Positions 1 to 52,519 of a stretch of 52,519 nt of DNA are shown in pieces. Both the position numbers and the translations under genes were made by a program. Origin of the DNA: a virus. Below the pieces are notes generated by a model that saw nothing but the letters and a program-made list of their open reading frames with translations, did not search any database and was not told where the DNA came from. Numbering within the stretch: position 1 is the first letter of the stretch; every line of letters begins with the position of its first letter. The DNA lies in the IMG/VR virus record IMGVR_UViG_3300040801_001234, positions 1-52,519 of that record. One strand, written 5' to 3'.

Positions 1-1441
1 AAACTTTTTCTCTAATCATGAATATTCCAGTAGTGGTTCTAAAGTAGTCAAACCGCTTTGACCATTTTTTAAATAACCTAATAGCATTTGAAACATACAT
101 GTCAGCATGACCTGAAGTGAGATTATTTTGTCCATCAGACAAATGAATGCACTCTGCATCTATTGCAAAGTTTTTGTATCCTGCATTAATACAAGCGAGA
201 CAGATATCAGCACCGTACCAATGATAATGATCGAATGTATCTTCATCGAAAAATATAGGAAGATTTTTGTCAACTATTAAACAAAGTTCATCAACTGTTT
301 GAACTTCCTTACGTTTTCCGAAAATGTTTCTAAAAGTATCAGAGAATGATTGACCGTTTGGTAATTTATCTCCAAGATATATAGCAGCATAATCAGAATC
401 AGGTGTGGGATGGGCAGTATTTTTCGTAGCTCCTGCCATTCCTAAAACGCCCCACTTTATTTTTTTAGCATTTAATGCGTTAATGTGAGATTGGATGTTA
501 TGTATCCATCCATTAGGAACCTTTAAATCTTGGTGGCAAAGAATTATAGTCTGACCGTCGCTAATCATTCTGGCAACATTAAGAGCCTCTGAACATGATT
601 TATAATCATTATTGAAGTTAGGAATTACTATAACTTCAAAATTAACATCAGTCTTTTGTAGTTTTATATCATCTAAGAAATTTTCATATATATCAACTGA
701 ATGAGTTAATGTAGCAATAGACACTTTAACATTTTTCTTTTTTCTGTGATTTTCTACAATGTCTTTTATGATGTATTTGTTATCTAAACTCTTTAATGAA
801 TATGGACGAGGTAATTTAACTTTACTTGTCAAGCCATATTTTATTATAGTATGAATATAATCACTATGCACATCTAATTTAGCATCGTGAGTTACTATAA
901 AAGTTTCTGTCAGTTTTTCTAATGATTCTTTTTTGATGGCTGGAAATTCCGATTTTCCATCACCATCAATATGTCTTATTTTATAACAATTGTAATCTTG
1001 GCATTTTAATTTTATTCTCTGTGAAAAAGACCTAACTTCGCTTATAGAACCTTCAAGACATATAGCTACAGTTGCTTTTGTTTTTTGGTTTGCAAAACTC
1101 TTTGAGAAATTTATAGCATCTAAAGCTGAGTTTTTATTATATTCAAGAATACTAAATGATGAGTTGTCTTTGAAATCATATCCATTATTATCTTTCGACA
1201 TGTAATTTTTCATCATGTCATGAGTCAAAATCTGTTTATTAGCTTTCGACCCTTTATATTTCACTACTTTTTTATTTGCTTCATTTATTCTTTTTACTTC
1301 TCTTGAATCAATTTCTTTAAGACCTAAGTACATGCCAAGACTACCTGGACCTTCTATTGTTTGTCCAGGCTCCACTTTAATCTTTCTACCATTAGATATG
1401 ATAGATATGGGATTTCTTGATATGTTTTTGAACTGTGGCAT
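1..1441 (-). CDS. Glycosyltransferase-like protein (C-terminus cut off by window edge)
   Basis: Open for 480 codons from an ATG at 1441 and running off the left edge, so the C-terminus is missing. The first ~110 residues form an unrecognised N-terminal part. From about residue 210 the protein looks like a GT-A/GT2-type glycosyltransferase: a VSIATLTH-like strand, a FEVIVIPNFNN segment, ILCHQDLKVPNGW (the CHQD element common in phage and bacterial GT2-like proteins), and later FDEDTFDHYHWYGADIC. Its start overlaps the TAA of the downstream UvsW C-half by one base (TAATG), so the two are probably translationally coupled. The role could be DNA or virion glycosylation, but the acceptor cannot be inferred. 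The family call rests on motifs only. Confidence 0.6.
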   Translation of the reverse strand, partial: MPQFKNISRNPISIISNGRKIKVEPGQTIEGPGSLGMYLGLKEIDSREVKRINEANKKVVKYKGSKANKQILTHDMMKNYMSKDNNGYDFKDNSSFSILEYNKNSALDAINFSKSFANQKTKATVAICLEGSISEVRSFSQRIKLKCQDYNCYKIRHIDGDGKSEFPAIKKESLEKLTETFIVTHDAKLDVHSDYIHTIIKYGLTSKVKLPRPYSLKSLDNKYIIKDIVENHRKKKNVKVSIATLTHSVDIYENFLDDIKLQKTDVNFEVIVIPNFNNDYKSCSEALNVARMISDGQTIILCHQDLKVPNGWIHNIQSHINALNAKKIKWGVLGMAGATKNTAHPTPDSDYAAIYLGDKLPNGQSFSDTFRNIFGKRKEVQTVDELCLIVDKNLPIFFDEDTFDHYHWYGADICLACINAGYKNFAIDAECIHLSDGQNNLTSGHADMYVSNAIRLFKKWSKRFDYFRTTTGIFMIREKV

Positions 1442-2307
1442 TACATTGGTACTTCTATAATCTCATAATCAAATTCATTTTCATTATAGTACTTTATTCT
1501 TTTATTTTTGTGTTTGATTGAGAATTTGAGATTCTCGCAAATATCGTATAAATCTAATTTAGTTTTAGTGTTGTGTAATCTTAATCCTCTTCCGACACTT
1601 TGAAGTGTTTGTATTTTGGATTTTCCAGGACTAGCGAATATAACTGAATGTAATCTTTTTATAGATACCCCAGTGGAAAAAACACCAACTGTAGCAACAA
1701 TAACATTTCCACCAGACTTTTCTAATGAATGTCTAGCGTCATTTCGGTCTTTTATCTTAGTTTCTCCAGTAACCATGTAGGTACTTATATTTGCTCCCTG
1801 AAGCATTTCAGTTAAAATTCTAGCATGATCTAACTTCTTAACGAGTATCAAACTATTCTTGTCTTTATCTGCATACACTTTAGCTATTCTGCATATGATT
1901 TTGTTTCTCTTTGGGTCAGACTCTACAAATTCTCTTTCTTCGGGGTATACATCAAAAGATTTTGACTCTACTATTTCGTCTGAATATTTACAATCTATTA
2001 CTTTTATATTAATTCCAGAAATTTGGTTTTTGTCTTGTAGTTCCTTATATCCAATTTCGTCTATTATTGGACCTAATACTCCTTCAATCAAAAAGAAATC
2101 TGCTTTAGGTTCTGGCATTGTTCCTGTAAATCCTAAACGTATAGAAGCATTTACAGCGTTTTCAGCGACTGATCTTACTACATTAGCTTTAAGTCCATGA
2201 CAATTACTTACACAAACATCTTCTGCAAAGTAATTATGATTGTCTTCAATATGTAAATTGAACACTTCGTTAGAATTTTCAATTTTAGTAATTCTTTTTA
2301 TCTTCAT
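1441..2307 (-). CDS. uvsW: UvsW helicase C-terminal half preceded by a split-intein C-fragment
   Basis: Residues 1-35 are an intein C-fragment: block F-like NEVFNLHIEDNHNYFAED, ending VCVSN. Residue 36 (Cys) is the +1 extein residue and opens CHGLK, the second half of a DECH helicase box. The rest is the RecA2 half of a superfamily 2 helicase, with GFTGT (motif III-like), ATVGVFSTGVS (motif V) and QSVGRGLR (motif VI). With the N-half (231 extein residues) the spliced product would be 484 residues, against about 500 for T4 UvsW, which unwinds branched DNA during recombination-dependent replication. The penultimate intein residue is Ser instead of the usual His. No good ribosome-binding site precedes the ATG. 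The gene lies 46 bases downstream of the N-half. Confidence 0.9.
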   Translation of the reverse strand: MKIKRITKIENSNEVFNLHIEDNHNYFAEDVCVSNCHGLKANVVRSVAENAVNASIRLGFTGTMPEPKADFFLIEGVLGPIIDEIGYKELQDKNQISGINIKVIDCKYSDEIVESKSFDVYPEEREFVESDPKRNKIICRIAKVYADKDKNSLILVKKLDHARILTEMLQGANISTYMVTGETKIKDRNDARHSLEKSGGNVIVATVGVFSTGVSIKRLHSVIFASPGKSKIQTLQSVGRGLRLHNTKTKLDLYDICENLKFSIKHKNKRIKYYNENEFDYEIIEVPM

Positions 2308-2353
2308 GGTAATATATTATAGCTTACATATCTTAATTTTATTGTTAGTTTTA
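2308..2353 (-). other. 46-bp break between the UvsW halves
   Basis: This very A+T-rich spacer separates the stop of the UvsW N-half from the start of the C-half. It is too short for an endonuclease gene. On the minus strand it contains TATAATATAT (2321 to 2312) eight bases before the ATG. The same ten-base string precedes the N-half ATG (3366 to 3357). It may carry a weak promoter, but no convincing -35 element is visible. Confidence 0.6.
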
Positions 2354-3349
2354 TTACGTTATTATATCATGACACTCTAAATCTTCATCACCATTTAGTT
2401 CATCGACTCTCTTCCAAGAACCATCAGTAAGCATAACTTTATGATTTCCTGTTATTTTTATGATGTTGCCATTATCTAATTCAATTTCGTACATTTGTTG
2501 ATCTAAAGACATATTATGATACACTTCTAAAACAGGATTATTTTCTATTTCACCTGTAGTTTCGTTTTTTGTTATTACCATATCACCTTCATTAATGTCT
2601 TTTATTTTCTTTTTTGTCCCATCAGACATACTTATCATTGAATCAGGATGTAAACATTCATCGCTAATCAGTACAGTAAATTTCTTTAGAAGGTCTTTTT
2701 TCTTGTGAATAGACTGCCAAGTTGAAACTAATATCTGAGCGTCTTCGTCCTTCTGGAAGCCAAAATATTTGCCTACTAAGTCAGTAGGTATCCCGTATTC
2801 TTCTAAGTTTTCTACGAACTGTTCAACTAGGTCAATCTTAGGAACCATTAAAAGAATCTTGTGATTAGGATTTTCCTTCAAAAGATAATGTATAGTAAGG
2901 GCTATAGTAAAACTCTTACCTGCTGAGGTAACATGTCTACAAATTCCTCGTTTGTAATAGCAAGCTTTTAAAGCTCCTCTAAGTTGATGAACATATGGGG
3001 TTAATTTTGATTCTAAGGAATCTGCATGTTGTAGGAATTCTTCCCTGAAATCAGAAGCATTTATTGACGCTTCTGGAATCAAATCAGGATCGATTTCCAT
3101 CTCATGAAATTCATCATCATAAACATATTTGCATATTCTTTTGAAATTTCCTACATAGAATTTTCCATCAGTTTCAACGAATCTGATTTTACCATCCCAT
3201 TTTCCTGATTTATACGAAGGCATAAACCAATAGTTATCTACAGGTACTTCAAATTTCTTATATGCTGCTGATAGTATTTTAGAATCTTCAGTTACTATCT
3301 TAGCCCATACGTTATTAAGTTTGACTATAGATATTTTTGGTTTTCCCAT
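2354..3349 (-). CDS. uvsW: UvsW helicase N-terminal half followed by a split-intein N-fragment
   Basis: Residues 1-231 are the N-terminal and RecA1 part of a UvsW-type SF2 helicase: Walker A TSAGKS at 141-146, LLMVPKIDLVEQF (motif Ia) and VLISDE at 226-231. The extein stops exactly in the DExH box. Residue 232 is the intein catalytic Cys (block A CLHPDSMI), followed by block B ITGNHKVMLTDGSW, for a 100-residue N-fragment. With the 35-residue C-fragment this is the canonical split-intein break point between blocks B and F. Trans-splicing would restore SDE|CHG. The gene lies directly downstream of uvsY, as in T4. There is no clear Shine-Dalgarno; TATAAT lies 12 bases before the ATG. Confidence 0.92.
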   Translation of the reverse strand: MGKPKISIVKLNNVWAKIVTEDSKILSAAYKKFEVPVDNYWFMPSYKSGKWDGKIRFVETDGKFYVGNFKRICKYVYDDEFHEMEIDPDLIPEASINASDFREEFLQHADSLESKLTPYVHQLRGALKACYYKRGICRHVTSAGKSFTIALTIHYLLKENPNHKILLMVPKIDLVEQFVENLEEYGIPTDLVGKYFGFQKDEDAQILVSTWQSIHKKKDLLKKFTVLISDECLHPDSMISMSDGTKKKIKDINEGDMVITKNETTGEIENNPVLEVYHNMSLDQQMYEIELDNGNIIKITGNHKVMLTDGSWKRVDELNGDEDLECHDIIT

Positions 3350-3379
3350 GTTACTGATATATTATATCAGAATTCATGA

Positions 3380-3868
3380 TTAATTACCATCAAAGTATTT
3401 TCTGTTTTCTATTATATTTTTAAGAGCAAAGTTCTTATTTCTGAAACTATGTAAACTCTGTTCTAGAAATTCTACTACAGATTTCTGTTGTTCTAAAATG
3501 ACTTCACATTTTACATATTTTGGAAATCTAATGATCATTTGCTCAATATCGGATTTGCTAGTCAAGGCTAGATCGCTTCTTTCATATCTATAGTATTGCC
3601 ATATATTAGCATAAGTTCTTTTTAAGTAGTCTTCGAGTCTTTTCAAGGTATTTTTTTCAGATGCCAATCTACCAGCCCATCTTTGTTGTTTACTGATGGT
3701 GTTTATTATCTCCATTTCCATACCTTCTTTATCTAAATGACTAAACTTCAAATCATCTTCTACTTCTTTCTTAAGTTTTTCTAGTTTATGGTAAAATTCC
3801 TGATCAAGGGTCTCAACCATTTCTTCCAGTGACTTACTTTTACTGTTAGAATCTTTATCACCTGACAT
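3380..3868 (-). CDS. uvsY: UvsY-like recombination mediator
   Basis: A 162-residue, highly charged, helical protein. UvsY loads the UvsX recombinase onto ssDNA coated with gp32. The C-terminal segment FALKNIIENRKYFDG resembles the conserved F(A/S)(I/L)KN(A/M)I..R.F..G end of UvsY proteins of T4-like marine phages, and the preceding V.FLEQ.L pattern also fits. It is longer than T4 UvsY (about 137 residues) because of a Lys/Ser-rich N-terminus. The position immediately upstream of uvsW is the T4 arrangement. A GGAGG ribosome-binding site precedes the ATG, and a sigma70-like promoter lies at 3919-3892. No UvsX gene is in the window. Confidence 0.8.
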   Translation of the reverse strand: MSGDKDSNSKSKSLEEMVETLDQEFYHKLEKLKKEVEDDLKFSHLDKEGMEMEIINTISKQQRWAGRLASEKNTLKRLEDYLKRTYANIWQYYRYERSDLALTSKSDIEQMIIRFPKYVKCEVILEQQKSVVEFLEQSLHSFRNKNFALKNIIENRKYFDGN

Positions 3869-3884
3869 ATTTAGCCTCCGAAAC

Positions 3885-3892
3885 TATAAATA
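3885..3892 (+). promoter_or_regulatory. T4-type late promoter TATAAATA
   Basis: An exact match to the T4 late promoter, 26 bases before the ATG at 3919. By T4 spacing the start would be near 3898. It overlaps the -10 of the leftward uvsY promoter by one base. Confidence 0.75.
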
Positions 3893-3919
3893 GTATACCA
3901 GAAAAGGATTTGTTTACAA
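3892..3919 (-). promoter_or_regulatory. Sigma70-like promoter for uvsY-uvsW (TTGTAA-N16-TATACT)
   Basis: On the minus strand, TTGTAA (3919 to 3914) is separated by 16 bases from TATACT (3897 to 3892), with a predicted start near 3885 and a leader carrying GGAGG before uvsY. The spacing and hexamers match three or four other promoters in this window, which supports a real class. Confidence 0.65.
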
Positions 3920-4272
3920 TGAGTGAAGATCGTTTAGAAAAAGAGATAATTAGACTTGAAATAGAAGAAGTTTCTATCATAAGCTTAGAAGCCATTAAAG
4001 AACTTTTCTCTATTCTAAAAAAAATAGACTCTGACATGTCTCCCTTACTTGATATTATATTTAGACTCATGGAACATGTTGAGGATGAAAAAGTAAGATC
4101 ACTATCTATGATTAAAATTCTCAAGTTTTATGGCATTAATAATTCAGACATCTTAGCTTCTAGACAAAAGATGGTGGTAGAAGAAGGAATTTTGGCTAAA
4201 AAGCCTTTTCTAAAGAAAAATCAAAAAGAAAACATAATACTTCTACTAAAACAGCTTAACATTGAAATGTGA
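3919..4272 (+). CDS. Hypothetical helical protein
   Basis: A 117-residue protein, predicted helical and rich in Glu, Ile, Leu and Lys, with no motif I recognise. An upstream in-frame TTG (3910) exists but lies only two bases from the AGGA (3905-3908 region). The ATG at 3919 has normal spacing from it and is preferred. It is driven by the late promoter at 3885, so it is probably a virion or assembly protein. Its TGA is followed within eight bases by the next ATG, implying an operon. Confidence 0.65.
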   Translation: MSEDRLEKEIIRLEIEEVSIISLEAIKELFSILKKIDSDMSPLLDIIFRLMEHVEDEKVRSLSMIKILKFYGINNSDILASRQKMVVEEGILAKKPFLKKNQKENIILLLKQLNIEM

Positions 4273-4279
4273 GGAAACT

Positions 4280-5158
4280 ATGGGTAATTTCAAAAAATTT
4301 CTTGAGTCATATGAAGTAGAGCCAGAACAAGAGCAGGCTCCATCGATTCCTTCAACGAAGTGGGGTGTTGTTTTATTTTTAGGAGAATATAATCCAATAA
4401 ACAAAGAAGAACTTTCTAGAGTAAAACAATTTGTCAATGATTTTATGCCTAACAATCCTGAAATGTTTACTGAAAGGGTGGATTTAGGATTGGTTTGTGA
4501 CTATAATGAATCTGAGGAAACGAAACTAAAAGATTCTATTAACTATAATCTTTCTTTACTTGAAAGGCAGTTTATATCTACTAGACTATTCGGTCTTAAA
4601 CTCTATCCAATTCAATTAAACTCTATAAATCAATTGCTTAGATTAGCAGATACTGAAGATGAATTCCAGGAACTGAGAGAAGAGACTGGAGAAATCATAG
4701 AAATGTTCAAAGAAAATTTTGTTAATTCTAATGTTCTTGTAGTAGTAAATCCAAATGATGGATTTCAAATAAATCAAGTCGGTCAGATAGCTAATTTGTT
4801 ATCTGGAGAAGTTAATGTCGGTCTAATGCCTTATGAATCTAAGCCTACTGGGATAGGAGAAATGTTAGGAAATGTTCCAGTATCTAGTTCTTTGATCAAA
4901 GCAATTGTTCTCATGGACGCTATAAGACCAGACCCAGAAGACTTAAAGCATTTTTCATATATGTATAAACTCCAAGATCATCTAGAAACATTGAAAAGAA
5001 TACATTTTAGAACTATGAATGAGCATTATGTTGAAGCGTTCCGTATGGTATTTCCAGAAGTTTCTCAGGTACAAGAAGACGAAGATACAAAACACTGGAA
5101 TTATAGAATAATGATGCAAATGTTAAAAGAAATGTATTTAAAGGAAGAGGTAGTCTAA
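4280..5158 (+). CDS. Degenerate nucleotidyltransferase-like protein
   Basis: A 292-residue protein; the start is chosen at ATG 4280, five bases after GAGGA. Early in the protein, VVLFLGEYNPINKEE resembles the G.FNP.H.GH signature of cytidylyl/adenylyltransferases, but both catalytic His positions are replaced (Asn and Glu). Further on, VPVSSSLIKAI resembles the (I/V)S(S/T)(S/T).(I/L)(R/K) motif of that fold. The call is therefore a fold-level guess and catalytic activity is doubtful. The rest is acidic and helical. It is the last gene before a 13-bp inverted repeat and shares the late transcript with the 117-residue protein. Confidence 0.4.
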   Translation: MGNFKKFLESYEVEPEQEQAPSIPSTKWGVVLFLGEYNPINKEELSRVKQFVNDFMPNNPEMFTERVDLGLVCDYNESEETKLKDSINYNLSLLERQFISTRLFGLKLYPIQLNSINQLLRLADTEDEFQELREETGEIIEMFKENFVNSNVLVVVNPNDGFQINQVGQIANLLSGEVNVGLMPYESKPTGIGEMLGNVPVSSSLIKAIVLMDAIRPDPEDLKHFSYMYKLQDHLETLKRIHFRTMNEHYVEAFRMVFPEVSQVQEDEDTKHWNYRIMMQMLKEMYLKEEVV

Positions 5159-5173
5159 TAGAATTATTGATTG

Positions 5174-5217
5174 ATTTATAACCTTTGCATGGAACAATCT
5201 ACCTAAAGGTTATAAAT
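5174..5217. repeat. 13-bp perfect inverted repeat carrying TATAAAT in both arms
   Basis: ATTTATAACCTTT (5174-5186) is the exact reverse complement of AAAGGTTATAAAT (5205-5217), with an 18-base loop. The right arm contains the late promoter. The left arm reads TATAAATC on the minus strand. In RNA it would form a 13-bp hairpin after the gene ending at 5158, but without a T tract. Confidence 0.8.
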
Positions 5218-5218
5218 A
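5211..5218 (+). promoter_or_regulatory. T4-type late promoter TATAAATA
   Basis: An exact TATAAATA 33 bases before the ATG at 5251. The leader has an AGGAG ribosome-binding site. It sits in the right arm of the inverted repeat. Confidence 0.8.
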
Positions 5219-5250
5219 CTAAGGAAGTCCAAGTCAATTAGGAGTTATCT

Positions 5251-7755
5251 ATGGAAAATAAATGTCCCTTCTGTGGTTCAGATCGCGTTGAAAGAACTTT
5301 CAATTTCAATGAATCCATTTGCAATATGTGTGGATGTGATTTTAAGGTCTTTGAAGGTGGTCGTGTAAGAATATTCAATGATGGAAGTTGGAGAAAATTC
5401 TGCGAATCTGTTAGTGAACATTCTAGCAGAAAAACTCGTATTCCTCAGTTAAACCACTTTATTCATACTCTATTCAATGAGTATTCTAAAAAGACTCCAA
5501 ACGAATTGGATTTGCTCATAGACACTCTAGTTGAGCACGCTGATTCTCTTTACAGAGATTATAAAGCAGGAATGATTGATTCTTATGCTTTTCAAACTGT
5601 TTTAGAAGCAATAGACATGCTAGAGTCTGCCGGTAAAACTATCTCTTTAAGAGAAGATTTAGACTGGGATATTAGAATTGACGAAGAACCTGATGAATTT
5701 GGCGATGACATGGAAACAATGGACTTGTCAGGAGAAATACATCCAGATGATCCTAGGGCTGGGTATGATGATGAAGAACTTCCTGCTGCTATGGGGTATG
5801 ACGACGATGATGACCCTAGAAGTCCTAATTATGCTACTCAACAAGGAATGAATCAACAGCAAGACGATGAAGCACAAGAAGCCTATGAAGATGTCGAGAA
5901 ATACCTTGATCAAGGAATGGACATTCAACAGGCAATTTTTAAGGTAGCGAATGAGTGGAATTATGATCCGGAGTACATTGAACAACTATACTTCCAAGTA
6001 AACCAAAACGGAGAAGAATTGGAAGAAGATCATTTAGATGATTATATTGACAATGTAGAAGACTCATTAGATGATGTTGATGATCGTGTATCTGACGTTG
6101 AAACCAAAGGCGATTTAGATGACGTAGAGGATGAAATTGATGATGTTGAGGATGAAATCGATGATCTTTGGAGAGCATATGGTGATAGCTACGAAGATGG
6201 CGGTGAGTTTGAAGATGACGAAATGGGTGGAATGGATTTCGGTGATGAAGAAATGGACGGAGATATTGGTCTCGGAGGAGACGAAGAATTAGATGATGTT
6301 GAAGGAGATGAAGAGCTTGATCTTGATGTATCTCCAGACGAAGAAGGTGAAGAAGACATAGATGCCGAAGATGGTGGAGAAGTTCCTAATGATGAACCAA
6401 ATCCTTTTCAAGAAGAAGAAAACTACGGTCCATCAGATGCAAAAAACTTAATAGTAATGACTAGAAACAATAATGGAGAAGTTACTAAGAATGAGAATGG
6501 AGAATGGATATCTCAATTCTCTTCTTCAGAAGACATGATTAACTTCATTAAAAAGTTAAGGGAAGCATATCCAAATGCTCCGATTTATGTAAGAAGACTT
6601 GAAGTTTCGCTTCTAAAAGCATTTGAAGATTCTATAAATGAATCTTATGTTGGGGATAAAAAGCATCCATCAAAGCCTAAGGGTGAGTTTAGAAAAACTC
6701 GTGAAGGAAATGTATATTCAAGTTATAAATCTAAGGACGAACATCAAATCGGTTCTATAGAGGACGGTTCAGATGCAGTCGAAGATGAAGAAGAGATTCC
6801 ATACACTGAAGAAGAAGACGCCTACGGAACTAATCAGTTTGGTGATTCAAAGTTGTCAACATCACGCGGAGCCGTTAATTCAAGACCAAAGGGAGAAGAT
6901 TTCGTGAAGAATGGTAAGCCAGATGGAAAAGGTCTAGGAATCCGTGAAAGTTACAACGGATTTACTATTGGAGATAAGGTATTCATATCAGAATCCAGAG
7001 ATGAATGGACTATAAAGAAAATAAAAGGAAATAAAGCAAGAGTTCAAAGAGGAGAAACTTCAACTATAGTCGATCTTCTGGACGAATCTGTTAGACATGC
7101 TGATCGTGGAATAGCTGCTCACCGTGAACGTGATCTTATGAGAGAATCAAAGAGAGCATGGGAGCAAATTGAGCATCATATCAACGAATCTGGATGCGTT
7201 GGTGGAGTTTGCGGTTTAGGAGGTTCTGGAGGACCAGGAAATGGTATGCAAATTGGAGGAACTCTCGTATCTCCAATGTCAAGTATTGCAATGACTGGAC
7301 CTGGGTCGATTGATTCTAACAGCATTCCTTCTGGTGTTGCTGATAAGTCTGAAGTATATAGATACATTAAGGATAACGATCTTCACAGAAGTCCTAGAGA
7401 TCATGCCTACAATTTAGTCATGACTGAATTCAACAATCCCATTGAAGAAATAAATCAAATCCTAGACGACGCAATTCTCTCAAATGATGCAAATCAAGTA
7501 GAAAGTATAGATAATCTTTACAGCTACAAAACAAGTGAAATGAGAGCATTTGAAGAAAACAAGAGAATTAAGGATGCTTATAGATTAATCGAAAAAGACA
7601 ATCAAAGAAATCTTTCTAAGATTAATAAAGAGAGAAAAAAGTATCTAAAGGAACAAAAGATTTCTCGTCGCAATGAACAAAATAACGATCCTATTCTAGA
7701 GAACCTAGGACGTACTTGGCTTAATAGAATCAGCGAAGGTCTTGAGGATGTTTAA
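5251..7755 (+). CDS. Large acidic zinc-ribbon virion-type protein with predicted gp21 cleavage sites
   Basis: An 834-residue protein. It starts with a zinc ribbon (C5-x2-C8 and C24-x2-C27). Residues ~140-395 are an extremely Asp/Glu-rich low-complexity region. The C-terminal part carries several matches to the T4 prohead protease consensus [L/I]xE|[S/A/G]: INE|S (E464), IRE|S (E566), ISE|S (E581), LDE|S (E612), INE|S (E646), ISE|G (E829). A Gly-rich stretch (655-675) and a basic helical tail follow. YKSKDEH at 492-498 resembles YKSKDDHS in the internal-protein paralogue at 9581. This fits a processed core or internal capsid protein, but the family is unrecognised. A late promoter and AGGAG lie upstream. 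Confidence 0.7.
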   Translation: MENKCPFCGSDRVERTFNFNESICNMCGCDFKVFEGGRVRIFNDGSWRKFCESVSEHSSRKTRIPQLNHFIHTLFNEYSKKTPNELDLLIDTLVEHADSLYRDYKAGMIDSYAFQTVLEAIDMLESAGKTISLREDLDWDIRIDEEPDEFGDDMETMDLSGEIHPDDPRAGYDDEELPAAMGYDDDDDPRSPNYATQQGMNQQQDDEAQEAYEDVEKYLDQGMDIQQAIFKVANEWNYDPEYIEQLYFQVNQNGEELEEDHLDDYIDNVEDSLDDVDDRVSDVETKGDLDDVEDEIDDVEDEIDDLWRAYGDSYEDGGEFEDDEMGGMDFGDEEMDGDIGLGGDEELDDVEGDEELDLDVSPDEEGEEDIDAEDGGEVPNDEPNPFQEEENYGPSDAKNLIVMTRNNNGEVTKNENGEWISQFSSSEDMINFIKKLREAYPNAPIYVRRLEVSLLKAFEDSINESYVGDKKHPSKPKGEFRKTREGNVYSSYKSKDEHQIGSIEDGSDAVEDEEEIPYTEEEDAYGTNQFGDSKLSTSRGAVNSRPKGEDFVKNGKPDGKGLGIRESYNGFTIGDKVFISESRDEWTIKKIKGNKARVQRGETSTIVDLLDESVRHADRGIAAHRERDLMRESKRAWEQIEHHINESGCVGGVCGLGGSGGPGNGMQIGGTLVSPMSSIAMTGPGSIDSNSIPSGVADKSEVYRYIKDNDLHRSPRDHAYNLVMTEFNNPIEEINQILDDAILSNDANQVESIDNLYSYKTSEMRAFEENKRIKDAYRLIEKDNQRNLSKINKERKKYLKEQKISRRNEQNNDPILENLGRTWLNRISEGLEDV

Positions 7756-7769
7756 TTCCTTGCTATAAT
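7742..7769 (+). promoter_or_regulatory. Sigma70-like promoter (TTGAGG-N16-TATAAT)
   Basis: TTGAGG (7742-7747) inside the end of the preceding gene and TATAAT (7764-7769) are separated by 16 bases. They are followed by AAGGAG and the ATG at 7785. The spacing is the same as at the uvsY, RNase H and capsid-downstream promoters. Confidence 0.6.
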
Positions 7770-7784
7770 AGGTAAGGAGAAAAC

Positions 7785-8291
7785 ATGAACAAACAAGAAA
7801 AAGAAATCCTTGAAGCTATAGAAAAGGCAGAAAAAGAAAACCCTCGTTACCCTCTTAATGAGGGTAGAGGGTTTGATTATCTAATAATATTTGCAATAGC
7901 CAAGAAGTTCTCAACACCTTTTAATAAAACCCAAGCATATAAGTTAGGGATAATCAATGACAAGGGGGAAATTATTAAGCCCCCGACAACAGTCAATGAG
8001 AGAAACGCATTTACTCCATTAGATAATATAGTTATACGCATTAAAAGACTAATACCAAAAAATCTATGGTATCTTTTAACCTTTGCCTATATATTCAAAG
8101 GGTTTATTAGCCAAAGAACTTACAAGAGTTTTTATGAAAGTTGCCTGACCGAAGAAGAAATGCTTAAAGAAGAAGAAAAGCAATTATCTCTAATCAGAGC
8201 AAGAAAAGAAGTCCAAGAAATAATCAATAGTAGTTCTCAGTATACATCAGACGAATTCTGGACTTTTGTAATTCAAAATGAAGATATTTGA
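7785..8291 (+). CDS. Conserved phage protein, unknown function
   Basis: A 168-residue protein. FDYLIIFAIAKKFSTPF, then AYKLGIINDKGEIIK and AFTPLDNIVIRIKRLIPK, form a pattern I associate with a conserved but unassigned protein of T4-like and other myophages (helix, 'YKLGIID.KG' turn, long helix). The C-terminal half is coiled and acidic. It has a good AAGGAG ribosome-binding site and its own sigma70-like promoter, so it is probably not strictly late. Its last codons run into the leader of the nuclease gene that follows, suggesting co-transcription. Confidence 0.6.
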   Translation: MNKQEKEILEAIEKAEKENPRYPLNEGRGFDYLIIFAIAKKFSTPFNKTQAYKLGIINDKGEIIKPPTTVNERNAFTPLDNIVIRIKRLIPKNLWYLLTFAYIFKGFISQRTYKSFYESCLTEEEMLKEEEKQLSLIRARKEVQEIINSSSQYTSDEFWTFVIQNEDI

Positions 8292-8316
8292 TTATAATAG
8301 CTCCAAGGAGTTTATT

Positions 8317-9006
8317 ATGGGAAAGAACCTTGCCAATATGATAGATGATGAAGATATGGATATTCCTGATGATGAATGGGAAGCCAAGGAGCTTAGAGAA
8401 AAGCTTAATAAAAAAGTAAACGGGAAAAAGAAAGGCGATACATATGAAAGAATTGTCGCCAAGGATTTAAGTAAGCGTTTTAATGACGTTTTTAGAAGAG
8501 TTCCTCAATCAGGCGCTTTTATGGGAGGCAATAATAGGTTTAGAAATAAGGACCTACGTAAAGATGCCCAAGAAATTTTAGCTGGAGATTTAATATGCCC
8601 ACAATGGTTTCCCCTAATTATAGAATGTAAGAATTATAAAAATACTCCAAAGCTTCAGAATTTAATGACAATAGGTGATAAAGAGTTTGATGAATGGGTA
8701 AGACAAGCTAAATTAGAATCTGAAACTTCTGGAAAGGATTGGGTTATAATTTTCAAAATAACGTCAATGCGAGGAAAGCAATTTGTAGCGTTAGATCACA
8801 AAGTATTTGATTCTAAAGTAAATACAAGAACTGATAGATATCTTATGTACGAAGGGACGATAATTATCGAATACAACGAGTTTTTCGAAAAGCACTTTCA
8901 GCATTTTTACGACAGTAGGAAGCCATCCGAATTTTTGGAATCTAAAAATAAAGATGATATGATAGAATTGGATAAAGACATAGAAGATAAGATTTTGCCT
9001 AAATAA
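8317..9006 (+). CDS. PD-(D/E)XK nuclease, Holliday-junction-resolvase-like
   Basis: A 229-residue protein; the start is taken at ATG 8317 because AAGGAG lies seven bases upstream. KKGDTYERIVAKDLSKRF, RRVPQSGAF, GDLICP and LIIECKNYK reproduce the Hjc-type pattern: N-terminal Glu, R.P.SGA, GD in the second strand, then E-x-K. The predicted catalytic set is the Asp of AGDL and the Glu and Lys of IECK. It could resolve branched recombination or replication intermediates, complementing UvsW and UvsY, in place of T4 gp49, which is unrelated. An acidic N-terminal extension (~30 residues) precedes the fold. It ends just before a late promoter. Confidence 0.75.
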   Translation: MGKNLANMIDDEDMDIPDDEWEAKELREKLNKKVNGKKKGDTYERIVAKDLSKRFNDVFRRVPQSGAFMGGNNRFRNKDLRKDAQEILAGDLICPQWFPLIIECKNYKNTPKLQNLMTIGDKEFDEWVRQAKLESETSGKDWVIIFKITSMRGKQFVALDHKVFDSKVNTRTDRYLMYEGTIIIEYNEFFEKHFQHFYDSRKPSEFLESKNKDDMIELDKDIEDKILPK

Positions 9007-9019
9007 TATAATCTTCTTG

Positions 9020-9027
9020 TATAAATA
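9020..9027 (+). promoter_or_regulatory. T4-type late promoter TATAAATA inside a short palindrome
   Basis: An exact TATAAATA within CTTGTAT-AA-ATACAAG (9017-9032), a 7-bp hyphenated palindrome. The ATG at 9080 follows AAGGAG. Confidence 0.8.
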
Positions 9028-9079
9028 CAAGTAGCATATTTGTAGGATATCTGTTGTCATTTACCCAGAAGGAGTTATT

Positions 9080-9559
9080 ATGGAACAACCATCAGCCAAA
9101 GAATTACTCGCTAAGCTTCGTTTAATTGAAGAAGCAGAGCGTAAAGAATTAAATGAATCTGGTCCGGAAGACAACTCTGGGTTTGAATCTGGTAAAGAAG
9201 TTGGTCCAACATCTAAGGATGATCACTCAAAGCCTGTAAGTAGAGTTCGCGAGTCAGGATCAAACAATGCTCCTACAAACTATAATACAGATAGTAAGAA
9301 CATTGACGCTAAAACTGGAAATAAGAGACAGCCAGGATCAAACAATGCTCCTGACAAGTTTGAAGGAAGCGACAAGGCAATTTCAGATAATCAAAAGCGT
9401 CGTAAAGGCAGTGGAAGCAGTGTTCCAGCCGCTGAAGGAGCAGCAAAGGACTTTGCTGCTTTCCGTGAAAGAATCCGCACAGCCATCTATGGTGGTGGTT
9501 TTGGTGGTCTTAATTTAAACGATCAAAAGAACAAGGGCAACGACGGTTCGCTCAACTGA
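9080..9559 (+). CDS. Putative internal capsid protein, paralogue A
   Basis: A 159-residue, hydrophilic, Gly/Ser/Lys/Asn-rich protein. A basic-acidic helical leader (1-26) ends in LNE|SG, a match to the gp21 prohead protease consensus, so residues 27-159 would be the mature form. It shares with the next gene the block F.SGKEVG..SKDDHS.PV (around residues 33-52) and a C-terminal F...IR.A.YG ... D.KNKGN.G pattern. It contains an in-frame 20-bp direct repeat encoding GSNNAP twice. The size, leader cleavage and late promoter resemble T4 internal proteins IPI-III, which are injected with DNA, but there is no sequence identity that I recognise. Confidence 0.65.
   Translation: MEQPSAKELLAKLRLIEEAERKELNESGPEDNSGFESGKEVGPTSKDDHSKPVSRVRESGSNNAPTNYNTDSKNIDAKTGNKRQPGSNNAPDKFEGSDKAISDNQKRRKGSGSSVPAAEGAAKDFAAFRERIRTAIYGGGFGGLNLNDQKNKGNDGSLN
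9255..9352 (+). repeat. Pair of 20-bp direct repeats inside paralogue A
   Basis: The same 20 bases occur at 9255-9274 and 9333-9352, 78 bp (26 codons) apart and in frame. They encode the repeated GSNNAP element. Confidence 0.85.
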
Positions 9560-9580
9560 TATGCTTAATGGGAGAAAATT

Positions 9581-10177
9581 ATGGCAAATAAGAAACTTAA
9601 GAATCTACGCAGAAAGCGCCAGGAGCTAAACGAGTCGGGACCAATCGGTGACGGACACGATGTTGGCGAATCTGGAGCCCAAAAGGGAGGAGGACCAGAA
9701 TCCAATAAAGGGTTTGATTCTGGTAAAGAAGTCGGCTACAAGTCTAAAGACGATCACTCTCGTCCAGTTCCATCAAAGCATCCTAGAGATATGGGTGTAA
9801 ATGCCAACGGAACACCAAAAGCTTATTCTCCATCTAATCCTTCTATGGAAGGTGCAGGAAAGACCCAACTTGGACGTTCTGTTAAAAAGGTTAAGAGAAA
9901 CGAAGGAGCCAAGGCAGGAAGACAGGAAGTTGGTTCTGGTGGAGACAAGCAAGGAACAGATAAGGAAGTAGAACTAGCTAACAAAGTTCCACGTTCTGAA
10001 GGTTCTAAGGCAGGCGCAGAGGAAGTTGGAGAGTTTCATGAAAATGATGACATGCACAACTTCAGAAATAAGATAAGAGAAGCTTTCGGTCTTCCCTTGA
10101 CAGATGCTAAAAATAAGGGTAATCAGGGAATAATGAACAACCCTCCAAAAACTGGAAGCCCTGAAGAAAACGCTTGA
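9581..10177 (+). CDS. Putative internal capsid protein, paralogue B
   Basis: A 198-residue paralogue of the preceding gene. A very basic leader (1-18, MANKKLKNLRRKRQ...) ends in LNE|SG, again a gp21-type site. The block F.SGKEVGYKSKDDHSRPV is nearly identical to that in paralogue A, and the C-terminal FRNKIREAFG...DAKNKGNQG is homologous too. It has its own internal duplication: NEGAKAGRQEVG and SEGSKAGAEEVG about 35 residues apart. It lies 21 bases downstream of paralogue A with GGGAGA as ribosome-binding site, and a strong terminator follows. Probably DNA-associated cargo of the capsid (inference). Confidence 0.65.
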   Translation: MANKKLKNLRRKRQELNESGPIGDGHDVGESGAQKGGGPESNKGFDSGKEVGYKSKDDHSRPVPSKHPRDMGVNANGTPKAYSPSNPSMEGAGKTQLGRSVKKVKRNEGAKAGRQEVGSGGDKQGTDKEVELANKVPRSEGSKAGAEEVGEFHENDDMHNFRNKIREAFGLPLTDAKNKGNQGIMNNPPKTGSPEENA

Positions 10178-10196
10178 TTTTCTATACTAAAATGCT

Positions 10197-10231
10197 AAAT
10201 AGCCACTGTGTCACTCACAGTGGCTATTTTT
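10197..10231 (+). terminator. Rho-independent terminator after the internal-protein genes
   Basis: A 14-bp stem AAATAGCCACTGTG / CACAGTGGCTATTT with a 5-base loop, followed by Ts. It ends the late transcript starting at 9020. Confidence 0.9.
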
Positions 10232-10242
10232 GTTTATGCCTA

Positions 10243-10270
10243 TTGCAAAACAAAAAATCAGTGGTATGAT
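10243..10270 (+). promoter_or_regulatory. Sigma70-like promoter for RNase H (TTGCAA-N16-TATGAT)
   Basis: TTGCAA (10243-10248), 16 bases, TATGAT (10265-10270). The A of the ATG at 10277 falls at the expected start site and no Shine-Dalgarno is visible, so the mRNA may be leaderless or nearly so. Confidence 0.65.
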
Positions 10271-10276
10271 ACAATC

Positions 10277-11152
10277 ATGAAGCGTTTATACATAGACATT
10301 TCTCTGATTGCTCATAGAAATCTTTTCTCTATACTCAAGCAAATTAATCAATATAATGATTATAGTATATTGAGACATGTAATGCTTCAATCCATATTTG
10401 CTCAGATACGCAAATTCAATGCAGAAAGTGTATACATTTGTTTTGATACAGGCAAATCTTGGAGAAAGCAATATTCAGCTTTTTATAAAGCACAACGAAA
10501 GGAAGCCAGAGAAAAGCATAGCGAAAGTTCAGGAGTAGAATGGGATAAATTCTATGAAATCTTAGATTCTCTAAGAACTGAACTCAAAGAAAATTTTCCA
10601 TTTTATGTTTATGGAATTAACTCATTAGAAGCTGACGACATTGTAGCATATCTTGTTAGTAATTCAGACCCAGAAGATGAAAAGATAATCGTAACTAGTG
10701 ATAGGGATTATGTTCAATTGCTTCAGTATCCTAATACTAAGTTATACGATCCTATTAGATCAAAGTTCATCAAGTCTGACAATCCATTGCATGACTTGCA
10801 GGTTAAAATAGTAATAGGAGACAATAGCGATAATATACCTGCAATTGCCCCTCGTACTGGAATAAAAACTGCTGAAAAAATGATAATGTCAGGAGAGTTG
10901 GACCTCAAATTACAAGAGAAAAAACCTGATGGTGTGACTCCTTGCGAGTTAGCTGAAAATTATGCTCGCAATGAAAGACTTATAGATTTGACTAAGACTC
11001 CAAAAACTCTTATTAAAGAGTTAGAGGATCAGATAGAAAGATATAAACTAGGTTCTACCAAAAATCTGTTGAAGTATCTAGTTAAAAATAATCTATCACA
11101 GTTGCTAGACAAAATAACTCAAATAAGAAAGATGCTAGAGAATCTTAGCTAA
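10277..11152 (+). CDS. rnh: T4 RNase H-type 5'-3' exonuclease (FEN/PIN family)
   Basis: A 291-residue protein, against about 305 for T4 RNase H, which removes RNA primers from lagging-strand fragments. Visible FEN-family acidic motifs: MKRLYIDIS at the start, ICFDTGKSWRK, SLEADDIVAYL, VTSDRDYVQLL, and IGDNSDNIP in the helix-hairpin-helix region. The start is set at ATG 10277; upstream in-frame codons run through the terminator hairpin and are not credible. It is preceded by its own sigma70-like promoter. The stop overlaps the stop of the convergent gp4 gene by eight bases. Confidence 0.88.
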   Translation: MKRLYIDISLIAHRNLFSILKQINQYNDYSILRHVMLQSIFAQIRKFNAESVYICFDTGKSWRKQYSAFYKAQRKEAREKHSESSGVEWDKFYEILDSLRTELKENFPFYVYGINSLEADDIVAYLVSNSDPEDEKIIVTSDRDYVQLLQYPNTKLYDPIRSKFIKSDNPLHDLQVKIVIGDNSDNIPAIAPRTGIKTAEKMIMSGELDLKLQEKKPDGVTPCELAENYARNERLIDLTKTPKTLIKELEDQIERYKLGSTKNLLKYLVKNNLSQLLDKITQIRKMLENLS

Positions 11153-11639
11153 GGTCTTTTTCTGTTATTATTCTAAATTTCCATTTTCTTTGTTTACAAT
11201 AATCTTTAGCGGCATCCCATTTAGCTTGATTAACTAACCAAGTTTTTTGTTCGGACTCTGCTAAAACTTTAGAGCGACCCCTCCCCATTCCTTTGGGAGG
11301 GGTTGTTTGTTTATATGGTTTTATTTCAATAAGTTCCCACCAGACATCTACTCCATTAGTCAATTTTACTAGAAAGTCTGGATGATAATTCCATATTGTC
11401 TTTGTAAGAGGATGTAAATACTTAATCTTTGGTTCTTCACTTTGCCAGCACAATACTTTATCACTGCTATCAAGGTATTTCATAAAATCTAATTCCCAAG
11501 AAGACCTGTATATTGGGTTTTTTGCTCCCATGTATTTTTCTCTATTTTTTACTTCGTAGGCTCCTTGATGCCACTTGGAAGATTTTGAGGTCTTTCCTTT
11601 ATTTCTTCCAGTATATCTACGTTTTCTTCCCCAAGCCAT
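11145..11639 (-). CDS. 4: Head completion protein gp4-like nuclease
   Basis: A 164-residue protein. IYRSSWELDFMKYLD, WQSEEPKIKYLHPLTKT, YHPDFLVKL, ELIEIKPYKQ and QAKWDAAKDYCKQRKWKFRIITEKDL match the TnsA/PD-(D/E)XK-like pattern of T4-like gp4 head completion proteins (S.WE, PDF, E-I-K, W.AA..C..RG..F.I.TE). gp4 acts on filled heads before the tail joins. An in-frame TTG lies six bases upstream at 11645; ATG 11639 is chosen because nothing supports the TTG. Transcribed leftward from a TATAAATA at 11679-11672. Confidence 0.82.
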   Translation of the reverse strand: MAWGRKRRYTGRNKGKTSKSSKWHQGAYEVKNREKYMGAKNPIYRSSWELDFMKYLDSSDKVLCWQSEEPKIKYLHPLTKTIWNYHPDFLVKLTNGVDVWWELIEIKPYKQTTPPKGMGRGRSKVLAESEQKTWLVNQAKWDAAKDYCKQRKWKFRIITEKDLS

Positions 11640-11651
11640 AATCAAAATTTC

Positions 11652-11659
11652 TATAAATA
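11652..11659 (+). promoter_or_regulatory. T4-type late promoter TATAAATA (rightward)
   Basis: An exact match; the expected start is near 11665, upstream of the ATG at 11693. It faces the leftward TATAAATA at 11672-11679. Confidence 0.75.
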
Positions 11660-11671
11660 GAGTTATACTCT

Positions 11672-11679
11672 TATTTATA
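11672..11679 (-). promoter_or_regulatory. T4-type late promoter TATAAATA (leftward, for gp4)
   Basis: TATTTATA on the plus strand reads TATAAATA on the minus strand. The expected start near 11666 would give a leader of about 27 bases before the gp4 ATG. It points toward the rightward promoter at 11652. Confidence 0.65.
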
Positions 11680-11692
11680 TGGAAATTAATAA

Positions 11693-12322
11693 ATGAAAAA
11701 TGATAAGAAAGTTGAATTCATAGAAAGGTCTACTGGCACCGTTCCGTGGGCTGCCTTAAACTCTTTTCCAAGGAAAATTAAAGTTAGCCAATACCTTTCA
11801 TATGTTACAATGGACGGAGGTAATGCTTCCGAATCCCAAGCACAAAAGAAATGGAGAATAGAACTTGGAGACATATTGTCATTTGTTTATACTAAAGATA
11901 AAAAGAGAGTATTGAAAAATAATTTAGATGATAAAATGCTATCTACAAATAATCCAATAGTTGTTTTTAGTGGAATCAACAGAAAGACAGGATTCCTTCA
12001 TGGCATTAATCTAAGACTTTTCAAATCATATAGGAAAGAATCTGACATGGCTCTTTTGTTATATAAGCTTAAGCAAAATTATTATAAGAATGTTCAACTA
12101 TCTGATCAACCTCTTCTTGAAAAATCAGAGGATGAAAAGCCAGCATGGAATACAAGCAACTCATTTAGATACGAAAACTTTTCCACAGCATATAATATGA
12201 ACATGAAAGCGGTTCCAAAATATTATAGAGCCTATGACATTAATCACATATTTAATCCAGTTATTATAAATATTGAAGAAGCTGAACATAATATAAAGAT
12301 GTCATCCTTCATAGAAAAGTGA
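11693..12322 (+). CDS. Conserved phage protein upstream of portal, unknown function
   Basis: A 209-residue protein. IELGDILSFVYTKDKK, PIVVFSGINRKTGFLHGINLRLF and YYRAYDINHIF form a 'GDI..F.Y ... P.V......G.LHGINL..L ... YR.YD' pattern that I recall from unassigned virion proteins of many myophages, probably a small beta-barrel. The position between gp4 and the portal could fit a head- or neck-associated protein such as the DNA end protector gp2, but I see no specific motif for that. It begins the head transcript from the late promoter at 11652 and is followed eight bases later by the portal gene. Confidence 0.6.
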   Translation: MKNDKKVEFIERSTGTVPWAALNSFPRKIKVSQYLSYVTMDGGNASESQAQKKWRIELGDILSFVYTKDKKRVLKNNLDDKMLSTNNPIVVFSGINRKTGFLHGINLRLFKSYRKESDMALLLYKLKQNYYKNVQLSDQPLLEKSEDEKPAWNTSNSFRYENFSTAYNMNMKAVPKYYRAYDINHIFNPVIINIEEAEHNIKMSSFIEK

Positions 12323-12330
12323 GCAATTGA

Positions 12331-13935
12331 ATGCCTAATAAAACATACAGGAACTTTTTCTATAGATATAGCAATGCAGGAAAGCCAAATCCTCCTATTG
12401 AAATGTCTTCTAAGGATAAAGAGCATCTAGTTAAAGTTAGACAAAATATTCTAGCAGCTTTACAAGGAGAAGAGCCCACAAAAGAGCAAGAAAGAAACCA
12501 AGCTGCACTATCTAGTGTTTCTAATCTTGGTTCTGTTAGTGGGTTCACTCAAATGGCTTCGGTCTTCTCAAATTATATCTATTCTGCTGAAAGAGATAAA
12601 AGAGGAAAGATCGAAACATATAGAGAAATGGCAAAGTATCCTAGATTAGCTTTTGCTGTTCAAGAATATGTTAACGAAGCTATCAACGAAGATAAAGAAG
12701 GTCGTATATGTGAACTTGTAATAAAAAACAAGGGAATAAGTGAAAATGTAAATCAACGTAAAACGCTTCTTGCTGAGTTTGATCATGTAGTTTACGACAT
12801 AATGAAAGCAGACGAGAACGGAGATCGTTGGTTTAGAGAGTTTCTAATTGATGGTGAACTTGCCTTTGAAAAGGTGTTTGACAACGCTGATGAAACTAAA
12901 GGTCTTATTCAAGTTAGAAAACTAATGACAACTAGGTTACATCCAATATGGGAGGACCTAGAATCCGATAAGATACTTTTCTTTGCATATCAAGGAGAGT
13001 CAAACGATTTAATTAATTTCCACTCAGAGCAAATTGCATATGCTAATAGTGGTCTATATGATTGGGCTCGTGACGAGTCTATGAAGATTGTTTTAAGTTT
13101 TCTTGAGCCTGCTAAAACAACATATAAAAGATTAAAGCTATTAGAAGATGCTCTAGTAATCTACAGAATTGTCAGAGCACCTGAAAGAAGAGTATTCAAA
13201 ATTGATGTTGGCGCTCTACCACCTACTCGCGCCGATCAATTTATGGATGAAACAATACGTAGATACAGACAAAGAAAATATTTTAATCCAGCAACTGGAG
13301 ATGTTGACTCTGGGTTAGATATGATGGCAATGACTGAAGACTTTTGGTTTCCAGTATTCCAAGGCGGTCGTAGTTCTGACGTTACTAGTCTTCCCGGTGG
13401 TCAAGGATTGGGAGAAATTGGTGATGTTGATTACTTTAAAGACTTAATGTTTCAAGGACTTGGAATACCTAAACGTAGGTACGGAGAAGAAGCTAGATTC
13501 TCCATCGGAAACAATGATGATATAACAAGTGACGAAGTTAACTTCATGAAGTTGGTTAAGAAGTACTCTAAGCGTTTCTCAAAGGTTTTCCATTCTACTT
13601 TCTTAACTCACTTGAAATTAAAGGGAATTGCTCAAGAATTTGGAATATCCGATCAGGACATTCAAGTTCAGATGTTTACTAATAATCTATTTGATAGATA
13701 TATGGAAGCTAAGGTACTTGAATTACAGTTTGAGAAATTTGGTCACTTTGCTGATTTAATAGACCTTGAAAAGCCACTATTTAGTAGAAAGTGGGTTGCT
13801 ATGAAGTATCTAGAAATCAGTGAAGAAGAATGGAACGAAAATCAAGAGCTATTAGTTTCAGAAGAACCAGAAGAAGATACTGGAGAAGAAGCTGATGCAA
13901 CTGAAGAAGATACTATGGAAGATTTTGGATTGTAA
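12331..13935 (+). CDS. 20: Portal vertex protein gp20
   Basis: A 534-residue protein; T4 gp20 has 524. The dodecameric portal is where head assembly starts and DNA enters. APERRVFKIDVGALPP followed by Y...KYFNPATG, then EDFWFPVFQGG, SSDVTSLPGGQGLGEIGDVDYF, and LGIPKRRYG is the signature region of T4-like portal proteins (clip/stem and active loop). The C-terminus is a Glu/Asp-rich tail (from about 510). It opens the order 20-core-21-22-23 found in T4. It starts eight bases after the upstream gene and is followed nine bases later by a small core-like gene. Confidence 0.95.
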   Translation: MPNKTYRNFFYRYSNAGKPNPPIEMSSKDKEHLVKVRQNILAALQGEEPTKEQERNQAALSSVSNLGSVSGFTQMASVFSNYIYSAERDKRGKIETYREMAKYPRLAFAVQEYVNEAINEDKEGRICELVIKNKGISENVNQRKTLLAEFDHVVYDIMKADENGDRWFREFLIDGELAFEKVFDNADETKGLIQVRKLMTTRLHPIWEDLESDKILFFAYQGESNDLINFHSEQIAYANSGLYDWARDESMKIVLSFLEPAKTTYKRLKLLEDALVIYRIVRAPERRVFKIDVGALPPTRADQFMDETIRRYRQRKYFNPATGDVDSGLDMMAMTEDFWFPVFQGGRSSDVTSLPGGQGLGEIGDVDYFKDLMFQGLGIPKRRYGEEARFSIGNNDDITSDEVNFMKLVKKYSKRFSKVFHSTFLTHLKLKGIAQEFGISDQDIQVQMFTNNLFDRYMEAKVLELQFEKFGHFADLIDLEKPLFSRKWVAMKYLEISEEEWNENQELLVSEEPEEDTGEEADATEEDTMEDFGL

Positions 13936-13944
13936 GGAATCAAT

Positions 13945-14352
13945 ATGCCCAATGAATTAGTAAGTAGATTAGCAGTTAAAAAGAATTTAGACGTTGATTA
14001 TCTTCAACGTTTATGGGACGATTCTGCTCAAGAGCAAACAATACAAGCGAAAAACAAAGACGAGAAAGATCGTTCTTCCAAGAAGTATTGGCAAGCGGTA
14101 AAATCTCGTTTTCTAAAAAAAGTAGATGAACTAAATGTAATGGAGGCTAAGTTAATCATGGACGCTAGAGAAAAATATCAAAGCATGTCAGGACAGTTTC
14201 TTGATGCTATCAATAATAATGATTATGTTAAGGCAAAGGAAATATTTCCACAAGTTGTGCAAGCCAAGACAGAAATACTTATAAATAATCAACGTAGGGC
14301 TTTTCTTAAAAATTATGCCGAACAAGTCAAGGAAGCACATAAGGATAGGTAA
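13945..14352 (+). CDS. Small helical protein in the prohead core position
   Basis: A 135-residue, helical, charged protein. The N-terminus (LVSRLAVKKNLDVDYLQRLWDD) resembles a short helical motif seen in several small phage proteins. In T4 this slot between genes 20 and 21 holds the core proteins gp67 and gp68; no sequence resemblance to them is evident. Close spacing (nine bases after gp20, five before gp21) implies joint translation and a head-assembly role (inference). Confidence 0.6.
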   Translation: MPNELVSRLAVKKNLDVDYLQRLWDDSAQEQTIQAKNKDEKDRSSKKYWQAVKSRFLKKVDELNVMEAKLIMDAREKYQSMSGQFLDAINNNDYVKAKEIFPQVVQAKTEILINNQRRAFLKNYAEQVKEAHKDR

Positions 14353-14357
14353 TTATA

Positions 14358-15068
14358 ATGAAACTTATTACAGAAGCAAATGCACCTAATTTTGACGCTA
14401 TAGACAAGTTCTTCTATGAAGAAGTTGAAATAGGAGGAGTGAAGAAAAAGCAAGCTCGAATAACTGGTGTTTTTCTTCAGAGTGAAGTCAAGAATAGAAA
14501 TGGAAGAGTCTATCCAAGGTCTCTTCTAGTTCCCTGTGTAGAAAATTATATCAACGACAGATTCCCTAACGAAAAGACTAAGAAGTTTAGAAGTTATGGT
14601 GAACTTGGACATCCAGAAGGCGTTGAAATAAATCTACATAGAGTGAGTCATATAACTGATAGTCTAACTTGGGATGGAACTAACTGTATAGGTTCTGCAA
14701 GAATTGTAGATACTGAATATGGAAGAACCGCAGAATCCCTGCTTTCAGCAGATGGGCAACTTGGTGTTTCTAGTAGAGGAGTAGGAGCTTTAGGTGAAAG
14801 CATGGGAATGAACGATCCTAAGATGGTAACAGAATACGAACTTATCGCTGTTGACATTGTTGCAGACCCTTCCGCACCTGACGGATTTGTAGAAGGAATA
14901 CTTGAAAGTGTTGATTATATATGCGTAGGTGGAAAATACACATCATCCTCTTTAAGAAGAAGTGAAGCGGCTTGTAATAATCTACGTAAAGCAGTATCAA
15001 CAATCCCTTCACATGAACGCGACGAGTATCTAACAAATTGTTTAGAAGATTTTCTTAGAACGCTTTGA
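14358..15068 (+). CDS. 21: Prohead core protease gp21
   Basis: A 236-residue serine protease of the T4 gp21 family, which digests the core and trims the head shell. YGELGHPEG places the catalytic His at 85, and LGVSSRGVGAL places the nucleophile Ser at 138/139; ELIAVDIVADPSAP is the usual following segment. The protein carries possible self-cleavage sites: LITE|A after residue 6 and ILE|S after residue 183. Its expected substrates, with [L/I]xE|[S/A/G] sites, lie on both sides of it. Ribosome binding is AGG at about ten bases. A late promoter for gp22 follows the stop. Confidence 0.93.
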   Translation: MKLITEANAPNFDAIDKFFYEEVEIGGVKKKQARITGVFLQSEVKNRNGRVYPRSLLVPCVENYINDRFPNEKTKKFRSYGELGHPEGVEINLHRVSHITDSLTWDGTNCIGSARIVDTEYGRTAESLLSADGQLGVSSRGVGALGESMGMNDPKMVTEYELIAVDIVADPSAPDGFVEGILESVDYICVGGKYTSSSLRRSEAACNNLRKAVSTIPSHERDEYLTNCLEDFLRTL

Positions 15069-15075
15069 TTAAGCG

Positions 15076-15083
15076 TATAAATA
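15076..15083 (+). promoter_or_regulatory. T4-type late promoter TATAAATA for scaffold and capsid
   Basis: An exact match, 32 bases before the gp22 ATG at 15108, with CAGGAG as ribosome-binding site. It would give extra transcription of gp22 and gp23. Confidence 0.85.
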
Positions 15084-15107
15084 CATATTAACGACAGGAG
15101 TTCTATT

Positions 15108-16223
15108 ATGAGCGGTAAGAAAGCTATCATGGAGCAGTTGAAGAAAGCATTAGGCGACACACTTAATGAAAGTGTTGCCGAAAATGTAAGTAGTTACTTA
15201 GACGAATTGGTTTCTGACCGAGCAAAAGCTATGAACAGCGAAGCTCAGGAAAGAATAGAAGCTCTTCAAGAAAAGGTCGGTCAACTATCTGAAGCTAACA
15301 ATGCTCTAAAGGAAGAACTAAAAGAACAAGAAGAAGAATTCAAAGCAGAATCTGAAAAGTTTGCTGACGAGTTGGCAGAAGCTTTCGCAACTAAAGAAAA
15401 GATTCTTTTTGAAGAACTAGAAAACTATAAGGATGAAACTGTTAGAGTAGTTGAACAAACCTCAGCAGAATATCGCGCAGCCATCGAACAGATGGTATAC
15501 GAAGAAGCTAAGAATATGCGCGGAAGCCTTGAACAAGTCATGACGGAAACCGCAATGGAATTCCGTGCTCAGCAAGAGGCTGCTCTTGCTAAGGATGTTA
15601 ATGCATACACTGAAGATATGCTTACGAAGCTGGACGAGTACCTCGAAGCCGAGCTTCCAGAAGCACTTCCTCAAGGTTTGATTGAAGCAGCAGCTAAGGC
15701 AGAAGCCTTAGAGGGATTGGTAGAAGGTGTCATTGGACTCTTCAACCAAAATTATATTAAACTTGATGAATCAAGTGTGGAAGCCCTCAAGGAAGCTAAA
15801 GACGAACGTCAGCAGCTATCTGAAGCCTATAATGCAAAAGTGAGAGAAGCAGTTAAGTTGACTGCTAAGGTTAGGGAACTAGAAAAAGAAGTGAAGTTCA
15901 ACAAGTTGTCTGAAGGCATGACTCAGGATCAAAAGAAGCGTGCTCGCAAGCTCCTTTCTGAGGCAACTGCGCAAAACATCGAAACAAAGTTTGAAGGCGT
16001 CCGAGATATTATTATCAATGAAAGCGTCTCAGCAAAGAAAAGAGTACAAGCTCCTTCTAAGAAGCCTACTCAAAATAACAGACAACAATTGAGTGAACAA
16101 GCAAAACGACAAGTAAGCCAAATAGAAGAGAATATCAAGAATCCTCCTTCTAACAAACCCAAGTCCGGTTTCGACGCGGAAATGGAATCATGGCAAAAGT
16201 CACTTAATAGATCACTAAGATAA
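15108..16223 (+). CDS. 22: Major prohead scaffold (core) protein gp22
   Basis: A 371-residue protein (T4 gp22: 269), almost entirely alpha-helical coiled coil with many Glu, Lys, Ala and Gln. The position between protease and capsid is diagnostic. Many gp21-type sites are visible: LNE|S after residue 21, LSE|A and LSE|G sites, LLSE|A, INE|S and LSE|Q toward the C-terminus, consistent with complete digestion of the core to peptides. The N-terminal 30 residues resemble those of other gp22 proteins (K..M..QLK.ALG...NES). It starts after a strong late promoter. Confidence 0.9.
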   Translation: MSGKKAIMEQLKKALGDTLNESVAENVSSYLDELVSDRAKAMNSEAQERIEALQEKVGQLSEANNALKEELKEQEEEFKAESEKFADELAEAFATKEKILFEELENYKDETVRVVEQTSAEYRAAIEQMVYEEAKNMRGSLEQVMTETAMEFRAQQEAALAKDVNAYTEDMLTKLDEYLEAELPEALPQGLIEAAAKAEALEGLVEGVIGLFNQNYIKLDESSVEALKEAKDERQQLSEAYNAKVREAVKLTAKVRELEKEVKFNKLSEGMTQDQKKRARKLLSEATAQNIETKFEGVRDIIINESVSAKKRVQAPSKKPTQNNRQQLSEQAKRQVSQIEENIKNPPSNKPKSGFDAEMESWQKSLNRSLR

Positions 16224-16257
16224 CCCCTAACATAGAAACCTTGAAAGGAAATTAACT

Positions 16258-17631
16258 ATGGCATTAACTGATAATGTACGCGAAGCTCTAATGAAGAAGT
16301 GGCATCGCATGGTCGAGCATGTACGCGACGACCGTAAGGCAGAACTAACTGCACAACTCCTAGAACAAGAGAACCGTTATTTTAACGAAGCTCTCAACGA
16401 AGCCGATTCCGCAGCCGGTGCAACTGTTTCAGTTCCTGGTTCTTGCTCCGACAATTCTTGCGGAACTGGGTCTGGTATTGCACGATTCAAGGCAATCGCA
16501 ATGCCTCTTGTTGCTCGTATCTTCCCAGAACTAGTAACTAACGAACTTGTAGGTGTTCAGCCTATGTTCACCCCAGTCGGACTTGCATATGCACTCCGTT
16601 ATCGCTATCAGAGCAGCTTCCCAACTGACGGTCTAACCTCAGCTAATTATCCTGGACAAGAAGCTGGTTACAATACTGTTGAGTCACTCTACTCCGGTGG
16701 ATACCCAACAACTGCAACCACAACTCCTACCAGTGCTGATTGGGCTGCTGCATTCCCAACTTGGTGTGACAATTCCCGTATCGTTGGTGACGACTCGCTC
16801 GTTACTCCTCGTGGTGGATATCGCACTCAAGATGCAGAAGGACTAGGTGAAACCCACTGGTGTGGTGTTGACGAACAAGAAAGAATCCGCTACATGGGTC
16901 TTTCTGTTGAACGTCAATCAATCGAAGCAAAGACTCGTAAGCTCGCTGCTCGTTGGAGCCACGAAGCTCAACAAGACTTGAAGAACATGCACAATGTTGA
17001 CATTGCTGCACAGCTTTCTGATCTTCTTGCATACGAAGTTGCTGCTGAAATTGACACTGAAGTCAAGGCAAACATCATCTCAATCGCTCAGGTTGGTGGT
17101 GTCCTTGTTTGGAACTACGACGACACCGTATTCGGTGGAGCCGATGGTCGCTGGGAACAAGAAAAGTTCCGTACTCTATACACGACTATTCTAAAGGCAT
17201 CCAATGAGATTGCCATAGCAACCCGTCGTGGAGCCGGTAACTTTGTTCTTGCTAGCCCAGGTGTTGTAGCTGCTCTTGAAGCACTCGAACAGTTCTCTGT
17301 TTCCAGTGTTGCAACTAACCTAGCAACTGAAGTATCAGGTGTCGCTAAGGTTGGTACTATCGGACGTTTTGCAGTTTATCGCGACATGTTCGCTAGAACT
17401 GACTATGCCGTTGTAGGATATAAGGGACGTGAAGACGCTGATGCAGGTATTATTTACCTACCATACGTACCACTACAGTTCCTAGAAGCTGTTGGACAGG
17501 ATTCATTCAATCCTAGAATTGGTGTAATGACTCGTTATGGGCTCTGCAATAACCTATTCGGTGCAGAAAACTACTACCGTTACATTGATATTCGTGGTCT
17601 AAGTGGATCGTCTCTCGCAGGCTCCATCTGA
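16258..17631 (+). CDS. 23: Major capsid protein gp23
   Basis: A 457-residue HK97-fold capsid protein of the gp23 type (T4: 521). FKAIAMPLVARIFPELVTNELVGVQPM is the typical start of the T4-like shell domain, continuing with PVGLAYALRYRY, KTRKLAARWSHEAQQDLKN and the C-terminal RYGLCNNLFGAENYYRYIDI. The first 48 residues form a helical leader ending at ALNE|AD, a gp21-type processing site (T4 gp23 loses 65 residues). Codon choice shifts to more C/G-ending codons than in neighbours, as expected for the most highly expressed gene. AAAGGA ribosome-binding site; a strong terminator follows. Confidence 0.97.
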   Translation: MALTDNVREALMKKWHRMVEHVRDDRKAELTAQLLEQENRYFNEALNEADSAAGATVSVPGSCSDNSCGTGSGIARFKAIAMPLVARIFPELVTNELVGVQPMFTPVGLAYALRYRYQSSFPTDGLTSANYPGQEAGYNTVESLYSGGYPTTATTTPTSADWAAAFPTWCDNSRIVGDDSLVTPRGGYRTQDAEGLGETHWCGVDEQERIRYMGLSVERQSIEAKTRKLAARWSHEAQQDLKNMHNVDIAAQLSDLLAYEVAAEIDTEVKANIISIAQVGGVLVWNYDDTVFGGADGRWEQEKFRTLYTTILKASNEIAIATRRGAGNFVLASPGVVAALEALEQFSVSSVATNLATEVSGVAKVGTIGRFAVYRDMFARTDYAVVGYKGREDADAGIIYLPYVPLQFLEAVGQDSFNPRIGVMTRYGLCNNLFGAENYYRYIDIRGLSGSSLAGSI

Positions 17632-17651
17632 TAATCCAAGCGATATCAAAG

Positions 17652-17682
17652 AATATACGGGGCTCGTCCCCGTATATTTTTT
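17652..17682 (+). terminator. Rho-independent terminator after gp23
   Basis: An 11-bp stem AATATACGGGG / CCCCGTATATT with a 5-base loop, running into a T tract (17677-17682). Confidence 0.92.
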
Positions 17683-17688
17683 GGTCTA

Positions 17689-17716
17689 TTGTAAATTTCG
17701 TCTCCTAATTTATAAT
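17689..17716 (+). promoter_or_regulatory. Sigma70-like promoter for the free-standing endonuclease (TTGTAA-N16-TATAAT)
   Basis: TTGTAA (17689-17694), 16 bases, TATAAT (17711-17716), immediately after the gp23 terminator. It has the same hexamer and spacing type as the uvsY promoter. Confidence 0.65.
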
Positions 17717-17751
17717 GTAGTAAACATAACCAACTATTTGAGAACTTTTTA

Positions 17752-19533
17752 ATGCCAAGACCAAAACCGAATATGAATGAATTACTAAGTAAATATTTTG
17801 ATGGGTGTCAATATATCACACCCGAAGAGACAAATTTTAATTGTAACACTCTAATAGAAGTTAAATGCAATTCCAATATAGAGCATACCTATAAAATATC
17901 AATAACTCAAATAAGAAGAGGTAAAGACCCTAAAGTATGTCCGCATTGTATTAAGGAAACTAAATACAAAGAACAAGGAATTCCTAAAAGAGTTATAGAA
18001 GAATACGCCAAAATTAATAATGTAACATTTAGCCCTATAAAGAAATTCTATAATAGATGGAAAGATTATATTACTTTCAAATGCAAAGAAGATAATTATG
18101 AATTTACTGTTAAATGTCTATCGCATTGGGAATCAAATAAAAAACAATTCGAATGCCCACTGTGCAAGAAAAAAGAGCTGGGAATAATGACTCAAAAAGA
18201 ATTGATAGATAAACTATCAACATTAGATAATACTACTATTAGTAAAGAATTAAAACTACCTCCTATTGATATAGATAAACTACCCTTTAATCTCCAGAAT
18301 AAATTAAAGGATCAATCAAAATGGACTCTTATTGAGTATAAAAACACCAAAACAAAAGCAAAATTCCAATGCAATGACTGTGGAAACATCAAATATACAT
18401 ATCCACATAATTTGTTCATAAACGGTATGGGGTGTAAAAAATGCCATTTGGAAAGTAAAAACAAAAAAATGAGAGAAAATCTAAAGTCAATATTATTCGA
18501 AAGTGATTCTTATATTCTAAATGATTCTGATAAGATAACATCAACCACAGTTCTAAGGATAAAATGTAATAAATGTGGACATGAATTTAAAAGAAAATAC
18601 CAGAACTATAATCAAGAAGAAAAAATCCCCTGCCCTGCATGTCATAAAAGTACAAAAAGGAAATCTCAAAATGAAGTTTATGAGTATGTTAAATCCTTAG
18701 AGCCTCTTGCAATTCAAGAATATAAAATAAACGGAGTTGAATTGGATATATATCTTCCATCGAAAAAATTAGCTATAGAATACTGTGGTCTTTTATGGCA
18801 TTCTACTAAATACATTGAAGATAGTAAGAGACACCATAGAAAATGGAAATTTTGCAAAGACAACAACATTCAGTTATTAACTATATTTGAAGATGAATGG
18901 AAAGATAAAGAAGAAATATGCAAATCTAGAATAAAGAATCTAATGGGAAAAATAGACAACAAAATTTTTGCCCGAAAAACTGAAATATCAATTATAGACA
19001 ATAAGACAGCACTAAGATTTTGTGAAACTAACCATATACAAGGTAGAGGACAATCTAGTATAGCATATGGTTTATATTATAAAGATGAGTTAATATCTGT
19101 GATGACTTTCAGCAAGCCTTCTGTTTCAAAATCAGGAAGCAACTATGACTACGAACTTAATAGATTTTGTTCTAAAATAGATACTGTAGTGGTAGGTGGG
19201 GCTAGCAAATTACTAGCACAATTTAAGAAAGATCATGAAGGATCAAAATTAGTTACATTTTGCGATCTTAGGTGGGGAAGTGGAAACGTTTATGAAAATA
19301 TAGGATTCGAGTACGAGTATACTACTAAAGAAAATTACTACTATTTTGGAAAGCTAACTGATTACAAAAGAAAACATAGGTTCAGTTTTAATAAAGGAAA
19401 ACTACTCAAAATTCTTAATATATCCAATTCGTCACTTACTGAAGAACAATTAGCTAAATCTTTAGGATTGTATAGAATATATGATTGTGGTCATATGAAA
19501 TTTTCTCTAACAGCAAAGGAGCAACATGTCTGA
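17752..19533 (+). CDS. Free-standing Vsr-like (EDxHD) homing endonuclease
   Basis: A 593-residue protein. The N-terminal ~310 residues hold several CxxC zinc-ribbon-like modules (CPHC, CPLC, CNDC/CKKC, CNKC/CPAC) of the type used for DNA recognition. The nuclease core is VELDIYLPSKKLAIEY (E330, D332), WHS, a downstream HH pair, and LLTIFEDEW: the Vsr-like family known from fractured phage genes and group I introns. The C-terminal part (IQGRGQSSIAYGLYY ... GGASKLLAQFKK ... NIGFEYEY) resembles the tail of the terL endonuclease. It sits between the capsid terminator and a small gene it overlaps by eight bases. No intein or intron flanks it, so it is a stand-alone insert. Confidence 0.85.
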   Translation: MPRPKPNMNELLSKYFDGCQYITPEETNFNCNTLIEVKCNSNIEHTYKISITQIRRGKDPKVCPHCIKETKYKEQGIPKRVIEEYAKINNVTFSPIKKFYNRWKDYITFKCKEDNYEFTVKCLSHWESNKKQFECPLCKKKELGIMTQKELIDKLSTLDNTTISKELKLPPIDIDKLPFNLQNKLKDQSKWTLIEYKNTKTKAKFQCNDCGNIKYTYPHNLFINGMGCKKCHLESKNKKMRENLKSILFESDSYILNDSDKITSTTVLRIKCNKCGHEFKRKYQNYNQEEKIPCPACHKSTKRKSQNEVYEYVKSLEPLAIQEYKINGVELDIYLPSKKLAIEYCGLLWHSTKYIEDSKRHHRKWKFCKDNNIQLLTIFEDEWKDKEEICKSRIKNLMGKIDNKIFARKTEISIIDNKTALRFCETNHIQGRGQSSIAYGLYYKDELISVMTFSKPSVSKSGSNYDYELNRFCSKIDTVVVGGASKLLAQFKKDHEGSKLVTFCDLRWGSGNVYENIGFEYEYTTKENYYYFGKLTDYKRKHRFSFNKGKLLKILNISNSSLTEEQLAKSLGLYRIYDCGHMKFSLTAKEQHV

Positions 19534-19960
19534 AAATATGAATGCAACTGATAAGGCTCTTCAGTATAAAATGAAACCTTATCATTTCGAAGATTTGAGA
19601 GATTCTATATTAAAATCATCTATGAAAAATAGTTTCTTTGATAAAGACATAATGTATGCTATTCACGGAGCTTCTAATTTCATATTAAAGCACACTAATA
19701 GGGTATCTGGAAATATTGCAATATCCTCTCCAAGTTATATAAACAAGTTTACTAACATAACTCCTCCAAAAATATCTGAAACATTCTTTGATTGTCTAGT
19801 AAAACGAGGAAATATTGGTGGACTTCTTATTTTAGAAGATGTGAGAGCGAAATATGATGGTATAATAGTAACATACACGAACAACATAAAGGAAGGATTT
19901 ATAAATCCAATCCACAAGAAGTTTTACTGTTTTATAATAGGAGCAGAAGATGTCAGATGA
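19526..19960 (+). CDS. Hypothetical protein between capsid and neck genes
   Basis: A 144-residue protein with no recognised motif. It is mixed alpha/beta, with a hydrophobic strand GGLLILEDV near residue 95. The ATG lies inside the end of the endonuclease gene, with AAAGGAG at good spacing, so the ribosome-binding site was either provided by or preserved through the insertion. The end overlaps the next gene by 11 bases. Before the insertion it may have followed gp23 directly (inference). Confidence 0.6.
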   Translation: MSENMNATDKALQYKMKPYHFEDLRDSILKSSMKNSFFDKDIMYAIHGASNFILKHTNRVSGNIAISSPSYINKFTNITPPKISETFFDCLVKRGNIGGLLILEDVRAKYDGIIVTYTNNIKEGFINPIHKKFYCFIIGAEDVR

Positions 19961-20363
19961 TAGAGAATTATTAAACCGAGCCATAGCATCCACTGTTGAG
20001 CAACTTGAGGAGTTAGAACAAGGAATTGTTTTAGCTACTATTCACATAGAAAATATGGTATCTGCTGGAGGAGTTGGTGCTGACTTGAAAACATTAAGCG
20101 GAATCCGAAAAAGAAGAAACGAATTAGAAGAAGAATACGTCAAAATGAAGGTTAAGTTAGAAAAACTTAGAGCCGGTAAGATGATAGATAAAGAAGAAGC
20201 CCGAGAGAGAATACAAAAAGCTAGGCATAATATGAACGAAGCCAAGAAATTATTTGAAGAACAACAGGACAAGGACAAAGAAAGAAAAGACCAGCTTTAT
20301 GATCCAACAGATGATGATGAACTAAAAGACGTAACAGACACTGGAGCAAAGTGGATCGAATAG
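19950..20363 (+). CDS. Hypothetical coiled-coil protein
   Basis: A 137-residue protein: a long, charged, helical stretch (residues ~10-110) that should form a coiled coil, then an acidic tail DPTDDDELKDV. No family recognised. The start overlaps the upstream gene with AGGAGCAGAAG before the ATG, indicating coupled translation. It could be a minor head or neck assembly factor, judged only by position before gp13. Confidence 0.6.
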   Translation: MSDDRELLNRAIASTVEQLEELEQGIVLATIHIENMVSAGGVGADLKTLSGIRKRRNELEEEYVKMKVKLEKLRAGKMIDKEEARERIQKARHNMNEAKKLFEEQQDKDKERKDQLYDPTDDDELKDVTDTGAKWIE

Positions 20364-20375
20364 TTGTAACAATAT

Positions 20376-20383
20376 TATAAATA
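20376..20383 (+). promoter_or_regulatory. T4-type late promoter TATAAATA for the neck genes
   Basis: An exact match, 24 bases before the ATG at 20400, with AAAGGAG between. It should drive the neck and small terminase genes. Confidence 0.8.
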
Positions 20384-20399
20384 ACAAAGGAGAACAAAA

Positions 20400-20861
20400 A
20401 TGGCGGGCAAAAAGTCAAAAGACCCAAGAATTGCTAAGTTTATCAGATCGGCTCAGACTCCAATGAAGGTTATGGGTAGAATAGTAGTGCCAGGAGAAAC
20501 ATTCATTGGACCATACGAATTAATTAATGGTCTTCCTGGGATGAGATTTTTAAGTTGGAATGCAATTGAACCTGATCCGGTATTAGAAACATTAAATAGT
20601 GTTAAAGTAGTAGACATATCAACTGAAGAAGAAGAATTCGACAAAGACCCAGTAGATAAGACTTCAGAACCTTTTTTTGATCCAAATGTTTTAGAAGAAC
20701 TACTTAATATGAACGGTCGCCAATGGATGACTCTTAAGAAGAAAGACCTTAAGAGAATAATGGACGATGCTAATGTTGATTATTCTAAGGTCAAAGATGA
20801 TAGGATGGAACTATACAAATTCCTAAAGACAGTACTCGAACAATACACTGAGGTAACCTGA
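20400..20861 (+). CDS. Hypothetical protein upstream of neck gp13
   Basis: A 153-residue protein. The N-terminal half is beta-rich (VMGRIVVPGETFIGPYELINGLPGM in pieces), with an acidic linker. The C-terminal 45 residues (NMNGRQWMTLKKKDLKRIMD ...) look like a small helix-extended-loop-helix, SAP-like, although this is weak. It is the first gene of the late transcript that continues into gp13, one base after its stop. Probably a head-tail interface component (inference). Confidence 0.6.
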   Translation: MAGKKSKDPRIAKFIRSAQTPMKVMGRIVVPGETFIGPYELINGLPGMRFLSWNAIEPDPVLETLNSVKVVDISTEEEEFDKDPVDKTSEPFFDPNVLEELLNMNGRQWMTLKKKDLKRIMDDANVDYSKVKDDRMELYKFLKTVLEQYTEVT

Positions 20862-20862
20862 T

Positions 20863-21804
20863 ATGGCAAAAGTAGTCAATAGATATACTCTAATCGATTG
20901 GATGTATAAAAGATTAGGTCAAGGTGCTGTAAAGCCTCCTATTACAATAGCGCAGGTAGAAGATAGCATAGACGAATCTCTTGACTACTTTACAGAACAT
21001 GCTGGTGGTGTGGGAACAGAAATACAATACGCAGTAGTTCAGGTTCAAGATCGTTCTGATGAAGAAATGAGAACTGAAATGGCTTGTCAAGGAATGGAAC
21101 CTTGTTTCCTTCCCGACATTTCTGCCGCTCCTTTTTTAAGATTTAAGCAGGAATATCAGCTTCCAAGATGTGTTAAGGCAATTGGAAGAATAATGGAACA
21201 AGCATGTGATAGAAGAAATTTGACAGAGCCTATATTAGAAAGAGGATTTGCTTTAACTAGTCAAGGAATTTTAGCTACTGGTATCGGAGGAATCCAAGGA
21301 GCAGGATTTGGTAGTGCTGGTACTGCTTTATGGACCAGTAATTTTGGAGGATCATATTCAAGCTTTGGAGGCAGAGGAGGACAAGGAACTAGAGCAGCCG
21401 GTGGCGGTGCTGATATTATTGGTTATGAGTTGGGATTAGAGTATCTAGAAATGCTTAGACAGAGATATACTGTTAAGTTAGATGCGGAGTTCCACGAAGC
21501 TTCAAGAAAAATAAGATTTATACCTCCTCCTGTTGGTAATGGCGTCATTGTTATTCCTGTATGGGCTAGGGTACAAGATTCTGATTTATATGACAATATA
21601 TGGATTAGAAGATACGCTTTAGCTATTGCAAAAATAAACATAGCATACAATGTCAAAAAATATACAGGTGTCAACTTTCCTGGTGGTTCTAATATAGATG
21701 GTGATTTTTATCTAAGTGAAGGAAAAGAAGAAAGAGATAAATTGGAGCAAGAAATTGCGGATAATAAGTATAGTTATCCAGTTAAGCCGTTCTGGTTTGG
21801 GTGA
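20863..21804 (+). CDS. 13: Neck protein gp13
   Basis: A 313-residue protein (T4 gp13: 309), part of the head-tail connector that closes the filled head. Supporting features: the early ITIAQVEDSIDESLDYF pattern, the Gly-rich middle (residues ~145-190), VKLDAEFHEASRKIRFIPPP, VIVIPVWARV, then LYDNIWIRRYALAIAKINIAYNVKKYTG followed by FPGG, which is the conserved 'W...YA.A..K...G.NL.KY.G..LPGG' end of gp13 proteins. The following gp14, gp15 and gp16 keep T4 order. Confidence 0.88.
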   Translation: MAKVVNRYTLIDWMYKRLGQGAVKPPITIAQVEDSIDESLDYFTEHAGGVGTEIQYAVVQVQDRSDEEMRTEMACQGMEPCFLPDISAAPFLRFKQEYQLPRCVKAIGRIMEQACDRRNLTEPILERGFALTSQGILATGIGGIQGAGFGSAGTALWTSNFGGSYSSFGGRGGQGTRAAGGGADIIGYELGLEYLEMLRQRYTVKLDAEFHEASRKIRFIPPPVGNGVIVIPVWARVQDSDLYDNIWIRRYALAIAKINIAYNVKKYTGVNFPGGSNIDGDFYLSEGKEERDKLEQEIADNKYSYPVKPFWFG

Positions 21805-21809
21805 TTAAT

Positions 21810-22595
21810 ATGGCAGGACTAGATAATCCTTGGGAGTATAAAGATTTTTGGGGTCAATTTGGTGGTCAGTTCAAGAATGAAACTGAAATAGAGTTTTTTG
21901 ATGATCAAATAGCTGAATGGTTTGGTATCTATGGTGTTCCTATGCACTATTATCCAGTTAAGGTGGACGTTAATTCTGATCGTGTGTTTGGAGAAGATCA
22001 AACTCTTAGTAGAAGTAATGTCAGGCTACTTACTGGTATTATAGAGGGTGGAGCAATTGATGAAAATCTAATTTTCATTCCTTATGGTCAATCGAACAAA
22101 GTAGAGTTTGTAATGTTTGTCCATCAACAAACAGTATTAAAGCAAATAGGTAGAAGACCGTTACCGAATGATCAGTTTACTTTTAAGAATGACATTACTA
22201 CTCAAATATTTGAAGTAAATCACGTCGATGAAACTACATTAGGAGCCGAAGGTAATTTCTTTGGACATCGTGGGGCTTATGTATTAACTTGTATGGAAAG
22301 AGAAATCAGTCAACCAGTAGTAGGAGACGGACAAAGATACGGTTATACAGACTTGCAAGGAAATATATTTGACGATGCTCCAGAAGATGTGCTTGTTGGT
22401 GATGGTTCAGGAAGAATAAGAGAGAAATATAAAGTTCCTGGAATTCAAAATATTGATGGAACGTTACGCAGTGATTCTGATTTTATAGAAAAGGTAACAA
22501 CTGGCAAGAATCCAGACGGCACAGATGCTTTACCAAAAGGAAGAGGTATTATTTTCAGACCTGGAACTGAAAAGCCTGATTGGGGAGATTGGTAA
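21810..22595 (+). CDS. 14: Neck protein gp14
   Basis: A 261-residue protein (T4 gp14: 256). GLDNPWEYKDFWGQFGGQ is followed by FFDDQIAEWFGIYGVPMHYYPVKVD and DRVFGEDQTLSR, which matches the opening of gp14-type neck proteins. A GTG three codons upstream (21801) is possible, but the ATG at 21810 gives the conserved MAGLDNPW start. Its start lies just after the gp13 stop, and the stop is followed two bases later by gp15. Works with gp13 at the neck to admit the tail. Confidence 0.85.
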   Translation: MAGLDNPWEYKDFWGQFGGQFKNETEIEFFDDQIAEWFGIYGVPMHYYPVKVDVNSDRVFGEDQTLSRSNVRLLTGIIEGGAIDENLIFIPYGQSNKVEFVMFVHQQTVLKQIGRRPLPNDQFTFKNDITTQIFEVNHVDETTLGAEGNFFGHRGAYVLTCMEREISQPVVGDGQRYGYTDLQGNIFDDAPEDVLVGDGSGRIREKYKVPGIQNIDGTLRSDSDFIEKVTTGKNPDGTDALPKGRGIIFRPGTEKPDWGDW

Positions 22596-22597
22596 AC

Positions 22598-23896
22598 ATG
22601 AAAAATTACCTTTATCTTAAAACTATTTGGTCATCTGTTGCAGCTTTTTCTGACATGTTTAATGACCTGTCAGTATTAGTCTACAATAATCAAGGTCAAG
22701 CAATTGGATGGAAGCCTGTTCCTATTACTATTGGACCTAAAGAAAAAGTAGTTTCAGCTTTAATAGCTCAAGATACTGACAATCCCGATAGCGTTTTCTC
22801 TCCTGACAATTACTTGCCCAGATTGTCAGTTACATGGAATGGAATATCACGTAGTCCAGAAAGACAGCGTGGTCAGAAAATGAAAAGAAGATTATTTATT
22901 GAATATCTACAGTCTGACAAAGGAAGAGAATATTGTCTAAATAGGCTAAAAGAAAATGGAGGAATAATTAATCCAGATAACTTAGAAGCTTTGCATAGTG
23001 GATATTCTCCACAACCAATAGCTAGAGTAGATACTCAAACAGTTCCTTATGTTCTTAATTTAGAACTTAGTATCTGGACAAAATATATGGATGACATGGC
23101 TCAAATCCTAGAAAACATACTTCCGTTTTTTAATCCAGAAGCTTATGTTTCTTTTGTGGAACGTGGAATTGGTACTGAAAGAAAAGCTAAAGTTACATTA
23201 GATTCAATTAATCCTAATTTTGTAACTGAGCTTGATAATACTTCTAGACGTGTTTTGCAAATGCAATTAGCATTTTCTATGGAAATGAATTTCTATAGAC
23301 CTGAGGAGCCTATTGAAAAGCCTATACGAAGAGTTACTATACGTTTAGGTGAGGATGAAACCCGATCAGATATTGGATTAGGATTTCCTGAAGCAAGAGG
23401 TGAAACAGTTAACGTGGTTTCACTGCCTTGTCTTTCTGGATCGTGTGATTATTTAGATATGGATAAAAGACTCTGGAGTATAATTAAGCCATTTACTAGA
23501 AATGAAGAACTACATATGGCTGATTATCATAATAGGCTATGTCCAGATGATAAAGTGGAACCAAATCCTGAATCTTATATTAACCCTAATAATAACGGTG
23601 AAGAAGACGCTTATTGGGGTCTATATGGAGAACAAATGGATTATGCTTTAGGTAACTATACTTTTACCATTGAAAATCCTCAGTACGAAAAAGAAGCTTT
23701 TTTTGTTGATGGTCAAACAGTATCTTTAGGGTGGGTTCCGGTTGTGATAGAATCCAGTGTTGATGATTATGGAAATTCAGGAACCCTGTATAAAGGCGGG
23801 CTTGCATATACAACAGAGTTAAGTGGTGTTTATTATATAGATACTCCAAGCGATACATGTGATGCAGTTGAAGAAGAAAGGAGATGTGATGACTAA
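22598..23896 (+). CDS. 15: Tail sheath stabiliser / tail terminator gp15
   Basis: A 432-residue protein, longer than T4 gp15 (272). The N-terminal ~235 residues match the family: FSDMFNDLSVLVYN, PITIGPKEKVVSAL, LPRLSVTWNGISRSPERQ, then QTVPYVLNLELSIWTKYMDDMAQILENILPFFNPE. The extra C-terminal ~190 residues (GSCDYLDMDKRLW ... WGLYGEQMDYALGNYTF ...) have no known counterpart and may decorate the tail end or be fused from another protein. The start is ATG 22598 with GGGAG upstream. It overlaps gp16 by eight bases. Confidence 0.85.
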   Translation: MKNYLYLKTIWSSVAAFSDMFNDLSVLVYNNQGQAIGWKPVPITIGPKEKVVSALIAQDTDNPDSVFSPDNYLPRLSVTWNGISRSPERQRGQKMKRRLFIEYLQSDKGREYCLNRLKENGGIINPDNLEALHSGYSPQPIARVDTQTVPYVLNLELSIWTKYMDDMAQILENILPFFNPEAYVSFVERGIGTERKAKVTLDSINPNFVTELDNTSRRVLQMQLAFSMEMNFYRPEEPIEKPIRRVTIRLGEDETRSDIGLGFPEARGETVNVVSLPCLSGSCDYLDMDKRLWSIIKPFTRNEELHMADYHNRLCPDDKVEPNPESYINPNNNGEEDAYWGLYGEQMDYALGNYTFTIENPQYEKEAFFVDGQTVSLGWVPVVIESSVDDYGNSGTLYKGGLAYTTELSGVYYIDTPSDTCDAVEEERRCDD

Positions 23897-24452
23897 CCCA
23901 AAGAAAATAGATGATTTACTTGAAGTCGGAGACAAGATAAGAGAATTAGAAGAAGGAGACACCTCTGACGATGATAAAAGAAAACGCCAAAATGAAAGAA
24001 AGAATGCGATTAAAAAAATAAACGCTGAAATAGCAGCGTTAAAAAATAACGATGACGAAAAGTTTGTTCAAGAGAGTCTTCGAGAAATCGCTACTATAGG
24101 TTTATCTAGCATGAGAGTTCTCCAGGGAGAAATTGAAGAAGACCCTAGCGGAAGAGCAGTAGAATGCATGGCAGCTATAACCAATGCTGTGACAAACGCT
24201 GTAAAACAAATTCAGAACCGTGATATTGACGAAAGAAAAATAAGAGTAGAAGAAGAAAAATTAACAATTAAAAAGAACATAGCACTTCCAGGAGGAACTG
24301 GAACTACTAATGTTTTAATGATAGGTTCTATGAAAGAAGTTCTTGGAGCAATGCGAGACGGTGAATTTGAAAACGAAGATGAAATACAAGAATACCTCGA
24401 AGAAGAGAACTATAGAAATTCTGGTAAAGGTTCTCCATTCAAAAAGGATTAA
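23889..24452 (+). CDS. 16: Small terminase subunit gp16
   Basis: A 187-residue protein (T4: 164) that regulates DNA packaging with gp17. It has the usual plan of N-terminal charged helices, a central coiled-coil oligomerisation region (RAVECMAAITNAVTNAVKQIQN) and a C-terminal tail with ATP-stimulation role. ATG 23889 is chosen because AAAGGAG lies five to six bases upstream; earlier in-frame ATGs lie inside gp15. The gene precedes the fractured terL by three bases. Confidence 0.85.
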   Translation: MTNPKKIDDLLEVGDKIRELEEGDTSDDDKRKRQNERKNAIKKINAEIAALKNNDDEKFVQESLREIATIGLSSMRVLQGEIEEDPSGRAVECMAAITNAVTNAVKQIQNRDIDERKIRVEEEKLTIKKNIALPGGTGTTNVLMIGSMKEVLGAMRDGEFENEDEIQEYLEEENYRNSGKGSPFKKD

Positions 24453-24455
24453 CAA

Positions 24456-24818
24456 ATGCCTATAAAATACGACGATCAATATGTATTAAGACCCAATCAT
24501 AAAGTAGAGTGGACTCCTGCTATGCTCAAAGAGCTTAGAAAATGCTCTCATAAGGTTGAATACTTTGCTGAAAATTATTACTACATTATTGGTAAGAATG
24601 GTAAACAACTTATTGATTTTACTGGATATGATTTTCAAAAGAGGTTAATCAAAGAGTTTGATAAGAATCGTTTTAATGTAGTATTGTCAGCAAGACAGAT
24701 GGGAAAATGTGTTACAGAAGATACCATTATAGAAGTCTATGATGAAGAATTAGATAAAACCTCTAAAATGACTATCAAGGAGTTTTTTGACCTTTGCGAA
24801 TCACACTCGCCTTCGTAG
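24456..24818 (+). CDS. 17: Large terminase gp17 N-terminal part plus 36-residue split-intein N-fragment
   Basis: Residues 1-84 are the N-terminus of a T4-type TerL ending VVLSARQMGK, that is, Walker A cut after the Lys. Residue 85 is the intein Cys; residues 85-120 (CVTEDTIIEVYDEELDKTSK then MTIKEFFDLCES) are a very short intein N-fragment holding only block A and a little more. The matching C-fragment is 122 residues long. This asymmetric break resembles the AceL-TerL type of atypical split intein rather than the canonical split between blocks B and F. The product would be an inactive ATPase until joined to the C-half. The stop at 24818 is followed by a late promoter and the endonuclease gene. 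Confidence 0.92.
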   Translation: MPIKYDDQYVLRPNHKVEWTPAMLKELRKCSHKVEYFAENYYYIIGKNGKQLIDFTGYDFQKRLIKEFDKNRFNVVLSARQMGKCVTEDTIIEVYDEELDKTSKMTIKEFFDLCESHSPS

Positions 24819-24852
24819 TGATTAATTTGGTTGCATAATTTTGGGCACCCAG

Positions 24853-24860
24853 TATAAATA
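24853..24860 (+). promoter_or_regulatory. T4-type late promoter inside the terL break
   Basis: TATAAATA ends five bases before the ATG at 24866. With T4 spacing, transcription would start at the A of that ATG, giving a leaderless endonuclease-gp17C mRNA. No Shine-Dalgarno is present. Confidence 0.7.
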
Positions 24861-24865
24861 ATACT

Positions 24866-26539
24866 ATGAATTATATACACTCCACGAAGGAAATCTCTGA
24901 ACATTTTGGTATTGGAAAAACCACTATAGATTATTGGAGAACTTCAGGAAAAGTTTCATCTAAACTCATTGGGAAAACTTATTTCTTTGATTACGACGAG
25001 ATAAAGAACTTTCTAAATAGAAAAAACGAAAAGAGTCATCCTAAAGGAATTTATTGTCACATATGCGAGTCTCATACTAAATACTCTTCTAAAAAATCAT
25101 CAAATTTTGTGACACAGCATTTGTTAAAGATTCATGGAATCAATGCTAAACAATATTATGATGAATATGTAGGAAAGGAAGAGGACAAGTATTGTCAAAA
25201 TTGTGGAAGCGAAAAGACTTTTATATCTTTGAATAAAGGATATAAATCTCACTGCAAAAATCCAAATTGTTATTCTAATGATAAAGAGGTAAAAGAAAAG
25301 GTCCAAAGGACTAAATTAGAAAAGTATAATGATGCTTTTTTTGTTAATAGGACAAAAGCAAAAGACACTAACCTTCAAAAATATGGAACTCCTAACTTTA
25401 CTAACAGGTCAAAAGCAATAGAGACTATGAAGGAAAGATATGGAACGTCAAATATTATGAAATGCGAAGAATTTAAGAAAAAATCATTAGAAACAAAAGC
25501 AACATCTAAACTTAAATTATATGACCAGAATGACAACATAACGGCTATAGACCTCGAACATCAAAGATTGACTTTTCAATGTTCTAGATGTAGTTGCATA
25601 ACTACCATGGATACTAAATTAGTTTATACTAGACTAAAAAGAGGAATTACATTATGCACTAATTGTTTTCCAGTTAACGATATTAAGATAGTTTCATATT
25701 GTGAAAAAGAGATAATTAAATTCATAAAATCACACTTTCCGGAAGAAGTAATAGAGAACGACAGAAATTCTATAGGAAAAGAATTAGACATATTAATACC
25801 TTCAAAGAAACTAGCATTTGAATATAATGGTATTTTTTGGCATAGCGACGAGAAAAAAGAAATCAATTATCATCTAGAAAAAACTAACAAGTGTCAAGAA
25901 GTTGGCATTCAGTTGATTCATATATTTGAGGATGAATGGAATAATAGTAGAGAAATTGTAGAAAGTAAAATACTGCACCTTCTAGGAATAAGTCGCTATA
26001 AAATATCTGCTAGAAACTGTGAAGTATGCAGAGTACCAGTTAAAGATCAAATACAGTTCTATGACGACAATCACATACAAGGACATGCTAGAAATAGTTA
26101 TACAATTGGGCTCAAGTATAATAACGAATATGTAGCTATGATGAGCTTTATAACTGGGAGAGGAAAATACGATTTGGAACTCAATAGATATGCTACAAAA
26201 AAATATCACGTAGTTCGCGGAGGAGCTAGCAGACTTTTATCTAAGTTTAAAAAGGAAAATCCAAATAAACTAATAGTGTCTTATGCAGATAAGTGCTGGT
26301 CGAATGGAAATCTTTATGAAACAATTGGATTTAAAAAAGTAAAAGAATCTAAACCATCTTATTTCTATGTAAACCCATCAACTTTAGTAAGAGAACATAG
26401 ATTTAAATATAGAAAAGAAAATCTAAAGAAAATGGGTTATGATATAGAAGGAAAAACTGAAAAACAAATAATATCAGAAAACACAAACCTAATTAGAATT
26501 TATAATTCTGGATATTATGCTTATGAATTGGAGACGTAA
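24866..26539 (+). CDS. Vsr-like homing endonuclease inserted in the fractured terminase gene
   Basis: A 557-residue protein. Residues 1-50 (STKEISEHFGIGKTTIDYWR ...) are a MerR/excisionase-like helix-turn-helix. Zinc-finger-like Cys/His pairs follow (CHIC, CQNC, C..C/H). Then come NUMOD-like repeats 'K.KYGT.NF.NR.KA...', typical of phage homing endonucleases. The nuclease core is ELDILIPSKKLAFEY (E306, D308), FWHS, YH and IHIFEDEW (354-358). The C-terminal domain (IQGHARNSYTIGLKY ... GGASRLLSKFKK ... IGFKKV) is shared with the endonuclease at 17752. Its TAA overlaps the ATG of the gp17 C-half (TAATG), so the C-half depends on its translation. It would cut intein-less terL alleles (inference). 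Confidence 0.9.
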   Translation: MNYIHSTKEISEHFGIGKTTIDYWRTSGKVSSKLIGKTYFFDYDEIKNFLNRKNEKSHPKGIYCHICESHTKYSSKKSSNFVTQHLLKIHGINAKQYYDEYVGKEEDKYCQNCGSEKTFISLNKGYKSHCKNPNCYSNDKEVKEKVQRTKLEKYNDAFFVNRTKAKDTNLQKYGTPNFTNRSKAIETMKERYGTSNIMKCEEFKKKSLETKATSKLKLYDQNDNITAIDLEHQRLTFQCSRCSCITTMDTKLVYTRLKRGITLCTNCFPVNDIKIVSYCEKEIIKFIKSHFPEEVIENDRNSIGKELDILIPSKKLAFEYNGIFWHSDEKKEINYHLEKTNKCQEVGIQLIHIFEDEWNNSREIVESKILHLLGISRYKISARNCEVCRVPVKDQIQFYDDNHIQGHARNSYTIGLKYNNEYVAMMSFITGRGKYDLELNRYATKKYHVVRGGASRLLSKFKKENPNKLIVSYADKCWSNGNLYETIGFKKVKESKPSYFYVNPSTLVREHRFKYRKENLKKMGYDIEGKTEKQIISENTNLIRIYNSGYYAYELET

Positions 26540-28290
26540 TGGAAAGATGTTTAAAGTTTACTAAAGTTGTTGATGTCCCAAAAAGATATAAGGTAAAATC
26601 TCCAGAAGGGTGGTCATCTGTAAATGCTGCCATGCAAACCATAAAATATGATGTTTGGTATCTGGAACTTCAATCTGGTGATCATTTAAGATGCGCAGAC
26701 AAGCACATAGTATATAAAAAGGTTGGAGAGGCGTTTGAAGAAATATTTGTTGAAGACGTAGTTCCAGGGGACATAATTCAAACAGATGAAGGAGAATCAA
26801 CTTGTTTTATATGCAAGCCTCTAGGACATGAAGAAGTAATGTATGACTTAGAAATTAATTCAGACTCGCATCAATATATAACAAACAATTTGATTTCTCA
26901 TAATACAACTTGTTCTTGTATATATCTTCTATGGTATGCTATTTTTAACGATGACCAAGAAATTGCAATACTTGCTAACAAACAAGACACCGCCGCAGAC
27001 ATTCTTAATGACATTAAAGTTGCTTATGAACAATTACCTCCGTTTCTTAAGCCAGGAGTTAAAAAGTATGATAATTTGTCAGTCCATTTTGATAATGGAA
27101 CGAAGATATTCGCAAAGGCAACTTCTCCAGATGCCCTTCGTGGATATTCTGTTAATTTACTGTTTCTGGACGAGTTTGCGTTCGTAGAACAAAACATAGC
27201 GGACAAATTTTGGGCATCAAATCTTCCAACAATCTCAACCACTGAAGGTAGTGTTATTGTGGTATCTACCCCTAATGGTGCGGTTGGTCTATTTTATGAT
27301 CTTTGGAAAAGAGCAAATGCCCAACAAGAAGATGAAACTACTGGAGATGTGTGGGTTCCGACTAAAATACACTGGTCAGAACATCCCGACCGAGATGATA
27401 CATGGAAAGAGTCCATGCTTAACTCTATGTCTAAAGTTCAATTTGCTCAGGAGTTTGAAGTTAGTTTCACTGGGTCAACTTATACTTTAATAGATGGTGA
27501 TATACTCTCAACCCTTCACCATAAAGAACCAGCATTTTATCCAGACGAAGGATATTATATTTGGAAACGTCCCGAAAAGGGACATCTATATGCTATTGGT
27601 GCTGATACAGCTAAAGGAGCTAATACTGACTTTCATGTGTTAAATATCTTTGATGTAACTTGGTTTGCAAGTGGTGGAAGAATAGAACAAGTAGCTATGT
27701 TTAGAAGAAATGACATATCTGTGTTTGATTTTACTGACAAAATACCCCAAATAGCACATGACTGGAATGATGCGGTATTAATAATAGAAAACAATGATCT
27801 TGGTCATGCGGTAGTTCATGAAGTATACTACACACATTCATATGAAAACACTTTCTATAATCATGAAAAGGGTGAATATGGAATAAATTCCAATAAGAAG
27901 ACTAAACCAAAGGCTCTCAATTACTTTAAAGAAGACGTTGAATCCGGAAAGATGATTATAAACTCGGAGGCAATGATAAGGGAACTTACGTATTATGAAG
28001 AAGTTCGCACAGGTATTTTCCAGGCTCGAAAGGGTCGCGAGTATCATGATGATACCGTTGCTTCTGGGTATTGGGTATCATATCTTCTTAGAACTCCTTA
28101 TTGGATTGACTTTTATGAATATTGGACAAAAAATAATAACCCTAACTCAAAAGAACTTCAAAACATTGTTGATAACGAAAACATGATAAAAGATATGGAA
28201 ACTGCTGACAGGTTTATGCGAAGAATAAGTAAAGCGTCATCAGATGGTTACGAATATTTGGATGACTTCGGGCGACAATTATCTCAATGA
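26539..28290 (+). CDS. 17: Split-intein C-fragment (122 residues) plus large terminase gp17 C-terminal part
   Basis: Residues 1-122 are the intein C-fragment: a block-B-like GDHLRCADKH, VPGDII, block F EEVMYDLEINSDSHQYITNN, and block G LISHN (His-Asn present). Thr123 is the +1 residue, restoring GK|TTCS of Walker A. Then Walker B VNLLFLDEFAF, VIVVSTPNG (motif III), VQFAQEFEVSFTGS, and the RNase H-like nuclease domain with AIGADTAKG, LIIENNDLG and KGREYHDDTVAS. Extein length is 84 + 461 = 545 residues (T4 gp17: 610). It pumps DNA through gp20. Block B has Ala where the T-x-x-H Thr is expected. Expressed by coupling to the endonuclease. Confidence 0.93.
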   Translation: MERCLKFTKVVDVPKRYKVKSPEGWSSVNAAMQTIKYDVWYLELQSGDHLRCADKHIVYKKVGEAFEEIFVEDVVPGDIIQTDEGESTCFICKPLGHEEVMYDLEINSDSHQYITNNLISHNTTCSCIYLLWYAIFNDDQEIAILANKQDTAADILNDIKVAYEQLPPFLKPGVKKYDNLSVHFDNGTKIFAKATSPDALRGYSVNLLFLDEFAFVEQNIADKFWASNLPTISTTEGSVIVVSTPNGAVGLFYDLWKRANAQQEDETTGDVWVPTKIHWSEHPDRDDTWKESMLNSMSKVQFAQEFEVSFTGSTYTLIDGDILSTLHHKEPAFYPDEGYYIWKRPEKGHLYAIGADTAKGANTDFHVLNIFDVTWFASGGRIEQVAMFRRNDISVFDFTDKIPQIAHDWNDAVLIIENNDLGHAVVHEVYYTHSYENTFYNHEKGEYGINSNKKTKPKALNYFKEDVESGKMIINSEAMIRELTYYEEVRTGIFQARKGREYHDDTVASGYWVSYLLRTPYWIDFYEYWTKNNNPNSKELQNIVDNENMIKDMETADRFMRRISKASSDGYEYLDDFGRQLSQ

Positions 28291-28346
28291 TGATAAATAT
28301 AACTTATGAGAAATTCAATTATTTATTAAGTCTAAGACTCATGACT

Positions 28347-28354
28347 TATAAATA
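28347..28354 (+). promoter_or_regulatory. T4-type late promoter TATAAATA for sheath and tube
   Basis: An exact match, 38 bases before the gp18 ATG at 28385, with AAGGAG in the leader. Confidence 0.85.
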
Positions 28355-28384
28355 CTATTGAAGTAACCTCATAAGGAGTAGACT

Positions 28385-30394
28385 ATGGTAGGATCAGCTA
28401 ATCAATCTCCAGGCGTTGATATAATCGAACGCGATGCATCTCTTAGAATTCCAACAGTAACCTCTTCAGTTGGGGCTATAGTTGTAGCTGCTGAACGCGG
28501 TCCCTTAAACGTTAGAGTACTAATTAATTCTGAAAAAGATTATGTTGATACTTTTGGTCGCCCAGATGATGTAAACTATAAGCATTTTTTCACTGCAAAG
28601 TCATTTTTGGAAGGGTCAAATGCCCTCCACGTTGTTCGTACTGAAGATAGTGATAAATTAGTAGCAGGTGTTACTATTGGGTTAAGTGGAGCTTCTTTAG
28701 CTTCTTATCCAACTCCTCTAGCTGCTGAAAACTTCCCTCTTACTTATGATGATATACCTGACACTACTCCAATTGCTCTGGACAGTGGTACTCCTATTTT
28801 TGATGGAGCAACTGGTCCTGCGCAAGTTCAAAACGAAATTTATCACGCATGGGGCGTTGGTGCTGGACCTTACTACGAAAACGTTCAAATCGTAGTCATT
28901 ACCGCAGAAGATTATCAAATACTTTTAGGACTTCAGGAAGAACTTGCACAAGCTGCAACTTCAGATGAACAACAGGCAATTATTTACAAATATTATAATG
29001 GTGATCCTCCATCAACTATTACTGGTCAACCAGGATACGATATTTGGGTAGGAACCCCTCCAACAACTTCAAATCCTATTTTTGATGATACTGGAGATTA
29101 TTTGGCTGGAAATCCTCTAGCTGATGATATTATTGTAACCCCAGCTAATAGTGCTCAAGGAATTTGGGAAATAAATAGTGCATTGCTTGCTCAGTATCTA
29201 AATTTCGAGTTTGGACCTGATGTAACAACCGAAGAGGATGAATTTGCACTACACGTCTTCGCAGAAGGAAATCAGGTAGAATCATACATATGTTCTAAAC
29301 TAGTTGGTAGGAGAGACTCTCAGGGCAACTTAATGTTTGTTGACAATGTTGTAAACGGAAATAGTAATTATATCTACTTCTTCGTCGGAGCAAGTCCTAC
29401 AGGTGCTGCTGGATACGATCTAGTATCTACTGGATTAATTAATCTTGGAGGAGCAGATGCCCTTACAGAGAACCTATTCGATCTAGTAGGTGAAATTGAA
29501 ATGCAATGGAGAGAGCATTTTACTAATAAAGAATCTCTCGAAGTTGACATTCTTCTTGACCCTGACTATCCAAACATTCTAAAGCGTAGCATTGATGATA
29601 TTGCTAGAAATGTCCGTAAGGATTGTATAGCACTTCTTCAAGTACCTGTTACGAATATGATCAACACTTCAACTGGTAAGCCTATTTCTCGTCCTTATTC
29701 TTCAATGAAGAATTATGTTAACAGAGAACTTAACATAAACTCAAGTTATAGCGCAATTTATGGTCAATATTTCCAGATATTTGACTTCTATAACGAAAAG
29801 CTAAGATGGGTTCCTGTAACTGGTTATGTTGGAGCCGTTATCGCCAGAGTTGACTTCCAGTATGATCCTTGGTGGGCACCTGCTGGATTAAATCGTGGTA
29901 TTATCAGTGGAATTAATAAAGTTGCTCTTGAGCATAACAAGCCACAAAGAGATGTATTGTATTATAACAGAATAAACACTATTCCAAATTTCGATGGTCA
30001 AGGAATTGTTATCTGGGGTCAAAAGACTCTACAAGCTAAGCCTTCTGCCTTTGACAGAATTAACGTCCGTCGTTTATTCCTTCACATGGAAAGAAGCATA
30101 GAAAAACTTGCTAGATATTTCTTGTTTGAATTTAATGATGAGGCAACTCGTTCACGATTCCGTGGTCTTGTTAATAACTTCATCGCTGAAATTCAAAGCC
30201 GAAGAGGTGTATTGGATTATCTAGTTGTTGCTGACGAGTCGAACAACTCTTCAGACGTAATTGATCGTAATGAATTCGTTGCTGAAATTCTAGTCAAGCC
30301 TACAAGAGTAATTGAGTTCATTAAGTTGATATTCACTGCTGTTGGTTCTGGTGTAGAATTCACCGAATTTGTGGGTGCCTCTTCTGGAGTTTGA
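28385..30394 (+). CDS. 18: Tail sheath protein gp18
   Basis: A 669-residue protein (T4: 659). The contractile sheath signature is clear: SPGVDIIERDAS at the start, TVTSSVGAIVVAAERGPLN, IEMQWREHFTNKESLEVDILLDPD, then IARNVRKDCIALLQVP, YSAIYGQYFQIFDFYNEKLRWVP, GYVGAVIARVD, PWWAPAGLNRG and INTIPNFDGQGIVIWGQKTLQ, followed by NVRRLFLHMERSIEKLARYFLFEFND. Expressed from its own late promoter, as in T4, and followed by the tube gene 21 bases later. Confidence 0.97.
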   Translation: MVGSANQSPGVDIIERDASLRIPTVTSSVGAIVVAAERGPLNVRVLINSEKDYVDTFGRPDDVNYKHFFTAKSFLEGSNALHVVRTEDSDKLVAGVTIGLSGASLASYPTPLAAENFPLTYDDIPDTTPIALDSGTPIFDGATGPAQVQNEIYHAWGVGAGPYYENVQIVVITAEDYQILLGLQEELAQAATSDEQQAIIYKYYNGDPPSTITGQPGYDIWVGTPPTTSNPIFDDTGDYLAGNPLADDIIVTPANSAQGIWEINSALLAQYLNFEFGPDVTTEEDEFALHVFAEGNQVESYICSKLVGRRDSQGNLMFVDNVVNGNSNYIYFFVGASPTGAAGYDLVSTGLINLGGADALTENLFDLVGEIEMQWREHFTNKESLEVDILLDPDYPNILKRSIDDIARNVRKDCIALLQVPVTNMINTSTGKPISRPYSSMKNYVNRELNINSSYSAIYGQYFQIFDFYNEKLRWVPVTGYVGAVIARVDFQYDPWWAPAGLNRGIISGINKVALEHNKPQRDVLYYNRINTIPNFDGQGIVIWGQKTLQAKPSAFDRINVRRLFLHMERSIEKLARYFLFEFNDEATRSRFRGLVNNFIAEIQSRRGVLDYLVVADESNNSSDVIDRNEFVAEILVKPTRVIEFIKLIFTAVGSGVEFTEFVGASSGV

Positions 30395-30415
30395 TAATAT
30401 CTTAAAGGAGTAATT

Positions 30416-31108
30416 ATGCCATATCCAACCGAAAACTACAACCTGTTTAGCTTTAGAAACGTCATTGGCGACACTGCCAAAGCATATCTATTCCTAGTTC
30501 AGATTCCGGCAGTTTCTAATCCTTCAGGTGAAGAGATAACTTGTTTTGCAAGAGCAACATCTCTACCTCCATATAATATCCAGATAACTGAAATTCCTTT
30601 CCAAGGAATGCAATATAAAGTTGCAACAGTTCCTACTTTTGATAATTGGCAGGTAGAATTCTTAGCTGATGAAGCTCACATTCTTCGTCACCGTTTCTTA
30701 GGATGGGGCGCGCAAATTTTTGATGCTCAAAGACAAGTTGCTGGTTCTCCATTAAACTACAAGGCAGATAACATTAAAGTCTCTCAGCTAAACAGAGTCG
30801 GGGGAATTGTTTCTCAATATAACTTTATTGGTATGTTCCCAGCAAACGTTGGAGAAGTCTCATTAAATCACAGTGAAGTTGAACCAGAAACTTTCAATGT
30901 TGAATTTGCTTATGATTACTTCACAATTGGTTCTGGTAATCCAACAAGTGCTGCTGATAACACGCTTAATTCGTTTATTAAGCTTGATGCCAGCTTCAAT
31001 GTTGCTGCTGCTGTTAGTGGCGCAGTAACTGGAGGAGTTAGCCTTGCTGGTGAAGCTGACATTTCAACAACAGTTGGAGCTAATCTAGGAATTAGAGTAG
31101 GACTCTAA
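30416..31108 (+). CDS. 19: Tail tube protein gp19
   Basis: A 230-residue protein, longer than T4 gp19 (163). It shows the gp19 pattern: FRNVIGDTAKAYLFLVQIP, CFARATSLPPYNIQITEIPFQGMQYKVA, TFDNWQVEFLADE, and a C-terminal ANVGEVSLNHSEVEPETFNVEFAYDYF. The last ~45 residues, rich in Ala, Gly, Ser and Thr, are an extension beyond the tube domain and may line or decorate the tube. AAAGGAG precedes the ATG. A strong terminator ends the sheath-tube transcript. Confidence 0.93.
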   Translation: MPYPTENYNLFSFRNVIGDTAKAYLFLVQIPAVSNPSGEEITCFARATSLPPYNIQITEIPFQGMQYKVATVPTFDNWQVEFLADEAHILRHRFLGWGAQIFDAQRQVAGSPLNYKADNIKVSQLNRVGGIVSQYNFIGMFPANVGEVSLNHSEVEPETFNVEFAYDYFTIGSGNPTSAADNTLNSFIKLDASFNVAAAVSGAVTGGVSLAGEADISTTVGANLGIRVGL

Positions 31109-31139
31109 TCTTAGTAATAGTTTATCATTAATATGATAT

Positions 31140-31170
31140 AATACCTAGGAAGGAATTCCTAGGTATTTTT
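31140..31170 (+). terminator. Rho-independent terminator after gp19
   Basis: A 12-bp stem AATACCTAGGAA / TTCCTAGGTATT with a GGAA tetraloop, followed by Ts. Confidence 0.92.
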
Positions 31171-31194
31171 ATATATTTCATTAAATGAGAAAGT

Positions 31195-31998
31195 ATGGGC
31201 GAAAAGTCATTTTTTACAGTAGATGATTTGCGTAAAATTCAAGCATCTGCGAAAACAGAAGCAGAAGAACTTCCTATTGAACTATCTTACAACAGAAAAC
31301 AAGCTTTCATAAAGCCTCTTAAAGTTAAGGACAAAAAGTCTTTAATGAAAGCAATTGAAACTAAAAATGAGAAATTAATACATAAATTGTTTGACAACAT
31401 TGTAGAGAAATATGTAACTTTAGAAGATGGTATCAGTCTTGATGACATAACAGTTTCTGAAAAGTACCAAATTTTAACATGGATTAGAAGGTCTGCTGCT
31501 GGAGACACTGTAAAAATTATTCACAAATGCCCTGAATGTGAAAAAGTAACTACAGGAATTGATTACGATTTAAACAACATTCAAGTTAAAATGTTTGAAT
31601 CTGATGAAGAAAATCCTATAGATAATAAGATAGTAACTGCTGGAGGCAAAATAACATTGTATCTAGGACCTATTACTAGAAAAGACGAAAAGGAAATTGA
31701 CTCGGTTATTTACGCACGAAACATAGAGTCATTAACTGAGAGACAATTCATGCATATGGTAGGTGCTATTAAAAGAGTAGAGGTTACCTCAGAAGACATG
31801 TCAGGTGATGTTGATTTTAAGATTGAAGAAAAAATAGACTTTTTTGAAAGTTTAGACTCAAACGTACTTGATAAGATAAACAATTATCTAAGAAAAATAG
31901 ACCATGGTGTCAAAATGCCATTCAACTTTAAATGTAGTCATTGTGGGTATGAAAACAAGACAGAAATGGCGAACATAACGGTTTTTTTTATCAGTTGA
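31195..31998 (+). CDS. 26: gp26-like baseplate/tape-measure chaperone (zinc-binding)
   Basis: A 267-residue protein. SEKYQILTWIRRSAAGDTVKIIHKCPECEK, with a second CSHCGYE pair near the C-terminus, gives a four-Cys zinc site framing a helical domain, as in the T4 baseplate hub-assembly family that includes gp26. It lies directly before the tape measure, the slot of the G/GT-type tail chaperones. The 3' end reads GTT TTT TTT ATC AGT TGA. The heptamer T_TTT_TTT is in register for -1 slippage and would fuse this protein to the 88-residue product of the next frame. The annotated stop gives the short form. Confidence 0.75.
   Translation: MGEKSFFTVDDLRKIQASAKTEAEELPIELSYNRKQAFIKPLKVKDKKSLMKAIETKNEKLIHKLFDNIVEKYVTLEDGISLDDITVSEKYQILTWIRRSAAGDTVKIIHKCPECEKVTTGIDYDLNNIQVKMFESDEENPIDNKIVTAGGKITLYLGPITRKDEKEIDSVIYARNIESLTERQFMHMVGAIKRVEVTSEDMSGDVDFKIEEKIDFFESLDSNVLDKINNYLRKIDHGVKMPFNFKCSHCGYENKTEMANITVFFIS
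31983..31989 (+). promoter_or_regulatory. Candidate programmed -1 frameshift site (T_TTT_TTT)
   Basis: Eight Ts at 31982-31989 are read as GTT TTT TTT ATC in frame 0. After -1 slippage the reading is TTT TTT TAT CAG TTG ATG TAT, entering the downstream frame with no stop. The 0-frame stop is only seven bases further on. Confidence 0.6.
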
Positions 31999-32264
31999 TG
32001 TATGTTGATAGTTATGTCAACATACTAAACAAAATAGCCAAAATGGGAGTTGTTGCAGACTCTTTTATAAATATAAGCAACGCAGAAGAAATGAACTGTG
32101 TTGAGTTCGATTTTTATTTAAATGCGTTTACAGAGAAGTACGAGAAAGAATCTGAAAGTAGAAAAGAACTAATCACCGCTGCATTCAAAACTGCCAAAAA
32201 TTGCACAGAAATAATATGCAAAACTATAGGTGGTGTTTTCGGAGGTAAGAAAAAGAGCACATAA
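31998..32264 (+). CDS. Small protein in the gp51 position; likely frameshift extension of the gp26-like protein
   Basis: An 88-residue, helical, acidic protein ending in a Gly/Lys tail (GGVFGGKKKST). It lies in the -1 frame relative to the upstream gene. Its ATG overlaps the upstream TGA (TGATG), and no Shine-Dalgarno is visible, so expression is either by re-initiation or by the -1 frameshift, giving a fusion of about 355 residues (262 + TTT TTT then YQL + this frame). T4 has gp51, a hub assembly catalyst, in the same position after gp26. Its stop overlaps the tape-measure start (TAATG). Confidence 0.65.
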   Translation: MYVDSYVNILNKIAKMGVVADSFINISNAEEMNCVEFDFYLNAFTEKYEKESESRKELITAAFKTAKNCTEIICKTIGGVFGGKKKST

Positions 32265-34516
32265 TGGCTATTATCGATCCTAGCGAAGCTATGAAACTAC
32301 TACACACAAAACGTCCTGATGATTCTGGAGACGATGAAGTAGTAATGTCTATGAAAGAATTAATAGATACAGTCAAAAGTACTGAAAATAAACTTAAGAT
32401 AATTAGACAAGATATAAGTTTAGCACGCCGCGATCAAAGCAATTCCATAAAATCCGTGAAGGGTTATGTTGAAGAAGCACAAAACACAATCAACAAAAAA
32501 CTAGACAAATCTGAAAAGAAATCTGTAAGTGACAACAAAGAAACTCATGAGAGACTTTTAGAATTAACTCATAAGATAGAATCTGCAATTGGCTCTAAAG
32601 GAGAAATTTCTGAAAGTACAGAAGACATAAAAGAGAAGTTAGAAGAAATATATGATGGACTGTCAACTAAAACTGATTCTATAATTCATGCTCTAAATAT
32701 AATTCCAGAAGATTTGAAAAATTCTATTGAATCTTTAAGAGATGCAATAATTGTTGGAGCTGAGATGGCTTCTAATAAGATGGCTGAGACCTCTTCTATT
32801 CAAACTGAAACTCTTTCATCAGCAATATCAGCATCGACTGAATCTATTACTAAAGACTCTCAGTCTAAGTATCAAGAAACTAAAGAAATGCTTAAATCGG
32901 TTGGTAACAAAGTTAGTGATGGGTTTAAGTATGTATTCTCTCTTCCTGGAATGTTAATCGATCAAATAGCCAGCCTAACTCTCAAAAAGGTTGCATCATT
33001 CATGCGGAACAAAATATTTGTTCCTGTTGTTGCTGCAATTTGGTCTGGAGTAGCAGCAATAATTGGATGGATTAATGCATATATAGTAACTCCCATACTA
33101 CTTCCTTTATTAGCTATAGGTGGTTTGATATTTTTATTCTTTATGGTTTTTAGCGAGACTTTCAGATCGTATGTTACTGAATTAGTTCAAAATATTTGGT
33201 CTTATGTCGAACCTTACTTAGGTCCGGTAGTAGAATGGATAGCAAACGCTGCTATTCATGTTATGGAATACTTGAGTGAATGGTGGTTTAATGATGTAAT
33301 GCAGGGAAAGTCTTGGTCTGAATTCTTGTCCGATGTTTGGTACAGTTTTTCAACTGCTATTGGACCTTTCCTTTGGGATGTTCTGTTAGAATCTTCTACT
33401 AACTTAGGTATCTTTTTTAGACAAATGTGGGACTACTTCTGGGAATTAGACGAAACCTGGAGAACAATGTTTGGAGAATGGCTTAGAGATATTCCTTATG
33501 TTGGACCAGTATTTGATGCTATTATGAACTTCATGGATTGGGTAAGTAATACGCTGGAACCATGGATTGAATGGGTACAAGAAGGAATAGATCAGATAAT
33601 TCAATATGTTCTACCAGAAGATGTTGCTTCTGAATATTCTAGTTTAAGAGAATCTGGAGCTTCAAGATATTATTCAGCTACCGCAGCTATTGGACAGGCG
33701 GTTGGACTACGACAATCTAGAGATGAACTTGATGCATTAAGTTCTGACGGAGGTCTTTCTAATATTAGGCTGGCTCAGTCTATATTTGCTCAAGACTATC
33801 GTGATGTTAGAATGCTTGTTGGAATTTTACGAAATGAAGACAGAGATTCTGTTTTAGACGAAATTAGATCGGTATATAACCAGACTCAGCAGTCTCCAAG
33901 AGAGCTTAATACAAGGTGGGAGTGGTTCACAGAACAAGATTGGAATTCTCCCAGAATGAGAAATGCTATCTTTGATGCTCTTACTGTAGATTTTAGAAGT
34001 TCTAACGCAGGACTTCATCAGACAGATGACTACTATAAAGCAGTTTTCGGAATTGATTTCAATCAGCCTGGACCTAGATTCTTGCAGGAATTTGATGCTC
34101 TGAGAGATTATCTCAGAAATGCTCCTGAAACTTCTGCAACAGTTAATGAAGTTTATACTGAAATTAATGAAGCTGCTGATGGAATGATTGTTAGGGTTGC
34201 AGAAGCTGGAGACGATGAAGCTATCATACCTTTAAACAAACGAGGTGCCAAATTCATAGCTGATACTATTAGTAAATTATTACCACAAGTAGATTTACCT
34301 TCCGTCAACCTAAAAGAAGAAGAACATGAATCTTTAGATAGGAAATTTGATGAACTAGGATCATATGTTCAAGCAATGGGGAATAAGATAGTTTCGGCTA
34401 TTGCTGGAATGGGTGGAGGAAAGAGAGATGCTGATATGTCTAAGTTTGATGAGCAAATACAATTAAACAAAATGCTGTCTCAAGGTAAATTGAATGGTAG
34501 AGGAGGTTCTATATAA
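32264..34516 (+). CDS. 29: Tail length tape measure protein (gp29-like)
   Basis: A 750-residue protein (T4 gp29: 590). The N-terminal ~225 residues are charged coiled coil. Residues ~235-300 are hydrophobic with several putative membrane-like segments (VPVVAAIWSGVAAIIGWI, TPILLPLLAIGGLIFLFFMV), followed by Trp-rich amphipathic helices. A further helical domain follows. Near the C-terminus, VAEAGDDEAIIPLNKRG matches the GE.GPEA.IPL element found at the end of many tape measures. Position after the chaperone pair and before gp48 is as in T4. The start overlaps the upstream stop. Confidence 0.88.
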   Translation: MAIIDPSEAMKLLHTKRPDDSGDDEVVMSMKELIDTVKSTENKLKIIRQDISLARRDQSNSIKSVKGYVEEAQNTINKKLDKSEKKSVSDNKETHERLLELTHKIESAIGSKGEISESTEDIKEKLEEIYDGLSTKTDSIIHALNIIPEDLKNSIESLRDAIIVGAEMASNKMAETSSIQTETLSSAISASTESITKDSQSKYQETKEMLKSVGNKVSDGFKYVFSLPGMLIDQIASLTLKKVASFMRNKIFVPVVAAIWSGVAAIIGWINAYIVTPILLPLLAIGGLIFLFFMVFSETFRSYVTELVQNIWSYVEPYLGPVVEWIANAAIHVMEYLSEWWFNDVMQGKSWSEFLSDVWYSFSTAIGPFLWDVLLESSTNLGIFFRQMWDYFWELDETWRTMFGEWLRDIPYVGPVFDAIMNFMDWVSNTLEPWIEWVQEGIDQIIQYVLPEDVASEYSSLRESGASRYYSATAAIGQAVGLRQSRDELDALSSDGGLSNIRLAQSIFAQDYRDVRMLVGILRNEDRDSVLDEIRSVYNQTQQSPRELNTRWEWFTEQDWNSPRMRNAIFDALTVDFRSSNAGLHQTDDYYKAVFGIDFNQPGPRFLQEFDALRDYLRNAPETSATVNEVYTEINEAADGMIVRVAEAGDDEAIIPLNKRGAKFIADTISKLLPQVDLPSVNLKEEEHESLDRKFDELGSYVQAMGNKIVSAIAGMGGGKRDADMSKFDEQIQLNKMLSQGKLNGRGGSI

Positions 34517-35982
34517 TGCCTAGAAAAATTGGTCAAAGTGCTGGAACATCAGTTCCCTCTTTCTACTTTCCTACTATAGAAGCTTGTTCGGATTTTCATA
34601 TTCCAAGAAAAGGTGCTAGAAGAAAATCTGGAGGTGTTAGTAATGCTGAATTTCTTAGTGGACCCCAGTTTTCAAATAATTCTGGGCGTCTTTTAGGACC
34701 TAATGAAACAATTTCAACTAATCTAAACAAGTTAAATATAACAGAACCTGAATCTTGGGCAAATAACAGTCCAGAAACTAACGCTGCTGCCGGTGCTGCT
34801 CATAATGGAATTATACGTCACAGCATGGACGAAGTAGTTCTTGAATTTCTTGGAAACACTCCGTATACTACTAGAACTAGGGTTGAGGGTGATATTGTAA
34901 GAGTTGAATATGATAGAAACGCAACTCAAACTGTAGCGAATCCAGAACCTATTGCTATTGTTAGAATTGCTCCAAACTCACAAGATTGGATGGATTTGGG
35001 AATTGATCATGAATGGGGAGACCCAGGAAGCATATTAGGATCGATATTTGAAACTATATCAGAAGGTGTAAACTTCGTTAATGATGCTCTTCAAGTATAT
35101 CAAACAGTTTCAACTGGATTTAGAGGAGCAGAATCAGCAGCGCAAAGTAGATTCCTCCAGAATAGAAACTTTAAATTTGACTTAATTGATCAGTACAGAG
35201 ACACTTCAGTTCCTGAAATTACTGTCCCATTTACATTATTCACTGCTGGTGGGGGAATTGAAGACTTCATTAGAGACATATACATACCAGTAATGCTTAT
35301 GTTAGCTTGGTCTTCTCCCAAGAGATCGACCGAGCCTTTTAATATTCAAGAACCTTTGTCTCAGTTGGCTGAAAGTAATGTAATTTCTTCAGAAGGCACT
35401 GGATCAGGTTCTAACGTCCCTGATGCAGCAAACACAGCCGAAAAGGACGAAATAGCTGCTGCAACCCAAGCTGGAGGGACGGGAGCTTCCCAAGATGCCT
35501 CTGCTCAGGAAGAAGTATTGAATGCAGTCCAAAGATTTTTCCCAGGATTTAGATTCGCAGTTCTAGACCCTCCATCTTATATAAGATTTACTCATACTAG
35601 TGGTCTATTCAGATTCCCTCAGTGCGCAATTACAAGTTTTAGATATAACTATAAAGGACCGTGGATTCATGCTGGAAGTAAAACATCAAAAATGGAAAAT
35701 ACGCTGGCAGCATTGACCAACAAAGGAATAATGCACGAACGCTGTTTCCCCGCAATATGTGAATGTTCATTAACATTAAAGGTTCTTGATAAAATGTATG
35801 CTGATGATTGGCTAGGAATGTTTGAATCCGAATTACAGCAATTTACATCAGGAAATGCTAATTTAAGTAATCGTGTTGAAGTATTAAGGAGAACTCCCGC
35901 TAGATCGACTCCAACCTCAGAATCTTTGCCAACTTCTAGAAGCACTGTCGGTCAAAATCCTATACAAAGAGGAAGGGAATAA
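34516..35982 (+). CDS. 48: Baseplate tail-tube cap gp48
   Basis: A 488-residue protein (T4: 364). The C-terminal region FPQCAITSFRYNYKGPW, MHERCFPAICECSLTLKVLDKM and DDWLGMFE fits the tube-like fold of gp48, which caps the baseplate for tube polymerisation. A Gly/Ser/Ala-rich insertion (about residues 290-335) separates the N-terminal part, which has an R.EG(D/E)IVRV.Y pattern, from the tube-like end. Directly downstream of the tape measure with TAATG overlap, as genes 29-48 in T4. The exact identity versus gp54 is less sure than the functional group. Confidence 0.72.
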   Translation: MPRKIGQSAGTSVPSFYFPTIEACSDFHIPRKGARRKSGGVSNAEFLSGPQFSNNSGRLLGPNETISTNLNKLNITEPESWANNSPETNAAAGAAHNGIIRHSMDEVVLEFLGNTPYTTRTRVEGDIVRVEYDRNATQTVANPEPIAIVRIAPNSQDWMDLGIDHEWGDPGSILGSIFETISEGVNFVNDALQVYQTVSTGFRGAESAAQSRFLQNRNFKFDLIDQYRDTSVPEITVPFTLFTAGGGIEDFIRDIYIPVMLMLAWSSPKRSTEPFNIQEPLSQLAESNVISSEGTGSGSNVPDAANTAEKDEIAAATQAGGTGASQDASAQEEVLNAVQRFFPGFRFAVLDPPSYIRFTHTSGLFRFPQCAITSFRYNYKGPWIHAGSKTSKMENTLAALTNKGIMHERCFPAICECSLTLKVLDKMYADDWLGMFESELQQFTSGNANLSNRVEVLRRTPARSTPTSESLPTSRSTVGQNPIQRGRE

Positions 35983-35985
35983 TAG

Positions 35986-36432
35986 ATGCCTAGACAAAAA
36001 ACCCATAAAAACACAAGCTTTGTTAATCTGTTTCCTGAAATAGTATATGATAAGTCAGAGATATCTAGAAACATACTTGACATATGGAATAATTATAGAG
36101 TAGTTTCGTTTCCCCAAGACATTTCCGAAGGAGCATATGTTTATCATAAAGTCACTACCGGAGAAACCCTATATCAAATAAGTAATACTTACTATGGGAC
36201 TATTGAATTTTGGTGGTTAATTCCTTTGGTGAATGACGCAGAAGACCCTACTATTTTCTTAGAAGATGTTTTAGAAGGAAGACATCCTCTTAATCTTCCA
36301 GCCAACACAATTAGAGTATTAGATTCTAATTTCATACCTCAGATACTAAGACAAGTTATGAGTTATAAGAATATTGTCTCTGAAATTAACAGAAAGGCTA
36401 ATTTATCGGAAAGTGAAATAGATGCCAGATAA
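35986..36432 (+). CDS. 53: Baseplate wedge gp53-like LysM protein
   Basis: A 148-residue protein (T4 gp53: 196). YHKVTTGETLYQISNTYYG followed by EFWWLIPLVNDAEDP is a LysM-like segment with the 'YG...YWW....N...DP' signature of gp53 wedge proteins. The N-terminal NLFPEIVYDKSEISRNILDIW and a helical tail complete it. In T4, gp53 joins wedges around the hub. Starts three bases after gp48 and overlaps the next gene by 11 bases. Confidence 0.78.
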   Translation: MPRQKTHKNTSFVNLFPEIVYDKSEISRNILDIWNNYRVVSFPQDISEGAYVYHKVTTGETLYQISNTYYGTIEFWWLIPLVNDAEDPTIFLEDVLEGRHPLNLPANTIRVLDSNFIPQILRQVMSYKNIVSEINRKANLSESEIDAR

Positions 36433-38065
36433 ATCTAAAATCAATCAAAACGAACCCACAATAAGCGTAGGACAAGCATCATATGAAGTTGGAATAACCA
36501 GACTTCCTGTCGAAGAGTGGAGTGACATAACTTATGAAGAATTATTTGAACGCGGTTCAAGATCAAGGTCTCCTAAATTTCTACAATGGCAATTAACCCA
36601 TCAAATATATCAAATAATTGTTTATGATGGAATTGACATGATGTTCAGAACTGCCCAGATAAGCTTATTTGATACAACGGCAGTTAGAGAACTATTTCCT
36701 TTTACTGGAAATGAAATAATAACTGTCAAATATAAAAACCTTTATGCTCCTTCTTCAACTGGATCAGGAGCAGTTGAAAAGATTTTCCATTTTAGTATTG
36801 TCAATATAAAAGAAGTCGAACTTCCTAACGAAAGACGACAAGGAGCAAGAGCAATTGTAATGAATCTTGTAGAAGCTCCTGCGTACCAAGTATTTACTAA
36901 CAATGTTATATACAAAAGTTACCCTATAGATGGGGGAGGTCCAGGAAGATATCCAAGAAGATCAATGTTACTCAGTGATTTAATAACTGATACTCTTAAA
37001 TCAAGTCCTATAATCAATAATTTTTACAATATAGACGTTGAAGAGTCATTAAAAACAGAAGCTGACAAAATCGATTTCTATATACCAAATTGGACGATGA
37101 TTAAAACTCTTAGCTATCTTAGAAAGTTTATAACATCATCTGGAACTTTTCCTTATTATGTTATTAATATTGATCCCCCAAAAGGAGAGGGATTAAGACC
37201 TACTATTAGGGTTCGTTCCATATATTCATACATGTCTTCTCAAAATTATCACTTTTTCACAAACACTCAAGCTCACCTTTTATATAGATCAACCGCCAAT
37301 AAACAAAGAAAAGGAAGAGATTACACTAAAGATGAAAACGAAGATAATCGCTATGAAATAATGAATACGATGCTATCCTACGGCTTCGATTATTTTGATA
37401 GGACCTTATCGACGTTTGGTGGATTAAGTGGAGAAACCTTTGCAACTTTTGATTATTTGGCAGACAACTCATACATTGGATTTGATTTCAACACACTAAA
37501 GAATAACTATTGGGGACTTGGTAATTTCTCTTTACATGAGATGAATTATGGAAACCAATGGAGTAAATTTAGACCTCATCCTTTTAATGACCCCAAAAAG
37601 CTTTGGGCTATGAAGAGAAACGAATTCGCACAGAATGCTATTAAATCAGGGATATTTTGTCATGTATCTTCATATTTAAATAATTACAGAAGAGTCGGTA
37701 ATATGTGTGATGTTGTTTTTGACAACAACTTGTCAGATTCTAGAGTTGATATGATGATGTCCGGTCATTGGCTTATTTATGAACAAGTTGATAAAATCGC
37801 TCCAAACGAAGCAAGATCACATGTTACATTAATCAAGGACGGTCTAGAAACTGTTCAAAGTGAAGTGTATAAGAGTAGATTAACAAAAATCAACAATCTG
37901 AATCCAGTAAACCGAAATGCAGGAATAGATTCAGTTGGTGGAGCGGGTGGAGCAATTCCCAAAGATAATCTAAATAGAAGTACAGATTTTAGTTCTAACT
38001 CAGCAACTTGTCCAGCAAACATAGAGATTAATAAATGGCAAAAAGGATTATCAAGAGGTAATTAA
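36422..38065 (+). CDS. 27: Baseplate hub protein, gp27-like
   Basis: A 547-residue protein (T4 gp27: 391). Early QLTHQIYQIIVYDGIDMMFRTAQISLFDTT and LFPFTGNEIITVKYKN fit the first hub barrel. LPNERRQGARAIVMNLVEAP and the SYLRKFI...GTFPYYVIN region fit hub domain architecture. The late SGHWLIYEQVDKI...SHVTLIKDGL is the conserved C-terminal element of hub proteins. No lysozyme domain is present, and no gp5 gene is seen in this window. The C-terminal ~60 residues are Asn/Ser-rich and disordered. Confidence 0.7.
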   Translation: MPDKSKINQNEPTISVGQASYEVGITRLPVEEWSDITYEELFERGSRSRSPKFLQWQLTHQIYQIIVYDGIDMMFRTAQISLFDTTAVRELFPFTGNEIITVKYKNLYAPSSTGSGAVEKIFHFSIVNIKEVELPNERRQGARAIVMNLVEAPAYQVFTNNVIYKSYPIDGGGPGRYPRRSMLLSDLITDTLKSSPIINNFYNIDVEESLKTEADKIDFYIPNWTMIKTLSYLRKFITSSGTFPYYVINIDPPKGEGLRPTIRVRSIYSYMSSQNYHFFTNTQAHLLYRSTANKQRKGRDYTKDENEDNRYEIMNTMLSYGFDYFDRTLSTFGGLSGETFATFDYLADNSYIGFDFNTLKNNYWGLGNFSLHEMNYGNQWSKFRPHPFNDPKKLWAMKRNEFAQNAIKSGIFCHVSSYLNNYRRVGNMCDVVFDNNLSDSRVDMMMSGHWLIYEQVDKIAPNEARSHVTLIKDGLETVQSEVYKSRLTKINNLNPVNRNAGIDSVGGAGGAIPKDNLNRSTDFSSNSATCPANIEINKWQKGLSRGN

Positions 38066-38067
38066 AA

Positions 38068-38403
38068 ATGACAACGCAACCAGGAGACGGAAACGATTTT
38101 GATGGGGATGGAGATGTTGATAAGGAAGACTTTTCTAACGTTTTCGATTGGGGGGATTGGAACGAAGAATCGGTAGAATCTCTTAATTATTGGAATAATA
38201 GATATGACAGAGGGGATGCATTAGATGAATGTCCAGATCATTGCGCAACAAGTGGAAGCAGTGGAACTAGCGGAACAAGTGGTACTAGCGGAACCAGTGG
38301 GTCTCCTGATGTGTTTTATTGCCCAAAAATAGAAAGTGTGTTTATTGAAAGATGCAGTAAGGTAGAAGTATTCATAAGAGGAGGACGAGATGGGTTTAGG
38401 TGA
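38068..38403 (+). CDS. Dockerin-like EF-hand protein with GTSG repeats
   Basis: A 111-residue protein. DGNDFDGDGDVDKEDF near the start is a dockerin-type calcium-binding loop (D-x-D-x-D-G-x-V-D), followed by a Trp/Asn-rich helix. Residues ~61-80 are a (GTS)n-like linker, SGSSGTSGTSG..., of the kind found in phage appendage proteins. A short beta segment follows. It overlaps the next gene by 14 bases. Position after the hub suggests a baseplate or fibre attachment part, possibly calcium dependent (inference). Confidence 0.6.
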   Translation: MTTQPGDGNDFDGDGDVDKEDFSNVFDWGDWNEESVESLNYWNNRYDRGDALDECPDHCATSGSSGTSGTSGTSGTSGSPDVFYCPKIESVFIERCSKVEVFIRGGRDGFR

Positions 38404-38836
38404 TGGATTTAAGGATTTTTATTGCGGGGACACTGTGAGAATAATAGTGTCAAATAAGCCATATATCGATTTAACAGTTCCTCCTGATTTAAATGATTAT
38501 CGTAATGCTGAATGCACTAATATAAAAATATACAACCCAAGGAACCAAAAAATAGTTGATTCAGCATTATGTCAAATTGCTGATAGACCTGGATGGTATA
38601 CTTATTGTTATAGAATAAGTTGCTCTGGATGTGTATATGGAATATATAGGGTTGAAATAACTTTACAAAGTACAAACATATCTTGTTGCACTGAGCCAAC
38701 TACAGGAAGTCCAGGAATAAGTGGATGTGACATTGAAACCCCTGGAACAACAGGTACAAGTGGAACTCCTTCTAATGATGTTTGTAGTGATACTACTATA
38801 GAATATTTTAGAGTAATTTCAAAAGAGAGCTTTTAA
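38390..38836 (+). CDS. Cys-rich beta protein with GTSG tail
   Basis: A 147-residue protein. The body looks like a small beta-sandwich (DTVRIIVSNKPYIDLTV ... VYGIYRVEITLQS) with about ten Cys. The tail TTGSPGISG...PGTTGTSGTPS resembles the linker of the preceding protein. AGAGGAGGA precedes the ATG. It is probably paired with the dockerin-like protein in an appendage or baseplate decoration. Family unrecognised. Stop overlaps the next start (TAATG). Confidence 0.55.
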   Translation: MGLGDGFKDFYCGDTVRIIVSNKPYIDLTVPPDLNDYRNAECTNIKIYNPRNQKIVDSALCQIADRPGWYTYCYRISCSGCVYGIYRVEITLQSTNISCCTEPTTGSPGISGCDIETPGTTGTSGTPSNDVCSDTTIEYFRVISKESF

Positions 38837-39492
38837 TGAAATGTGAAATCATAAGAAATACCGAATTATTACTTAATGAGGCTCATAGCAATAACTTTTT
38901 GTTTATTCTAGAGAGAGTTCCTTCAAGCTTCTTGTTATCAAAGTTTAGAGAAGATGATTTCAAAAAGATTGGAGTTATACCAGATGGTACTCTTGAGAGT
39001 ATTGTAAAAAATGGACTTGAATACATTAAGGAAAGCAATCAAGACACCTATAATTTTAGTATGTTTCTTCAATCATTCACTTTGCCAGACCTTAATTTAG
39101 ATACTTCAGTTATATCAACCGCTTTTGCTGATTTGAATGCGATTACAGGAAAGCTAAAATTTGGAACATTGAATCTTAATCTAATAGGAGACGAAAACTG
39201 GTTTATCTATAGAATGCTTTTATATTGGATGTACGCAGCATCAAACCCTGAAGAGTTTAACAACTTAACCGGGAGAAAGTATGCAAAAGAATTTTATATG
39301 AATGGTCATCTTATGCTATTAGACAATGATCATCAAAAAGTTGTAGAATTTGAGTTCAGAGATTTACATATTCAAACCATAGGTCAACAGGAATTAACAT
39401 ATCAAGATGCAAACAAAATCATCTTACCTACTACGTGGGTATACTCAACTTTTGTTCCTTCTGATGACTATAAAATACTAAAGGATATATAA
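38836..39492 (+). CDS. Tail-tube-like baseplate protein (tube initiator, gp54-like)
   Basis: A 218-residue protein. NNFLFILERVPSSFL, LQSFTLPDLNLDTS, TGKLKFGTLNLNLIGDENWFIYRMLLYWMY and KVVEFEFRDLHIQTIGQQELTY follow the tube-protein fold seen in gp19-type proteins ('F.L.I..VP ... F.LPG.....T ... V.F...L.V.F..DE.W..Y..L..W'). A second tube-like protein among baseplate genes fits the gp54 tube initiator role. T4 gp54 is longer (320), so the equivalence is functional and tentative. Confidence 0.6.
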   Translation: MKCEIIRNTELLLNEAHSNNFLFILERVPSSFLLSKFREDDFKKIGVIPDGTLESIVKNGLEYIKESNQDTYNFSMFLQSFTLPDLNLDTSVISTAFADLNAITGKLKFGTLNLNLIGDENWFIYRMLLYWMYAASNPEEFNNLTGRKYAKEFYMNGHLMLLDNDHQKVVEFEFRDLHIQTIGQQELTYQDANKIILPTTWVYSTFVPSDDYKILKDI

Positions 39493-39698
39493 TGGATAGA
39501 TTAGAATGGCTAGAAAAAGAATACCCATGTGATAAAAGACATGGAAAGGCTATGACAGGATGTTGTGGAAATAAATTTCCTTCTAATGGAAAAGTAGATT
39601 GTCGTTTACATAACCATCCGACTCCTTGGTATGAATGTACTGAATGTCCATACCAGGAGAGGATTGGAAAGTCAAAAGCCCTTGACAATAATAAATAA
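39492..39698 (+). CDS. Small Cys/His-rich protein
   Basis: A 68-residue protein with seven Cys (positions 13, 24, 25, 37, 49, 52 and a CxxC near the end) and several His, probably a zinc-binding knuckle. The ATG overlaps the upstream TAA (TAATG). No family recognised; it lies at the end of the baseplate transcript, before a late promoter. Confidence 0.55.
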   Translation: MDRLEWLEKEYPCDKRHGKAMTGCCGNKFPSNGKVDCRLHNHPTPWYECTECPYQERIGKSKALDNNK

Positions 39699-39703
39699 GA
39701 TTT

Positions 39704-39711
39704 TATAAATA
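39704..39711 (+). promoter_or_regulatory. T4-type late promoter TATAAATA
   Basis: An exact match, 23 bases before the ATG at 39727. It should drive the acidic protein and the Ser-rich protein downstream. Confidence 0.8.
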
Positions 39712-39726
39712 CACTTAGAGGGTTGT

Positions 39727-40905
39727 ATGAGAGACGAAAAGATTCGCACTAGAATTCTTGAGCACCTACTTTCTGAGCAGGAGCCTGAAGAAGATACAGA
39801 AACTGATGAAGATACCGAAGATACTGAAGATACAACTTCAGATGAAGATGATTTCTTTTCTGATGAAGACATAGAATCAATTGATTCTGAAGAAGACCCC
39901 GACGACGCCGAAGATACAGATGCAGATGAAGATTTATCTTCTGATGATTCCGAAGATTCTCTAGAAGACCCTCAAGAGCAATTTGCATCAGATAATGAAA
40001 AAGTAGAAACTCTTTTTAAAGATTCTGGAACCCCAGAACAAGATTATAGTTTAACTAATGAAAATAATATTAGACTAGCTAAGTTTAGGTTCCTCAACTC
40101 TGGGATCAATCCATTTGATATGATGAGCGAGATAGAAAGACAAAAAGGTGTCCGTGTAGACGAATTAATTTCCAGATTGTCTCCAGATGAATACGAAGTA
40201 TACCTTGAAAAGGGTAAAACTCTTAGAAAAGATTTCAAACTAATTGCTGAAAGAGAAAAGAAGGTAATAATATATAATTCTAACATTCCTATGTATTTTA
40301 ATGATCAGAAAGGTAATCGTAGAAAGATTACCCACCCAAACGATGAAGCTCAGGCTATAAAAAGAGTTCTAGATTATATGGATAGAGTTTTTGGGGAAAA
40401 TTGGGTAGACAATCAAAAAGCTGTAAAGTTTCTATCAAATATAAAAATAAACTTTTCTGAAGACCCGAAGATTAGACCTAATCTTGTTGAAGCTTCTTTG
40501 TATAAAGAATCAGATAGACCACCTTCTGTTTTTAATATTATATTCTTTGAAACTCCAAAGTCAGTTCAAAGATTTATAGAAAGCAATCAAGAAATCACTG
40601 AATATATGAAATCTTCAATTTTCAGGACCCTTGCAAGTGACTTCATCGCTGAAGGAACTGGAAGCTCTAAAAGCAGCGTATACGCCGTTCTAAAAGAAGA
40701 AGGGGACGCTGCCGGGTCAGACGACGTAGAAGACGAAACTTTAGATTCTGAGGACGCTGAAGGCGATTTTGGAGGCTTTGGAGCAGAGGGCGAGGGAGCA
40801 GGTGAAGATATGAGTGATTTTGGAGATGAAGACCTCGGAGACCTAGGAGACCTTGGAGACGAAGACTTAGGAGCCGAAGAAGGCGAGGAAGATTTGCAAC
40901 TTTAA
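39727..40905 (+). CDS. Acidic virion-type protein of unknown function
   Basis: A 392-residue protein with three parts: an Asp/Glu/Ser/Thr-rich N-terminus (residues 17-85), a folded middle (95-315) with alternating helices and strands (e.g. KKVIIYNSNIPMYFND, SVFNIIFFETPKSVQRF), and a Gly/Asp/Glu-rich C-terminal tail. The architecture of acidic arms around a fold recalls the 834-residue protein at 5251. A possible gp21-type site is IAE|G near residue 306. The family is not recognised. A late promoter precedes it; no standard AGGAG is present (GAGGG at about seven bases). Confidence 0.6.
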   Translation: MRDEKIRTRILEHLLSEQEPEEDTETDEDTEDTEDTTSDEDDFFSDEDIESIDSEEDPDDAEDTDADEDLSSDDSEDSLEDPQEQFASDNEKVETLFKDSGTPEQDYSLTNENNIRLAKFRFLNSGINPFDMMSEIERQKGVRVDELISRLSPDEYEVYLEKGKTLRKDFKLIAEREKKVIIYNSNIPMYFNDQKGNRRKITHPNDEAQAIKRVLDYMDRVFGENWVDNQKAVKFLSNIKINFSEDPKIRPNLVEASLYKESDRPPSVFNIIFFETPKSVQRFIESNQEITEYMKSSIFRTLASDFIAEGTGSSKSSVYAVLKEEGDAAGSDDVEDETLDSEDAEGDFGGFGAEGEGAGEDMSDFGDEDLGDLGDLGDEDLGAEEGEEDLQL

Positions 40906-40931
40906 GGTATAATGCCTACAAGGAGAATCCA

Positions 40932-41348
40932 ATGGCAGAAAACTTAAATGACGATCCCGATCTAGTAATTGAACATGTGAAAAACAAGGAAGAAAACAAA
41001 GTGCCTAACAAAATGCTCAATCCTATAACACACAAAATAATAGAAAGAGCCATTAAACAGGTACTTGGAGACTATGTTAAGGACCAAAAAGTATTCACAG
41101 TTGAATCATTACATTATCTTAGAACCAGAGTAACTGACCTTGTTAAGGAAAGACTTGGCGACGATGAAATTTTAAGCGTTGATATCGGATTAAACCTAAC
41201 AGATTTCTCTGATATTCCTTTCTTTTTTAAAGTCAATGTTCCAAAAGAAAAACTTGAAGATCATATTCTTTCAGTTGAAAATGAAACAGAAGAAGAAGTC
41301 AACGATACTGAACGAATTAAACAGGAGTTGTCAAACCCAGAGGAATAA
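40932..41348 (+). CDS. Hypothetical protein
   Basis: A 138-residue protein. A central alpha/beta part (KIIERAIKQVLGDYV, RVTDLVKERLGDDEILSVDIGLNLTD) lies between charged ends. No motif assigned. AAGGAG precedes the ATG. It follows the acidic protein by 26 bases and precedes the Ser-rich protein by three bases, so it is probably co-expressed. gp25 was considered and not supported. Confidence 0.6.
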   Translation: MAENLNDDPDLVIEHVKNKEENKVPNKMLNPITHKIIERAIKQVLGDYVKDQKVFTVESLHYLRTRVTDLVKERLGDDEILSVDIGLNLTDFSDIPFFFKVNVPKEKLEDHILSVENETEEEVNDTERIKQELSNPEE

Positions 41349-41351
41349 TGA

Positions 41352-43232
41352 ATGCCCCTATATCGTAGGAATCGTCGTCCAGTTGTAAAGACTGAGAAAC
41401 TAGGTTCAAAAAATCAGGATTCACCATTCAATACTAAAGAACCTTATCCAGAACAGGATATAAACTTTGCGAATGCTGTTATTAAACCTGAACTTGAACC
41501 AACTTTCGAAGAGAATAAAACAGGAGTATCAGAAAATGCTACTCCTGTTTCTGATTTGCCGTCTTTAGCAACGGGAGACATAATTCCTATTTTTATAGGA
41601 TCACCTAAATCACCTAATGATGAATTTTTGTATTCTAATCCTGATTTTGTTAACTATGATGCATTTTTCCCAGAGTATGAGAACGAATGCATTCAGGCAT
41701 TTCTATTTGCCAATGTAGTTTCTAAGCGCCGAGAAACTGCTGGAATTAAGACTCCTACCCCAACTATAATTAATAGTGTTCCATATGGTCCGTCAATAGA
41801 CACTCTACCAAGTGACTCGGAAAATCCAAATCAAGTACTTTTCATACACCAAGACTTTATAAGTGATTCTTTTATTCGCATAACTGGTCTGAATATTGTT
41901 CATCAATCCAATGGAACTGGAGTGTCAGTATTAAGATCAGAATCAACTGACATAGATACATGGTATAATGGTAATTTCAACTCATATAACTTAGGAAATA
42001 ATGTAGGAGTTGGATATCTAAGTGATACTGAAAATAATTGGGAAATTGGTGAAAGGTATTTGTGGTCGTTTGGAACTATATATTATATAGTTAACGTTAC
42101 AACTCCTTTAGATACTGAAAATTGTTCTATAAATGTTATTGAAGGAGATTCTATTGGAGAATCTGCTGAAATTAATTTTGATAATGGAATAGAAATAAAG
42201 TCAGAATCAACATTAAGAGACCTAAAATTAATAGCTTGGTCATTTGATATCGATAATGTTTATGGTGAAAAGGACATTTATAACGGAACCGAATTTTCAA
42301 CAGGATTTGAATCTCATGGTCTGTTTAATAGAAGAGTTCGAAGATGGATAGCTAGTAAGCAATGGGGGAAGGCTAGATATACCGATTATATTAGAAGAAT
42401 TAAAAGCGAAACTTGTTTTTCAATTACAGAAAATGAAGAAAATGGGAATTTAATTTTACAAGCATTTCCAGAAGATTGCTGTGATTGCAGAACGGAAGGA
42501 TTTATTAGTAGTAGCTCTAATAGTAGTAGCAGTAGTTCAAGTATAAGTTCTAGTATTAGTTCATCTGTCAGCAGTTCAATGAGTAGCTTATCTAGTAGCT
42601 TATCTAGTAGCAGATCAAGTTCATCAAGCTCTATTAGCAGTTCAATTAGTAGCTCAATAAGTAGCTTATCTAGTAGTAATTCAAGCTCCTTAAGCAGTTC
42701 ATTGAGTAGCTTAAGTTCTGATAGTAGTAGTAGAAGCTCTATAGTATCTAGTAGTTCGTCTGTGCCAGCGGTTATAACTTGCGGAACTGCTCCCGGAAGC
42801 CCGCCTGCAAATAGTGATCAAATTGTAGGGGCTTTTGATTATTATTCAGGCAACAATATGATTGAAAATGAACTTTCTAATGTACCTCCAGGACTTATTA
42901 CAAATTACTATATAACTGTTGGAGTTTATGTCACAGCTACCCAATGGTCAGAGTTAATTAATTCAAGCGCATCCGGAGAAGTTTGGCTTGCTGTCGAGTT
43001 TGGATGTCCATTAATAGGAGTAAACGTTCAAATAACAGGACCAGGAGCAACTGATGCTCCTATTAGCTCAGTTGTCCCGAGTTTCGATGCTTCATATTGC
43101 TCAGATTTTTCAATTAGCGTATGGTTAAGTGAGTATGATTCACAAAACCCATTAGACTTTATGACTATTGATTACACTATACCTGATGGTTATGGTCCTA
43201 TTTATTGTATAACAGAATATTGGGATTATTGA
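41352..43232 (+). CDS. Virion protein with Ser-rich linker, probable fibre or surface protein
   Basis: A 626-residue protein. Residues 1-385 form a structured region; the segment NRRVRRWIASKQWGKARYTDYIRRI is basic, and Cys pairs CCDC lie at 376-379. Residues 386-470 are a nearly pure Ser tract interrupted every fourth residue by Ile, Leu, Val or Met. Residues 471-626 form a beta-rich C-terminal domain with an Ig-like flavour and few charges. The layout of body, stalk-like linker and terminal beta domain fits a tail fibre or head decoration with a display domain (inference). It ends convergent with the leftward operon, overlapping by seven bases. Confidence 0.6.
   Translation: MPLYRRNRRPVVKTEKLGSKNQDSPFNTKEPYPEQDINFANAVIKPELEPTFEENKTGVSENATPVSDLPSLATGDIIPIFIGSPKSPNDEFLYSNPDFVNYDAFFPEYENECIQAFLFANVVSKRRETAGIKTPTPTIINSVPYGPSIDTLPSDSENPNQVLFIHQDFISDSFIRITGLNIVHQSNGTGVSVLRSESTDIDTWYNGNFNSYNLGNNVGVGYLSDTENNWEIGERYLWSFGTIYYIVNVTTPLDTENCSINVIEGDSIGESAEINFDNGIEIKSESTLRDLKLIAWSFDIDNVYGEKDIYNGTEFSTGFESHGLFNRRVRRWIASKQWGKARYTDYIRRIKSETCFSITENEENGNLILQAFPEDCCDCRTEGFISSSSNSSSSSSSISSSISSSVSSSMSSLSSSLSSSRSSSSSSISSSISSSISSLSSSNSSSLSSSLSSLSSDSSSRSSIVSSSSSVPAVITCGTAPGSPPANSDQIVGAFDYYSGNNMIENELSNVPPGLITNYYITVGVYVTATQWSELINSSASGEVWLAVEFGCPLIGVNVQITGPGATDAPISSVVPSFDASYCSDFSISVWLSEYDSQNPLDFMTIDYTIPDGYGPIYCITEYWDY
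42507..42761 (+). repeat. Ser-codon low-complexity tract (SSS-hydrophobic repeats)
   Basis: About 255 bases of AGT/AGC/TCA/TCT codons encode 85 residues with a recurring SSS[I/L/V/M] unit. Synonymous codons vary, so this is protein-level rather than simple DNA-level repetition. Confidence 0.85.
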
Positions 43233-44005
43233 TCCTCTTTAAGAGCTTCCTTAGCTTTTTCTGAAAGAATCCTTTTAAGAGTTGCCATTTGTCCTTCGAA
43301 GTTTTCTAAAGCTTTATCATTTCCTACTTCTTTAGAATTTTCTATAGCCTTTTCAAGCTTCTTGAAAATTGTTTTAACTTCGTGTTCAGCATAATCTCTA
43401 GAACTGTGTTCCATATTAGGCTCTAGTTCTTTAGAAATTCTAAACCAATCAAATATTTCTGATATTCTGTATTTGATTTCCTTTTCAAATTGCTTTATTC
43501 TTATAGCATACTCTTGAAATTTTATGTCTAATCTTTCTATATCAAATTCAACTAGAGTTTTATCGCCAGAAAAGTTGGGCGACGATAAAGACTCAATAGC
43601 CTTTGATTTCTTATATATAATTTCCTTCATGTCAACCATTCCATATTGATATGAATGGAAGGCTCTCATTAGTTCTTGATATTGAACTTCGGCTTCTTTC
43701 TTGCATTGCCAAAACTTAGAATCATGTGTAGGGAATTTATCATCACTTAAAACGCCTATCATTTTTTGAACAAAAGTTCTATGTGACGGAACATCAATAT
43801 AAGATTCAAAAACAAATTGCTTAGATTGTGTTATTTTAGCTATTTCATTTTCAGTGACAACTGAAATTTTATGAAGGTCAGATAAGATATCTAAACTTCT
43901 ATTAGCTGATTCATTGATAATAGGATTTTGATTAACATTAACTTTGTCAATCTCTTGAGATTTCAATTCTTTTTGTATTTCAGACAATTCATTATTGGAC
44001 TTCAT
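43226..44005 (-). CDS. Hypothetical helical protein downstream of ClpP-like protease
   Basis: A 259-residue protein, highly charged, predicted almost all helical, with coiled-coil stretches (FDIERLDIKFQEYAIRIKQF ... KAIENSKEVGNDKALENFE). No family recognised. The start at ATG 44005 overlaps the protease gene by 14 bases, implying translational coupling and perhaps a functional pair. Last gene of the leftward operon starting near 46.3 kb; its stop overlaps the convergent Ser-rich protein gene. Confidence 0.6.
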   Translation of the reverse strand: MKSNNELSEIQKELKSQEIDKVNVNQNPIINESANRSLDILSDLHKISVVTENEIAKITQSKQFVFESYIDVPSHRTFVQKMIGVLSDDKFPTHDSKFWQCKKEAEVQYQELMRAFHSYQYGMVDMKEIIYKKSKAIESLSSPNFSGDKTLVEFDIERLDIKFQEYAIRIKQFEKEIKYRISEIFDWFRISKELEPNMEHSSRDYAEHEVKTIFKKLEKAIENSKEVGNDKALENFEGQMATLKRILSEKAKEALKEDQ

Positions 44006-44687
44006 TTTCTTCGCTTCCCATCTCAATTAATTTATTTAGGTTTTCTTGTTGTTTCTGTAATGATTTTATAATTTTTCTTTGATTTTTTGGTTGGAGTTCC
44101 TTTTTAATAGTAAATGGATTCCTCTTACTAAAGTTCATGACAGAATCTGCTAATCCTATTTTTTTAGCTTGTTGCGGAGTCAGCCATTTATCAGCATTTC
44201 CAAACAATTCGTTCTTCAATATATTGCGATCTATTCCTGTCCTGTCGCAATAATGGTCCTCAAGTCTTTTTTGAATATTGTCTATTTCAGGTTTAATAGC
44301 TTTGAGGTCCTGATATCTTCCTTCAACTCCCCATGAATATTGATGACACATTATTGAAGAATGACTACTTAGTATTCTATGTCCTGGTTCGCCAGAGATA
44401 AAAACAGAAACTGCGGATGAACAAATTAGACCAGTTCCTATTGTATAGACAGGGCTTTTTATTGCATCCATTATGTCAATTATCTGCCATGCGCTTGAAA
44501 CTTCTCCACCAGGGCTATTAATTAAAATGTGAATTGGTTGCAAGACATCTATTAACTGATTTCTATAATCATATTCTAATAGAAGTTCAGTCATCTTAAT
44601 AGTAATTTCTCTATTGATTTCTCCAGTTAATTGAATAAGATTATATGGCACCATCAGAAAATTTTCATCGTTTATTTCTTCAGCCAA
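43992..44687 (-). CDS. ClpP-like serine protease (S14-type)
   Basis: A 231-residue protein. ILINSPGGEVSSAWQIIDIMDAI matches the ClpP oxyanion/handle region, GLICSSAVSVF gives the nucleophile (S90 aligned to the ClpP GxxxS), SSIMCHQYSWG gives the His (H115), and DKWLTPQQAKKIGLADSV matches the C-terminal '.D.f.sa.EA..YGliD' element. Most likely a cytoplasmic or capsid-associated peptidase. gp21 is already present, so it is not the usual maturation protease. The start is a TTG at 44687 with AAAGGAG at ideal distance; the next ATG is 11 codons inside. Confidence 0.82.
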   Translation of the reverse strand: MAEEINDENFLMVPYNLIQLTGEINREITIKMTELLLEYDYRNQLIDVLQPIHILINSPGGEVSSAWQIIDIMDAIKSPVYTIGTGLICSSAVSVFISGEPGHRILSSHSSIMCHQYSWGVEGRYQDLKAIKPEIDNIQKRLEDHYCDRTGIDRNILKNELFGNADKWLTPQQAKKIGLADSVMNFSKRNPFTIKKELQPKNQRKIIKSLQKQQENLNKLIEMGSEENEVQ

Positions 44688-44979
44688 GGTTAGCTCCTTT
44701 ATTTTTTCTTATTATTTGCTCTTGCCAATTCTTGAATTGATTAATTTTGTTAGTGTCACCTACGTCATCTTTAATAGGAACCTCTTTATCAAACCCCATT
44801 TCAGACATTTCTTTGTAGTCTTCCCCCCTAGTTCCAGTTCTACCCAAATAACCACTACCTCCGGAAACTGTCAGTGAAGTACATGTGCAAGTTTCTGATG
44901 GATTTTCATCCGTAGATATTAGAGTATCTCCGCAATGTTTGCATTGGGCTTTATTTAATTTTATAAATTTCCATGACAT
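44680..44979 (-). CDS. Small zinc-ribbon protein
   Basis: A 99-residue protein; ATG 44979 is chosen after GGAGA. CKHC and CTC pairs (residues ~13-33) form a probable zinc ribbon, followed by a Gly-rich segment and a charged helix. It is placed between a kinase-like and a protease gene, overlapping both. Function unknown. Confidence 0.55.
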   Translation of the reverse strand: MSWKFIKLNKAQCKHCGDTLISTDENPSETCTCTSLTVSGGSGYLGRTGTRGEDYKEMSEMGFDKEVPIKDDVGDTNKINQFKNWQEQIIRKNKGANLG

Positions 44980-45629
44980 ATTTCTCTCCATACAGAATTA
45001 AAAATCTCTTTTACTTGGAAATCAAGAAGTTCTAACCAATCACTAGTATCCTTGTTTATTATATTATAATCCCATTTCTCAAAATCATCCGGTAATTCTG
45101 CATCTGCTCCGTCATTTTTAAACACACCTGATTCTCTATAAACTTGGATGGATACTATAACAGGTTTAATGGCGTTTTCTAATTTGTTATTTAGATTTGT
45201 AGAAACATACAACTCAAATAGGCGATCAAAAGATTCCTTTTCGTTGGGAAATCTATAATCAGTTAAATAACAAACTTCATTACCGCTTTTTAGGGATTCT
45301 TCGTATGCTGACCAAGCCCAGGTATCTTCCCACAAAGACCTTCCATGACATCCCTCTAAAAGTAATAAATCTCTAACAGTTCTAACACTACCATCGGGGT
45401 TTGGACTCGCCCAAGGAACTAACTGTTTCTTATATTCAGCATCATCCATCTTATCTGCATCAAGATTGTATCTCTCAGCTACTTGCTTTTTTAAAAGCTT
45501 GGCAAAGCTATGTCTTGAGTTACTAATGTTTATCGAATTCAAATAATTCTTTAACAATTTTCCGCAAGTGTCTTTTCCGTGTTCTTGCCTATGCCCAAAC
45601 AAAACGATTAGTTTTGGTAATTTAGTCAT
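44961..45629 (-). CDS. dNMP kinase-like P-loop protein (gp1-like)
   Basis: A 222-residue protein; the start is at ATG 45629, seven bases after AAGGAG. LIVLFGHRQEHGKDTCGKLL is a P-loop of the type seen in T4-like deoxynucleoside monophosphate kinases (GKDT), one residue longer than the classical form. DLLLLEG is followed by WEDTWAWSAYEES and CYLTDYRFPNEKESF (a DxRFxNE-type motif typical of the family), and SIQVYRESGV later. It would phosphorylate dNMPs for phage DNA synthesis. The small zinc ribbon gene overlaps its end. Confidence 0.75.
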   Translation of the reverse strand: MTKLPKLIVLFGHRQEHGKDTCGKLLKNYLNSINISNSRHSFAKLLKKQVAERYNLDADKMDDAEYKKQLVPWASPNPDGSVRTVRDLLLLEGCHGRSLWEDTWAWSAYEESLKSGNEVCYLTDYRFPNEKESFDRLFELYVSTNLNNKLENAIKPVIVSIQVYRESGVFKNDGADAELPDDFEKWDYNIINKDTSDWLELLDFQVKEIFNSVWREICHGNL

Positions 45630-45665
45630 AATGAATCTCCTTGGACTCATTATAACTCTCTTCAG

Positions 45666-45673
45666 GATTTATA
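45666..45673 (-). promoter_or_regulatory. Possible late promoter variant TATAAATC (leftward)
   Basis: The minus strand reads TATAAATC, one base off TATAAATA, about 37 bases upstream of the kinase-like ATG at 45629. Weak evidence. Confidence 0.35.
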
Positions 45674-45689
45674 CAATAATGAGCAGTAG

Positions 45690-45917
45690 TTACACACCTT
45701 CATTCAATATCTTTTTGTTTTCGGTCAATGGCTTTTTTCGTGAAAAAAGACCATCACCCATATACTGTTTATCATTCTCTTGACTTTCAACCATTATCAC
45801 TGTTAATCCGTTTCTAGAACAGACTGGACAAATTATAGGCTTGAGTCTTATAGAAGAAGCTTTGACCCCAAAAGTAACATTTCCGCAATTAGGACACTTG
45901 TGACATGATTCGTTCAT
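45690..45917 (-). CDS. Small zinc-ribbon protein
   Basis: A 75-residue protein. CHKCPNCG and CPVCSRNG form a four-Cys zinc ribbon in the first 37 residues, followed by a charged tail. Its ATG overlaps the upstream TGA (ATGA), so it is coupled to the 122-residue gene. Function unknown; possible transcription-associated factor, with no specific support. Confidence 0.6.
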   Translation of the reverse strand: MNESCHKCPNCGNVTFGVKASSIRLKPIICPVCSRNGLTVIMVESQENDKQYMGDGLFSRKKPLTENKKILNEGV

Positions 45918-46282
45918 CTAGATTTCCTTGTTAATATTAGTTTTCTTTTATTGCTGTTAGCGACTTGTCCAGCAATTTTATTAGCAAATGGAGAATTTAG
46001 AACATTGCTGGGACGATTCGGTATAACTACCTTCTTAGGTGGTGCAGGCATTCCTACTGGTCTACCATCTTTTTCTATGACTCCCAATCTAACTTGTTCA
46101 TCAAAGCAACGCTTTTCGTCAATCTGTTCCTCTTTAGACATGACAAAGTTCATCTTGACATTGAACCAAGCCACTTCATTATCAGAAAAGTTAGCTTCGA
46201 CTTCATCGTTGTCAGGATCACTGTCGTCTATATGAGGCGTTATGAAAGGACTTGACATCCACTCGGCTTGTATTGTAGGCAT
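45914..46282 (-). CDS. Hypothetical protein, first gene of leftward late operon
   Basis: A 122-residue protein. The N-terminus is PTIQAEWMSSPFITPHIDDSD, the middle acidic, the C-terminus basic (KRKLILTRKSR). No family recognised. It follows an exact leftward late promoter and an AGGAG ribosome-binding site, so it is probably late or virion related. Confidence 0.6.
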   Translation of the reverse strand: MPTIQAEWMSSPFITPHIDDSDPDNDEVEANFSDNEVAWFNVKMNFVMSKEEQIDEKRCFDEQVRLGVIEKDGRPVGMPAPPKKVVIPNRPSNVLNSPFANKIAGQVANSNKRKLILTRKSR

Positions 46283-46296
46283 TGTTTCTCCTCTTC

Positions 46297-46304
46297 TATT
46301 TATA
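46297..46304 (-). promoter_or_regulatory. T4-type late promoter TATAAATA (leftward)
   Basis: The minus strand reads TATAAATA, 14 bases before the ATG at 46282, with GAGGAG in between. It lies at the foot of the terminator of the upstream gene. Confidence 0.75.
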
Positions 46305-46332
46305 AAAAAAGACTCCTGGCTTCCCAGGAGTC
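46304..46332 (-). terminator. Rho-independent terminator (leftward) after the 350-residue gene
   Basis: A 9-bp stem GACTCCTGG / CCAGGAGTC with a CTTC loop. On the minus strand it is followed by seven Ts (46310-46304). It separates the MoxR/VWA module from the late operon. Confidence 0.88.
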
Positions 46333-46366
46333 CTTGAACTTTGTAACTTTAGCTAGTGAGCGTCTA

Positions 46367-47419
46367 TCAGCCTATGACGCCCATTGCTAGTTCTTCTCTA
46401 AGATCGCATAGGTTACGCACGAAGGTATAGACCGATTGGTAACGCTGCAAGACATCTTCGAGTTTAAGGGTCTTGGGTTCACCCTTATTATAATCGAATT
46501 CGATGATTTCTTCCAACTTCATGTAATTCTTAAGATAGTAGAGAGCATTGCGGATGTAAATCACTCCCTGCATCATACGATTTAGCCTGCGCATTTCAAG
46601 CCGGGATTTAACCCATGGATGATTTTCTTCATCTTCAGAAAGATCGTCAATTTGAAACCAGACTCGTCTCGGATCGCCCAGCATCTGAGAACATGTCACA
46701 GTAATACGGTCTGCATTCCTTGCTTCTTCCGCATGGATTTTAACGCTTTTCCATAGAGAGGAAATGTCCTTTGAAGTCTCAGACATGTTTTCTCTTAACA
46801 GTTCAGGCGATCCCCCAATGAAATAAACGAAGTCATGAGTGTCTTTGTTTCCGCGCATGTGAACCATATAACGAATAGGTAACGGAGAATTGAACCAATT
46901 AGTATGAACCAGTCCCTTATATGTCAAGTCCTTGATAGCAGTGTCAATGCAAACCTCTGCTGGCATGATAGGATCGGAATCTTTCTTACCATACCACTTG
47001 AATGCGGTGAACAGAGAATTAAGACGGTCGTCGGGGCGGCTCTTAAATGCTTGATCGCTAAGAACAATGCCATACTTTTGAAGAATAGCATTAGTAGCTA
47101 AGCACACAAGACGCTGGTCGGCTACTGGAAGACCCCGAGAATGAGGAATAAACCCATTGATCCATGCACAAGCCATAGTGACCAAAGAATCGTCTTCGTC
47201 ATGTGATCCGTTTTCTAATTCGGTTTCAATGATCAAAGGATAGAGACTCAATGCCGTCTTAGGGTCTGAAACAGTCTGATCCGAACTGCGAGGGCTTCCC
47301 ATTACCGACTTGGTTGAAATGTAACCAGTGGTATTATCCAAGTCGATAAGGGTAGCACCCATTTCCATGGTCTTTGCGCAATTGACATTTAGAGTCTTCT
47401 GAAGAGCAGTAACAGACAT
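46367..47419 (-). CDS. Protein of unknown family linked to the MoxR/VWA module
   Basis: A 350-residue soluble protein. Predicted mixed alpha/beta, without a motif I can name; the C-terminal third is helical (RLNRMMQGVIYIRNALYYLKNYM). Codon use is richer in C/G at third positions than most genes here and matches the two genes upstream of it, suggesting shared origin or high expression. It has its own sigma70-like promoter and a following terminator. Its role is probably tied to the ATPase/VWA pair (inference by neighbourhood only). Confidence 0.6.
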   Translation of the reverse strand: MSVTALQKTLNVNCAKTMEMGATLIDLDNTTGYISTKSVMGSPRSSDQTVSDPKTALSLYPLIIETELENGSHDEDDSLVTMACAWINGFIPHSRGLPVADQRLVCLATNAILQKYGIVLSDQAFKSRPDDRLNSLFTAFKWYGKKDSDPIMPAEVCIDTAIKDLTYKGLVHTNWFNSPLPIRYMVHMRGNKDTHDFVYFIGGSPELLRENMSETSKDISSLWKSVKIHAEEARNADRITVTCSQMLGDPRRVWFQIDDLSEDEENHPWVKSRLEMRRLNRMMQGVIYIRNALYYLKNYMKLEEIIEFDYNKGEPKTLKLEDVLQRYQSVYTFVRNLCDLREELAMGVIG

Positions 47420-47440
47420 TGTTTTCCTTTCTTTAGGTAT

Positions 47441-47468
47441 ATTCTACCTGTTTTTCTTTCTTTTTCAA
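47441..47468 (-). promoter_or_regulatory. Sigma70-like promoter (TTGAAA-N16-TAGAAT, leftward)
   Basis: On the minus strand, TTGAAA (47468 to 47463), 16 bases, TAGAAT (47446 to 47441); AAAGAAAGGA precedes the ATG at 47419. Confidence 0.6.
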
Positions 47469-47487
47469 TAGCCTTTTTGTTGATTGA

Positions 47488-48693
47488 CTATTGCCAAGCA
47501 GCGACATCCTGCTCTTGCCAAATGCTCTTAGCCCGCATGAATTCTCCAATGGCGATGTTGAATTCCTCGTCATCTTCGATTCGGCTCCGAATGGTCGGAT
47601 TAGCCTGGAAGATGCTAGCAGCATATTCATCATCTACCAACGGACAGTCGAAAAACTTCATCATCCACTTTGCATCATTAACTGTGAGTGAATCTCCACG
47701 GTCGTTAATGTAAGTTTCGATTTGCTCAACTGCCTTCACTAGCAAGTCGCGACGAATCGCTTCCTGACCATCGATGCTTGTTGACAGAATTTCGGTGATT
47801 TCTTCAGCATACTTTTCATATTCCTGAAGCATATCGATAGTAATCGCCTTACCACGAGCGTTCCACTTCTCAATCCAAGTATCAGCCCAAGTATCACCTA
47901 GATATGCACGCAGAATATAATGCCCGTGTTGCTTGATCCAGCTTGAAGGCAACTTTCCAATAATCTGCATAACATAATCAATTGACCGGCGTGAAGTCTT
48001 GACATCAAACCCCAATTCGAAGTCCTCAACCTTGGTAAAGGTAGGGTCTTCCTTGAGAACTGCCAAAGTAACACGATCAACACCTTTCTTTTCAAGGTAA
48101 TCGATATACTCTTGGTGAGTAGGCTTCATGATAACGTGAGCCAAACGGTCCAGAAGAGCCTTGTCGATAAGTTCATTGACTTCATAGTCATCCGTTGCAG
48201 GGTTCATTGCAGCAACAACAGCAGACTGGTCTGCGATGCTATGAGTGTGCAAGATGCCACCGATCAAGAAAGGTAGCATAGCAGCCAAAACCATTCGGTT
48301 ACCACGGTTCATTTCGTCCAAGAAAAAGATCGTTGGTTGACCAGTTTCCTCGTACAAGTCATTAGCCTTTTTCAGCCAGTCGGGACATGACCAGATAGTC
48401 ACCTTATCAACAACCACACCACGAGAATCCTTTACTTCAAGGTCCCGAGGAATGCCAATAAGGTCGGCTACGTCTTGAGTAGCAAGGTGAAGGGTTACAA
48501 CATTGTAACCACTTTGAATCTGACCGTTTTTGTCAGTCCACTCCAAGCAATCAGCAACTTGATAGATGATGCTGGTCTTACCAATTCCGTGAACACCCCA
48601 CAAAGCAACTGGTAATTTGATCTTGCCCTTTGAGTTCTGGACAGAGAACTTTACGATTTCATTTATTTGGGCGAGATTGAAAGTCTGAGACAT
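47488..48693 (-). CDS. MoxR-type AAA+ ATPase
   Basis: A 401-residue protein. Walker A GVHGIGKTS at 33-41, Walker B TIFFLDEMNR, sensor-1-like VVAAMNPATDDYEV, and LIDKALLDRLAHVIMKP with the arginine-finger region. This is the MoxR-like AAA+ layout: ATPase core, then a helical lid and C-terminal extension. MoxR ATPases act as remodelling chaperones with VWA-domain partners, and a VWA protein is the next gene upstream. C/G-ending codons are frequent, as in its neighbours. A weak sigma70-like promoter lies upstream; ribosome-binding AGGAAAGG. Confidence 0.88.
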   Translation of the reverse strand: MSQTFNLAQINEIVKFSVQNSKGKIKLPVALWGVHGIGKTSIIYQVADCLEWTDKNGQIQSGYNVVTLHLATQDVADLIGIPRDLEVKDSRGVVVDKVTIWSCPDWLKKANDLYEETGQPTIFFLDEMNRGNRMVLAAMLPFLIGGILHTHSIADQSAVVAAMNPATDDYEVNELIDKALLDRLAHVIMKPTHQEYIDYLEKKGVDRVTLAVLKEDPTFTKVEDFELGFDVKTSRRSIDYVMQIIGKLPSSWIKQHGHYILRAYLGDTWADTWIEKWNARGKAITIDMLQEYEKYAEEITEILSTSIDGQEAIRRDLLVKAVEQIETYINDRGDSLTVNDAKWMMKFFDCPLVDDEYAASIFQANPTIRSRIEDDEEFNIAIGEFMRAKSIWQEQDVAAWQ

Positions 48694-48722
48694 TAGGTAT
48701 TCCTTTCCTGTGTTGTTCTCTT

Positions 48723-48750
48723 ATTCTAACGGACTTATCTTTGTTTTCTA
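48723..48750 (-). promoter_or_regulatory. Possible sigma70-like promoter (TAGAAA-N16-TAGAAT, leftward)
   Basis: On the minus strand, TAGAAT (48728 to 48723) lies 16 bases after TAGAAA. The -10 is identical to that at 47441. The -35 is weak. Confidence 0.4.
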
Positions 48751-48769
48751 GTCTTAAATTGAGTGTGAA

Positions 48770-48804
48770 GTAGGGGTGTATCACTCACTATAATACACCC
48801 CTAC
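48770..48804. other. 12-bp perfect stem-loop between VWA and MoxR genes
   Basis: GTAGGGGTGTAT (48770-48781) pairs with ATACACCCCTAC (48793-48804), with an 11-base loop. No T tract follows on the minus strand. It could be an attenuator, a processing or stability hairpin, or an operator. Confidence 0.7.
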
Positions 48805-48810
48805 AGTGGG

Positions 48811-51000
48811 CTATTCTTCATCCTGACAGATGACCTTGAACCCTCGTTCTATCAAGGCATCAGCATATCCACGGTTTCCTCTTGAAAGGAACATAATGCT
48901 CTTGAATCCCCAACCTTCGTTCTTAAAGTGGTCAATACAACCATCAGTGAACAAAATTAGGAGCTTGCGATTGTTTTCGTTCTTTAGTTTCTTGTAAATG
49001 ACTTGCATGGTTGTACCACCAGTCTCAACGACTGGAATATTCTTAATAGAACGTAGCCGTACCATCTTGTCGAAAGCAATGCTATGGTGGCATTGGATCA
49101 TACGAACCTTATTGACATCGCAATCTCTAACAATCTTTTCGATTTGATTAACGAAATCATTGTAATCAGCATAGCTGATAGAGCCACTAGTATCAATGGC
49201 AACGATTAGGTCAATGCCACGTTCGCGCCTCTTACCAGGAAACATTCCAGCAATGCGCCGATTCTCACGGCTCATGGTATAATCTAATTCTTGTGGATTG
49301 ATAGCAGTAGCCACATACTTAGCTAAGATATCCTTCCATGACTTAGTACGGACCTTGAACCAGTCGTGAATATAGGCACCCAAAGATTCCATTCCAGGAG
49401 TGCGATTTAAGCAGCGTTCCACTTCGTTAGGATCGTCTGGATTGAACCCAGCCCGCTTCATAGAGTCGCGAACAACTCCCTTTGCCTCTTGCCGTGCGCA
49501 AGCAGAAGTCACATCCCAACCACCATGAGCAGCACCGACACCTTCACCACGACCTCGTTCTTTTGTGGTCGCTCCTCCGCTGCTACTATCGCCTTTGGAT
49601 TTACTGGCTTTTCCGCCCTTAGATTCCTTACGGACTTGATCGACCTTTCCTCCTTCTTGTTTTGGCTTGGGTTGGCTACCATCGCCATTACTATCAGCAG
49701 AGTCTTCGTCTCCGTTGCCCTTTCCATCCTTGTCAGAATCTTCGTCACCTTCTTTGCCATCCTTACCATCTCCTTCATCGTCGCCATCGGCTTCGCCTTC
49801 ATCGTCGCCTTCGCCACGTTCATCTTCGGCAATGTTGTCCCATTGATTATGGTCATCATATCCACGAACAGGATTTCCCTTTCCAGAGCCTTGACCCTCT
49901 CCTTCACCTTCACCCTCTTGGAAGATCATAGTCTCTTCAAGGATTCGATAGTAGAAGTCGGCAGACTTTTTGTCAGTTAGGTTAGTAGGATGCCAAGAAC
50001 TACCATCAAGCATATATTCCTTTTCCAAGGCTTCAACCCGTGGAAAAGCTACTTGAACGAAATCCTGAACACTCATGTCATGAGACAGTCCGAACTTTTT
50101 CTTTGCCTTTTTGCGAAGATCAATTTCGTTAATAATCTTATGACGAGCATAACTAATGACAAACCGAGAATAGAAAGTTTCGTTTTCTTTTGCAATGAGA
50201 ACCTTGAGCATTTCAGGAGGGAAATCAACGCACTGATTGATTGCGTAGTCAGTTGCCAGATTAAATTGCCCATGAATGCGCTTGCCAGTACGTCCAATGT
50301 GATGCCACAAAATATGCATCATTTCATGGATCATAATAGCAACTACACAACGATTAATATACACAGAATTAGTAATGGCATTATTCCAGAGATACCATCC
50401 CAATTCCGTCCATGATCCCTGCTTCTCAGACTTTTCCATTTCTCGCCACAAAGCCTGATCCCAACCGTAGTTTTGGGTTAGTTTAGCTGAATGCTTACTC
50501 TTGCCTTTGGTAAGCAAGTCCCATTCATTTTCAGCCTTCTCTGCTTCAGCGGCTCGCTTAGCCACTTCCTCTTCATCAGCAATAGTCTTTACAGGTTCAG
50601 ACTTGCCTTTATTTTTCTTTTTAGAGGATTTCTTGGCATCTTCTGCGCGCTTCTGGGCAGTCTTAACCAACGAATCGTCATACAGCCCCATTGCTGCAAT
50701 CATCATTAGTTTATACGATTCAAGAGGATTAAACCAAATCTTAAAAGTATGGGCGTTGCCCATGAAGGAAGCAGCCGCTGCGCCAGGAAATGCAAAGTCA
50801 TCATACTGCCAGAAACGAACCACTAATGCCTTCCAGAAGACAGAACGTTGGAAATCGTTTCCTTGAAATTCTCCATTATAGTTGGAATTCACAGTAGGCT
50901 TAGTATGGAAGATTGATTCCACTTCATCAAAGATAGTTCCACGATTGTGTTGGAACGCAGGAACCTTACCAAAGATTAGCTTAAGGGTTGACGCACGCAT
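48811..51000 (-). CDS. Metallopeptidase-like and VWA-domain protein (MoxR partner)
   Basis: A 729-residue protein. AIMIHEMMHILWHH gives a zinc HExxH (H225, E226, H229), followed by FNLATDYAIN (D251), as in the DUF2201-type putative metallopeptidase domain. A Lys/Ala-rich insertion (115-160) and a long Gly/Asp/Glu-rich linker (~365-455) come next. The C-terminus is a VWA-like domain with MIDAS motif LIVAIDTSGSIS, the conserved ETGGTT loop and LILFTDGCID. The start is set at ATG 51000, nine bases after AAAGG; a GTG at 51009 overlaps that site. It is likely to be activated or inserted by the adjacent MoxR ATPase. Confidence 0.85.
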   Translation of the reverse strand: MRASTLKLIFGKVPAFQHNRGTIFDEVESIFHTKPTVNSNYNGEFQGNDFQRSVFWKALVVRFWQYDDFAFPGAAAASFMGNAHTFKIWFNPLESYKLMMIAAMGLYDDSLVKTAQKRAEDAKKSSKKKNKGKSEPVKTIADEEEVAKRAAEAEKAENEWDLLTKGKSKHSAKLTQNYGWDQALWREMEKSEKQGSWTELGWYLWNNAITNSVYINRCVVAIMIHEMMHILWHHIGRTGKRIHGQFNLATDYAINQCVDFPPEMLKVLIAKENETFYSRFVISYARHKIINEIDLRKKAKKKFGLSHDMSVQDFVQVAFPRVEALEKEYMLDGSSWHPTNLTDKKSADFYYRILEETMIFQEGEGEGEGQGSGKGNPVRGYDDHNQWDNIAEDERGEGDDEGEADGDDEGDGKDGKEGDEDSDKDGKGNGDEDSADSNGDGSQPKPKQEGGKVDQVRKESKGGKASKSKGDSSSGGATTKERGRGEGVGAAHGGWDVTSACARQEAKGVVRDSMKRAGFNPDDPNEVERCLNRTPGMESLGAYIHDWFKVRTKSWKDILAKYVATAINPQELDYTMSRENRRIAGMFPGKRRERGIDLIVAIDTSGSISYADYNDFVNQIEKIVRDCDVNKVRMIQCHHSIAFDKMVRLRSIKNIPVVETGGTTMQVIYKKLKNENNRKLLILFTDGCIDHFKNEGWGFKSIMFLSRGNRGYADALIERGFKVICQDEE

Positions 51001-51021
51001 GTATATCACCTTTCTGCGCCT

Positions 51022-51049
51022 AGTATATCATGGTATTCAGGCAATGAAA
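51022..51049 (-). promoter_or_regulatory. Possible sigma70-like promoter for the VWA gene (TTCATT-N16-TATACT)
   Basis: On the minus strand, TATACT (51027 to 51022) is a good -10, identical to that of uvsY. TTCATT 16 bases upstream is a weak -35. Further upstream, near-repeats GTATCATACAC and GTATCACACAG (51117-51075) could be operator half-sites. Confidence 0.4.
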
Positions 51050-51117
51050 TGCCTAACTGAGGGAGTCTGCCTTACTGTGTGATACGCCTAGAGTGGGTGC
51101 CACAGTGTATGATACAG

Positions 51118-51675
51118 TTACTTTCTTTTACCTCTGTGAGAAGTCTTGGCGTTGCTAGAGTTCTTTTTGGAACGTAACTTGTTGATAGACTTCTGAACTT
51201 TTCTTTTTTCAAAAGGATCAAGATGGTCAATGAAAAGCTTACCATCTAAATGATCATATTCATGAAGTATAGCAGTCCAGTAAGGATCGTCTGATACGTT
51301 TTCGGCAACCAGCTCAAATTTTTCATTATTTTCATTATAGGCTTCAATAATATACCTATTAGGTCTTTTAACCCAAGCCCACACATTAGGTATGCTTAAA
51401 CATCCTTCTTTGTATTGACTTTCACCTTCAGTGTCTCTAATTACGGGATTAAAGAAAAAGTTTGGTCTTGAATTTGATATAAGAGGACTAATAAAAAATA
51501 GTCGTCCAGCGATTCCAAGCTGAGGAGCAGCAAGTCCATATCCGTTGAGCAACATACAAGACATCTTAAGAGCCTTGGTTAAAAGCTCTAATTCATTTTC
51601 AGGATCATCGAAATTAAATTTAACGCATGTTTCTCTGAGAATTTTATTTGGATATTTAACTATATGACTATTCAT
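51118..51675 (-). CDS. Peptide deformylase
   Basis: A 185-residue protein with all three metal-binding motifs: GYGLAAPQLG (motif 1), EGCLSIP (motif 2, Cys ligand) and ILHEYDHLDGKLF (motif 3, HExxH). It removes the formyl group from nascent proteins. Complete at both ends, with a basic C-terminal tail (NKLRSKKN...HRGKRK) beyond the usual fold. Phage deformylases are known from cyanophages and other marine phages, where they may support host organelle-type or phage protein synthesis. The ATG overlaps the upstream gene by eight bases. Confidence 0.94.
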   Translation of the reverse strand: MNSHIVKYPNKILRETCVKFNFDDPENELELLTKALKMSCMLLNGYGLAAPQLGIAGRLFFISPLISNSRPNFFFNPVIRDTEGESQYKEGCLSIPNVWAWVKRPNRYIIEAYNENNEKFELVAENVSDDPYWTAILHEYDHLDGKLFIDHLDPFEKRKVQKSINKLRSKKNSSNAKTSHRGKRK

Positions 51676-52129
51676 TATTTTTCTTTTCTTGTTCCCTTTT
51701 CCATCTTAAGTATGGATTGGACTCATATGGCGTCCACTTGGAATTTTTCGGTGCTGATTTCAATTTTGACCCTTGCTCTATAATAAAGTCTCTAGAGTCG
51801 CATCCTATCATTATATAATGATATGGTTCTGACGAAGGTCCACGAATTTTGTAAACCATCTTACTTTGACCTACTTTATAAACTACAAGGTCTCCGGTAT
51901 TAAATTTAACCTTATCAGGGTCGTCAGCCCAAGTCTCAATGGGGTTTAAAATTCTTGGTGCCCCATCATCACGGAGTAAGTTTAAGTCATCCTCTCCGTC
52001 TCCTTGTCTTTCTTCCTCAGACATCGAAAAATAAGACTTCACAGCTTCCATCTCAGGTTCTTTTTCTGATTCTGGTTGCTGATGACGGTCAAAAAACTCT
52101 ATATCATTGTTATTGTCTACATCAGTCAT
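51668..52129 (-). CDS. Hypothetical protein with SH3-like segment
   Basis: A 153-residue protein. The N-terminal ~65 residues are acidic and disordered. Then KVKFNTGDLVVYKVGQSKMVYKI and YHYIMIGCDSRDFIIEQGSKL look like a small SH3-like barrel. The C-terminus is charged. It overlaps peptide deformylase and the next gene by eight bases each, so the group is translated as a unit. Function unknown. Confidence 0.55.
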   Translation of the reverse strand: MTDVDNNNDIEFFDRHQQPESEKEPEMEAVKSYFSMSEEERQGDGEDDLNLLRDDGAPRILNPIETWADDPDKVKFNTGDLVVYKVGQSKMVYKIRGPSSEPYHYIMIGCDSRDFIIEQGSKLKSAPKNSKWTPYESNPYLRWKREQEKKNNE

Positions 52130-52367
52130 TATCAGTTAAATCTTCTTTTGGTTCTGGTAATTTCTTTTTTGTTTTTGTAATTTCTGCACTAGTATAAATT
52201 CCCCTCGCCCTTGGATTCTTCTTATTTAATTTAGACACGCTCCAATGACAAGTATATGTTTCTTCACCATTATCGTTTTGGTTAACATAAACAACAACCC
52301 CTTCGTTAAAGAATGGGTTAGAAGTATGTTGAATTCGATCACCAATCTTAAACTTTTTAATTCTCAT
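52122..52367 (-). CDS. Hypothetical small protein, KOW/SH3-like
   Basis: An 81-residue protein. KKFKIGDRIQHTSNPFFNEGVVVYVNQ and ETYTCHWSV read like a small barrel ('F.iGD.V.h.....GiV.......Y.V.W'), with a Lys-rich tail. Coupled to neighbours by overlaps at both ends. No specific function. Confidence 0.55.
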   Translation of the reverse strand: MRIKKFKIGDRIQHTSNPFFNEGVVVYVNQNDNGEETYTCHWSVSKLNKKNPRARGIYTSAEITKTKKKLPEPKEDLTDND

Positions 52368-52519
52368 TTAGTTTCTTTCGTTCTGTGTTAAGATAACTTA
52401 GCAACTTGGTTTGGTTGTTGAATGACGGATCAACTATCACTTTATCAAGTGCCTTTTCTAGAAGTGTATCGACAGTCATTTCATTTTCAATCCCAAAAGC
52501 TATCTTAATCAAATCTTTA
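52357..52519 (-). CDS. C-terminal fragment of a hypothetical protein (5' end beyond window)
   Basis: Open on the minus strand from the window edge to a TAA at 52359-52357, overlapping the next ATG by 11 bases like its neighbours. The visible 53 residues are helical and charged (DTLLEKALDKVIVDPSF ... LSYLNTERKKLNEN). It may alternatively begin at an ATG inside the window (40 residues). Confidence 0.5.
   Translation of the reverse strand, partial: KDLIKIAFGIENEMTVDTLLEKALDKVIVDPSFNNQTKLLSYLNTERKKLNEN

What the first reader, a model, noticed from the sequence alone, without database searches (positions are those of the whole stretch)
24456..28290. Large terminase is a three-gene 'fractured' locus with an atypically split intein
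TerL is cut inside Walker A (ARQMGK|TTCS). The N-gene ends with a 36-residue intein fragment starting at C85. An endonuclease gene follows, then the C-gene starts with a 122-residue intein fragment ending SHN before Thr +1. Known: fractured genes with Vsr-like endonucleases were described from metagenomes, and AceL-TerL is an atypical split TerL intein with a short N-part. Here both features occur together in a full structural context. Block B has Ala in place of Thr (CADKH), which is unusual.
Basis: partly seen in the sequence, partly recalled or inferred. Interest (0 to 1): 0.9.

Follow-up and report, generated by a model that had tools for sequence, protein, structure and literature searches.

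The report
Phage packaging gene split by intein
In a T4-like virus the essential DNA-packaging motor gene is cut in two inside its ATP-binding loop by a split intein, with a separate homing-endonuclease gene sitting in the break; relatives show whole, broken-and-occupied and broken-but-emptied versions of the same intein, so the locus is one frame of a visible evolutionary series.

Summary
TerL is encoded by an N-gene (84-residue extein + 36-residue IntN), an endonuclease gene, and a C-gene (122-residue IntC + 461-residue extein). All residues needed for splicing are present, and joining restores Walker A (ARQMGK|TT). Best reading: the halves are joined by protein trans-splicing, and the gene between is a Vsr-like homing endonuclease. 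This is a "fractured gene" broken at the atypical S2 position.

(1) It is not an AceL-type TerL intein: it sits at another site (P-loop, Thr+1), and its same-site relatives are the continuous ~159-residue mini-inteins of Ackermannviridae. (2) Block-B Ala is invariant in all 35 relatives aligned. (3) The combination is not unique: at least ten other viral contigs have the same S2 break at a P-loop with an endonuclease gene in the gap, in TerL, DnaB-like and SMC-like ATPases. Others are continuous, or split with an empty gap.

One close pair (L097/L100) shows endonuclease deletion leaving a bare split intein. A TATAAATA late-promoter motif lies 5 nt before the endonuclease start. No splicing or homing has been shown experimentally. 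Verdict: new variant of a known kind.

The parts
24456..24707 (+). TerL N-extein, 84 residues, ends inside Walker A (...SARQMGK)
   Evidence: PHROG TerL E=1.3e-15; aligned with Ackermannviridae TerL
24708..24815 (+). IntN, 36 residues, Cys1, ends after first helix (S2 split site); stop 24816-24818
   Evidence: helix 23-29 then low-confidence loop 30-47 in model of continuous homologue
24853..24860 (+). TATAAATA, T4-type late promoter motif, 5 nt before endonuclease start
   Evidence: 14 in window against 6.15 expected; 6 of 17 split sites have it just after the N-gene against 0.73 in shuffles
24866..26539 (+). Vsr-like (Hef/PHROG 3339) homing endonuclease, 557 aa: N-terminal HTH_17, DUF7487 region, Vsr-like nuclease core, C-terminal GNAT-like domain
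   Evidence: PHROG 3339 E=1.8e-111; HTH_17 and DUF7487; 3r3p E=0.006; fold search Vsr 1cw0 and GNAT/Mom folds
26530..26533 (+). GGAG Shine-Dalgarno-like sequence inside the endonuclease end; stop and start overlap (TAATG)
26539..26904 (+). IntC, 122 residues, block B CADKH, block F MYDLEI, ends SHN
   Evidence: profile matches VidaL, gp41-1 and CatC structures
26905..28290 (+). TerL C-extein, 461 residues (Thr+1, rest of ATPase and RNase H-like nuclease), stop included
   Evidence: Terminase_6N E=6e-15, Terminase_6C E=1.2e-4

Best explanation
The locus makes one ~545-residue large terminase from two genes. The two intein pieces associate, fold into one HINT domain and trans-splice. Cys1 attacks at GK|C, Thr+1 takes over the N-extein, and Asn122 of IntC cyclises. 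This joins ...ARQMGK to TTCS... and rebuilds the Walker A loop, without which the ATPase cannot work. The gene in between is a mobile Vsr-like homing endonuclease that sits in the loop after the first helix of what was once a continuous P-loop mini-intein. It probably cuts terL alleles lacking it, so that repair copies the endonuclease and the intein with it. It is read from its own T4-type late promoter, and the C-gene is translated from within its end. Shown: gene anatomy, complete splicing motifs, HINT fold of the family, nuclease kinship, existence of continuous, occupied and emptied homologues. Inferred: trans-splicing, homing, that the endonuclease made the break, promoter use.
For: Both halves align along their length with a continuous same-site intein of Ackermannviridae (annotated as a 159-aa intein in Klebsiella phage Magnus). 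Catalytic positions invariant in 35 relatives: TxxY, ADxH, G, MxD, HN. AlphaFold model of continuous homologue L047: pLDDT 93.4, weakest stretch residues 30-47 = the break. Best solved matches are VidaL (E=2e-11), NpuDnaB and gp41-1 inteins; Cat also matched. Splitting between K and T of Walker A means neither half can be an ATPase alone. Endonuclease. Sister group L045+L046 (100/97) has the same break with shorter endonucleases. Continuous and split-plus-endonuclease forms are sisters in L086/L073 (99/92). L097/L100: flanks 80-88% identical, ~957 bp endonuclease absent in L100, which keeps ~30 nt of its 3' end. No group I/II intron by Rfam.
Against: No splicing or homing experiment exists for this sequence. 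The six-residue tail ESHSPS of IntN has no clear homologue and may be read-in from the insertion. The 52.5 kb record is probably incomplete, so a second terL elsewhere is not excluded. IntN and IntC are both acidic (net -7 and -8), so the charge pairing of canonical split inteins is absent. The endonuclease could be inactive or domesticated.
Confidence: 0.87

Rival explanations
1. The split came first (for example by a stop/start mutation in the flexible loop) and the endonuclease later settled in the harmless gap; it did not cause the break. This concerns origin only and is compatible with trans-splicing.
For: Several relatives are split with only 3 bp or an overlap between the halves and no endonuclease (L071, L105). 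Different nuclease types sit in the gap of different loci (Vsr-like in most, T5orf172 GIY-YIG in L093), which suits a landing pad.
Against: Where a close pair exists (L097/L100) the empty one carries the 3' end of the endonuclease, so that empty state is secondary. L066 keeps a truncated nuclease. Continuous L086 is sister to occupied L073.
Confidence: 0.27
2. Two-piece terminase without splicing: the halves work as associated subunits, as reported for a phage ribonucleotide reductase gene broken by a homing endonuclease.
For: [quoted passage not shown]
Against: The break separates K from T of Walker A and both ends carry complete, conserved intein motifs.
Confidence: 0.04
3. The gap is removed at the RNA level (self-splicing intron holding the endonuclease).
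For: Intron-split terL with RNA splicing is known in phage ICP1 (PMC10448857).
Against: No intron family at E<=1 over 24000-28800. The intein motifs end and start inside the two ORFs and each ORF has its own stop/start and, for the C-gene, an SD.
Confidence: 0.02
4. The endonuclease is no longer a mobile element but kept as a spacer or regulator (late promoter plus translational coupling set TerL-C dosage).
For: TATAAATA 5 nt upstream of its start and TAATG coupling to the C-gene.
Against: Long intact ORF with all invariant positions of its family; the same promoter habit in several other loci fits a gene that brings its own promoter.
Confidence: 0.1

Closest known systems
Fractured genes with split inteins and Vsr-like homing endonucleases (Dassa et al. 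2009, PMC2677866; text not held here, cited from memory and from PMC6892783)
   Same: Enzyme gene broken by a split intein, free-standing Vsr-like endonuclease between the halves, phage context
   Different: From memory, those were DNA synthesis/repair enzymes; the canonical break near 35 residues from the intein end is the usual one (PMC6801210, PMC13014065). Here the extein is a terminase and the break is at the S2 site
AceL-TerL / GOS-TerL / Cat atypically split inteins
   Same: TerL extein; IntN of 25-37 residues ending after the first helix (S2; PMC13014065); CatC is a sequence match (E=1.9e-10)
   Different: Cys+1 site (GOS-TerL Ser1/Cys+1, PMC11766414) as against P-loop site with Cys1/Thr+1; in the tree other-site inteins form a separate group (86/93)
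Ackermannviridae TerL mini-intein (e.g. Klebsiella phage Magnus, 159 aa)
   Same: Same insertion site GK|T, homologous over both halves, same ADxH block
   Different: Continuous, no endonuclease gene in the intein
MIJ3/PA5oct PolB split intein with endonuclease (PMC6892783)
   Same: Isolated phage with endonuclease gene between split-intein halves
   Different: PolB extein, canonical split (N-terminal half carries blocks A to N4)
I-Bth0305I / Vsr endonucleases
   Same: Nuclease core of the window endonuclease
   Different: Window protein is longer, with HTH and C-terminal GNAT-like domains (Hef/PHROG 3339 type)

Membership tests
Split intein (trans-splicing) | Nucleophile at position 1, block B His, penultimate His-Asn, nucleophile +1 | tested here: met
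   C1, ADKH, SHN, Thr+1
Split intein (trans-splicing) | HINT fold | tested here: met
   Model of continuous homologue L047 with window IntC in the alignment; best PDB match VidaL 6vgv
Split intein (trans-splicing) | Two separately encoded halves that splice in trans | not testable with these tools
   Two ORFs shown; splicing needs an experiment
Atypically split (S2) intein | IntN of 15-37 residues, break after beta2 or first helix (PMC13014065) | tested here: met
   36 residues; break in loop after helix 23-29 of the homologue model
AceL/GOS-TerL intein allele | Same insertion site in TerL with Cys+1 | tested here: not met
   P-loop site with Thr+1
Fractured gene | Conserved enzyme broken by split intein with free-standing endonuclease ORF between | tested here: met
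Vsr-like (EDxHD) homing endonuclease | Sequence or fold kinship to I-Bth0305I/Vsr | tested here: met
   3r3p E=0.006; 1cw0 fold match E=3e-3, TM 0.52 by target; modest scores
Vsr-like (EDxHD) homing endonuclease | Cuts intein-less/endonuclease-less allele | not testable with these tools
   needs enzyme assay
Ackermannviridae-type P-loop TerL intein family | Insertion at GK|[TS], TxxY, ADxH, MxD, HN pattern | tested here: met

The most novel reading that the evidence does not exclude
The window belongs to a single mobile intein lineage dedicated to P-loops (GK|T/S). It moves between unrelated ATPases (TerL, DnaB-like helicases, SMC/Rad50-like, AAA) and is repeatedly broken at the non-canonical S2 loop by separate endonuclease genes, whose later loss leaves atypically split inteins. 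That would explain both where S2-split inteins come from and why endonucleases outside the canonical intein site are seen only as separate genes.
Probability: 0.5. Interest if true: 0.72.

Novelty: new variant of a known kind. Interest (0 to 1): 0.55.

Why it matters
It has been called puzzling that endonucleases inside inteins always sit at one canonical (C35) site (PMC6801210). This locus and its relatives show endonuclease genes at another site, each as a separate ORF, with continuous, occupied and emptied versions of the same intein. That makes the route from whole intein to fractured gene to bare split intein testable. The P-loop family is also a source of new atypically split inteins with Cys1/Thr+1 for protein ligation, and breaking the Walker A of an essential packaging motor makes splicing directly assayable as ATPase or packaging.

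Tried and rejected
RNA intron: no Rfam hit. Hairpin hiding the endonuclease start codon in read-through transcripts: predicted, but no better than shuffles (z -0.59), so dropped. Intrinsic terminator after the N-gene: none above expectation. Charge complementarity of halves: both acidic. Equating the S2 break with the N35 loop of PMC6801210: residue numbers do not clearly match, so not claimed. The C-gene query alone found only one relative in viral contigs; the alignment query was needed. In the tree VP-1 (L038) was mislabelled split; labels were corrected and the count repeated without it (5 changes, at least 3 forced by well-supported branches, one clade of continuous inteins rejected at p-AU 0.005). 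TerL exteins as one clade rejected only weakly (p-AU 0.035).

Full report
Observation. The window is a 52,519-base virus record with a T4-like structural cassette. Pfam shows a gp15-type tail sheath stabiliser before terL and a tail sheath gene after it. The N-gene 24456-24818 ends ARQMGK followed by a 36-residue segment from C85. The endonuclease gene runs 24866-26539. The C-gene 26539-28290 begins with 122 residues ending SHN, then TTCS. The C-gene carries Terminase_6N (E=6e-15) and Terminase_6C, and the N-gene hits TerL PHROG 36964. Spliced length is 84 + 461 = 545.

The intein and its real relatives. tblastn with the 122 residues alone finds 353 phage records at a loose threshold, 348 of them over at least 80% of the query, led by Ackermannviridae. 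There TerL holds a continuous intein at the same site, annotated as a 159-residue mat_peptide in Klebsiella phage Magnus. In a multiple alignment the 36 + 122 residues match that intein over its length; the halves meet where the phages have a variable loop. An alignment-based scan of viral contigs gave 66 loci. In 35 inteins aligned, ADxH (block B), TxxY, a Gly, MxD and HN are invariant, so Ala in block B is a family mark. In a tree of the C-parts, P-loop inteins fall on one side of a branch (86/93) from other-site inteins.

Structure. A model of the continuous homologue L047, built with the window IntC and 33 other rows, has pLDDT 93.4; strands 7-12 and 17-22 and helix 23-29 are followed by the only weak stretch, about residues 30-47. 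The break falls there, i.e. the S2 position described for AceL and GOS TerL inteins (PMC13014065). The best solved fold match is VidaL, an atypically split intein, E=2e-11. By sequence profile gp41-1, VidaL and CatC match at E=5e-13 to 2e-10.

The endonuclease. It belongs to PHROG 3339 (homing endonuclease, E=1.8e-111). It has an N-terminal HTH_17, matches I-Bth0305I (3r3p) at E=0.006, and its model matches Vsr 1cw0 (E=3e-3) and GNAT folds including phage Mu Mom. So "Vsr-like" is supported with modest scores. Relatives are found in many phages.

The series of states. Locus by locus: (a) continuous inteins: Ackermannviridae, L086, L095, L104; (b) split with a gap holding an endonuclease-like ORF: window, L045, L046, L070, L073, L077, L087, L094, L097, L102, L103, with L093 holding a T5orf172 GIY-YIG protein; (c) split with little or nothing between: L071 and L100 (3 bp), L105 (overlap), L074, L050, L109; (d) remnants: L066 (truncated nuclease). 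In Salicola phage SCTP-2 the two halves lie about 173 kb apart on opposite strands. Most gap ORFs show weak restriction-endonuclease-like (MTES_1575, DUF559) or PHROG 3339/559/22677 matches. The window groups with L045 and L046 (100/97), whose endonucleases are shorter. Continuous and split states alternate on the tree: 5 changes, at least 3 forced by well-supported branches, and one clade of continuous inteins is rejected (p-AU 0.005). L097 and L100 are 80% and 88% identical on the two flanks; L100 lacks about 957 bp of endonuclease but keeps about 30 nt of its 3' end. So at least that bare split intein arose by loss of the endonuclease.

Exteins. The same family interrupts the P-loop of TerL, of DnaB-like helicases (L096, L097, L099, L100, L102, L103, L115), of SMC/Rad50-like proteins (L105; weaker L101) and of AAA proteins (L109, L121). 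Extein classes are mixed on the intein tree; TerL as one clade is rejected only weakly (p-AU 0.035), so movement between unrelated P-loop genes is likely but not proven.

Expression. TATAAATA, the T4 late promoter motif (established knowledge), occurs 14 times in the window against 6.15 expected, 12 of them on the + strand; one ends 5 nt before the endonuclease ATG. Six of 17 split sites have the motif within 100 nt after the N-gene stop against 0.73 in shuffles, never reached in 2000. Late genes of such phages have this motif anyway, so it shows a probable local promoter, not necessarily one that came with the endonuclease. The C-gene start overlaps the endonuclease stop (TAATG) with GGAG upstream.

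Mechanism and confidence. Because Walker A is cut between K and T, an active terminase needs the halves rejoined; the motifs for this are complete. I put trans-splicing at about 0.9, an active or recently active homing role at about 0.7, and the endonuclease as cause of the break at about 0.65. An RNA intron is unsupported. Novelty is limited by the known fractured genes (Dassa et al. 2009, not held, from memory) and atypically split TerL inteins; the combination at a P-loop, with a visible series of states, is a variant I did not find described in the papers I could search, which exclude most subscription journals.

Noticed in passing
window 2354-3349 (-) and 1441-2307 (-): A second split intein in the same virus: a UvsW-like helicase is cut after VLISDE by a canonically split intein (N-half Pfam Intein_splicing positions 1-90, C-half 122-155), only 46 nt between the genes and no endonuclease. 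Canonical and atypical split inteins coexist in one genome.
   Followed up: partly
window 17752-19533 (+): A second, distinct Hef/Vsr-like endonuclease gene (29% identical) directly after the major capsid gene.
   Followed up: partly
L043 3992-4885 and L111 (Salicola phage SCTP-2, MF360958): TerL of an isolated phage is in at least three pieces: N-half with IntN at 429404-429724 (-), C-half at 256428 (+), and the latter ends in what looks like another IntN at Walker B. The halves are 173 kb apart.
   Followed up: partly
L070 3325-8361, also L091: TerL apparently in four pieces with three split inteins (P-loop, Walker B region, CEFL site), two gaps holding endonuclease ORFs. L066, L093, L114 and L120 have two.
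   Followed up: partly
L038 3443-6785 (Vibrio phage VP-1, MH363700): TerL has a continuous P-loop intein plus a second break at the Cys+1 site, where the IntN-like end runs in frame into a GIY-YIG-like endonuclease and IntC starts the next gene; VAP7 lacks this second insert.
   Followed up: no
L075 1800-2998: An intein-less TerL ORF (SRQMGKTVVL, Terminase_6N E=8.5e-11) lies directly before a split, intein-bearing TerL N-gene: two terminases side by side or a recent recombination.
   Followed up: no
window 24853-24866: The late promoter motif is so close to the endonuclease ATG that a T4-like start site would give a leaderless message; no SD precedes this gene. Most other TATAAATA sites in the window lie further from their genes.
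   Followed up: partly
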